Assembly (NCBI GenBank): GCA_037783545.1
Contig: JBBELK010000438.1
Coordinates: 744,001-808,000 of the forward strand
From: Henricia sp. BOLD:AAB3569
Lineage: Eukaryota > Echinodermata > Asteroidea > Spinulosida > Echinasteridae
DNA: 64,000 nucleotides
Direction: 5' to 3'
Both the position numbers and the translations under genes were made by a program. A model generated the notes under the pieces. It was not told the origin of the DNA and searched no databases. It worked only from the letters and a program-made list of their open reading frames with translations. Positions 1 through 64,000 of the stretch are shown here, piece after piece (within the stretch, counting starts at the first letter, position 1; the number at the start of each line of letters is the position of its first letter).

Positions 1-1555
1 AACGGGCAATGACGTCATCGTGAGCTAATCAAACTACAGAAAACCGTGCGGTGCCACGGGGGTAATTGTGGGTTTCTGTTTTTTTCGGAATGCCGTTGGA
101 TTTTGTTGTATCCTGACTGGACTAGAAAAATGTACGTACAATTTTCATTGTTTGTGGGTAGAATATTACATATTCTTTGTATAAAAGGTAAACATGGATT
201 GTTGCGAGTATCGACGCGACATACAAGGGGAGATATTTGCCGATTTTTTTGTTGTCTTTTGTCGTCTTTTTGGACGTGTTTTTTCTTGAATATTTCGAAA
301 CTCAAAATTAAAAAATAAAAAATAAAATAGTGATACTCGACGACAGATATGCTTCTCATCTTTCCGAAAATGTTAGTCTTATTTTTCAGATCTCTAGAAA
401 TGAATGAGAAATCATTGGTTTTCGACAAACTGTTCAAGCTTATTAAATATGCAGACTGAAACTAGGTTAAGTCACGCGTGCATACTGTGCACATAAAAGC
501 CTAGCAGGGACTTTTGTGCGCGCTGCGGACTGACCGACATTCTTCGATATCATTGTATTTATTAACCATATCCAACAGCAAAAAAAATGTGCCAGTTACA
601 GGAATGGGATTATACGATATTATGAATATAAACATGTACCTATATAATTATGTAAACACAAAATAAATATAAGGTAATTTAGAAGAAGAAACAAATTACA
701 ATAATACCAAAATTACAAACTAAATTAGAAAAATTACCGCTATATAGCTAGCATCACCCTTGACCAAAATGCACGTAAATAAATAAATCATCCATAAATC
801 TTCAATATCAAAATAAATAACTGCTCAGCTCACTGCTGTTGCCCCTTACTCTCCTCCTCCACCTGCCCCCAACAAAGGAAACTAGTGTATATATATCACA
901 AAAACTGCAAGTATAATTGGGATGCTTTCAAATGAAAAGAATATGACACGGAACATACGAAGTATAGTACAAATAAATAATATATACAGAAATACATCTC
1001 ATGCATTGAGGGGAAAAATATTTAGCTACTTAAATCTGAGAGAGCCTGAGACACGCAGTGTTTACGAAAGGAGTAAAGGGAAGGTGCACCGAACACATCA
1101 CACTTCCCATGGAGCCCATTGTAGGTGGAGGGAATCTTCGATGGGGCGTGGAGGATGTGTTTATGTGCATGCCTCGTCCGTAGTGCTGGAGTATGTAAGC
1201 CAAATGGGTTGGCATCTACAGTAAAGAAACAGTTGTGAAAATGTTTATACAAAAATAAACATTCACTAACATCCCGTCTGAGTTTTAGAGTATAGTAGGA
1301 AGTCTGTATCGGTGACATAGATCAAGGTAATCAAGGTTATTAGCATCATTGTAGTTATTGATTAGCAGATGTTATTTTGAAACACATTTTGTTATAGATA
1401 TTGTTCGTACAACTTATAGGAAACCTGCAGCGTTTCTCATAATGTCTACTCCAATGACTTTGGCACTGATATTTCGCTTGTTCAGGTCGTTAGAAGATGT
1501 ATTTGAGCGAATGAAATGGAGTGCCGAAGTATGGCGTATATTGCCATTGTAACTG
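1..1555. other. AT-rich non-coding stretch
   Basis: I see no supportable gene here. Open frames on both strands are short, low in complexity and match no family I know. No splice-bounded exon, tRNA or clear element end was found. It may be old repeat-derived DNA. Confidence 0.5.
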
Positions 1556-1558
1556 GCT

Positions 1559-1687
1559 TCAAACATCATGACTGCCAGATAAAACACCACTGCAAATACA
1601 CAGGGACAAGTATCAGTGATTTTTAGTGTAGATATATTGCTTAGGCAACGAACAAAGGGCCGACGTGTTCACTTCGGCAGTCTATTC
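1559..1687. repeat. Dispersed repeat, copy 1 of 3
   Basis: This stretch shares an ordered set of short motifs (ACCATTGCAAA-like, CACAGGGACA, TTTTAGTGTA, CACTTCGGCAGTCTAT) with 10418-10570 and 15336-15450. It is probably an internal fragment of a non-autonomous DNA element, because the 15336 copy lies inside an element with terminal repeats. No coding potential is visible. Confidence 0.55.
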
Positions 1688-1939
1688 CAGACAAGATTTT
1701 GACTGATCTTGAAGATTATTATTTCGACCCAACGGTTCTCTATAGCATACGTATTGAAAACCAAGCACACTCGGCAGCGATTTTGGGCATGGCAACCATT
1801 ATGGGTGCCCCACCCCCAACTAATAGGATAGCATGTAAAGATCACTGCGCCGACCTCATTATTATTTTGTTTGCCCTCCTTAGTCAACTTTATATATTAC
1901 TACTAATTCATGAATAGGAAGACCGATTTGGGGTTAAAC

Positions 1940-2226
1940 AATAGTGTTGGGACGACCGGTCGCGTTAGGACGACCGATCGCCGGTCGTCCTAACAACAAT
2001 GGCTCCAAAAAGCATCTTAATTAGGTCAAAAACCATTTTTATTAGGTTTGTAACCATTTCTATTAGGTTTGTAACCATTTTCGTCTAGATTGCAAAAAAT
2101 GGTTTTATAGAGATTTTCAGGAGAAAATTAGTGTCCATTTACGATCTTTTTACCGAGAATTTTGTGGTTTTAGTGGTCACTGGCGGGATTCTAGCCAAAA
2201 GTGTCGTCCTATTCGGGGTTCGGCGG

Positions 2227-2267
<41 letters not shown>

Positions 2268-2576
2268 GCTGGATCGACCGTAAGGGCGAAATTTGGCAAA
2301 AAAATATGTTTTAAAGGCAACTCTCTTTTAAAGGACCACCAAATTTTCGGGAAAACTTCTCGAATGAACACTAACTCTCTTTACCTAAAGCTCCCAAAAA
2401 TGGTTTGTGCCCTAATAAGAATGGTTTGTGACCTAATAAAAATGGTCTGAAACCTAATAAAAATGGTTTTTGACCTAAAAAACAGACATTTTCGTTAGGG
2501 GGAAATACAAATTTCCCCCTAATCCGCAATTTCCCCCTAACACCCATTTTTTGTGCCTAATGGGTCGCCCTAACGG
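1940..2576. repeat. Foldback element with (TA)n loop
   Basis: The two halves are imperfect inverted copies. The left half has repeated units with ATTAGGT and AACCATTTTT. The right half has their complements AAAAATGGTT and ACCTAATAA. Both ends carry TTAGGACGACC-type motifs. A (TA)n microsatellite (about 2229-2263) sits in the middle. It is a non-coding hairpin-type element. Confidence 0.6.
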
Positions 2577-2599
2577 TACTTCTAGCTGAATATAATTAT

Positions 2600-3284
2600 A
2601 TCTGAATGAGTGTAGGCTAATCTGAACAGGTGTAATAGCCAAGTACCATCGTGATGTGGATTATTTATATATTTTATTTTTCTTTTCAACTGTAATAATT
2701 TGGACATTTTTGCTAATTTGGACAGTTTTGCTTGCCCAGCAGAATATTTGACTTATTTTTCAAAATCTACGCTGGTCTTTTTGGTAATTTTCACTCTTTG
2801 GGCCTATTATAGCAAATAGTAACAGACTCCATTATAAAAATTGAACAGAATTGAAAAGAAGAGTGTCCTGCTCACCAACTTATCTCCATTTTTTCTTCCA
2901 CCCCATGCATGTAAAATCCGATACGTGGGACATTTGTGTGAGAATAACTAAACAGGGCCAAAATTAAGCTGATCCCAAAAGCTTCGAGCAGAACATAGGA
3001 TGAGAGAAAAATCATATATATGGGCCTCATCGAGATTCAAACCTAACCAGCTGAGGTATGAGGTATAGTCGTATATAAAACCGTTTCGAATAGCAGAAGC
3101 TGCCATCTTGTAAAGACGTTTCTTGTTCCTTCAGGACATGCATCATGGTTGTCCATCTTGTGCTTACATTGTTCACATATTTAAATATCAAAGGTTTCCC
3201 CACACAATAGCAGTTTTTCGATACGATCATCTATTCCCTCATGTTACTCACACAGTCCTAATTTTTCTCTCGGAGTACAACTGA
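2600..3284. other. No feature recognised
   Basis: AT-rich sequence without a convincing exon, RNA gene or element boundary. Confidence 0.4.
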
Positions 3285-3352
3285 ACGCATTATTTGCTAA
3301 CATGCCAGTACAAGTTGATTATTAACCAGAATTAACCTAGCTTTCAAACATT
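3285..3352. repeat. Fragment of the 7.7-8.2 kb tandem repeat
   Basis: The motifs GTTGATTATTAACCAGA and ATTTGCTAACATG match a segment of the duplicated unit at 7669-8158. A piece of that repeat family therefore also sits just before the LINE fragment. Confidence 0.5.
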
Positions 3353-3365
3353 ATGTTGAACTAAT

Positions 3366-4520
3366 GTGAGTAAGACCAAGGAAATTGTCATGGACTTTAG
3401 GACGAATCCTACCGACATCCAGCCACTGAGTATTAATGGGTTAGAAGAAGAAATGGTGGATTGTTTTACATTTTTAGGCATTCACATCTCATCAGACTTA
3501 AAATGGGAAATTAATGTCGACTGTATTGTGAAGAATGCACAGCAAAGACTGTTTTTCTTAGAACGACTGAGAGGCTTTCGTGTCAGCCAGAGGTTGTTGC
3601 TTAAATTCTACCGGGCAGTGATTGAGAGCGTTTTGACGCAGTCAATCATTGTTTGGTGGGGCAATGCCACTGTCATTGACCGAATGCGTCTTAGTCGCAT
3701 TGTTTCCACGTCTAGCCGGATTATGGAATGTGAAGTCCCTTCATTGGATGATTTGTATCATTCCCGAGTTAAGAAAAGAACGTATTCTCATTGCAGACCA
3801 TGCAGTTTCACCCAGCAAACGATTTTTTTTCCTCAACTAATGAGGTCAGGAAATCGATACAGATCCATTTCATCGGGGTCTAACCGGATGTTCCTAAGTT
3901 TTTATCCTACAGCAGTTCGAGTTTTAAACAGTTCTGTGCATGCGCGACAGTATTACTCTCGAAATGCAAAAGAGTGAAAAACTCACTCTTCAAAAGAGTG
4001 ACTCCCTTATAAAACCACTCGGAAACAATGAAAATCACTATAAAAGAAGTGAAATTCTGTGAAAAGAGTGGCAATCACTCCAAAAAGAGTGGGAAAACCA
4101 CTCCACAAAGGAGCCATATAAAGGACAGCTCGAAAAAGAGCTGTCCTTTATATGCATGGCTCCTCCTTTTAGTGTTTTTTCCACTCTTTTTGGAGTGATT
4201 GCCACTCTTTTTACAGAATTTCACTCCTTTTAGAGTGATTTTCACTGTTTCCGAGTGGTTTTATAAGGGAGTCACTCTTTTGAAGAGTGAGTTTTTCACT
4301 CTTTTGCATTTAGAGAGTATTCGGGGTATTGTTCTTGTATTCTTTATAATTTGAACTGATCTGTATTTTAAGAATGTATGTATTGTGATGTCTGTTTGAT
4401 TTATTTTCCTTTTTCAAAGGTGTTTGTGAATTTTAACGATTTTATAGCACGCCTATATAACCGAAGACATTGTATGTAATTGTATAGTGGCAATAATTAT
4501 TACATTGAATTGAATTGAAT
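3366..4520 (+). mobile_element. 5'-truncated LINE, reverse transcriptase C-terminus and tail
   Basis: Codons from 3366 encode the C-terminal part of a non-LTR reverse transcriptase. Visible marks are an SKTKEIVMDF start, the FLGIHIS motif, an AQQRLFFLERLR helix, FYRAVIESVLTQSI and a final GNRYRSI motif. This order fits the CR1/L2/Rex1 group; the clade is a judgement from memory. The catalytic FADD region and ORF1 are absent, so this is a truncated copy. The 3' end carries a 5-bp ATTGA tail repeat (about 4504-4520), as expected for that group. A 350-bp palindrome (3962-4311) is inserted where the reading frame ends, separating it from the 3' untranslated tail. Confidence 0.75.
3962..4311. mobile_element. 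350-bp palindromic element inside the LINE
   Basis: A near-perfect hairpin. The ends AAATGCAAAAGAGTG and CACTCTTTTGCATTT are exact complements, and pairing runs to the centre near 4137 (GAAAAAGAGCTG). Arms are built from repeats of the AGAGTG/CACTCT type. LINE sequence continues on both sides, so the palindrome inserted after the LINE. It has no coding capacity. Confidence 0.8.
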
Positions 4521-4645
4521 ATTTGATATGGTGCCTAATCACCATTAAAATAGTTAAAGCAGCCGCCTACACGTCATCAGATTCGTCAACTTAGCACTAA
4601 TTTGGTTCCCCCTCCCCCAAGAAATAGATTGGCACTGGTAAATGG

Positions 4646-7455
4646 GATCCGTGTACATACCGTCCAATCAATTACCGTTTTAAAATAGTATAAAGAAAAA
4701 GGAAAAACTAACCCTTTACCGTTTACCGATTTGTAATCTTTATAAAGAAAAAGGAAAAACAAACCCTTTACCAATTACCGTTTTTCAATCTTTAAAAAGC
4801 AAAAAGAAAAACAAAACCTTTACTGAGTATACCTTTGTTTAATCCGTAAAGCCAAAAGGGAAAAACAAACCCTTTACCAGTTACCGTTTTTCGATCTGTA
4901 TACAGAAAAAGGAAAAACGAATCCTTTACTGCGTATACCTTTGTTTAATCCGTAAAGCCAAAAGGGAAAAACAAACCCTTTACCAGTTACCGTTTTTCGA
5001 TCTGTATACAGAAAAAGGAAAAACAAATCCTTTACTAAGTACCTTTTTTGAATTCGTAAAAGCAAAAAAGGAAAAACAAACCCTTTATCGTTTTACAGTT
5101 TTTGAAATCGTTATAAAGAAAAAGGAAAAACAAACCCTTTACCGTTTGCCGTTTTTTAATCTTTAAAAAGGAAAAAGGAAAAACAAAACCTTTACCAGTT
5201 ACCGTTTTGAAATTTGTATTAAGAAAACAGGGAAACGTATTAAGTTACGGTATTCCTTTTTAAAATGTGTATCCCGAAAGAACAAAGAACAAATCGCTTT
5301 CCGTTTTTTCAGTTGAAATTTGTAAATAAAAATAGCACGTAGGCCTACACTTGTATTTGGTTCATTTTATTTGACTAAGACAAATAATAGACAATTTTAT
5401 TATCTATTTCCTTTTCTTTTGTAACAAACACGTAGCGAACTAAAAACTATGACAAAATATCTGTACTGAAACAAAAAAGGAAAAAGGGTAACAGAAAAAG
5501 GAAAAAAGAAACTCTTTACCAGTTAAGCGCAACGAAATCCGAGTGCGGCCGAGTTGTCAAAAGTGTCTCGGTTGTTTCCGGAAAAGAAAACTTTTTTGTA
5601 TCGTTGAGGGCGCGCGGGCCCGCTGCATTTTGGCGCGCACTCTATACTTAGCAAGTTCAACTTTTTCTAGAAATTTTACAACAAAGATGGAGACGTTCGT
5701 GCTCTTTAGAGGTAGCAAGAGATTGTCCCTATAAAAGACGATGATATGACAACGGGAAAAATAAGCCGCATTTTTCAGGTGCGTATACAGTAAAATTTCA
5801 ATCAGAGGCCGGTTAATATCGTCGAAGACAGTCATGATTGACATTTACTTAGCTTAGGGCGGGGGAGGGTGTTTAAATAGGGCACGCCCGTAGCCCCTAG
5901 GCTGCTGAATGAAAAAACGAATTCCATGTACCATTTTTGTAAACATTGCTCTTGCATTTATTTATTTATTTATTTATTTTTTTCAAGCTGGATCATGGTC
6001 CAAACACTTCTAAATCTAAGGGTCACATCTACAAGTACAGAGTGTTGGGGAGGGGGAATTTTAAAGATTAGTGGTTATTTCTTCTTTTTTTTAATTATTA
6101 CGTTATAAAGTTTACATCCGGAAAAGCATGTCCCCAAAAATTATAAGCATCATAAAAATATATACTCGCACTCTCCTTTCCATCAATATAATAGGCCCCC
6201 TAATTAACATGTAGAAAATATATCCATTTCTTGTTCATGTTCTTTATACTAACCTTTTAAAGATTTTTTTAATAGGCCTGCTGTATTAATTTTGGGGAAA
6301 CAATTGTTGTAGACCCGAGCCTACTTTTATTTGTCGTTTGCAGTGATGACTTGTAATTTGGTAATTGTATGTAGGCTGGGACTGTGAACATGTTGAAGGG
6401 GCAGCATGTACTTTAAAATAACAAGTTAGTCTTATTGGCCTGGCCTAGGCTCTAAAAAATAAAATAAATAAATGCAAAAGCAATGTTTACAAAAATGGTA
6501 CATGGAAATGGTTTTTTTCATTCAGCAGACTAGGGGCTACGGGCGTGCCCTATTTGAACACTCCCCCCCCCCCCAGCCCCCCTCCCCCACCCCCCCCCCC
6601 CCCCCCCCCGCCCTAAGCTAAGTAAATGTCAATCATGACTGTCTTCGACGATATTAACGGCCTCTGATTGAAATTTTACTGTATACGCACCTGAAAAATG
6701 CGGCTTATTTTGCCCGTTGTCATATCATCGTCTCTCAGGGACAATCTCTTGCTACCTCTAAAGAGCACGAACGTCTCCATCTTCGTTGTAAAATTTCTAG
6801 AAAAAGTTGAACTTGCTAAGTAGGAGTGCGCGCCAAAGATTATTTCTAATAATGCAGCGGGCCCGCGCGCCCTCAACGATACAAAAAAAGTTTTCATTTC
6901 CGGAAACAACCGAGACACTTTCGACAACTCGGCCGCACTCGGATTTTGTTGCGCTTAACTGGTAAAGGGTTTCGTTTTTCCTTTTTCTGTTACCCTTTTT
7001 CCTTTTTTGTTTCAGTACAGATATTTTGTCATAGTTTTTAGTTCGCTACGTTTTTGTTACAAAAGAAAAGGAAATAAATAATAACATTTTCTATTATTTG
7101 TCTTAGTCAAATAAAATGAACCAAATACAAGTGTGCTATTTTTATTTACAAATTTCAACTGAACAAACGGAAAGCGATTTGATATTTGTTCTTTTGGGAT
7201 ACACATTTAAAAAAGGAATACCGTAACTTGTAACGTTTCCCTGTTTTCTTAATACAAATTTAAAAACGGTAAACGGTAATGGGTTTGTTTTTCCTTTTTT
7301 TATATATGGATTCTAAAACGGCAAACGGTAAAGGGTTTGTTTTTCCTTTTTCTTTATAAAGATTCCAAAAACGGTAAAACGGTAAAGGGTTAGTTTTTCC
7401 TTTTTCTTTATACTATTTTAAAACGGTAATTGATTGGACGGTATGTACACGGATC
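4646..7455. mobile_element. 2.8-kb foldback element with tandem-repeat arms
   Basis: The outer ends GATCCGTGTACATACCG and CGGTATGTACACGGATC are inverted copies. Arms of about 1.3 kb pair inward through a unique segment (5525-5880 with 6540-6950) to a loop of about 0.5 kb near 5975-6455. The outer parts of both arms are tandem 50-60 bp units of the type CCCTTTACCGTTT plus AAAAAGGAAAAAC. The left arm has about nine units and the right about three. A poly-C run (6564-6613) interrupts the right arm. No transposase is seen. The plan resembles foldback elements such as the sea urchin TU family; that comparison is from general knowledge. Confidence 0.8.
6564..6613. repeat. Poly-C tract
   Basis: About 50 bp, almost all C with a few A, G or T. 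It is present in the right arm of the foldback element but not at the matching place in the left arm, so it expanded after the arms formed. Confidence 0.9.
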
Positions 7456-7520
7456 GGATCTAGTGTTTGGACGAAGTGATTTAGGGCGAAATGGCACTTG
7501 GGCGAAATGGTTTTGAGACG
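7456..7520. repeat. GGCGAAATGG-type short repeats
   Basis: Degenerate units such as GGGCGAAATGG repeat just outside the foldback element. The same motif in complementary form (CACTTCGCCC) makes a longer array at 62440-62630. Confidence 0.5.
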
Positions 7521-7668
7521 AAAAATAATTGTTTTACTTATTTCTCAAAGACTATAGCACTTCAGACAAAAGTTTTCTACGGTCATCATGTTTATATTGT
7601 GTAAGTTAGGCGTAAATCTGTAAACATTTTTGATTTTCGAAAACATGTATACTGCCTTTAACTTGCAG

Positions 7669-8158
7669 TCACCCTTTACATTACATTATTTTCCGGTATT
7701 CATTATAATCCGAAAAAAGGGCGCAGATAAGTTAATTTATATTTTTGGATTACAAAATAGTTTTAAAAAGAGATAGTCATGTTGTTTTTGTCTGTAATAT
7801 AGTGTAATTAATCAGCCGCATTATTTGCTGTGCGGGTTTAGTAACATTACGGGCCTGGCACTACGAGTTGATTATTAACCAGAGTTGACCCAGCTTTCGA
7901 AAACACCCTTCACGTGACATTATTTTCCGGTATTCATTATAATAATCCGAAAAAAGGGCGCAGATAACCTAATATTAATATTGGATAACAAATTAGTTTT
8001 AAAAAGCGATAGTCATGTACGTACATGTATCCACCTGTTGTTTTTGTCTGTAATATAGTGTAACAATCAGCCGCATTTTTGCTGGGCGGGTTTAGTAACA
8101 TTACGGGCCTGGCACTACGAGTTGATTATTAACCAGACTTGACCCAGCTTTCGAAAAC
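7669..8158. repeat. Two-copy tandem repeat of about 245 bp
   Basis: 7669-7902 and 7903-8158 are direct copies. Both hold ATTTTCCGGTATTCATTATAA, AAAAAAGGGCGCAGATAA, AATCAGCCGCATT, ACGGGCCTGGCACTACG and CCCAGCTTTCGAAAA in the same order. The second copy has a small insertion (TACGTACATGTATCC). It is non-coding. Confidence 0.85.
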
Positions 8159-8828
8159 CTTCAGGAAACCTGAGTAATGATAGACTTGCTGTTAAGTCGG
8201 TAACTAGACCGGTTGGTTCGTAAACCGCAGCAGCGTAGTCGCGAATGGACTGGGAACAAGTCTAGTCGACCTCTTGTTACCGACTTGAGAAACCTGTCTG
8301 TCATTATGCACACGGGCTATTTGGTTCTCGATATGGCAACAGCGTCAACGCGCTTTGAATCATGAATATTGTCGCGCAATCAGGTTTCTCAAGTCGGTAT
8401 ACGAGTCGAAACCAAAATATATACTGCACATAAAAACGGCTATCGATCGTGCGCGGTAAAATGGCGTTAGACGGACAAAACACGTTCATATACCAAATTG
8501 ATTTCAAGTTTAGAGTATTAAACTGTTCTATTTGCAGCAGTGAACGGGGTTTTTTGTCGTTAACTATGCATGCCGTCAATAACTCTATAGAGCCCACAGA
8601 GCAACAAAAGTAACGCAAAATTTACAGTTTAATCAAAATCTGAATATTTCTTCTGTACTTAAGCTGACATCGAAAGATAACAGCGTCATTGTGCATAACT
8701 GGCATGAAACTTCAGCTTGCTAAGAATTCCTACTCTCAGATTCACTGATTTAGTTCTTTTTAATCACAACGTAGAGAAATTGTATTTTCTTTGTTTCACA
8801 GCTGTCAGACTCACGGGTCACTAAACAT

Positions 8829-8950
8829 CTCCCGTGTTTGTCCTCCAAATCGGAAGAGAACAATAGAGCTCTTGCGTTTCTGCTAGCAGCCACATGTATT
8901 TCCCCACGTGGCTTTATTGTTCTTCCCCATCTGGAGGACAAACACGGGAG
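8829..8950. mobile_element. Short palindromic MITE
   Basis: The ends CTCCCGTGTTTGTCCTCC and GGAGGACAAACACGGGAG are inverted copies around a short centre, 122 bp in all. No coding capacity. Confidence 0.75.
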
Positions 8951-9167
8951 GGTCGTGACTATTTGACCCCATGTGAAAGCGCCCTATATCTTTAAAATCT
9001 TCTTTATCGTTTGCAATGACCCAAACGTTTTAAAAAAATAAACATACACCATGTGAATTTTTTTTCTGTCCAAGATGCATACTTTTGGTAAAAAATTAAC
9101 AATTACAATTCCATCAGGAGCTTGTTTTGCTCATTGATCCCGTATGTTTGTCAGCTGCTTTCATTAA

Positions 9168-9334
9168 AGCGGGCCTCCCACTGTGCGATTTTTTGCCACG
9201 AATTTCCAACGATTAGGTACGATTTGGTGAGATTATCAGAGACTGTCTATATAGACTCTATATACACAATCGTACCAAATCGTATACCTAATCGTTGGAA
9301 ATTCATGGCAAAAATCGCATGGTGGGAGGCCCGC
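9168..9334. mobile_element. Palindromic MITE with TTAA flanks, copy 1
   Basis: The ends AAGCGGGCCTCCCACTGTG and CATGGTGGGAGGCCCGCTT are near-complements, flanked by TTAA on both sides. A second copy lies at 34672-34806. TTAA targets are typical of piggyBac-like transposition; that assignment is inference. Confidence 0.75.
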
Positions 9335-9732
9335 TTAACCGTTATTGTGCATTATTGTGCATTATTGAAACACCGCATATAGCATCTCCACCAGGTCTGG
9401 GAACGAGACTAGGAAAAATACAGCCATGCTTTTATGGGCTCCCGTTTATTTTAATTTTTTCCATCTTATAGTGCAAATTATTGTCTCTGCACTCAGTTCA
9501 GCTCAGTTACAAATAATAATAAGTCGACACAACTGCATCGTTGCGCTTTTTTACGATGACCGTTTTCCGCATGCTGAATTAGTCATAGCCTACCCATTTA
9601 ATCAGACCGAAGTTTATCATCAACTATTAGGTACACATCATACGGGTGTGTTTGTGAGCTATAAGCCATAGTCCAAAGTCTATACAGACACTCCCACGGA
9701 TAATATTTTAACGTACGAAAAGATGGACAGCA

Positions 9733-10209
9733 AGGGCGGGTTCACACTGCACTATTTTTGTCCGTCTGACGGACGCACGACGGATGTAACGAAACGTATA
9801 CGTTTCGTTACATCCGTCGTGCGTCCGTCCGCCCGTCCGTCGCGTAGCTGGCCACATCACGTCAAAGTGGATGAGTTGAATTTGTTCCAGATACTGTCCG
9901 TTACGGCGTTTTCACCATCGGTCCACACTATAGACGGCATTTGACCGCATGGAGAACTGAACAAAATGCGCGGGAAATTCACCCTCGCGTTGTTTCTTCA
10001 AAAACATTATATACATCCACAACATTATATTAGTAGACCTCGGATCAACTCTTCCGGCATCTGTCAACTATGAAGCAGATTGGATCTTTGAGACGGTTCA
10101 CATTGAAAACGCATCAACGGACCAAAAACTGACGGACCGGAGACGACGTACGTCAATTTTACGTAGCCTACGTCTGACGGACGATAACAGTGCACTGTGC
10201 TCCCGCCCT
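9733..10209. mobile_element. MITE with GGGCGGG terminal repeats
   Basis: The left end AGGGCGGGTTCACACTGCAC and right end GTGCACTGTGCTCCCGCCCT are imperfect inverted repeats. An internal perfect palindrome is centred near 9803 (CGTATACGTTTCG). Many CCGTCYG motifs occur near both ends. No gene is seen. Confidence 0.65.
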
Positions 10210-10417
10210 AAAACAACACCACATAACGAAAATGTCAACGAGTGCGGCTTTTTTAAATAGCCTATATAATCTGTCGCTAGAACACCAAGAAAAATTTATA
10301 TAGGCAAAATAGATAATCTGACAGATAATTTGAAGAAAAAAATGCTTTATCTTCTGTAGGTTTTGTCATATTATTTTCCTTTTCACAAAGCAGTGAAAGA
10401 CAACCAGCAATAGACAG

Positions 10418-10570
10418 GTGAAGTGTGACGTGTTTGCCATGATAATTGTCATGGCCGTCTGAAAAGTACCATTGCAAAAGCACAGGGACACGGTTCAGTG
10501 AATTGTAGTGTATAGAGCCATTGCCTATAGGCAACAAATAAAAGATGACGTATTCACTTCGGCAGTCTAT
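10418..10570. repeat. Dispersed repeat, copy 2 of 3
   Basis: Same motif order as 1559-1687 and 15336-15450: GTGACGTG, GCCATG, CATGGCCGTC, AAAGTACCATTGCAAA, CACAGGGACACGGTT and CACTTCGGCAGTCTAT. Confidence 0.6.
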
Positions 10571-11802
10571 ATGCATAACCAGTGGTAGTCAGGGATTCAT
10601 GGGAACTGGTTTAAAGGCCATTATTGCAGTGATCCAACATTTTATTTCATGAGATGACAAAAAGAAAACTTCGAATAAAAGTGTTGATGGCAATGGTATA
10701 ACAAACACCGCATGGTAACAAAGTTCATTGCGGTACTTATTTAAGACAACTATTATTGCGTGGCGCCGGCCTCATTTTTCATCGTGAGTCAAACGATAAC
10801 AGCGTTTATAAAGCCCCGCCCGGTAACAACCCGAGTTGACCCGAGTTCAAAGTGAAACCTGTGTCATTCGTTTTGCATCTCAAACGCCCCTATTATTTCA
10901 AGTGGACTTTGGTATACATGACAAGTGGACTTTGGTATACATGACACAAACTGTAGCACTATAAAAACTGGGACCTAAAAGTGAATATTTAACAGATGAT
11001 TCCTTGAAAACATGCAGCACAGTTCGCTTGGAGGTATATACGTTTGTCAGAGGAGGTAATGTGAATTTAAAAAATGGTAGCCATAATGGCTCTTGGGGAT
11101 AATTTTGAAAAGGGGCTATCGAGTGGAGCTGGCGACTTTAAGGGCCATGGTATTACTTTTATCGAAATTCTGCAGAAAAAACGGCATTAACTATCTGAAA
11201 ATGCGGTATAATTAAACTAGCCTGCAAAAATTTCAGCTACGTAAGTGGAGCATTTTTTTTCTTCAGAAAACCTTTTAAAATGTGTTATCCAAATGAATGA
11301 TTAAAAAAATCCAAAAAACGGTAACCTTTTAAACGGTACCTTTCAAAAAAAGGAAAACTGAGAAGGAAGACGAGAGAAAAGGAAGGGGAGGGAAGAACGC
11401 ACTCCCCTTCCCATGGTTCGTGTATATGGTATAGTGTAATATCACGTATTTAACATCGGGACGGGAGTTTTGCAAAATCTTGGGTCTTAGCCCACCCTAA
11501 ATATGTTCTGGAGCCGGCCTATGCCTTTTGACCAAAACAAATAACGTGGTGCATGTTGTTTCCAGTGCACTAGATCAGAAGCAAACAAGGTTGTTTTTTT
11601 ATATATATATATATATATTATTTAAAAAAATATTATTTTTGAACTCGGTAAGTAAAATTTTGGGACATTTACAAATGATACAATGGGCTTAAAAAACAGT
11701 CGATCGAAAACCGTGGTCGACCTACGGCTTTAAATCCTCCGAAGGATGGAGCATTTTTCGTACACACGCGGCAACATTTGAAAAACAAGTAAATATTATT
11801 AT
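10571..11802. other. No gene recognised
   Basis: Mostly unique-looking AT-rich DNA. It contains a tiny direct duplication at about 10899-10945 (AAGTGGACTTTGGTATAC twice), a short TA run near 11602 and a G/A-rich patch near 11345-11400. The motif GCATCTCAAACGCCCC at 10875 recurs at 25165 and marks a MITE end. Confidence 0.4.
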
Positions 11803-11966
11803 GCAAATAATGAACATTAAGTGCAATGGGAGGAATATTTTCATTCTGTGAAATATATGAATAAATGTTCCATTCAACTCGATCTCGCCTCGTTGAATGA
11901 AACATTCTATCTTTTACCTCATGAAAATATTCCTCCCATTGCACCCATAAACATTCATTATTTGTA
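11803..11966. mobile_element. Palindromic MITE, copy 1
   Basis: The ends CAAATAATGAACATTAAGTG and GAATGTTTATGGGTGC-type complements enclose a hairpin with AATGGGAGGAATATTTTCAT in both arms. A shorter copy is at 33650-33758. Confidence 0.75.
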
Positions 11967-13130
11967 GAAAAAAAACGCCCAAGTAGATCCTTGTCATCCT
12001 ATATACGATATTACAAATTATTCAGGCATTCCCTTCGAGTTTCTTGCGAGTTGTAAAAAATGTTGTGTCAGGCCGGCAGTGTCGATTGTCAGGGGCACAT
12101 TTTTACCTAGTCTTGGCTCCAAGACCTTCGTGTTAGTTTTTGTTGTTGCGAGACAGAATTCCCACAGCGCGATGAACAGTGCGCGAAACGAATGAGGGCG
12201 TGTTTCCATACATTTTAATCGATTATTTGGTGTATTTGTAACGGTAGTACGTATTCGTTGCACTGGTATCGATACCAGTGGTGCATACGATACTGGACCT
12301 TCCCGAAGGTCTTGGCAATCTTGGCAGCAATTCTTAACTTTTTCTTTATTTCTCCAAGATCGTAAAGACGTTAACTGGGTCCAAATCCACACGTACGACA
12401 GTCCAAATACAAGTACTTGAAGTGCGCCCTCTATTGGGCATGCAAGTGTGACAAACACAGACAGTTAACGTCTTTAGTAAAGACTAATTTTTACCCAAAA
12501 CACACACATATGCGAATGTGTACACAGACAGATTGTTGTGCGTGTGCGTATCCGAGCTGCAAAGTCATGGTCCGTGTACGTCCGCCATAGCTAGCTGGGG
12601 GCCTAGATTGGTTCCCGATCCCTATAGATTGGTTCGCTTATTGCGAAAATATAGGGATCGGTAAAGGGCAGCCATGACGGGCAGAATTCTGCCCGTCACG
12701 TGGTTATTATTATTATTTATTTTTTAGTAAGTGCGCAGATTTTGCATTGACATTTGTAACTTGGCCGTGCGTGTCGAACATATCCAATTATGTAAATAAA
12801 GTACATTGCCTAAAGCAAAGGGCTTGGCCAATTTTTAAATATAAAAAACACAATGCGCACGCGCAAAGACGACCAATTACAGATCAAGATGAAGCGCCCT
12901 TTACCTGTCCTTATATTCTCCTGTGTGGAATATGTGGACGGGAACCAGTCTAGCTGAGGTTCAATCCCGCGAGTGCCATGAACTGTGGGTTTTGTGTTGA
13001 TGATATGCGTTACATTATGTTGTCACTTCGAACAATTTTGCGCGTTTATTTGTTTGCGAAGCCTGTGTACGCGTTGTGCGCTGTTCAATTTAACAACAAG
13101 AGAAAGCGCCCAGTTCATGGCAGTGGATGG
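11967..13130. other. No gene recognised; repeat fragments
   Basis: A 147-codon reverse-strand frame near 12018-12458 lacks family likeness. At 12575-12620 and near 12660 there are pieces with TCCGCCATAG and GATTGGTTC motifs shared with the palindrome at 13131 and the sequence at 13545. A short palindrome (ACTGGTATCGATACCAGT) lies at about 12262. Confidence 0.4.
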
Positions 13131-13244
13131 CCCCCAGTAATGGCGGACGTACGTGCAGGGAAGGAGTCCTTAGCAACCGGATTCGTGTATACATCAATCC
13201 TGTAACGGAGGTCTCCTTCCCTGCACATCCGCCATAACTGGGGG
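13131..13244. mobile_element. Palindromic MITE with CCATTACTGGGGG ends
   Basis: CCCCCAGTAATGGCGGAC and its near-complement at 13222-13244 bracket arms with GCAGGGAAGGAG. Related half-elements occur at 13545-13605 and, in reverse, at 22640-22705. The right end runs straight into a poly-G tract. Confidence 0.65.
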
Positions 13245-13291
13245 AGGGGGGGGGGGGGGGGGGGGGAGGGGGGAGGGAGGGGGGGGGGGGG
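13240..13291. repeat. Poly-G tract
   Basis: About 50 bp of almost uninterrupted G with four or so A. It is capable of G-quadruplex folding on this strand. Confidence 0.9.
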
Positions 13292-13386
13292 ATTCCACTG
13301 CATGATGAACTGTATGTTTTTGCTGTTGCTGAAGCTGCATTCGTTTACTTCGAACAAGTTGCGCGTCTTTTTAGGGTTGTGTGTGC

Positions 13387-13461
13387 GCGAAGGCGGGCGC
13401 GTCGCGTGTACGCAAAGGCGGGCGCGTCGCGTGTACGCAAAGGCGGGCGCGTCGCGTGTAC
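13387..13461. repeat. 25-bp GC-rich minisatellite, three units
   Basis: Three direct units of exactly 25 bp (start GCRAAGGCGGGCGCG, end CGTGTAC) at 13387, 13412 and 13437. CpG-rich in an AT-rich setting. Confidence 0.9.
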
Positions 13462-13544
13462 GCGCGTTCGTGCATGTAATGGATGAGCGCTTTTCGTTCT
13501 AACACTAACGGCGACACAAAACGCACAGCTCATGCACTGGACGC

Positions 13545-13605
13545 CGCCCCCAGCTAGCTATGGCGGATATACAGGGAAGGAGACCTTAGTTACCGGATTG
13601 GTGTA
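13545..13605. repeat. Half copy of the GGCGGAC repeat
   Basis: CCCCCAGCTAGCTATGGCGG followed by CAGGGAAGGAGACCTTAG matches the left arm of the palindrome at 13131. No matching right arm follows. Confidence 0.55.
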
Positions 13606-13826
13606 TGGGGGCACTGCACATGCACTGTGCAATGGCGAACATGCATGCCAAACTGCAGTTTCGAGTAATTCGCGTTTTTGAGAATAAAATCCCACTTTTG
13701 GGTAACCTTCTTGCTTAATGTTTAAACTTTAAATAATTATGTATTTCCATTTATTTAATTAATCTCTGAGCAATTATAAAGCTGTGAACGTGTTCGCTGT
13801 TAGGGATTTTGTACCTTTTTATAGAA

Positions 13827-13853
13827 TAGGTTAGGGTTAGGGTTTAGGGTTGG
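13827..13853. repeat. Short interstitial telomere-like tract
   Basis: About four TTAGGG-type units (TTAGGGTTAGGGTTTAGGG). This is the animal telomere motif but far too short to be a chromosome end. Confidence 0.75.
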
Positions 13854-14380
13854 TTATTTTTAAGGAATTTAGGGTTTTGAATGCGGTCGGTTTGCAACCA
13901 GCTTCGTGGTCTGGTTATAAGAGAGCTGAGTGTTGTTTAGGATTTTTCGAAATTTCTCGGTTTCTTTTTTTTTCTCTAAGAGAGGTTGAAAAATTGGGGT
14001 GTAGGCCTACCCAACGCTACGGTGTAAAAAAAAACTACGCCGGTCTGACCGTACACCGTATACCGTACACAACCGGGGCAAATCAAACTTGTTTGGGCCT
14101 TTGTTGGGTTACGGGCCTGTTTCTGGTGGGCTGATATGGGATTTCCCATGTTGTAACTGAGATGACAACTGCCACGTTAAAAACTATGAGTTATGAACAT
14201 TATCAACTGGTTTTCGCATGCATTTCCCTCGAATACAAAATTTGCAATAAACCAAAACGTTAACAGTCTCAAAATTGCGTTTTATGACCCTGATTGCGTT
14301 TTAAAACTGTTAAAGGGGAAGTCAACACTGCCTTCAGGTAATGTCGTTAGAATGTTTTGTCCTTTGAGGGCTGTATATAG

Positions 14381-14450
14381 TCACAAGTCCCCAAAAACCT
14401 TCACAAGTCCCCAAAAACCTTCACAAGTCCCCAAAAACCTTCACAAGTCC
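14381..14450. repeat. 20-bp tandem repeat, 3.5 units
   Basis: Units begin at 14381, 14401, 14421 and 14441 (TCACAAGTCCCCAAAAACCT) with no spacers. Degenerate ACTTGTGA motifs recur at 14820-14920. Confidence 0.9.
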
Positions 14451-14663
14451 CTGGGTCTTTGCATACCGCATTGTTTATTGCCACATGTTTATTGTGTACC
14501 ACACGTATGGGCAAATATGTGAAAACCTATAGTTAACCGGGTTAACGCTTGTCGTGTGAAAAGAAACTCCGGGTTAAATGTAACCCGGGTTATTTACCGC
14601 TACCCGGGTAGAAAAGTTACCCGGGTCGGAGGTGGGTAGTGGGAAAAGGCTATATGAGGTCAA

Positions 14664-14740
14664 TGGTCGAGTAAACTCGACATTGGTAAGCAAGCATAAC
14701 GTGTTGTGTGGTCGACTAAACTCGACATTGGTAAGCAAAG
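14664..14740. repeat. Short direct repeat
   Basis: AAACTCGACATTGGTAAGCAA occurs twice, about 46 bp apart. Function unknown. Confidence 0.6.
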
Positions 14741-14964
14741 GGTTTCAAGTCACAAGCTATTCAAATGAAGTCAAACAACACTGAGCATTTTTTAAGTGTG
14801 CGTGTTCATTCCTTTGCTTCTTGTTACTGGACTTGTGACAGGCTTGTGCGGGACTTGTCACGGACTTGTGATTTTATCGGCTTAGTTGGACTGGTGATAG
14901 ACTTGTGATGCACTCGACTACTACCATGTTTGATACATTATTGTGGCTCTGTATTGTATTGCAG

Positions 14965-15009
14965 AATCTGGTATACATGTAAATTAGTAATTGGGCAAGC
15001 AGAGGAACA
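14965..15009 (+). other. ABCA5: Probable 5' untranslated part of ABCA5-like exon 1
   Basis: A good acceptor (TGTATTGTATTGCAG ending at 14964) precedes the start codon, so at least one non-coding exon probably lies upstream. An in-frame stop (TAA, 14980-14982) blocks any longer N-terminus. The upstream exon and the promoter could not be identified. Confidence 0.5.
14977..14982 (+). promoter_or_regulatory. Minimal start-stop uORF
   Basis: ATGTAA lies 33 bp upstream of the main ATG in the predicted 5' untranslated region. Its context is weak (T at -3). Such two-codon uORFs can slow scanning ribosomes. Any effect here is inference. Confidence 0.35.
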
Positions 15010-15093
15010 ATGGCATCCTTTTGGCGTCAGTTTGTCTCTTTGATGTACCTCAACTTGTTGCTGAAAAGCAGAAATATCAAACAGTTGTTGCAG
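15010..15093 (+). CDS. ABCA5: ABCA5-like coding exon 1
   Basis: Residues 1-28, starting MASFWRQF and ending NIKQLLQ, the short basic cytosolic head seen before TM1 in ABCA proteins. The ATG has A at -3 and G at +4. Donor CAG/gtaagt, phase 0. It joins exon 2 (EIFVPILF) just as the ABCA5 head joins its first helix. Confidence 0.8.
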
Positions 15094-18000
15094 GTAAGTC
15101 AAAACTATAACATTAAGGAAATCAAACTGTCTTAGCAAGGTACACTTTAGTCTCGTACCCAAACCTGATGTGGATGCTCGCACAGGTCTGGGGAATCACG
15201 ATGAGAGCTCATCATATCACTGACTGGTTGAGGCACGCACTGAATTTCGGTGCGGGACCCCTGCGAAGCTTTTGGCCATTATCATAAGCACCGCGGGTAT
15301 TAAAGCTTAGAAGCTGCATACAAATTAGTCAGCCGAAGTGTGACGTGGTTGCCATGGAAATTGGCTCTAAACTATCATGGCCGTCGGAAAAAAAGTACCA
15401 TTGCAAAGCACAGGGATACGGTTAAGTGATTTTTAGTTTATCAGTCTAAATTCAATCACACCAATAGCAGTGCACGTACTATCAACGACGGCTCACGAAA
15501 TTAAATGGGTAATCATGGCGTTTAACCTATCAGCGATGAGCTTTCACCGTGCGTGATTCCCCAGACCTGATGTGCGAGCATCCACAACAGGTCTGGGTAT
15601 GAGACTTCGTACACTTATTAAAGATGCTCTAGAAAATATATTTCGCTCTAACCTAAAACGAATATTCCCTTCCAGTGGCGGATCCAGCCTCATTAAAATA
15701 CAGGAATACAATGGAATTCAGGGGGTTGAACCCCTTGAAATCTCTGTATTTTAATGAGGCTGGATCCGCCACTGCCTTTAGTCACAAGAATTTGAACAGG
15801 AAAACAAGTATTTTTCAACAAATGTACATAATGCATGCATGCCTCCCCAAAATACTATCCATGGGACGATCTCATAAAATCATCAATCTCTAACTTGAGC
15901 AAATTGTAGCAATTTTGTGTGTATTTACTGTACTGTTCTTATAGGTCTACTCCGGATGAGTTAATTAAAACAAAAATCAGTGGAAATTTCAGAATGAGAA
16001 AAACATGACAAATGGGAAAGTGGGGGGAGGGCAAAATGTGATCTGGACACACTCCTTTCATGTGGTGGAATGGAATCGAGATGAAAACATGCCGTACTCC
16101 AAGTGTTTCCGATTTTTTAAATTCCCAAATTGACTCGCCTGGCTGCAGTTGTGTTGTGTTGTAGTTGTTGATATTAAACATTATAGCGGCTTGCCGACCA
16201 TTTTTCTTGCTGTAAGCAGAATGTCATGAAAGTAAAAGTGTTCATATTTTTAACCGATCGCATTTAAGTTGTTTTCATTTTGTCAAGGAAATCTTCGTGC
16301 CCATCCTTTTCATCGGTGCTGTGCGGCTCTTTTATGGCATTGCTAGTGTGGAAACATTCCCTGCCATTGGGTACGATAGTTACAAAAGCTACAGTTTATT
16401 ACAAGATTCCAGGCTACCCAATCCGTGGAAGTCAGTTGGCTACACTCCCAACACCACGGAAACCAACACTGTGATCAGAATCGTCACGGAGGCCTTGGGA
16501 GTAATTTGGCCTTATGGGGGCTTGCTGCCGTATGACACCGAGAAGGAAATGTTCCGTGCGTATAATGTCTCGTCCCCATCGACGCCGTTCGATATTGGGA
16601 TCGTTTTCAGCACCAAGTTTCCCGACAACTTAACAGTTACAATACGCACGGACAGCTCGCCCTTTTTTAGGTCCACAGATCTGTACACCGACTCCCCAGG
16701 TATGCAGTGTGTATTGACCTATATACAGAAATCCATTCAAATTAAGCTTGGGCGGTTCTGGAGTCGATTTCACGAAACATTGCGTAGCTTGCGCAACGTG
16801 TGAAAAGGGCATAAGCCCCATAGGCTTGCGTGTACTATCACAGGAATGTTGCGCAGCTTCCGCTGGCAATAAAAAGTTGCTCAAGCGGGCTTACGCAGTG
16901 CGCACTCTCTTAATTCCTAAGATTGAAAATTCCGATCTTTGAATAGATTGAATTTATTTTCAATCTAATGGATTGGTGTTAGATTGAAAAAGCACCTTGA
17001 AGTAAGTTATTGCAGAATCCACGAGTCAAACTTCATAAAGATTGGGAGTTGTTTTGATTGGATTGAAACCAGTATCCAATCGAAATGCCGTATCACACCA
17101 CGTGCACGCTGTGCTATGTGACGTATCGCGCGTACCCACGCTAAACCTTATACGCCAGTCAGTACAGATATAGATACATGTAGCCCTACAAATAGGGCTG
17201 TAAATAGCTCACTTTTGAAATCTGACTTTTTACACTGTCGCCATTACAGCCCTACTTGAGGTCGTACGACAATACCAAGTCTCAAACTGCTCAAATCTGA
17301 CAAAGTTCTACTAGAAATACCGTCCGAAGCACATCGGACCGAGCACTTTCACATACACCATTGTAATCCTGAGAGTCTAGTGTTTCATAAAATAACAGTA
17401 ACGCTTACGGAATCGTCAATTTGGCCATCTACGATGTCTGGGAACATTGGACAAAATTCGGACAACGTTTTGCCCAGCATCTCTATGGGCGACGCCATCT
17501 TAGCTGATATGCTTCCGCTTCTCGATCATGAGACGTACAGGAGCCCGGCTAACTGTGCAATATGCATAATTCATATTGACGTCGCGCGTGTTTATCCCAG
17601 CTGGCAACTACGTCACGCGCGCAGTGCAGCTAGTTATCGAACTGTGCGAGTGACGTACTTGCCAGCTGGGATAAACACACGGACGTCAATATGAATTATG
17701 CATATTGCACAGCCGGGCTCCTTGACCGAGAAGCGCCACCACGCGTCCAGCATATCAGCTAAGATGGCGTCATCCAGGGAATGCGGCTCAGAACATTGTC
17801 CGAAATTTGTCCAATGTTTCCAGACATCGTAGATGGCCAAATTGACGATTCCGTAAGCGTTACTGTTATTTTATGAAACACTAGACTCTCAGGATTACAA
17901 TGGTGTATGTGAAAGTGCTCGGTCCGATGTGCTTCGGACGGTATTTCTAGTAGAACTTTGTCAGATTTGAGCAGTTTGAGACTTGGTATTGTCGTACGAC

Positions 18001-21000
18001 CTCAAGTAGGGCTGTAATGGCGACAGTGTAAAAAGTCAGATTTCAAAAGTGAGCTATTTACAGCCCTATTTGTAGGGCTAAGATACATGTAGATCTAGAG
18101 CGCGTGGTCAAACTCAAACTCAAATCTTTATACGTTTGTCGGTTTTCTTCGGATCATGATGGATGAAGAAGCACTTTCACTCCGTAATTACCTAGAAAAC
18201 CTGGGTTTTGAAGACGCAAGCATAACTCTGCTAGAAGGTGAGTATTTTTCTCTTGTTCATTTGCTTCCGATGTTGTCGGATTGGTTGATTCATGGTTGCA
18301 GGTCAACTCGACCGTTTGCCAACTCGACTCCTACCAACTCGACCGTCGTACCAACTCGACCGTCATACCAACTGTTATTTCCGCGTGTGATTGAGGATTA
18401 TGTTTGAACCCAACTAGTGTGATTTTCGCGTGCCACCCACCGCGCGGACACGCAATGGTTTCGGGCAGCCGCCGGCCTGGAAAACGGTTTCGGGCAGCCG
18501 CCGCCCTGGAAAACGGTCGAGTTGACTCGACTGAGTCGAGTTGGTACGACGGTCGAGTTGACAAACGGTCGAGTTGACTAAACCCCCTTTGGCCGTGTGT
18601 TATTCAGTGTTATTATTTTGGGTATTTTTTCCATATACATTGAACACGGATTTGGGTAAATTTATATGTTGGAATCGATAGCGTATTCAATTCTAAGATA
18701 TACAGATATACTTCCCACTGACACTTCCGTCGCAAATGTTGCATTTCTGAGATAAATAAATGATACAATTACTGCATAAAGTGATGCACAAAATGACGTG
18801 GCCAGCGGTCTGTGCGTAAGCGCGACAACAGAGGGCGCTCCGCGCGCGCGTGAATGGTTATCTTGTGCACTAACTGAAGGCAATTTGAGGAAGTAAACGT
18901 GATTTTTCTACAGAAAAGCAACATTTACGACAAGTGCAAGTGGGAAGTATATCTTAAAATTACATTATGTGTTGATTCCAGGAGGTAATTTCCTTAAAAT
19001 CTTTGTTCAATGTATACGAAAAAAATACCTTATTTTGGGATTTTAACACGGATTTCGGTGAATTTATGTAGGCCCCTATTCAATTCTAAGATATAGCCTA
19101 GGCTAGACCCGTGAACAGTGCTTCGGAGATCCTCAGCCCTGGAGCCGTTTCTACCCAAAATGTACCCCTAGAACTATGGGGGACTGTATCCCCCATAGGT
19201 TATGTTGTTTTTTTCCAATATGGCGGCGCCTGAACTTTAAGATCGGACCGATACGGTTTAAGCTAGCGCAATAATCCGCTCCCCAATCGCCACCAAACTC
19301 CGTCTGATAGTTCTTGAGACACTCACCTTGCGTGTGTCTACGGAATTTCGGTACCATTTGTCCATTAAATTCTCCGAAAATAATGTTGGAAAATGAACGG
19401 GAACATGTGCGATGCATGTGGATGCATGATCGAGGCATTCGGTGCGATGCATGTGGATGCATCGCACATGTTCCCGTTCATTTTCCAACATTATTTTCGG
19501 AGAATTTAATGGACAAATGGTACCGAAATTCCGTAGACACACGCAAGGTGAGTGTCTCAAGAACTATCAGACGGAGTTTGGTGGCGATTGGGGAGCGGAT
19601 TATTGCGCTAGCTTAAACCGTATCGGTCCGATCTTAAAGTTCAGGCGCCGCCATATTGGAAAAAAAACAACATAACCTATGGGGGATACAGTCCCCCATA
19701 GTTCTAGGGGTACCCAAAATGTATGGCAAACTCAAGCAAATGAAATTTGTCCCTTGGCTCTGAAATTTGGTCAATAGGTGCACTCACCCCAATGTTCAAA
19801 TATTCCAAAGAGTACGCATCGATCCAATGTCTAGTTTCGGTGAAATCGTGGGGAAAGTTTGAGACGCCGAGCGATGAAATACCGACTTTCACCATGCGCG
19901 AGAGCGGAGAGGTCAACACAATCTAGACTGGTTCGCTGTCCTCATATTTACTTCCCTTCATCTTACGACGAAGGTAAGTAAATTGAGGATGTGGAACCAG
20001 TCTAGTGTTGACCTCTCCGCTCTCGCGCATTTGATTTTTGGTGAAAGTCGGTATTTCATCGCACGGGGTCTCAAACTTTCCCCACGATTTCACCTAAACT
20101 AGACATCGGATCGATGCGTACCTTTCGGAATATTTTAACATTGGGGTGAGTGCACCTATTGAGCAAATTTCAGAGCCATGGGACAAATTTCATTGTACAG
20201 AGAGATGATCCTGGTTGCAAAGTCTCTCATTATGTGCACTGTGTACAGACATACCTAAGAGAAAAGGATGTTAATTATTTGTTTACCAAGTGATGAACCA
20301 AATTCCCAATATTGTCATTATTAGATAAACTTGGAGTTTGGACTGTTGCATGATGCGCAACAAGACAATTTCATCAAAAAATGGACTTCCTTTAGAGATG
20401 CTATAATTGCTGTAGGAAGGAAGGAATACCCTGCAGTAAGAGAGGTGATCACTTCCTTCGAGCATGGAAACGGTAAGTTAGCCATACTACATAGTTCTTC
20501 AGACATGCACTTTCTTAAATTTGTCTGTAATATCAACACATTTTGCTAGTGCTGGAAAATAGCCATGAGTGTGCCGCAATTCTATTCACATTCTATGCAT
20601 CAGTAATGTCGGAGGCGTTTGCTAGTACATTCCCAATTAAATAGTTTTTTAGCTCATTCTTTATTCATGTGTACATTCGTTTGCCACTTGGACAATTTCT
20701 TGGCAAATTAGTGTTGTCCATAAAGACAAGCTTTAAGTGTTAAGCCCCACAGGGAAACCATCATAAAAATGCTGCCGTTTTAAATATTTGGATGAAAAAT
20801 TGATAAATCTTTGTTGATACAGTATGTGGGCAACTGGCACTTTCTTTAACTGCTATATAATTATATATATATATATCAATAATTTTAGTCATTTTAATAT
20901 TTTAATTACAATGCAGAGGACCTGTGTGGACTGTTCGCATTGTCATATATGCTTCATCGGTCGATAAACAAAACCAAGTCAAAGCAGGGACCAACAAGCG

Positions 21001-24000
21001 GAAGTAGCAGAGTAGGTGCTCTACTGCACTGGGTACAGCACAAACCGGTGAGTACAAACAAGAGTGACAAGTGTGAATGGAAACCTCCTGACATTAATGA
21101 ATGCGAAATGTAGTTGCACACAAGTGCCTTGGAGCTGAGATTGAGCGTCCCGAAAATCCACTACCTTCGTAATATGTGCGGAATGAAAATATTTGTCAAA
21201 ATTCATACCATCCATATCATCGTATAGTGTTCATGTTGATCACCAAAACTTATCTAAAAGTGGTCTGTTGTCGTACCAACCCAGTACTTTCCTTCAAGGC
21301 TGCAGGACTTTACACAATGGACAAATGTTCGTGTTGCAAATACCTTCGCTTAAAGACACAGGCTCGTTAGCAATGTGCACATGCCATATTCGTACCACAA
21401 AATACACAGCTCCGTAGGAAAGGCATGGAGCTGCGTATTTTGTGGTACAAATTTAGTGCACGCAAATTGCTGATGAGTCTGTGCCTTTAATGCCTTGACC
21501 ATGTCGGAGTTAAATTTTCCAACTTTGTGGTGCAACAGTTGAGTAATTTTAACTGGCTTAAAAAAAAGGACACTAGTCAATTTATTTTATACCATGATCC
21601 TTTTGACTTAACCACTGACCTTGTTTTAAGTGAGCTCTACATGTATACAGTCGAACACTGCTAATACGATCACTGTTAATACAAAGTAATGCTTACAATA
21701 AGGCAAACTTTAGGTCCCAAATCTTAGTTTTTCTTTGTTTTCTAGACTGATAATAAGATTACTGTCGTAACAAGGTAATTTAAAAAGTCCTACAGACCCT
21801 TTATTATCATTGTTCGACTGTAGTACAATGGTATACATGCAGTTACAATGTAGTTTTTGGTTCTTTACAGAAAGGCACCGATGTGGAAGGTTTTGTAAAA
21901 AGCAAGGCAAAGGAGTATCGACAACCATTCCTGCTAGCCCTTGGTCCGGAGAAGACACCTAGGCAGTTTTCCATTGTCGTCGACAAGATAGCTGTACCAG
22001 CAGGGTTGAATTTGATTTCAGCATTTGACAGACTGTTTAAATGCCATTACGTGTTTAATGTGGTATACTCGCCTGTTGTGCAACAGTTTTGGGAGTTTAT
22101 CGACACTGTAATATATAAAGTTATGGATCCGACTGCAGCCAAACCTCAAGTCAGGGAGCTTGGCTCTGCCGTAAGACCCATGCTGAAGACCAATCATTAA
22201 AGGGACACACCGGCTTTGTTGGGCTATTTTGGGCTCGAAATAGACCCATACATTATTCTGAAGCGTTTTCCAGAGTAAATTAGATATATCCTGAATAGAC
22301 GCCGTCAAATTTGAACGTTTTTGAGCATTTTTCAAAAATTCAAGATCACGTGACTTTTCTGAACCATATTCTGGTTCCGAAAAGTCACGGGGTCTAGTGA
22401 GTTAGTTGTATTTCCAGCCGTAGAAACCAGCGCGAAGTGCGAGTTGCTTTTGTCATTCGCGGTTGGTTTCTGGTTTCTTCATTAGAAGGGTTTCTGGGTG
22501 TTGATATGGACGAGAGAATCTTTTGGATTTTCGCGGATTTGCGGCGATACAAATAATATCCGAAGAAAAAGAACCATGTATTGCGGACGTGCAAGAAACC
22601 ACTGCGTTCGAGTACCTTCCGCTGAGAATTTGTACAATGAAAACCAACCTGTGTATGCACGAATCCGCCAACTAAGGACCTTCCTTGCATGTCCGCCATA
22701 GCTGTTTTCTTATAAAAATACAACGTCTGCAGAATCTTTTCATTCAACTTAAGCTTTTGGGTCAATGAAAATGTATCATTATTTTTTAGCAGCATATTCT
22801 TGCTAAATGCCAAGCAATGCACTTGTACAAAGTTGTCTGACGAGGAACATAAGTGTGGGGAATGCCGCCCCCATGGCCCCGCCCCCTTTTTTCGACCTAA
22901 CATGTATCAAGACATCTTTATATAACGGACATGATTTACTTTTGATCGCTATACAACGTGTGCATTTTTAATATGATGCACGTTTGGTTTTGAACACGTG
23001 AATAAAGTGATTAAAATATACTGTTTGAAATATGTGTTCAAATCTTTTGGTATTTATAAAACTGGTCTCAATCCGTTTAAGAGTAAATTTTCAATCTAAA
23101 AACACTGAATAATTCAATCTTCTTCCAAGATTGAGAAAATATCAATCTAAAACTAGAGTGAAAATCCAATCTTTTAGATTGAATAGTTCAGTCTTTTTAA
23201 GAGTGAAACTTCTCAATCGAAAAAACGATTGATTTTCAATCTTGAAAGATTGTTCCCTCATGGCAAACGATGAAAGATTGAAAGTTCACTCTTATAGAGT
23301 GAATTTTCAATCTTAGGAATTAAGAGAGCAAGGACTCGTGAAATCGGCTGCTGGTGGGTAGGCCTACCCGGTTCTATACCCGGTTCCAACATGAAGAACC
23401 GAGTTTCAGTTCCAACTTTTTCAGGCACCCGCTGTCAGCATGGTCAGTCGGTTCCAAGTTTAAAGTTCAAAATATCGGATCCGGCTCTTGAGAACCGGCT
23501 CTTGAGAACCGGCTCGAACCGACCCAACCCGGCTCCCGGGACCTTATTTATAAAGCCCGGCCCGTAATAAAATAAATCTGTGTTTTTCTTCGTACTACGT
23601 CACGATTCCAAACTGTCCGCCGTGTTTTACTGCATGCTCACGTTTACTAGGTGACGTCATTACACCGTGCTTTACACCACACACCCGCTCGCGACCTCGG
23701 TTATACCCCCGTCAGACCGGATTGGCGGTGCCACTACGGTTTTTGGTCAAAACCGCCATCAACGCAAGTAGTTTTTCATAGTTTTCCCCTACCCCCTACC
23801 CATGATGATTTACACATGTAAATCATCACTTAAAACATATTTTATGAAATTATATTAATTTAATATTTTAGTACCTTGGTTGTGATATTTACATGTGTTT
23901 TTCATACTTGTGTGTTGCTGCGCCCTGAGCATCTTTTTGATGGATACCGGCGCATTACAAATATTCATTATTATTATTATTATGTGTTTTTCTTCGCGGT

Positions 24001-27000
24001 GCGACTGTCGATCTGAATTGTTTGCAGACTTTTAGAACACTGAAATTGAAGCAGAAAACCGAAGCTTTTATACTACAAAATATGCCCGCAGTAGCACCGT
24101 GCAAGCACCTCAGTGCAACCTCAGTGGAAACGCCATTGCCGCACAAGCACCATAACACCGCCGGCACCGCCGTAGGAACGCAGTGGCACGTACCGCAGTA
24201 AGATCGCCAAATTTTCTAAAATTCCTCCCTGGCTCCGCAGTGGCACCCCCATACCCGCAGTGCTCCCGTGGTAGCACCACCATAACCGCAGTAGAACCGC
24301 CACGGGATCGCCAGTCTACTTTTAATTTTTCGGCGATTGCACGGCGGTTGTACTGCGGAGGCACGGCGGTGACGGAGGTGCTACTGCGGTCCTTGTACGG
24401 TCCCACGGCGGTCATGGCGGTGCCGCGGCGATCCCACTGCGGATTGGCCCAACCCGCGATGGCACTGCGGAAGTTTTGAACATGTTCAAAGTTTCCGCCG
24501 TGCCACCGCGAAGGTCCGCGGTTTTGACAGTTTTCCGCGGTGCTACGGCGATCAATGGCGGAACCACTGCGGAACCACGGCGATCATGGCGGTGCCACTG
24601 CGGTTTATGCCGTACAAGCACCGCAGTGGTACCGCGCCTCCGGTGTGACGGGGGTATAAGTGGTGGTTGCCGCCGGGGCGCGATAATAGGCAATATTTTT
24701 TTCCGTACCGCAGTTTAGCGGACATTGCTTCTGATTGGTTTAACCCCCGGCCATGTATATGTTGCATACTGATGTGTTTTGTCGATAACTACCTGTATAC
24801 CTCAACATAACCCCACACCTCGGCCACACTCTTTCCTCAATTAATAGTGAAAAAAATTAATACGACTCAAAGGAGATTCGAACCTGCAATCTCTCGATTG
24901 ATAGTACTACGTCTTAACCACTAGACTACCAAACGACTCGACAAACCCTTTAATTTTCTTCCTTATATATGCCTCTTATTTAATAACTCTTGAGGGCGCT
25001 ATATAGAAAATTTGAATATTAATTTACAATGCACTAATCAGAAACCTCGATGAAGCCCATAGCGAATATGTGGTACGGAAAGAAATATCGCCACCGGCGC
25101 AGACTCGTGTATCACGTTATGACTAAAAGAACGTTCCGGTGTAAGTTGGTGTTACACGGTGTAAGCATCTCAAACGCCCCTATTGTGATGCACACAATGA
25201 ACATTTTCAACACGGGGCCAAACTATTTTTTTCTGCAAGCCTCGCTTTGGTTACGTTAATTTTAAAAGAGGAAAAGGGAAGATGGCCGCAAATATTTACA
25301 TATTAAGGGGCGTTTACGCGCACTATCGTGGAAAATGGCTTTGCGTGCAGCTGTTTCATATATAGTAACCCCAAATGATTTTTAGCCAATCTGTGAAAAT
25401 ATTTTAAAGAAGCTGATTTCAACTGATTTTGGTAGGCGTGGGGGTCAACATTTACCCAAAAAATACCAAACTGGTTTGCCGTTTGTGTAGTTGAAACCGT
25501 GCATTTGGTGCACATACGGTGGTCGTACAAGAACATTAAAAAACCCGGAGCTACCACCTGACGGTGTGACGAATTTGAGGAAAAATTACAAGCCTATGAA
25601 TATCCTGAGATCTCAGGGAATTTCCACTCTGCTAAGCGACGTTACAATACCCTGAGGAAATCCACGCAAATCTGTGGAGTAAGCTGGCTGTTGTGTTTAG
25701 CCAACACACACCCGAGTCATTTTGATGTAATTTAATCAATTTGGTCATGTTTATGCCGAAAAGAAACGATTTCTATACTTTCTAGAAATTGTATTGGGTT
25801 CTATTCCTGGCCTTATGACTGTCCCATTCCTACCAAAATTTCCGGCGACGATCTTATTTACTCCTAGTGGGTCAAGAGAGGCGACAAGGTTTCTGTCGCT
25901 TGTTCCCCAGCGAAATGGGGCCGGTTTCAACATTAACAGGGCCTCGGTACGCACGATCGGGGAGTGCGTTAAAGGGGCACTGTTTTAAGAGGATGGAAGG
26001 TGAAAGGTTATAAAAAGTCTAACTTTGGTTTGAAAAATATAAGGCGGCTTACAAGAATCATCGAACATGACTGTTTTATCGTTGCTAATATTTTCGGTGG
26101 CATAAGTTTCTTGGCAAATGTTTGCGAATATATTTACAAACATGTTTGCAAATTAGGCGTATGACATCGCAAAATACATTTGTTTATGAAGATAATTGCG
26201 ACATTGCAAATATTTGCAAAAATATATGTGGTATGCCATGTCCCTTGTGTGCCATCATAAAACCCTCTGCAGCTATTTACATAAAACGGTACCGCCCCCA
26301 ATGCTGAACTTCCGGGAGAGATTCCCAAGACTACTAGTATTCTAGTCGAGCAAAGGGCTGGGGCCAATTTCATGGCGCTGCTATAAGCAAAAAAATTTGC
26401 TTAGCACAGGATTTATTTGCCTTATAAAATGGATTACAAGCCAAAAATATTCGCCAACTTGTGTTCTTCGCAAGAGTAGGAGAATACCTTTCGATACACA
26501 TAACTTACGATTTTGGCTGGCCATCCATTTTTACAAAATAAAACAAACAAATCCTGTGCTAAGCAAATTTTTGTGCTTAGCAGCGCCATGAAATTGGCCC
26601 CTGGTCTGTTAGTGCTGCAAGAGGGCGCACTACCGGGAATAGACTGGTTCCCGCTCCACATATTCCACATACAACGACTGAATATGAGGACCGGCTACTG
26701 TCGTGTTTAAAATAGCACTTTAAGCATTACGTCATGCATTTATTTTTAGGAGCACATAGCCGTTAATTTTCAAAGCGCGCTGCGCTATATGGCATGAGTG
26801 TACAACAATTTGAAAGGGGTTATTCCTTATTTGACCAATACAAATTTAATATATTAACCTTAAAATATTAAATATGCCCATTTTAATATACATGTAGGCT
26901 AGCATCAAAAAGAAAATTCAAACCTTGTTTGCATCTCCCAGTGAGCTCTTACGGTTACCGTAACTATAGCCACTGCGTAGTTTTAAATCCGTGGCATCAC

Positions 27001-30000
27001 CATAAATACACACGCAGCGGCACGCGTACGTACGTGCACGCGACTGTCAATTCAAATTCTTGAAACAATTGGGAGGTTTCGGTCGCATACGGTTATGCAA
27101 AACGACGACTTATTAGTGAATTTTACGTCATCGATTTGTGCGTACTTGTGGCGTTTACACAAATATCCCAAGTGTTGTTTTGTTGTTTACACTGATAGCA
27201 ACGCCTCTACACCTTAGTAAAAAACGGACAGCGAAAGGTAACGATTTTGAGGTTTGGCTAATCGTAGTCGTAATCACTAACCGTGCACACCGAAACCTCA
27301 CTATTGACGAATTGTACCCGACGATTAACGGTAACGTTCGGACTACAGGACGTGCATTCGGGTAACTTCGGGAACCTTCGGAAAAAGGAGGAATTCCTCC
27401 CGTTTCAAAATGGCGGAATAAACCTTATCGACGTTCTCAATGCATTATGGGATTGGATGACAAAATTGCCCGGCGAAATGTGCATAAACCTATGAGGCGG
27501 ACACCAACTAGGCAACTTTTTTACTCATTTTCACGAAAACCAAAAAGAGTTCAAGAATCAACCTCCCACCACTTTATCTTTGACACATATCAAACATACT
27601 GACAAACATGTCCCGAAACAGAAATGTTGCAAATGCGAGAAATCATCGGGGATTTCCTTCGTATCGGTAGTGCGAGTACCACGCTCGCAGCTCGGTATGC
27701 GCTCCCCAACGCACGCCGTATCGGCACTGCGAGTCAGGCTGCAGGGTGGCCTGATGACGGACTCGTAGGCGTGTGTTGCATAGCGCATACCGAGCTGCGA
27801 GCGTGGTACTCGGACTACCGATACGAAGGGAATCCCCGATGATTTCTCGCATTTGCAACATTTCTGTTTCGGGACATGTTTGTCAGTATGTTTGATATGT
27901 GTCAAAGATAAAGTAGTGGGAGGTTGATTCTTGAACTCTTTTTGGTTTTCGTGAAAATTAGTAAAAAAGTTGCCTAGTTGGTGTCCGCCTCATAGGTTTA
28001 TGCACATTTGGCCGGGCAATTTTGTCATCCAATCCCATAATGCATTGAGAACGTCGATAAGGTTTATTGGCGGCTGCCGGACCTTAAATTCAGTAGTTTT
28101 GGGCCAAGACTAGTATCAGAGTAGTCTTGTCACAAGACCGAATTTTGGTTCCCCCCACGCCCCGCCTACGTGCTGTACCCACTACCGATAGAGGGCGCCA
28201 TTCATACTTCGACCGAGGTCGAACACAGTATTTTGAAGTAACCTCCGGGTACCTTTGCTTTGGGTACCTCCGACCTAGCTAAGATAATCTCAGCTCTTTT
28301 TTTATCATTTTTCATTGGGATGTGGTCTTTTCACGTGTAGAGCTGAGAGAAGTTATGAACATGAACCCGCCATCGCAAAAACAGGACAAAACAAATGTGT
28401 CATTTTCTCACCGTGACACACTAATTCCCCCTAAAACTCACCCAAACCTTGTCAGGCATAACCACTACGCAGGTCCTTGAGGGAAATAACCAGCCACGAT
28501 GATTATTTTGCCAACAATTCCAGCAAAACAAACCGGTATGCTCACAGCCTAGCCGTTTTTGTCTTGTTCAAAAACAACCAAGTGTCTAGTCTGTGTACAA
28601 AGGAATACCAATGCGCATTGGTTACCAGACTTGACCCTCACGTCTGGACGTGAAGGTCAAGTCTGGTAACCACTGCGCATTGGTATTCCTTTGTACACAG
28701 ACTAGACACTTGGTTGTTTTTGAACAAGACAAAAACGGCTAGGCTGTGAGCATACCGGTTTGTTTTGCTGGAATTGTTGGCAAAATAATCATCGTGGCTG
28801 GTTATTTCCCTCAAGGACCTGCGTAGTGGTTATGCCTGACAAGGTTTGGGTGAGTTTTAGGGGGAATTAGTGTGTCACGGTGAGAAAATGACACATTTGT
28901 TTTGTCCTGTTTTTGCGATGGCGGGTTCATGTTCATAACTTCTCTCAGCTCTACACGTGAAAAGACCACATCCCAATGAAAAATGATAAAAAAAGAGCTG
29001 AGATTATCTTAGCTACCTCCGACCATCCTCCATGGCTAGCCCCACAAATAGGGCTGTAAAAAGCTCACTTTTGAAATCTGACTTTTTACACTGTCGCTAT
29101 TACAGCCCTACTTGAGGTCCGTACGGAAAGTTTTAAACTGCAAATTCGTCTGAAGTACATCAGACCATAGAGTCGTGAACGTGGCGTTGTTCACGGGTCT
29201 AATCAGACCAGAGCACTTTCACATACACCATTGCAATCCTGAGAGTCTTGTGTTTCATAAAATAATGGTAACGCTTACGGAACAGTCAATTTAGCCATTT
29301 ACGGCGTCTTGAAACATTGGACAAAATTCGGACAACGTTCTGACGTGCATGCCCTGGGCGCTGCCATCTTAGCTGATATGCTGGACGATGGTGGCGCTTC
29401 TTGGTCAAGGAGAGGAGCCCGGCTGTTCAATATGCATAATTCATATTGACGTCCGTGTGTTTTTATATCCCAGCTGGCAAGTACGTCACTCGCACAGTTC
29501 GATAACTAGCTGCACTGCGCGCGTGACGTATTGCCAGCTAGGATAAACACACGCGACGTCAATATGAATTATGCATATTGCACAGTTAGCCGGGCTCCTT
29601 GACGTCTCATGATCGAGAAGCGCCACCATTGTCCAGCATATCAGCTAAGATGGCAGCGCCCGCGGCCCATGCCCAGGGCATGCACGTCAGAACGTTGTCC
29701 AAATTTTGTCCAATGTTTCAAGACGCCGTAGATGGCCAAATTGACGATTCCGTAAGCGTTACCGTTATTTTATGAAACACTAGACTCTCAGGATTACAAT
29801 GGTGTATGTGAAAGTGCTCTGGTCTGATGTGCTTCGGACGATATTTGTAGTGGAACTTTCTCGGATTTAAGCAGTTTGAAACTTAGCATTTCCGTACGGA
29901 CCTCAAGTAGGGCTGTAATAATAGCGACAGTGTAAAAAGTCAGATTTCAAAAGTGAGCTATTATTTACAGCCCTATTTGTGGGGCTACCGACCACCTCCG

Positions 30001-33000
30001 ACCTCCGGGTTTTATAAATTTCCAGATTTGACGGTGTTCCATTTAAAACCCTTAAGAAAGGCACAGGCTCGTCAGCATTGCGCGCCCGCCAAATTCGTGC
30101 TCGAAACACGCAGCTCCATGCCTTTGCTATGGAGCTGCGTATTGCGTGGCACACATTTGGCGGGCGCGCATTGCTGACGAGCCTGTGCCTTTTAAAGTTG
30201 TTGCATTTTCAACTTTCATTTTCAAACATAATTCCAGTGTTTGTCTGAATTTCAAAAATATTAAATGACTAGGCCAAGACATGAACTTTCTGTTCTGTGT
30301 CTCCTTAAATTAAAAAGAATGTTTTAGTTTAACCAAATACTGCACGATCAAAGTAAAAAAACACGGAGGAATGGACCAATGAAATACCGTGGCTACCTAA
30401 TCATAATGAATATTTTACCTCGGTGTTGGATGATATGGCACTATCTCCCTCGGCTTACGCCTCGGGAGATAGTGCCAATCATCCAACACCCTGCAGGGTT
30501 GTCAGTTTTCACTATCTCCCATCAAATCATGTTGTATTTGTATATTAACACCTGTCCATGGGTATACAGACTTACTGTGCACATGGAGCTATGCTGTGCA
30601 TGTGTGAACTTTTAACGGCGGTATGTGTGTTTTATATTTGGCACGCTTTTTGGTGTCTAAATCGTATGGGTTTTATCCAGTCCAAAAATAAGAAATAAAC
30701 TAGAAATCTAGGAGGAAGCTCTATGCTTTGACAAACACCAGGGCCCAATTTCATAGAGCTGTTTAACAGCCCATTTTCTGTTAACCGAGCATCAGGCTAT
30801 TTCATAGACATCGTTAACGGTAAGCAAGTGAAAACCTGCCTTAACCGCAGAGCCAAATTTTGCTTAAGATAGTGACGCAACAATGGCGGTTTCCAAGCGC
30901 GCGCATGCCTAAGCACGCCGCGGCCGTGAAATAACCTTAACGTTAGCATAACTTTTCTGGTACAGTAAGCACACGTTTTCAGCTAGCGCTTAAGCAGCTC
31001 TATGAAATTGGGCCCAGGCTGTTTTTTTTGTGTATGCATCTATTTGTCATGCTTGTTAAAGGCCCTGTAGATGATCTGTTTTTGAGCGATTCTGCGAAAA
31101 AAACCATTATAAATCAAAAGAAAGACATCAACAAACTCATCCGAAGAAATTTCAGCTTTGTCAAATGTACCACGTTTAAAAAAAACATGAAAATCCATAT
31201 GCATTTTCCTGGTCTTGGCGGGGTGTTTCAAATATTCGTTCTCAGTTGATCGAGTACTATATGTGGCTTGCGCCATGCACTCTGTGGCGCACATACTGCG
31301 TGTGCGCGCGATCCATAAAAATGCATCGCGTTGGAACACGCACACGGAGTACACAGCGCCCATGCATTTTGGACCGCGTAGATGCGAACCAAAAATAAGT
31401 AAATCGTTTGCAAACGATCTAAATAATTTCATCTTTACGGATTATTTTCTGGTAAAATTATATCATTTTGAGCGAAAACCTTTCATTGGATAGTTGCTAT
31501 TAATTCAATCTTTACTTTCAGAACTTTTCCCCTGTAAACTCGTCGATTACTTTTTGGGGTCATTGCAAATGATCCACTGGGCCTTTTTAAGTCGTGTGTT
31601 TATGGTTTTATAAAAGTTATTGTGAAAGCATGTAAACCATTCAACTTAAAAATATAAGTTATTGTTGATGATTTTAATAGGAATACCTTTTCCATTGTAA
31701 TTTCTGTCGCAATTAAATGTTACATTTTCAAGACAATTTGGGGTTTTTGTCATGCAAGTGTGTGAAACTGCTGCTGTCCGATTGAGGCAGTGTGTGAAGC
31801 GCGTGAAGAAATATGGTAGATACGCGCAAAACTCGGACTGTGTTGTTATTTTACAACATTTTTGGGGTTTGGTAATAATAATTTTAAGATTTTTCTGGGT
31901 ATGAATTCCGTTCACTGCCGTGCATTAGGTCTGTGGAACATGGCAACAAAAGAAGTTTTAAATTGATGAGTGTTTTTTCAATCCAAAAATCACTTACCGG
32001 TACTTTTAAAATGTAAACACGTTTTGGTGATTATTAAGTCATAAGGAGAATAAGTGGCGACCAGTTAACGGAATTATTTCCTTTTTCTGTTACATGTATT
32101 TAGATGACGAATGTCGACAACTGGATAAATACATGTATAATTATATTTATCCACCCGGTCTATTGTCTTGTCCTGGAAATGAATACTTCAAGAGTGGCTT
32201 TGCTAAATTTCAAGTCATCCTACAAAATGCAGTGGCTTCAGTGAGTATTCTCATAGGGACTGTATCAAACACCCATAAAGGACTTTCGCATCCTGCGGCC
32301 ATCTTGAAAAAAGTTTCAGTAGAGGGGAACAAAATTGCTGGCAACCAATAAGCCCTAATGGCAAATACCTCACCGACTGACGTCATTTACGTTGGCGCTA
32401 ATCATTGGCTGCCAACGATTTTGTTAATTTCCCTCTGCTGGATCTTTTTCTAGATGGCGGGGGGATGCAAAAGTCCCTTATTGTATCATTTGCAGTTTTT
32501 GTTTTTGTTTTTCAAATTGCAGGAACAAATGAACAACGGCATTCATAAATACCTTAGACGGTTTCCGCATTCCTATTGGCTGAGAGCACATTACGTGGGC
32601 AGTTTTAAACGAATGATCAAGGCCCAACCAGTCTTTAATAAACACAAATTTAGCAAATGGTGCCCAAAACTATGCAAATAAAGGTGCCCAAAACTATGCT
32701 AATGAGATGCAGTTATGCCTGTCCCGACTCCATTTCACTGAGTTATGTGGTACACACTTTTTTAAAGGTAGAACGCATGATTGGTAAACTGTTATAAGTG
32801 GTGTTAATTCCTGTTGTGATGAGAAGCCCTGTAAATATGTCGGCCACATATACCAGTAGGTGCAGTAATACTTCTGAAATTGTGAAAAATCCATGCGTGG
32901 TTTTGTTTTGAGTTCATTGGTAAAAAAGTCTTCTGCAAAAGACCTTTTAGAAAACCATCTAGAGGTTGGTTTTTATCACACACACACACATCCTCAATCA

Positions 33001-35321
33001 CACAGGGAGATACACGGGAAATGCCATTTGTATTATATATTTTTATTATATAACGCCCAAGTAGATCTATTTGATCCATTTAATGCTACGTCACTAACCG
33101 TGCAGTTTTGTTCCGTTTGCCGTGCAGTATTGTGGACATACTTTTTTTTCATTGCACGGTGCGGGTGTGCCCAATGTACGCGCAGTCAGCCTGCACAAAC
33201 ATTCGCAGGCACGCACACACGCATGCACACGTGTGTATGACTATAGTCATGTTGAGATGGGCACTACCTTCGAAGGTAAAGTTAACACGACAGTCCAACT
33301 ACCAACGACGCGTGTTGACACGGTGCTTTAACAACGCCGCGCAGGCATGCTTGCACACGGCCCATATACCAAAGGTGCACGCTCGTAAGTAGCACGCTAC
33401 TCATAAGATTTCTTGTGAGTAAATCGTCGTTGGTAACTTGTAAGTACATGTGTAAGTGTGTCCACACGGTCACTACTTACCAGCTTACTCTCAAGCGCCC
33501 ACTACCAACGACTTACTTACAAGTTAACAACCATCGTCTGAAAGCACATATGCATGTGTGACGACCCCGACACAAACGATTTTACAACTCGCAAGTGCAA
33601 GAAACTTGAAGGGTAAGCCTGAATAAATGTTTTTTATAAATGTAGGATGACAAATAATGAATGTTTTCATTTGTGCAATGAAAGGAATATTTTCAATCGA
33701 TGAAAATATCTCATGAAAATATTCCTCCCATTGCACTCATAAACATTCATTATTTGTATGGTACATGTATTTGCGGAATGTTGACCCAGCTATACTGACC
33801 CAAGGATTTAGTTCAATAAATTTAATAGTTTGCTTCTTTCACCACGCAGGTGGCTGCAAATAAGTCGCTTCCAATGCCAGATTTTCGAGTACGGATGATG
33901 CCCAAGACCCGATTTGTCCAGCTGAACCCCAGCGAAATGAGAGTTGTTGCAGCGATTCTTTACATTGTGACGTACGCCGTGTTCATCGGAGTCTTGCTGT
34001 CTAATCTGGTCTATGACAAGGAGAAGAAAATTAAGGAGAGCATGCTGATGATGGGAATGTCCAATAGCACATACTGGTCAGTTTTTCATTGAACATGAGC
34101 GTAGGCTGGTTTGGGTAGGGGGGTATAGGGGTAGGTACGGTGGTACATATGTCTACTACATGTAGGTACCTACCGGGGTATGTCTTTGTACCCATGAGTT
34201 GGGAAGTTGATCAGAAATTGTTTTCTTTAAAATGACTCATCTAGCCTTGAAATGTGCAGATTGGATGGGGAAAAAACAAAGGCTTAAGCTTCAAAAACAG
34301 TAGATAAATCAAGATCCCAATTTCTTTGTAACAATGTCGACAGTGCCCTAATTTTTTTACACAATTCAGGCTGACTTGGTTCGTCCTGTATGGAGGCATC
34401 ATGATCCTGGTGTCATTTGTAATTGCCATTTTGAGTAAATTCGCTTTGGCTACCGTACCCAATGGAAATATCCTGCTACTATTCCTGATTTTCTTCCTGT
34501 ATGGAATGTCAAGTAAGTTGCATATTTATAACTACCTCACTTTTTCGGGAGAATGTGCACAGAAATCTGAAATTGTGACCCGTCATCTTTTTTGGACAAT
34601 TTGAAATTTCAGCACCTTTCCTACAGAAAGGTGCAGTTGTGGACAAAAATAATCATGTGGTGTTTAAGCCTAAAGCGGGCCTCCCACTGTGCGATTTCTG
34701 CTACGAATTTCCTACGATTGGGTACGAGTCTATAGACAGTCTCTGGTGATCGTACCAATTCGTAGGAAATTCGTATCAAAAATCGCACAGTGGGAGGCCC
34801 GCTTAACATACATCGACATTGCAACTGGAAGCAATTAGTGGCAACTGGGAGCAACTGATCAGTTGCATGTACATGCACTGAAAAAATCCCAGTTGCCGCG
34901 AGTTGCTCATGTTTTACTTTCTTGCAACTACATTCAGTTGTACCCAGTTGTGGTCAGTTGCGTCGATGTGTATGCGTACTTGCAACTAGTTGCTGTCAGT
35001 TGCTCACAACTTCTGGGCCCAATTCCAGTTGCAATTTTCATGTACGCTAGGCTGTCATCAACACTGAGGAAGGTGTTTCTCATTAACTTGTGAAGTAAAA
35101 TTAATTGTAGGTCCCTGCAAATGATACAATGGGCCTTTAAATGTTCCTAGGGGCCGTCCAAAGTTGTCAACAAGTTCACAGTTCTATAAAGCGTAGGAAG
35201 GGGGCGGGTGAGGGGGGAGGGGGGTTCGAGAGCAGTGTAGGACTTTACATGCACTGTAAAATGTTGACACTTCATGGTACTGACAGAAAAATGTTGATAA
35301 GTAGTATTTCGGAGGGAGGGG

Positions 35322-35360
<39 letters not shown>

Positions 35361-38300
35361 CGAAGGGGGCGGGGGGGGGGGGAAGGGGGCGGGGTGGTCT
35401 GTTGAATGTTGATAACTTTTGACTGCCTCTTAATTTTTTTTTCCTCCCCAGTGGTCAGTCTGTCTTTCGTGCTGACTCCATTCTTCAACAAAGCCGTTAT
35501 GGCCGAGAGGATTGCAACCCTCGCCACTTTGGTCATGGGGCTCATCTTTTTACCCGTGGGTTTCTTCTCGGCAGATATTGCCTTCGTCTACAAATGGTTG
35601 CTAAGTTTCATCTCGCCCCTTGCACTGGGTCTTGCCTTGCATCAGGTATATGCTGTCACTTTGAACCCAATAATGTTCTCTTTGCATTCATACAACCCTA
35701 TTCAAAGACATATTACATGACTAGAAAACGTTTATTAAAAACGGGAACAGCATTACATAACTACAGAATAATGTTGATAAACTGCCATGTAGAAATTTCA
35801 GTCACATAGGTGCAGTGATACCTCAGAAAACCTGAAAAATTGTGGAAAAATTGGTGAATGAATGCTAAAATAATTGTCTGCAGACATTATTTTCAAGCAC
35901 CCCACTTGGCATTTTATCATATAAAGGTACCATTTTACAATGTTGTTTATTACCATTGCTATCAACACTTTTCATCAGATTTTTCTTGTCAACTTGTGAA
36001 GTAAAATTTTGCAATCCCAGCTTATGACATGACTAAATGTCCCAGTGCACTTTTTTTTTCAAGCAAACCTTACAAATCCCCACCCCCTTCCCCCTCCCCT
36101 TCCCCTTCCCCTTCCCCCTCCTCTTCCCCCTCCCCTTCCCCCTCCCCTTCCCCCTCCCCTTCCCCCTCCCCTTCCCCCTCCCCTTCCCCCTCCCCTTCCC
36201 CCTCTTCTTCCCCCATCCGTGTGTACATACTTTATGGACCGTCTCTAATTACCCTTTATTCAAGAAATATTACATCAAACGTTTTCTTGACCACATGTTT
36301 TAGGCAATGGTCTTGGAGATAGGTGATTCAGGACTCCAGTTTGATAACTGTGGCATTGGCGGTTTCCCGCCATACGTTGTCATGCTTGCAATCGACGCAG
36401 TCTTGTATCTACTACTGGCTATCTACTTTGACAATGTCATTCCAGGTAATGGAATTTATAATGCTCTCAAAGATGTGACCACAGCACAGTGGTTTAAGAC
36501 CCAGACATTTCGGCCGATTTTGGTTTGCAGTTTTTTGACTTATAACAAGTCAGTTGTATCTGAAACAATGGATTTGGGGCAAAAAAGTTGTTTGTGCCCT
36601 AAAAAATTGCCTATTTGTAACTGTATGAGAATAAGCCGAGTATTTAAAACGTCCAGTCAACTGAACTAAATCTCATATTTTCCCGAATAGAAAAACAGTT
36701 TTGTGGTAATGAGCTGGGTATTGAGCTGTTTTGGATTGCAAATAGGTTGAATGGGTGTGCAAAATGACTACATCAAAGGTATATTGAAGTAAGTTTGTGG
36801 TATTTTGTCATGTCTGGGTGGTACTGGCTTTTATACCACTGTGCACAGTTAGGGCAAAGCTCAGACTGACTATAAAACGTCATGTGACTGTATGGGCAAG
36901 ATACCATGGTATGGTTGAAACATTGTGTGTTCAGGAAATTAAGTACTCTAAGGCCCGCTTCAAACGTCGCGCTTATGCCGTGTCAAATTAAATTTAACTT
37001 GGCACGACGTTGAAACGACGTAAGCACGGCAGTGGCTTCAAACGTCGAACTTAATTGCAAACTCCCAGTCGAGTTTAAATACATCCAACATGGAGGATGA
37101 GTAATGTGCACGTCATGGACGTTGTGCACGTGCGTTTTCAATTCTGTCCATTGTACGTCGCCATTTTATTATTTTGATGCACTTGTTTGTTGGTTATTTC
37201 TTTACTCACATACGCGCTGCGAGCATGCGCATTCCTAGTTGTGAACAATATTGCGGACGAACTTCGAACTGGAATTAAATTCGACACGGCAGAAGCACGA
37301 CGTTTGAAGCTGAGCCGTGCTTGTGCCGCACTAAATTGAGTTAGCACGGCAGACCCTGTTGAGCTAAAATCTTTTGCCGTGTCGAACTCATTTTGCCGAG
37401 CCAAATGGCTTCAAACGTCGTGCTTGTGCCGTGTCGAATTAAACAAATCAAGTTGAATTTAATTCGACACGGCATAAGCGCAACGTTTGAAGCGGGCCTA
37501 ACACTCCTCAATCAATACGATTTCACATACACCCTAGGGAGTTGGGGTTAATTGAAAAATAGTTGGTGTGTACTGCAACTTCAAATATTGTCTGTACAGG
37601 AACGTACGGTCAACCCAAGCCTCCGTGGTTTTGCTTCATGCCTTCGTACTGGTGCAAGGCTCGTGGAAAGGCAAATTTGATAAATGATCTTGACGGGATA
37701 GAGCTCACAGCCCAGGATGACATGGAACGTGTGTCTCCTGAAATGAGAGCTAAAGTCGGCATCAGGTAAAAAGAATGTACTCCTATGGTTTATTACGAGC
37801 GTTTATAAGCAGTAAGCTTGGGTGGTTCTGGCGGGTATTCGGTTCCACCCAATTTTAACATGAACCAAATTTTGGTTCAAACTTTTTTTCAGGTTCTAGG
37901 TCATGGGAATCGCCTCCAACCTAATTAGAGTGCAACAGCGCGTGCAACGTAAATAGAGTGCAAACTGGCCACCAAAACTCCACCGCGCGTGGCTGGCTGG
38001 CTGTGCAGGCTGGCTGGCTGGCTGGCTGGCTGTGCAGGCTGGCTGTGCAGGCTGGCTGTGCAGGCTGGCTGGCGGGCTGGCTGTGCAGGCTGGCTGGCTG
38101 GCTGTGCAGGCTGGCTGGCTGGCTGTGCAGGCTGGCTGGCTGTGCTGGCTGACTGGCTGTGCAGGCTGGCTGTGCTGGCTGACTGGCTGGCTGGCTGGCT
38201 GTGCGGGCTGTGCTGGCTGGCTGTGCATGCTGGCTGGCTGGCTGGCTGGCTGGCTGTGCAGGCTGGCTGTGCAGGCTGGCTGGCTGTGCAGGCTGGCTGT

Positions 38301-41300
38301 GCAGGCTGGCAGGCTGGCTGTGCTGGCTGACTGGCTGGCTGTGCAGGCTGGCTGTGCGGGCTGTGCGGGCTGTGCGGGCTGTGCTGGCTGGCTGTGCATG
38401 CTGGCTGGCTGGCTGTGCAGGCTGGCTGTGCAGGCTGGCTGTGCAGGCTGGCTGTGCAGGCTGGCTGGCTGTGCAGGCTGGCTGTGCAGGCTGTGCATTG
38501 TATCATGCATGATGTCATAATGGCCGCTAGTTAATCTGCTTGGCCGGCGGTCGATGTCAATGTGTTGATAAAACGTTTTATGTTAATAAAACGTGCTGTT
38601 TTAGCTGCCGCAGGAAAAAAAAATTGACGCCCATGCTTGAAATTGACGCACGCGTAGACCAGAGACCGAACATCGTTTTTGTTTTGGGCCTAAAGCTTCT
38701 GTGTGCTCAAAATTCCCACTCTCAGACTGACCACTTTTTAAATCAAAAAGTAGAGAAAGTTTTTGCGCTTCTTTTGTTGCTCAGTCATAGTTGGGTGGCG
38801 CCATTGGCAGCCGACGGCTAGAGACACCTTACACTTTATGAAAAAGTGCTCTGGAATCTGTGTTGTACTGTCGTGTATCCATTTAACTTGTTAACAGACT
38901 AATGAATTGTCTTTGTTTTGATGACATATGTACATGTAGTATCCGCAATTTGACAAAGACCTACCCAGGCAGTTGGGGGAAGCCAGACGTTCTTGCAGTA
39001 AGAGGTGAGAAATTTGCCAAATGATACATTGAAATACAATTTAAATACCTGACTGTATTTTCTGAGGTCGATTTCACAAAGAAATATTTGCGACGCGTCG
39101 TAACAACTGATGAATCCGTCGCAACAACACGACTGCCAAATAAATATTTGCAACTTTTAGAAGGGTTCTGCCCTACTTCGTCCCCATGGTCTGAACGATC
39201 GCGCTCGACCATCCTGGGGACAACGTTGGATTCTGCCCACAACTTGCAACTTGTCGCAAGTGTTTTGTGAAATGCAACTATAAACCCATTGTGAACTTAC
39301 GAAGGGTTCAGCAAGTTGCACTGAATTTGAGCACTTGCAACGCGTCGCAAGCCTTTGTTAAATCGACCCCATTTTATAATTTCTAGGGATAAGTCTTGAC
39401 ATCTACGAAGGCCAGATCACATGTCTGTTGGGGCATAATGGAGCCGGCAAGACCACCCTGATCAATGCTCTAACTGGCCTTGTACCGGCCGACAGCGGCC
39501 ATGCTACCATCTGTGGCTATAGCATCAGGGATCCCATACAGATGCAGGAGATTCGCTCCATGATGGGCGTATGCTCACAGGATAATACTCTGTTTGATAA
39601 GTTGACACCACGAGAACACCTGAAGGTGTATGCTGGATTGAAAGGCGTTGCACGAGAGGATATAGACGCAGAGGTACAAAATTGATTTGATATTGTTTTA
39701 GGCAAATTTAACCCGATATTTTTATTAGCAATGTTTGTAAAGGCATGTGTCGTTTCGGAATGTTTAAGGTACTGTATGAATCTCCTTAAAAATAACTCAA
39801 AAATATGATGCTATGAATAAATTCCATTTGGTACAGGTTTTAGACCCTAAACATGTTACCTTGATATACTTTTACAAACTGGGTAATTCCCAAAATTAGG
39901 GGTCCAAAATGTTTGGTGTCCCAGTTACGTACGACACTCTCTGCTTCAAAATCACCACTTATGACCACAAATTCTCAGTAATGGACTATGGCCATTTGTT
40001 TTCTGATTCCTGAAAAATATTCAAAACAAAAGACCATAAAGGCTTATCATTTGTTTCATGGTATTGAATAGGAGTTTGGTGTCCCGGGTTACCTACGCCA
40101 ATGAAAATTGGCTGTAGAATGAGTTTGCACTAACCTTGGTGCCATATCTACACACAAACATTAAATTTGAGTGGCATTTGTACAAATAAAAATAATTTTT
40201 TTCTACTGGGAAACCACTTTCAATCATTAAAAACACTTGAAGCATGTCACACTTTTGGACCCGTCATTTTGGGAATTATCCAACTACAAAGTGTCTATCT
40301 CAAATTGGGACAAAATCCATCAATTGCAAAGAAAAACCTCCCTAGCAACAGGAAACGTTTACCGAGCAACGAGTACAGTAAACGGTTATTTATATTGGCC
40401 AGCTTGGTGGTTGAGTGCTTACGACATCTGTCTAGTATGCAGGAGGTCGTGGGTTCGAGTCCCACTCGAGCACGCTATGAAGTTCTCTCTTAGGGCAAAG
40501 CAAAAGCCTAATTAATAATTCATTCTTCCCGACGCAAGCCAGGTAGCATTATCTCACCAGTTCTTTCTAATGCTGTAATTTAGTTATTTTATAAGATAGG
40601 AAACAAAATGGGGAGAGAGAGAACTCTATGCAGCTGGGATGTTCTAGATGCATTTAGTCAAACAATTTGCCAAAAATGTGCAAATAAACAGAATAATTGG
40701 ACATAACAAAAATGTTAAGCAGCCAATCAGTTACCATGGTGACTGGGTCTAAACATTCACTGATAATCTGAAACGTCCAATGCTAAAGTTCAAGGAAACA
40801 ATTCACTGGTTTTTACACAGTAACCTTGGAAACCCAAAACGGATGACGTTTTCACTTTAGTATTCTGTTATAGATTTTTTTCTACAAATGTCTATGTGAG
40901 AGTACACTACTCACAATAAGTTTGGGATATTGTGGGGTGTATGCATATATTTTATTGAGGGTATGCATTCTGCTTGAATGATTTTGTGTATGATTAGACA
41001 GTTGTATCTGCATGACAGACACACCTTGTCACAGGAATAGGCGAAAACAGTCATTTGACGAAAAAAAATCCAAAAACCACAACGTACCAACACTTGTTTT
41101 GAGTAGTGTAGTGCGGTAATATAATCTACCTTATATTTAGAATTCCAACAATGTCACTTCTGAATTTGAGATGAGCTGCCAGCAGCATGTTATCGAGGTT
41201 ATTTGTTTCTCTTTAATAGGCTGATAAAATCTTGAAACTGACCATGCTGGACCAGTCGGCCAACACCAGGTCTATAAACCTCAGCGGTGGACAGAAACGC

Positions 41301-44300
41301 AAGCTGTGTGTTGGCATTGCACTCATTGGAAACCCCAGGGTAGGTATTGCGAAAGCGGGACATTGGTATATGTGCGACGAGGGGGCGCATCCTCGTTATA
41401 TTACATACATGTATAACCCCCAACACCTTGGTTCTATTGAAATTTGTGTGCAAATTGGAGGCTTTGTTACTGTTAGGGTTAAAGATAGGTTACAGGATTG
41501 TAAAACTGTTACAAATGGCATTATCTCCATGAGTGATTGAGGATGTATATGATAAAAACCATCTTTTTGTCGCCAAGCTGTTTGCTCCACACCGAGTTCC
41601 ACAAAACCCTTGCTGAAATGAGTCTAGCTAAGCTGTATTAGACCCCCGGGCTGTTCGACTAATGAGAGATCTATAATACTGAACACCATTGACCGTTTCG
41701 ACCAATTATCTCGCGACATTTTCAAAAAATGTCTTTGTGAATTATATTGCCTCAAGCATTAGACCTGCCAATATCCATTTGGAGAAAACGTTGAAAAACT
41801 TTTCCCATGCTTTAAAGAAAGCATGCCAAGCTACTCGCCTATTTAGGCTTGTTTCGTGGCTTTATTGCATGGATTGTGGTTGTAATGGATCTGAAACATA
41901 ATAATGTCACCGTTTGTTTACATATGTGCTTTCCTACGGTCTTATGTCGTCTAGTACCCTGAGACTCCCCAATAGATTTGCAAACCTTGACGTCATTATG
42001 TTCAGGTCCATCGTGAATTGTAGTACACAGTCTGGCAACTGAAACAAAGCATTATTAAGGCGCCTTTCCTTCGGTCCGTTTTTCATCCGTCTTGTGCGTG
42101 CGTTGCGCTCCACAGACCGATTACAGACGGATGAGCGCAGCATATACGCAACGCACGCCCAAAGGATGAAAACGGACCAAAGGAAAGGCGCCTTTACTGC
42201 GATATTGCACAATGACAAGTCACGGCTACTTTCATCGATTTCAAGAATTATTGAAAAAAAACGTTCAGTTACATTGCAGCTGTATATGTCTACTTAATTT
42301 ATGACATTTCCCACACCAGAATGAATGTTTCATTAGTACTTTTCCTCAAAAAATTCAACACCAAACAAGTTTTTGCAGAAGCTTGTTGTATATTCTATCA
42401 TTTAAAGCCATTTTCCCACATATAATTATAAATGTTAAGGTAATTTTTCACCTTTTCATGGAGTTGCTCTTTTGAGACCCCCACCCAAAACTCGGGGAAT
42501 GGATTTTTGGAATAATTTATGTGGCCAATAATGTTGTTTTGATTGCGTTCAATCAGATTCTGTTTCTTGATGAGCCAAGTAGCGGCATGGATCCATACTC
42601 ACGAAGACAGATGTGGAATCTACTCAAGAACCAAAGACAAGGCCGAATCATGGTACTCTCCACGCACTTCATGGACGAAGCGGACATTTTGGCAGGTTAG
42701 TGGTTGTCATTGAGTTCAATCAGATTCTGTTTCTTGATGAGCCGAGTAGCGGCATGGATCCATACTCGCGAAGACAGATGTGGAATCTACTCAAGAGCCA
42801 AAGACAAGGCCGAATCATGGTACTCACCACGCACTTCATGGACGAAGCGGACATTTTGGCAGGTTAGTGGTTGTCATTGAGTTCAAACAGATTCTGTTTC
42901 TTGATGAGCCAAGTAGCGGCATGGATCCATACTCACGAAGACAGATGTGGAATCTACTCAAGAGCCAAAGACAAGGCCGAATCACGGTACTCACCACGCA
43001 CTTCATGGACGAAGCGGACATTTTGGCAGGTTAGTTGTTGTCACTGACATTACCCCCCAACGTTAACGGCAGTTTCTTTGCTGCTATTGCGCCTGGAGTG
43101 CTAAATATTAAACGAGCGTGACCAGATTGTCCTAAAAATGGATTTCATTCTAACTGAACAATCATATGAAATACCTCCCTAAAATACTATCCATTGGGAG
43201 ACAATGGGCAATTTGCAATCTTCAATTTGGATGTGGAAGCAAAAAGGTTGGTGTGATAACTGCACTGCTTTATATAACTGGATAAATTAGTTCACTAAAC
43301 TTTGGTAGATTTTTGACGATATCCCTGGAAATATACATATTGAGGGCGTGAAATTTTAGAATGGTAATGAGAAAAGTATGACACATGATATGATATCAAA
43401 ATCTCAATACCCATGGGGTAAAGTGGGGGTGTCAAAAATATGATCTGGTCACGCTCCTTCAAAGGCTCATTGCAATGACCAAAAACTACTTGTTTTTCTC
43501 TAAAACCAAAGTGCCGATTGATGGAAGGAATTGACAAGTAAACAAACAAAATTTAGGAGGGATGTCCAGAAATCCATCCCGAGAATGAATCTGAAGGCAG
43601 ATGTGCTGTAGTTTCTGGTAAAAACAAAACAATGTCGTTCTGGAACAAGACTGCTACCGAATACCATTACTGATCAATTAACTTGAATTTTTGAAACCGT
43701 AGATCAAAAAGCAGTAGTCTCTCGAGGCAGTCTCCGTTGCTATGGATCCTCCCTCTTTCTCAAGAACCGCTTCGGGGTTGGTTACCATCTTGGGTAAGCT
43801 TTTCCATTGTTAGACTACTTTTACAATGTAATACTGAACAACAAAAGAAATATGGACAATTTCTTCATAAACTATACTGACATCTGGCCAGGCTTGCTTG
43901 TCTATGGCAACAGAAGACTATGCTGTACTATACTGAAGTAAGGCATTTTGAGAACACTTCACCTTTATTTTGATTAGTTTTGATGTCAACTTTTTAAACA
44001 AAAGTTAAACTGAAGAATTGTCTGTCTGCTGCCTTTAGTCCCCTAGAATGTTGGTGGGTTACCCCACCTCCTGACCAAAGCTGAAAATTAACTGGGTTTT
44101 GTGGCATTTTTGGCCAGTTAATCCGGGTTAGTTGTAGCTCCGAGATTTGCAGTGGAGAATGGACGCTTAACACGGGTAATCTCGGAATCAAAATGTCGTG
44201 GAAAAAACACCACCTGTTATAATACCAATGATGGTGCAATCTTTGCACTTTACAGCATTATCGCCCTGGTCATTGGGCACAACTCCCTGGAGGGTATTCA

Positions 44301-47300
44301 GCCCCGGCAGCCTGACACAAGCACACAGGGGCTACAACCCTTGCAGATAACCCACTTAATCTGGGTGGAGAGAGGCAGTGTGCCTAATTGCCCAAAGGCA
44401 CACGGACTAAGGACGCGGCCGGGAATCGAACCCACAGCCACTAGAATTAGACTAGAGTTCAGTGTGCCAAACCATATGTTATACCATGTCTTTCTGATTG
44501 CTTGGTTGTTAGAATGGTGGTTGACCAAAACGCTAACGTCCGTGAAATCACCAGGCTAGTGCACTCACACATCCCCAAGGGTCAAGTGTCACGTAGTCAT
44601 GGAATGGAACTGGCCTACACGCTGCCCTTACAGGATGTCAAGAGGTTCCCAGGTAGGAATGTTAACTACACAAAGTTTTTGCTTAATAAAGAGACTTGAA
44701 GATATATTACAGAATTGAAAAACTTGTCCCTGGGTCATATTCCCTAAAATAATCACTTATTCATACAAAATGGTAAACCGTTAGAAGCGACTATCTCAAT
44801 GTGTGATTGAGAACGTGTATAAGTCACTTCAGTATTTCATTTTAATCCCTTCTTGCATGGTTCCCATGTTATAGACTTCTTTCAAGCTCTCGAAGCCGGA
44901 TCGAATTCCAAGACCTCCATTGCTGAGCAACTGGGCATCCAGTCATATGGTATTTCCATGACGACACTAGAGGAAGTCTTTCTCAAGCTCAATGAGGAAG
45001 AGGAGGCAGACGAGCGAGATTTGGAAGCAAGCGCTAAAGAATCTTCAGGTGTGTGGTTAGCATTTAAAGGAACATGTTCAGATTTTTCCAGAAAATGGAT
45101 TTTGTTCTTTACCTATTCTGACCTAACAATCATATAAAATACCTCCCTGAAATACTATCCATGGAAAGAAAACAGGAAATCTGCAATCTCCATGGGTCGT
45201 GATTATATACGTGTTTCCTGCAGTTCTCCCAGGTGGCTCTATTGGTAAACAGTTTATCATGAAACAAGCTAGAAAATGCAGGCTCGTTGCACAAAACTGC
45301 AGCATGCTTACTGAGGCATAAGGGATTTTTAACTGTCTAACTAAACTTTAAGGTGTCGCAACGACATTTATCTTCGAGCAAACTTGAATCCATGGTTCTG
45401 ATTGGTAGATCCATGGCAACCAATAGTGTCATAATGTTCTATATATCTCTTCCGATTCTCATATTGCACACTGCGTAAAATGAGCCATGGTATTCCAAGA
45501 TAACTGTGTCCCTATGCTGCAGAGCTGTATAATACAGTACTGCAAATTCAAACGTGACACGTGGCGTCCAATGCGACTTGTTATGCGCGTGATTCTATGC
45601 ATGCGCTTCCCGGCACCCGCGCGTGTGTGTGCTTGTCAAGTTTGCTTGAAGATAAATTATACGGCATAATGTAGTGCGTCTGTGTCCCATATCCCACTCG
45701 GCGTTCGGCATCGTGGGATATGGGATGCAAACGCACTACATAATGCTGTATTCCACTCGCGCTCGTGGGATAACTAATACACGTTAGTAATGCGACGTCG
45801 TTTGAGAGCGCCACTATGTAACAAACTGGAACTAGAGTAGCTGTGACACCATTGCCAACCCATATTGCATTACTTATTAATTTTTCAATTCAACACAGAG
45901 AGTTGACATTTTCGTTTGCACTAGCAGAAAACGGGTTGTCAGTGGCGTCCCAGCTGTGCAGCTGCTCTACATCCTCGCCACATGGTGGTGCTCTCAAACG
46001 GGCTCGCGATACGTGCTGTTTTCATGGAAATTTTCAAGATAATGTAAATTTGTACTGTGATGCCACGTCACAACATTTTTGTATCATGATTTTTACATAA
46101 TATTGGATGGCTTTGAGGGTGATATAAGAATATACCGCACGAGTCATGTAAAAACGGGCCCAGAGGCAAGTTTGGTATATTCATGACGGGTGCGGTATAT
46201 TCTCATATCACCTGAAAAGACACCCAGTATTGGCTAAAAAAAACAAAACAAAAAACCAAAACCTTTTTTGGGGATCCCTGGGGCACCACGGTCATGAGAA
46301 ATTACATCCCCGCTAATAAATAGCTTGGTCTGCCGCAAAATCTATCGCAGTTATCTGATGAAAATATATCATCAAAATTTCTACAGCATTTGGATTTGTT
46401 GTGGAAGTTTGAACATTCAAAATATAAACTGAAATTTTCAGAATTATTCAACAATGCGCCAGCCATTTTCGCTAAATCATGCTCGAGTTCGCGCAACTGT
46501 GCATGTCTCCCAGTCGTCCCAACGACGCGGTGGGTGTCGCCATCTGGTGCACCAACATGCTTTTGACTGCACACCGGGGAACGCCGTGGATCCCTGATGC
46601 TGCGCTTGAAAGCAGCAATTATTGTTGTATAAAATGAAGCTTATACCTTTTTTATTTTGTAGGATTTCTCGCAAGATTTTTGTCTGGCGTTGAAAACTTC
46701 AGTTCATTTACAACGTTTACAACTGCATGCACTTTTGTTACGGTTATACCAAATTTTTTTGTTACCATACTGGCGCCCACGTTGCACACATGCACAGAGC
46801 ATTCACTCGATAGATGACGTGCGCGTGAGCGTGTGCTTTGGTACGCCAAGCATGCACACACATCAGATTGGGGCTCTGTGCTGCACAGTATCAGAAAGCT
46901 TCATTTTATATAATGTCAAATATTTTACAACAGGTAACATTGGATCTGTACATGACAACAATCAAGTTGACCCAGCGTCTATGGACATCAGTAACCTGAT
47001 CACCACACCACTCGAACCGGGTCATAATCAGATCAGAGCGCTGTGTAAAGTCCAGTTTTATCAGATGTTTCGTGACCCCAAGGTATGGTCAGCAAATATA
47101 CGGTTAACAAAAATGGGGAAAACAATTTATAATCTGACTGAAAGATCAAGGGGGCTGAGAGATGTAACATTTTATATGTCAGTAATGTGTATGACCGTCT
47201 CTTGTGGCAAGGCTGACTGCACCAGTCCAAGTGCGCCACTCTGCCTGAAGTGCCTCCCTGAACTGCTGCACTTCCAGGGCTGTTTGGGAGATGCTCGGCT

Positions 47301-50300
47301 CCAGAGGTCAGCTCATCCCACACAGGTTTAACCAAGTTGAAATCCCAATAAAATGGGTTTTGTGAGAGAAACGGAAAATATCATGTTTCATTGCTGTGGG
47401 AGTCACTCTTTTCAAATGGATCCTTTTGGACCTGGGGGAAATTCACTGAAGCAGAACAGTCTTTAAAACAATTCCTGAGTGATTGGTCATTCGGTGCCTC
47501 ATTATTAAAAAGCTCACTGTATTTAACAAACTTCAGTGATCTCCACTACCGGTTTCGTCCGGGCGCGCCGCCCGGACAAAGTCATCAGAGGTACCGTTAG
47601 CGCCCGGACAAAAGTTTGCCGCCCGGACAAAACATTGTGCCGCTCGGACAAAAAAAATATAATTTCTCCTCCAAAACACTATGAAAGTACAGCCAAGTCA
47701 TTCCAAAATGAGGTGTATATTCACCTAACGTGATTCGGTAGTCACTGGTGTCATTATCGGTCATTTACCACGCAAATCTATTGGATCAGCGACCCAAATT
47801 CGCATCGATAACGGCCATGACAGTATGCATTTGTTGAACAGCGCCCTCAAGAGTCGAATTTGTTGACATCTTGAGGGCGCTGCATGCCAACCACTGTGTC
47901 GCGGCGTACGGGCCGGGTGCGTTCGTGGTTGTACGTTTGGGTGAGTGCGTGCCGCCTCCGCTACCCCACCCCCACCCCCCCCCGCTGAGCGACATCAGCG
48001 CGCCCGGACAAAATTTGGACCAGTGGAGATCACTGAAACTTCTGTTCCAGTTAAAGATTTAACATTTTGAGAAAATGTTTTTTCTTTTTTGGGAGAGTAT
48101 ATTTCAATTCAAGTATTCTTGGGTTTCACTTTCTTGACAACCGGTTGCTATCCGCCATTACTGTGTCCATACTATGGCATGCCAAAACGAAAATAATTCA
48201 ACACTGATAATTCTGCCATCAACCCTGAAAAACAAGTTAACATTTTTTAAAAACTTGCAAACAAAAGCACAGTATAATGCCAGTTTCAAACAGTCTGTCA
48301 ACATTTAAAAGTCATGCCAACTTGTTTTTCTTGCGCAACATTTACGAAAAATGCGCCAACATTAAATTATCAGTGTTGAATTATTTTCTCTTTGGCGTGC
48401 CATAGTATGGACACAGTAATGGCGGATAGGAACTGAAACCCAATAATTAGTAGGGGCATTCGAGATGCTTACACCATGTAAGACCAACTTACACCGGAGT
48501 GTTCTTTTAGCCATCACGTGATACACGAGTCTGCCCCGGTGGCAGCCAGCACTGCCCGACCTCGCGTCGTGGTCTCTGGTGTAAGGCTCGGTGTAATGAC
48601 GTGACCTAGTAACCGTGTGGACGTTGAGAGTAGTAAAACATGGCGGACAGTTTGGAATTGCGACATGAGTACGAAGAAAAACACAGATTTATGACACAAA
48701 ATAGGAGGGAATAGGGCTGTAAATACATTTTGCTTAATCAGTAGATGTCTGTGGGCATTGACAAAGTTTATTACGGTAGAAATAGGGGAACTATTAACGA
48801 TAACATTGTTTACAAAAACCCCGCCTGGCAACCTCTGACCTGCGTTCCCAGAATTCAAAGTGGAATCCCGTGTTGTTCATCTTCTAAAGGATTCCCCCGG
48901 TGTAAACTCCGTGTTACACGGTGTAAGCATCTCGAATGCCTTTAGTAATAATAATAACTCTGGCACTGATTTAATTCAATGAATCTAAGGTGCATGCAAT
49001 CACTGTATGCTTTTTCCGCAGACGTACATTTTCCGCTTTCTAGTTCCAGTCCTTTTCATTGTGGTGGCAGCCATTTTGATAGCCACAGTGTCATTTACTT
49101 CTTCGTTCGGTGGACAGCAAGAGCCATTCGTTTTTGACCCTAATGTGTACCTCAAGAACAAATTGGACTCCACTTCCCAAGGGCTGACTGATCTGCTTTA
49201 TCAGAGTAACCTGACGAAAGGAGGTAAAATACCCTTTTTTGATCTTGTTTTTACCAAATATTGTATTGTGAAAGAGAACCAGGGCTGTAGTCGAGTCCTT
49301 GGTGTCCGAGTCCAGGCCGAGTCCTTGGTGTCCGAGTCCAAGCCGAGTCCTTGGTGTCCGAGTCCAAGCCGAGTCCTTGGTGTCCGAGTCCAAGCCGAGT
49401 CTTTGGTGTCCGAGTCCTTGGTGTCCGAGTCCAAGCCGAGTCCTTGGTGTCCGAGTCCTTGGTGTCCGAGTCCAAGCCGAGTCCTTGGTGTCCGAGTCCT
49501 TGAGTCCGAGTCCAAGCCGAGTCCTTGGTGTCCGAGTCCAAGCCAAGTCCTTGAGTCCGAGTCCAGCATACATCTGAGTCCTCAGCAGGCAGAGTCCGAG
49601 TCCTTTGTTTCAATCTACATTACTGTGAAGTATCAGTGATAGTACTTGGTTGAGGAAAATATATCTTTGGCACGTGAAATACATTTTGAGTGCTCAAAAT
49701 CATTTCAAGCGGTTGCAATTCCACCTTCTCAAAATTTCAGTTCACGAGTTTGAAATATTTTTGTAATGGTGCTTGAAATAATTGTTTGGCACTTGTAAAA
49801 TGTCTCTTAACGTCTGTGTATTTTCTTTTTCACTGGACTCCGAATAACTTGGCCCAAATCTCTGAATTCTTACTGGCCGAGTCCACAGCCTAGTCCTTGT
49901 CAAATTACGTGATTTCTTGTGGCGGTTTATTCACACGTTCACTCCTTTAAATGCTAGTGTATGTCTTTTCCCCATTAGGTGTGGACCCGTTGGTTAAGCA
50001 GTTTGATGATATGAAGTTGATCAGCAAGGAAATAGTTGACCTGAGTCAAATCATGTCGTTGGCGCCGCACAGTATGGCCGTTGTGACTGAAGAATTCAAC
50101 ATTTCTGCCGTAAGCAATCTTTAAACCCTTGTAGCCAAAAAATTTAGAAAACTGAATTATCAGGGGTCGATATCACCAAACTCTTCGTACGTTAAGGTCC
50201 ATAATAAGGCTTGCGATGGATCGTAGGGCTGCGATAGATCGTGTGGCTACGATGGGGGCTGCGATGAATTTCACCAAACCCTATCGTAAGGCATAAAAAA

Positions 50301-53300
50301 AAAAATGTTATGTTGGCGTAACCCGACCGACCCTAAAAATACGGCCGACCCTGGATATTTTTATTTTTTTCAAGGGAAGAAATTTAATGATTAAAATCTA
50401 TATAAATGAGTTATAAATACGTTTGAAACCATTTCTGACCGTTTCTCATTGTTGTATTGACTTGTCTGACGCTGGCGCGCGTGGAACTTTGGAGTGCACA
50501 TTGTTGCACCAACGATCGAACATGCAGCAGAAGATTGCGCAGGCTCTACAACAATGTACATGTACATGTACAGGTGTGATATCGATACGGAGATAGATGC
50601 ACCAAGTATACATTGTACATGTATAGTCGCGTCCCCGACTCCCACTCAGAGAGCAGCCTCACGCTCGCTGAACCGAAGGAGCTCTACATGAAAAATATGG
50701 TAGCCTCGTCCTAGACTGTTGCACGGCGCGGACAGCTACATACAATATTTAAAATATTTGGCTATTTATTTTGTGTTTAAAAAATAGTTTGTTACAATAT
50801 AAATTATTTTAATTATTTTTTCAGCATTTTACACAATAAAAACTGATATATATACATTCTAAAAACTATTTTGTGACCCCGGCGACCCGGCCCCGTGTTT
50901 TACACAGTCGCATCAACATGGCGCCCGGTTTAAAGAAAGACATACAAATAAAATAAATGTCATCAAGAGTTTAAAAGTATACTATTTGTTGTGTGTTTAG
51001 CTTTGTTTTCATTTGTTACCGTGTATTACTACCGGCTTAAACAATTAGAAAACATGTCATTTTCGTTGCTGGGAGAAAAAAATAAAATAAAATAAAATAA
51101 AAAATCCCTACCTACCTACCCTATTTTTGGGGGCCCGTTACGCCAACATAACATATTTTTTTTTTTTATGCCAAAGCGTGATGCGTTCGATTATCAATTA
51201 AGGATATTTGCATATTTACTCTAAGGCTGTTTGCTGTGCTGAATTATGTTTTTAATAAAACTACACGAGTTCAACAATTCTCTGTGTCCGTTCTGCGTAG
51301 TGCAAGCGCGCGCTTTAAATTCGGCGCGCAGCTTGCGGGACGCGTACCAATACCTTTTGTGCAGTCACCAAGCGCGTGGGCAGTTTTTGTTTTTTCGCGT
51401 TTTAAAATTGCGCGTAGGATGCGTGTAGAACACGGTAGCATCATTCTAATTCTTATTTCACGGGTACACGTACACGATGTGTGGCCGACGTTGACAATGG
51501 ATGGCCAACTGCAGCGTAGCTTCCGTGTTTTTGCATGCAGCAAAAACATCGACACTGAACAGTTTTGAAGCAACACTTTGTCACCTGCTAAAATCGTATG
51601 TACAAAATTAAAATTTTTTTATATCGCTTAGCATAGAATCTATCAAGAGTGGCAATCAGTTTTTTTGGGAGCCAGAGTTCGTTTCGTCTTCTAAAAACGG
51701 CAAAAAACACGACCATCGTTGGCAAAAAGTACGCTACGATGACCCATTGCCTCATCGTAGCTTACAGTGCGTTGTCATGGCATATATGCATCGGTACACT
51801 CATCGCAAGTTTCTTGAAATCGTTCTTAGGACGCAACACGAGTTACGGAGCGGTAATCCATCGCATCTCGAGTTACGAAGGATCGTAAACGTTAGTGAAA
51901 TCGACCCCAGGTTACATAGAGCAGTGCAGTGATGAGTGATTACACAGTTTTTGTTTCCACATCCAAATTAGAGGTTGCAGATGTCATGTTTTCTTCCCGT
52001 GGATAGTATTTTGGGGAGGTATTTTGTGTGATTCTTGGGTTAAAAGAAAATCCATTTTTATTTAAAAATCTGGTGACACCTGTGTCATAACTGAATTTAT
52101 AATATCTTAGTTATGACGCACCGTAAACTGTCCTGCAATTGACTTTTATCACGGTGCGTCCATCTTTGTCTCGTTCTCCCTTGTGCTTGTTGGGCACAAT
52201 CAGTGCGTCGTCTGCTTATCCACGCAATAGAATGTGTAATATTTCGTTGTTGTTTTGAGAGAATCACTGTTTGTGCTGCGCATTTTCTTGATCACGCTAT
52301 TTGGTCGCGCAGACACACTGATCGTGCCCGCCACGTACTAGGGGAAACGAGACAAAGATGGACGCACCGTAATAAAGGTCAATTGAGCAGGAAATATAGA
52401 AGTTGCCTAAAGGTAACTTGCGACACATATTCCATATGTTTATTTACAATTGGGGCAAGCCGGGCTGGGGTTTGGGGCGTATCTTAAGTGATCTCTGGAA
52501 GGGGTGGTTATATCATTGAAGGGTTTATCCCTTACTAAGCTCATGTAGGGCTTGCTGAGCTCATGTGATAGCCAATCCCAATCAGTGAGAAACAGCAGCA
52601 ATACCATTATTTGAGACCACCAGTAGGCTTAAGCTTTATAGCTCAATGCATAGTTCCGATTTTGCCTAGTTAACCCCGTCCGGCCCCTTGGATATTGTTG
52701 CTATGCCTCACACTGCACAAACCAATGTGACTTTCAACGGAAAACACAGATTCATTGGAGATACTCAAAGGTATTCATGTTTCAGGGTCGACAGTTGTCT
52801 TAGAACACACTGAGTAAAGGGCCAGTAATACGGGGATGCCATATATCATGAAATGCGTGCTTTCTTACCTTTGAACAACGAATCGCCCGGCCTTGAAACC
52901 AACAATTCACCCAGATCATCGCATACGTACAACACTGTACAAACTGTACATGTATGGGCAGAATATCGTGTGATGTTTGTGATGCACTTTGGCCTATGTG
53001 GGCGCTTACCTGCTAGCTCGGTTGTGATTGGTCGGCGGGTTAGGCTTGATTGACAGGTCGGAACTATCCATTAGTAGGGCGTCTGCATGTTAAGCAGAAG
53101 GTCTGCGGTTCGAGTCCTGGTGGAACCTGCCAAGTTAGTTTTCACTGCATTCAGATTTCCCCAACTCATGGACATTTGTCCACATTTGTATCAAATTTAT
53201 TCACCCCGGTGGTCCCTGGGTCCTAATCCCTAAAAAATAACCACTTATTAATACTTGTCTTTATCTCATCTATGACCCCGTCGCTTTGTTCGACGATGAT

Positions 53301-56300
53301 TCGTCGATGATTTGATAAACGTACGCCTCTTCATTCGACGATGATTAGAATCGCTTCATTCGATGAACAAATCGCTTTATTCGATGAAGTAAATTTGTAA
53401 TGAGAACGCTCCCTTTGCTCGACGAAGCAATTTGGCAGGCCTGGTTGCACAAGCGCGTTGTGTGCCAAGCACCCAGCAAGCGTTGTTTTTGACGCGCCAC
53501 TGGAAAACCACACAGCGCGTCTAGATGTGCAAAGCGCATGTACGACCTTCCACAGCTTCATTCCATCTTCGTTAGCGGTCACTTTTAATGCAATGTGTAT
53601 GGTACCGCTCTTCGTTCGATCTTCGTTAAGTGATATGTGAACGCACGCTTCATTAACTAACAATGATTAACTAAGCGATTTCTTTAGTGGGAACGTACAG
53701 GGTCTAAGTTGTCGGGGGTCATTAAGACCAATTTTATTTTTGGCATAGGTATCTTAATGTGGAGTGTCTGTAAGGAAGTGCAAACTTAATAGCAGTGTAT
53801 AATTGAGTCGTGTTTGTTTATTTCAATTTTGGTTTGAATTTTCTAAATTTAAACAATGACAGGATGAAATACCAGTTCTCATAGCAGCGTACAATGACTC
53901 AGCACTGCAGTCCCTTCCTATCATCCTCAACATTCTCAGCAATGCCATAGTCTCCCTCCAGACATCGGGAAACCGTGATTATGATGTCACCATTGTCAAC
54001 CATCCCTGGCCTGCTGCAGAATATAAATACACCACTTTAAATCCTGGCATTTTCATGGTTTTCTGTTTGGGGTTGGCGATGGTCATTCTACCGGGGGCGT
54101 TCACAACCAATATTGTCAAGGAGCGACAGGTGAGACATACTCATGAATTACATTGCTTATTTTGTCCACAACACACGTCCACAACATTCATTAACTACAG
54201 GATTTCAGTATTTACTGGAAGAAGTCAAATGTTTTGTTTTTGGTTTAAGACGGATTCATAAATAGACAGTTTACGCATCCCCTATTGATTGCTTTCCGGT
54301 GACGTCACCCCTTCCATCCACCATTTTGATTGTCATTTTTCATATAACTGGCCAAAAAAGCAATAAAAGCGCATTGGTTGCACTTACCTCTGTTACTTAA
54401 CCTTGCTTTATGTTGTTGCGCCATGGCTGTTGTATCGATAAAGATAAAAAGGTATTTCTTCAGGCTAAAATTTGTGATCAAGCAAAAGCACTTTCGTTTT
54501 TACAAGCTGCAGTGCATGCTCAATAATTTGAACGTATCGCAGCGCGCGCGTGCGGCATCTTCGAATGAAAGTACACTGGTGAGTATTTTTTTACGCGTGC
54601 CCATGTGCGTCTAGTGGCGCGCTCGTGACTGTTGACCACCAAACATTCCCGGATGTTTTATGTCACGGAAAGCAATCAATTGGCTGAGAGCATGTCACGT
54701 GGCCGGTCTTAATTGGATGATAAAGGCCAGAGATAAAGACCGGTCGACTGGCCCCGCATTTCTACCTTTGCCCTAGTCAGTGCGTATAGAATATGCATGC
54801 GCACACAGGAACTGCACACGCCCTAGAGCAAAATGTGCACTGTGACAAGTACCTGGTCATGTGCGTGCACGTACAACACGCCTGAATTACATGTAATGCA
54901 CGCATCAAACAAAAACAACTGTTTGAACGAACACAGTCGTGCATGTAACTAATGCAAAACATGGCAAAACGAATTTTGGTGAGTTTTACCGATTTAAAAA
55001 ATGGGTTTGGCCAGTCCTTAAACAATTCGTTTAAAACTGGCTATGGTCCTGGATGCTAATAATGGCCCTCGCCTGGCAGCTTGGGCCATTATCACTCGTC
55101 CAGGCCCTTCTGCGGTTTTGAACGTCTACTTGTTTGGTAATTACCCTCAAACAGAATTTCTGAATTATTATCTTTAAGCTTATCGTTATCAAGATGGTAG
55201 TGGTAGTAATCATCCTGTGAATTTATTTATCGCCTGTATTGGAGCCATTAATTCATGCACAAAAAATGTACTTGGATATGTTAGGTTTTCTGAAGTATTA
55301 CTGCATCTATGTGGCTGAAAGGTAGTTTTCTTGACCTAAGCTTTCAGATAACAGTGGAAATCATGCTGTTTTTAACACTTTACCAAACAGGTATACTACC
55401 TTTAAGACTGGCCAAACCCACTTTTAATTCCCTAATTAAAACTGCACGTTTCTAATAACAGGCATGTTTAATTTTGTTTAAAATTATTGATTAATCAGGG
55501 AGTCAGGTTGGCTTAGCTTTTTTTTCTTCTTGTGTTCCACCACTGTGGCCTGGTTCGAATCCTGTCCAGGTTTAGTACATGTGGATTGGGTTCTCAGTCC
55601 ATGCTTGATTCCGTGATTCTCGTACTTTGTGGCCGAGCTAAAGAACCGAGCTGAGGTTTACCATTAAAAATTATTCTTGAGATTAAGTTTTCAAGGAATC
55701 CACAAACAAATTTAATTTTGAAAATGATATATTGGGCCTTTAAGTTTAAAGGCCCATTGTATCATTTGCAATGACCCAATTTTGTTTTTTACGAGTTGAC
55801 AAGAAAAACCTTAGTCAAAGTGTTGATAGCAATGGTAACAAACACCACATGAATTTAGTTTCCATCAAAAATGGTATTTCTTGTTGGAAATTGACAACCG
55901 AAGGTGGGTTTCTAAATTGTTTGCCTTTAAATTTCCCCCTTTGGCCTTTATGGGGAACCAAAAACAAAATGTATAGGCCGAGCTGTACAAGTTCATAGAT
56001 TAAAGTGAATGGCAAAATGTTATCTCCCTTGCACAAAATGTGAGAAAGTAAACTAAAACGTCTATCCAAAAGGCACTACCTTCACCTATGGGCGAGTTGA
56101 AACACGTTCCAACTAACCCCCTTCATTTTGTTCCAACTAAACCTGCTGGCCCGTTGGACATTTGCAAGCTTACTACGCTATTTGACATTTCTTTAGCCTC
56201 ATGTTGTAGCTTTGTACTATACCTTAAAATACATGTACTTAAAAACTAGTTGAGTGAATCTCTGAACGTCATTAGCATAATGCAACATTTCTCAAAGGTA

Positions 56301-59300
56301 AAAAAACAAACATTCTTTTCCCATTTTAATAGGGTTGTAGCACATGTGATGTGGATAATATGGTGGATATCTATTGCTATAACAGCAACATATGAGTGGC
56401 AGAATTTCATAAAAATAACTACAGCCGTGGAAGAAAATATCAATGTTTCAACATACCCATTCACTTGTACACAAAATCCACATATATATTTTCAAAGTTT
56501 TGTGAAGCACTGATGCATCTATGTAGCTAAAATTTCTTCAGGCTAGTTTACCAACATTCTTCCTTAGAATATTTTACACTCTTATTCCACGAATCTTCAA
56601 AAAGTTGTATCTTGCAAATGATACATGGGGCCTTTAATAATCATGTATGTTGGGTTTCTGTTACAGGAAGGAATCCGCACTCAGCTGCGTGTGTCCGGTG
56701 TGTCCACCCTAAACTACTGGTTGTCACATCTTATCATCGATGCTGGCCAGTTGTACTTTATCGTCCTACTGGCTTTCATCTGCAGTCTAGCATCAGGTCT
56801 GGCTATTGGCGGTACTTCGCTCACTCAAGGGGGAGCAATCTTCATATATCTCTTCTTCATGCTCTTCTACGTTCCGTTGGATATCATTTTCACATACTGT
56901 CTGGGATTTCTCTTCAAGGAGTATAAGACATGTCAGTCGTATGGCCAATTCTTCTTCATATTGGTAAGTTACAACAAACAAGCAGCATATTAAAGGCACA
57001 GGCTCGTCAGCAATGCGTGCGCGCCAAATTCGTGCCACGTAATACGCAGCCCCATGGCAAAGGCACGAGCTGCGTATTTCGTGGCATGAATTTGGCACGC
57101 GCGCATGGCTGACAAGTCTGTGCCTTTAATCAACAAAAGGCCCATTGTATCATTTGCAATTAAAAATAAAATAAAATATTGTACGCGACATAACAAAATG
57201 CAATTAACACATTCAAGCAATGGTGCTTACAATTTGTATGCACCAAATTTAGATGTTGAATTTTGATGTTTGTGTTTGTTTGTTTTTTTCTTGCTCAAAG
57301 TTGCCTATATTAATGCTGGCAGCTACTGTTGCGTCGACTATGTCATCATCATCATCATCTGAATCAACATTCGATGTAGAGAAATTTCTTCACCTGTGCT
57401 TCACTTTCCTGTACCCACCATATGCAAAGTTTGGCATTCTCTACAACTTAGAATTTGTGAGTATCGTCATTAAAAGAAATCAGTAATTATATAATATTGG
57501 ATGGCTTTGAGGGTGATATGCGAATATACCGCACGAGTCATGAAAATACTGAACGAGCAGAAGGCGAGTTCGGTATTTTCATGACGAGTGCGGTATATTC
57601 TCATATCACCCGAAAAGACATCCAATATTATTATTGTTATATAAAATGAAGCTTTGTTTTGAAAGATTTCTGCGAGATTTTGTCTGTTTGGTGTTGAAAA
57701 CTTCAGTTTCCAACTGCATGTGCTTTTGTTATTGTTGTACAGTATTTTTTGTTACTGTACTTTTGCGCGCGTAGCACACACGCGCAATCCATTCACTCGA
57801 TGCACGATGCGCGCGTACGTGTGTACTTGGGTGTGCCCAGCGTGCACGCGCATCAGATTGGGGCTCTGTGTTGCACGATATCAGAAACGCACGGTATCTG
57901 CAAAAGCTTCATTTTATATAATAATTATTAATGAATTGAGGGTTATAAAGGGAGAGTGGGGTTAGTTGGAACATTGATATTTTCTTCCACGGCTGTAGTT
58001 ATTTTTATGAAATTCTGCCACTCATATGTTGCTACTATAGCAACAGCTATCCACCATATTATCCACAGCACGTGTGTTACAACCCTATTAAAGTGAGAAA
58101 GGAATGTTTGTTTTTTGACCTTCCAAATAATTTTTTCACCTTTGAGAAATGTTGCATTATGCTAATGACGTTCATAGATTCACTCAACTAGTTTTTAAGT
58201 ACATGTATTTTAAGGTATAGTACAAAGCTACAACATGAGGTTAAAGAAATGTCAAATAGCGTAGTAAGCTTGCAAATGTCCAACGGGTTTAGTTGGAACA
58301 AAATGAAGGGGATTTAGTTGGAACATGTTTCAACTTGCCCATAGGTGAAGGTAGTGCCTTTTGGATAGACTTTTTAGTTTACTTTCTCACATTTTGTGCA
58401 AGGGAGATAACATTTTGCCATTTACTTTAATCTATGAACTTGTACAGCTCAGCCTATACATTTTTTTGGTTCCCCATAAAGGCCGAAGGGGAAAATTTAA
58501 AGGCAAAAAATTGAAAAACATTTTACTTCTAATCCTAACCATAATTACAAAATCATTTGGCTTATACTATAGTTTAAATATATAGGCCCTGCATCTATTG
58601 TACATGTGAAGTGTATGGCTGAGGAATGGATGTTTTAGTAATGTTTACAAGATCAATTTAAGAAGATCAAAAGTTCAAAATGTAAAGTTTATACTCTAAA
58701 CTTTTAATCTAGGATGTTTTATTGTTTTAAGTTTAAAGTTAGAAAGTTAAAAACAGTTGTACAGTGAAACCTGCTATTATAAGGCCACCTTGATAAACAG
58801 GCCACCTGTTTATAATGGCCACCCATTTTTGGTCCTAAATACCATTTGTATAATGCTTAAGTAAACTCTATAAAGACGCCACCTGTTTATAGTGGCCAGT
58901 CCTGAGGGGTGCCACTATATATACAAGTTTCACTGCATTATAAGTGAGCAAAAAGCAATCTTAACCGCTTGATGCATTATTTGTTTTGGTGCTCTTGTTT
59001 TGTGTAGTTATTAATGACTCCCTGTACCCCGAAGAATTAATTAGCGCCCCAAATTACAGCTTAAGTGTCTGACTTGCTAATTAGATTGATTACAGAAGTT
59101 ATAGTACAGTTTTTAAATGACCACATGCCATGTTTCAACTTACCCCATATCATGTTTCAACTTGCCCCCTAGGTGGGGCGAAACAGGAGACCTGTTCATG
59201 TTCAAGGTGGATTATACGAGAAACCATCAACGAGTCCCAACATTTTATAAGCTCCACTTGTAGCCCAACATATGTATGCTTAAAGTGGTATAGTTTTTTT

Positions 59301-62300
59301 TTCTTTAATAAATTGTTAGTGTTTTAAAGATGATTTTGTAAAAAATGTTCCAACTAACCCCACTCTGCCTAGGCCTACCGCACTCGTCATGTAAATACCA
59401 AATGAGCCAAAGGCGAGCTTGGTAATTTAACCACAAAAAACATGGGTGTATTTTTCAGGTTTTTTGAAATACATGCAACTATGTGTGGCTGAAATTTCTA
59501 CAATTTGTCAACATTATTCTCTAGTTGTGTATTGCTGTTGTTCCTGTTTTTAAAGGTTTTTAATTATGTAATCTGTATTTAAATAGCTTTTTGAAGAGTA
59601 CTCCGCCAAACAAGATCTTGCGAGTTTGACCTTGAATTTCTACCTGGATTTTGATCAAGTCTTCATGCCATCCATTCTGTGTGTAAGTAGTCCTGTGGCA
59701 TTTAAAGGAAGGGACAACAATTGCAAAGGGTTGCCTAACTTTGTACGCTTCATGTAAGTCGACATATTTTGTAGTTCGGCGCTCGGACTTGAGACGGCGT
59801 GAGTCAGGACACAACAGATTTTTACAAACTTCACGGCGTATGGGAGTCGGGAAACCAAGGCATCAATCTTGACGTCATCCATGCAATCATTGCATGGTTG
59901 ACATCATCATTCCTTTTAAAATTTCAAATATGCCGCAGCACATGCAGAGTTTATCATCAAAATTTATTGGAATGCTGACGTTGAGAACACAATTCTCTGA
60001 TTCTCATGAAGGTTTATGCACCGGGCAATATATCGGTAATATATTTTTTTATTAAATTCGTTGATAACAAGTGTTGTCCCTTTCCTTTAAAGGCCCATTG
60101 TATCATTTGCAATTACCCAAAACTTCACTTGTTAACAAGTAAGTGTTGACAACAGTGGCAGCAAACACCATGTGAATTTATTTCTGTCCAAGATGGTCAT
60201 TTTTTTAAAAAATTAACAACTGAAGGTGTTTTTATTTTTCAGAAAGTGTGTGCGTTAAAATTTTTCGCTGTTCATTTTAATAGCACAAAAACCATGTGGC
60301 GTATTCACTTTTTAAGTGAATGATGCTAGGAACAAGATGTTGCTGCACTAAGAGTTTGCGGACGCCCACCCTCACCCATAGCACGAGCCGTGGAATGTTA
60401 AATTATCTGATTTCATTTTTCATCATCGCTTAATCTGATTGTTTGACTACCCCGTATATAGATGGGCAGTTTTTATTTTGTAGGAATAATTTTGGGGACA
60501 CGATTAAACGTTGCTTCTGTGTAAACAGATAAAGTCTGACTAGCACTGAATAGCCATTCGTTCATAAATTGAAATCAGGTAGCAGGCCATTCCTTGAAAC
60601 TTTTTGAGAATGCCACAATCCAAGTGTTGATAGGGTTGTGGGCCTTGGCCAGGCAGCCACCTAGTTGAAGCGAAATGATTCTAATGATGGCAGCAGTAAT
60701 AATGCAAACAGCGCCATAATTACCCTCGTGTAGGGTAGATATTTGTGTACTGTACAATAATTTACCCTTATTATTATTACAGGTTATAGGTGCTTTGGTT
60801 GTCGTCACACCCTTGTTGCCTATGCTGGAGATCTGGAATAATGGAGGAAGTGTGCTAAAAGCTATCAAACGCAGGTAGGTGTGCCACTAGTCATCAACCA
60901 TGATCGTGGTTTAACCCCTTCGCGTCGGGAACTGCATATATGCAGTTTTAAGTTGATAGTCGTGGGGGCTGTAATACAGAATTAGCCCGTGGGTCAGTAC
61001 TACCAAGGCAGAGCTTGTTTCTCAACTTGTTGGCTTAGGCTCAAGTCAGTTTTTGGTTTTTGACCTGACTCTGGAGAAAATGACTTGTGAGCGGATTGAT
61101 TAATGACTTGAAATACATGTAAAAACTAGTCATCAAGTCTCCAGCCCTAGGGACATATACAGTGTATAACCAAAACTGCCAGTGCAGTCTCCCGCTCCAG
61201 GGGAATAAATTGGAAAATGTTTAGCCGCTGTGAAGGGGTTAAAACTGTACTCTTAAATTGTTCTCAAGCTAACAAAACTCGTAATAATCAGTTGTAAAGC
61301 ATTTTTTGGCAACTTAGTGAGCTCATCCCAGGAATTGTACCTGTGCTAATAATAAATCCCAGATTTTCGTAGTGTATGCAAATTTTATGCAAAATTCATG
61401 CATATTTTAGAAACAAACTTAGTAATAACCACATTTCTCTGTGGCTTGACCTACCTAGGCATACTGACTTGAGCAAATGCCAGCCAGTTGAGAGACCAGC
61501 TCTGCCCTGGTAGTACTGACCCAGCTAATTCTGTATAACCACCCCCAAGGCATACACACCGACTTGAGCCCAAGCCAGCCAGTTGAGAGACCAGCTCTGC
61601 CCTGGTAGTACTGACCCAGCTAATTGTGTATAACCACCCCCAAGGCATACACACCAACTTGAGCCTAAGCCAGCCAGTTGAGAGACTATCTCTGCCCTGA
61701 TAGTACTGACCCAGCTAATTCTGTATAACCACCCCCAAGGCATACACACCGACTTGAGCCCAAGCCAGCAGGTTGAGAGACCAGCTCTGCCCTGGTAGTA
61801 CCGACACAGCTAATGCTGTATAACAACCCCAAGGCATACTCGGCTAAGAATTGGTATCAAGTCTTCTCTCACAAAAAGATTAAACACTATTTTTTGTCAA
61901 ATTCTCATCACTAATATATTTTTCATTTTTATTTAGTAAGGAAGATAACAGCTTTAACGTGACAGATTTTGACGAATTAGAAGACGAAGACAGCGATGTA
62001 AAAAGAGAAAGGGAAAACGTGAAGTCACTGCTCGGTCAGGACATCAACGAAAGCAAGGTAATTTGACCAAAAACAGTCTAGGAGTGCTTCAAAGGAAATC
62101 TTAAATACCTCAACACTTGATTTTAATGATAGGGTGTGGTATATTCCATAAACCTCTTGGACAAATTTTTTAAAAATGTGTCAAAACAATCGACCCTTTT
62201 CTGTCCATTTCTAGGCCAAATTTTGTCCTATAACCAAACTTTATACTTCAATGGAAACCCTTATTTAAAGGTAGAACACATGGCTGGTATCTCGTAAATC

Positions 62301-63771: not shown

Positions 63772-64000
63772 GTAAGTACAACTTGTCTTTTTCATTGATT
63801 CTGGAAAATTATAGTTGCGAATTTTCAGGAAAGTATACGGTTTGTAAAAAAAGCCTCTGTTTTTGGCATTCACTGAACACGGAAATCATGCGTGGATTTT
63901 TAAGATTTTCTGAAGCATTTATGTAGCTGAAATTTCTTCAGGCTAGTTTACCAAAATTCTTCTTTAAATTTGTAATGCTGCTTTTCCAGAAATTTAAACG

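Follow-up and report, generated by a model that had tools for sequence, protein, structure and literature searches.

Judged by its sequence, one exon of an ABCA-type transporter gene is, if the assembly is right, recently triplicated in tandem in the DNA of Henricia sp. analysed here, a stretch of 64,000 nucleotides that we call the window. The reading we prefer, with moderate confidence, is that this recent triplication is tolerated since a single copy, mostly copy 1, is spliced. The array is probably a tolerated recent duplication and not an established molecular switch; a mutually exclusive switch is unproven and, given the age of the array, the mildness of its differences and the quality of its splice sites, not the likeliest reading.

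Results and Discussion

The + strand of the window carries much of an ABCA-type transporter gene, with introns, whose NBD2 reaches the window end. A continuous NBD1 was obtained by translation from exons at about 39386-39673 and 41220-41339, the triplicated exon and the exon at 43703-43793. Translation and tblastn placed the two neighbours of the array on the + strand: the upstream exon (41220..41339) ends in phase 0, is followed by the donor gtaggt and codes for the ABC signature motif (LSGGQKRK...GNPR), and the downstream exon (43703..43793) is entered in phase 1. Across the three exon versions, the NBD1 matches PF00005 (ABC_tran) with E 1.1e-30 to 1.2e-30; the query peptide included three extra residues (VQN), which we assign to the intron, as 39673 (weak donor, score 3.34) is the apparent end of exon NBD1a. 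The closest solved structures among the best 60 of 560 matches are ABCA3, ABCA1, ABCA4 and ABCA7, followed by a drop to ABCB. An ABC_tran domain with nearest similarity to ABCA proteins identifies the NBD1 as that of an ABCA-type transporter. No ABCA5 chain is among the matches listed (best 60 of 560 and 60 of 64, solved structures), and the ABCA5-like label given to the gene at first is putative.

Five further peptides were taken from frames up- and downstream. ABC2_membrane_3 was matched above the cut-off in one and below it in two, one had no relevant match, and the NBD2 start near 63 kb matched ABC_tran; the fifth peptide was made of two frames joined at a putative junction. The candidate N-terminal frame at 16216-16803 gave no Pfam family match. 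We saw no signs of gene decay in the gene parts examined. A tRNA match (40401-40473, 41.6 bits), perhaps a tRNA-derived SINE, lies inside the gene, and the intron upstream of the array holds an inverted-repeat element (42057..42194) with 26-nt arms that are 96% complementary, which appears MITE-like. Directly 3' of a putative transporter exon there is a minisatellite at 49292-49565 with units of 26-67 bp, all of it spanned by an open, possibly translated frame of 216 codons (48989-49639).

Tandem Repeats Finder reports the whole array on the + strand at 42542-43047, with a period of 167 bp, 3.0 copies and 96% matches. Exon copies 1 (42557..42695), 2 (42724..42862) and 3 (42891..43029) are separated by gap 1 (42696..42723) and gap 2 (42863..42890), which are 28 bp each and differ from each other at one position; gap 1 runs from the donor gttagt to the acceptor caatcag. 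Each exon copy is 139 bp long, with CAG before it, GTTAGT after it and an open frame. The first-pass annotation had described three copies in 167-bp units, each with acceptor, donor, open frame and phase 0 in and 1 out, and coordinates, repeat finder and translation all bear this out. With adjacent complete exon copies that carry their splice sites, the locus is a tandem duplicated exon array. The exons differ at 4 of 139 positions between copies 1 and 2 and at 3 each between copies 1 and 3 and copies 2 and 3; the corresponding counts for the 167-bp units, which are 96-97% identical, are 5, 7 and 6. From its translation, the exon product is the Walker B to H-loop portion of the NBD1 of an ABCA-type transporter. 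The motifs Walker B, D-loop and H-loop can all be assigned in copy 1.

A chance repeat was rejected on two counts. At lags of 100-299 the best self-match is 136/139, compared with 62-63 in all five of five mononucleotide shuffles, and a 17-base exon word that occurs three times averages 0.01 occurrences over 100 dinucleotide shuffles. A tblastn search of the window with the exon (E up to 1) returned only the three places. One match of the downstream exon at 13792-13854 (tblastn E 0.015) falls in sequence that looks noncoding and was treated as chance. Prokaryote genomes and viral contigs, in which host DNA was hardly to be expected, were also scanned for exact patterns and gave 0 matches.

The reading frame leaves little room for combinations. 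Because the upstream exon ends in phase 0 (donor after 41339) and the downstream exon is entered in phase 1 (acceptor before 43703), a length of 1 mod 3 is needed between them. We translated all eight copy subsets and found only the three single-copy mRNAs open. The joined sets 1+2, 1+3, 2+3 and 1+2+3 each stop at array residue 50, exon skipping (zero copies) stops at residue 4 and gap retention at residue 47. The earlier argument that two copies of a 139-bp exon would shift the frame is thereby confirmed and completed. Length, phase, homologous product, splice sites and unproductive joint inclusion are all as the sequence criteria for mutually exclusive exons demand.

The spacing adds a further constraint. 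The donor-to-acceptor gaps between neighbouring copies measure 28 bp, and the path from copy 1 to copy 3 is a 195-nt intron. That 28 bp lies below the usual intron minimum had been claimed at the outset and agrees with the 37-65 nt range in which human ultra-short introns were screened (PMC4463651). The TAG predicted for read-through is present as well: the in-frame TAG comes straight after the codon that straddles the exon end. Candidate branch points were searched as YTNAY matches within 75 nt, so that other adenines (e.g. in the donor gttagt) were given no weight. Copy 1 has a candidate TTTAT at 42519 (+ strand), 37 nt before the AG end, and a second one at 42542, just 14 nt from that end. 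The YTNAY candidates of copies 2 and 3, at 52 or 64 nt from the AG, are all located within the exon copy that comes before. They are thus upstream of the donor to be joined, which makes 1-to-2 and 2-to-3 splicing implausible. The 1+3 intron has branch candidates 131-143 nt beyond donor 1. Steric hindrance would apply to neighbours with their 28-bp gaps and not to copies 1 and 3, which are 195 nt apart. The statement of the first-pass annotation that the arrangement on its own restricts each mRNA to one copy therefore stands for 1+2 and 2+3 and does not stand for 1+3, where the frame-shift alone blocks a product.

The acceptor context becomes poorer from copy 1 to copy 3. Pyrimidines occupy 13, 11 and 10 of the 20 positions before the acceptors of copies 1, 2 and 3, and 11 of 20 before the downstream acceptor at 43703. 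With an approximate matrix the acceptors score 0.91, -0.68 and -0.68 for copies 1, 2 and 3 and 0.16 for 43703; copies 2 and 3 tie because matrix position -4 carries no weight. As the constitutive acceptor at 43703, needed by all transcripts, also scores low, poor scores do not show disuse. The donors of the three copies are identical over nine bases. In a simple duplex test, gap 1 paired with the flanking introns no better than shuffles did (at least as strong in 43/60 and 55/60), and in this one test the array does not show the docking-selector type of RNA structure. From these weak signals, we would predict that copy 1 is mainly spliced, with some 1+3 waste.

Five exon sites vary, and at each of them a single copy departs from the other two (copy 1 at two sites, copy 2 at two, copy 3 at one). 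Two are synonymous, both private to copy 2; the three nonsynonymous ones are N/S and S/T, private to copy 1, and M/T, private to copy 3. The variable residues accordingly read N, M, S in copy 1, S, M, T in copy 2 and S, T, T in copy 3. Exon positions 74, 95 and 103 distinguish the copies, with A-T-T in copy 1, G-T-A in copy 2 and G-C-A in copy 3. Such single-copy changes, taken with the high identity of the units, indicate that the array is young and near star-like, and the pattern of private changes fits near-simultaneous copying with little time since. The ratio of nonsynonymous to synonymous changes is 3:2; under neutrality, about 0.73 of the changes would be nonsynonymous (binomial p 0.62). 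This fits neutrality; five sites give little power, and weak selection either way is possible.

Neutral change was also simulated in 20,000 runs. All copies stayed intact in a fraction of 0.69 of the runs with five substitutions, 0.80 with three and 0.55 with eight. An AG, a GT and an open frame kept in all copies are hence the default at the age of the array and no sign of alternative use. The copies had been called splice-ready, which is correct in so far as they are intact and loses its force as evidence of use, given the 0.69 at five substitutions.

The three amino-acid changes fall within 11 residues and cluster before the H-loop. The S/T site lies two residues before the conserved histidine; in alignments the NBD1 of ABCA1 has S there and that of ABCA3 has T, so that the stretch reads STH in the former and TTH in the latter. 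Both proteins have isoleucine at the M/T site, whereas at the N/S site ABCA1 has lysine and ABCA3 has arginine. The Walker B glutamate, which is presumed catalytic, and the histidine, the presumed switch histidine, are present in each of the three products. Near-identical activity of the three products would be expected from this comparison.

We propose that one ABCA-type exon, along with a total of 28 bp of intron from its flanks, recently underwent tandem triplication, and that the array would be tolerated because its products would remain interchangeable and errors would be filtered out. Neighbouring copies, to judge by their spacing, would be too close for joint splicing. Translation of an mRNA that has no copy, or has two or three of them, runs into an early stop, and such an mRNA would then decay. 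Most transcripts would use one copy, most likely copy 1, which is favoured because it has the sole ordinary intron before it, the richest pyrimidine tract and a branch candidate at a normal distance. Selection for three isoforms would not be needed. Two features count against the tolerated duplication: the identical nine-base donors and presumed catalytic residues in all copies, and the confinement of the three changes to 11 residues, including a site two positions before the presumed switch histidine, a pattern that may reflect tuning.

This brings us to a true mutually exclusive set, in which a regulated choice among three NBD1 exons would fine-tune ATP hydrolysis near the H-loop. In its favour, the copies agree with the criteria of PMC3228551 in length, frame, phase and homology, adjacent copies fall below the donor-to-branch threshold of about 50 nt given in PMC7969005, and other ABC transporters offer examples (PMC9741552); the clustering of differences before the H-loop points the same way. 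We nevertheless think such a set unlikely, because the differences are few and consistent with neutrality, docking-type pairing was not found in one simple test and copies 1 and 3 are not sterically exclusive. Moreover, tandem exon duplication is common, mutually exclusive splicing of the copies is not, and most mutually exclusive events are ancient (PMC9741552). We see only a small chance, too, for a newborn three-way set, in which all copies would be used, exclusivity would come from geometry and frame alone at the very beginning of its evolution as a set, and the S/T and M/T isoforms would differ in ATPase rate.

The array could also be an artefact of assembly or allelic misjoining, the animal having one copy, or at any rate fewer than three, and haplotype variants or read errors being joined end to end. 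The divergence of 3-4% between copies is comparable to that between alleles in certain outbred marine invertebrates. We regard this as improbable, since the differences between copies are at single sites, a single 167-bp register is maintained, both array ends lie inside intron and the window has no N runs; haplotype misjoins, moreover, would usually duplicate stretches of read or contig scale and not 167 bp. Finally, the array might be a leaky splicing lesion: exon definition would often keep copies 1+3, since copy 1 has the best left-hand edge and only the right-hand edge of copy 3 is not closely followed by an acceptor, and the stop at array residue 50 would lower gene output. An intron of 195 nt with the branch candidates named above would permit this joining, and 1+3 shifts the frame and stops. 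We judge such a lesion very unlikely, because donor strengths are equal and a mildly harmful arrangement should be lost or stay rare.

The tolerated duplication also suits its surroundings. Five tandem arrays with a period of at least 40 bp, the exon array included, make up 2.9% of the window, and the stretch from 16 to 31 kb holds eight inverted-repeat pairs, each 100 nt or longer. With tandem and inverted duplication this common in the window, the capture of a whole exon is less remarkable, the more so because selection would be expected to remove cuts through the exon.

At 28269-29022 there is a near-perfect palindrome with 376-nt arms, 99% complementary and 2 nt apart, and similar inverted repeats are found at 17181-18080, 27417-28068 and 19208-19666; they are perhaps fold-back transposons or recent inverted duplications. 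A tandem array with a 95 bp period (61466-61839, 3.9 copies, 92%) has no recognised exon in it. The only Pfam match up to E 0.1 for a 205-codon frame at 3360-3977 is ALKBH8_N (E 1.7e-12). We take this frame to resemble the end of a non-LTR retrotransposon protein, for which the ALKBH8_N label is odd.

Comparison with known systems

Because most described mutually exclusive events are old (PMC9741552), how such sets start is inferred. An array with at most about 4% divergence, an exon length not divisible by three and unspliceable gaps would be plausible as the beginning of such a set, with frame and geometry supplying exclusivity before any regulator evolves. The number of copies used here would be a direct test of this idea; if a single copy is used, the array is an example of tolerated exon duplication.

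The exon product is alike in sequence to the corresponding part of NBD1 in ABCA1, ABCA3, ABCA4 and ABCA7 (solved structures). We know of no triplicated exon in the genes of these four proteins. Interchangeable tandem exons are described for ABCC9, fly mrp (eight) and worm mrp-1 in PMC9741552, and the gene studied here resembles them as an ABC transporter with such exons. ABCC9 gives rise to SUR2A and SUR2B, which are distinguished by their C-terminal 42 residues; PMC10276813 suggests that these residues affect NBD2 dynamics. The array differs from this pair in that it belongs to another subfamily and varies from Walker B to the H-loop, whereas the SUR2 variation is C-terminal. The SUR2A/SUR2B difference is presumably the ABCC9 exon event mentioned above. 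In the open-access literature, covered in part, we found no statement that places the interchangeable exons of these fly and worm genes relative to the NBD. The first-pass annotation knew of no mutually exclusive set described for the catalytic core in any ABC transporter; this holds in that no mutually exclusive set covering Walker B to the H-loop was recognised in the same partly covered literature, which is weak evidence of absence, but interchangeable exons as such are described in ABC transporters.

In human clusters, joint inclusion may shift the frame in 377 (60%), and close spacing applies to 57 (9%), according to PMC5740500. The array shares with human tandem exon sets that are spliced in a mutually exclusive way (PMC5740500 and PMC9741552) homologous neighbours, equal length and phase, frame-shifting joint inclusion and close spacing. 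It departs from them in that its copies are nearly identical and young and their exclusive use is only putative. OGDH exons 4a/4b offer a parallel in geometry, since there, too, a short donor-to-branch distance prevents the joining of neighbouring copies (PMC7969005). In OGDH, however, the two exons are separated by a genuine intron and the branch points have been mapped, whereas the array has a 28-bp gap and consensus candidates inside the exon.
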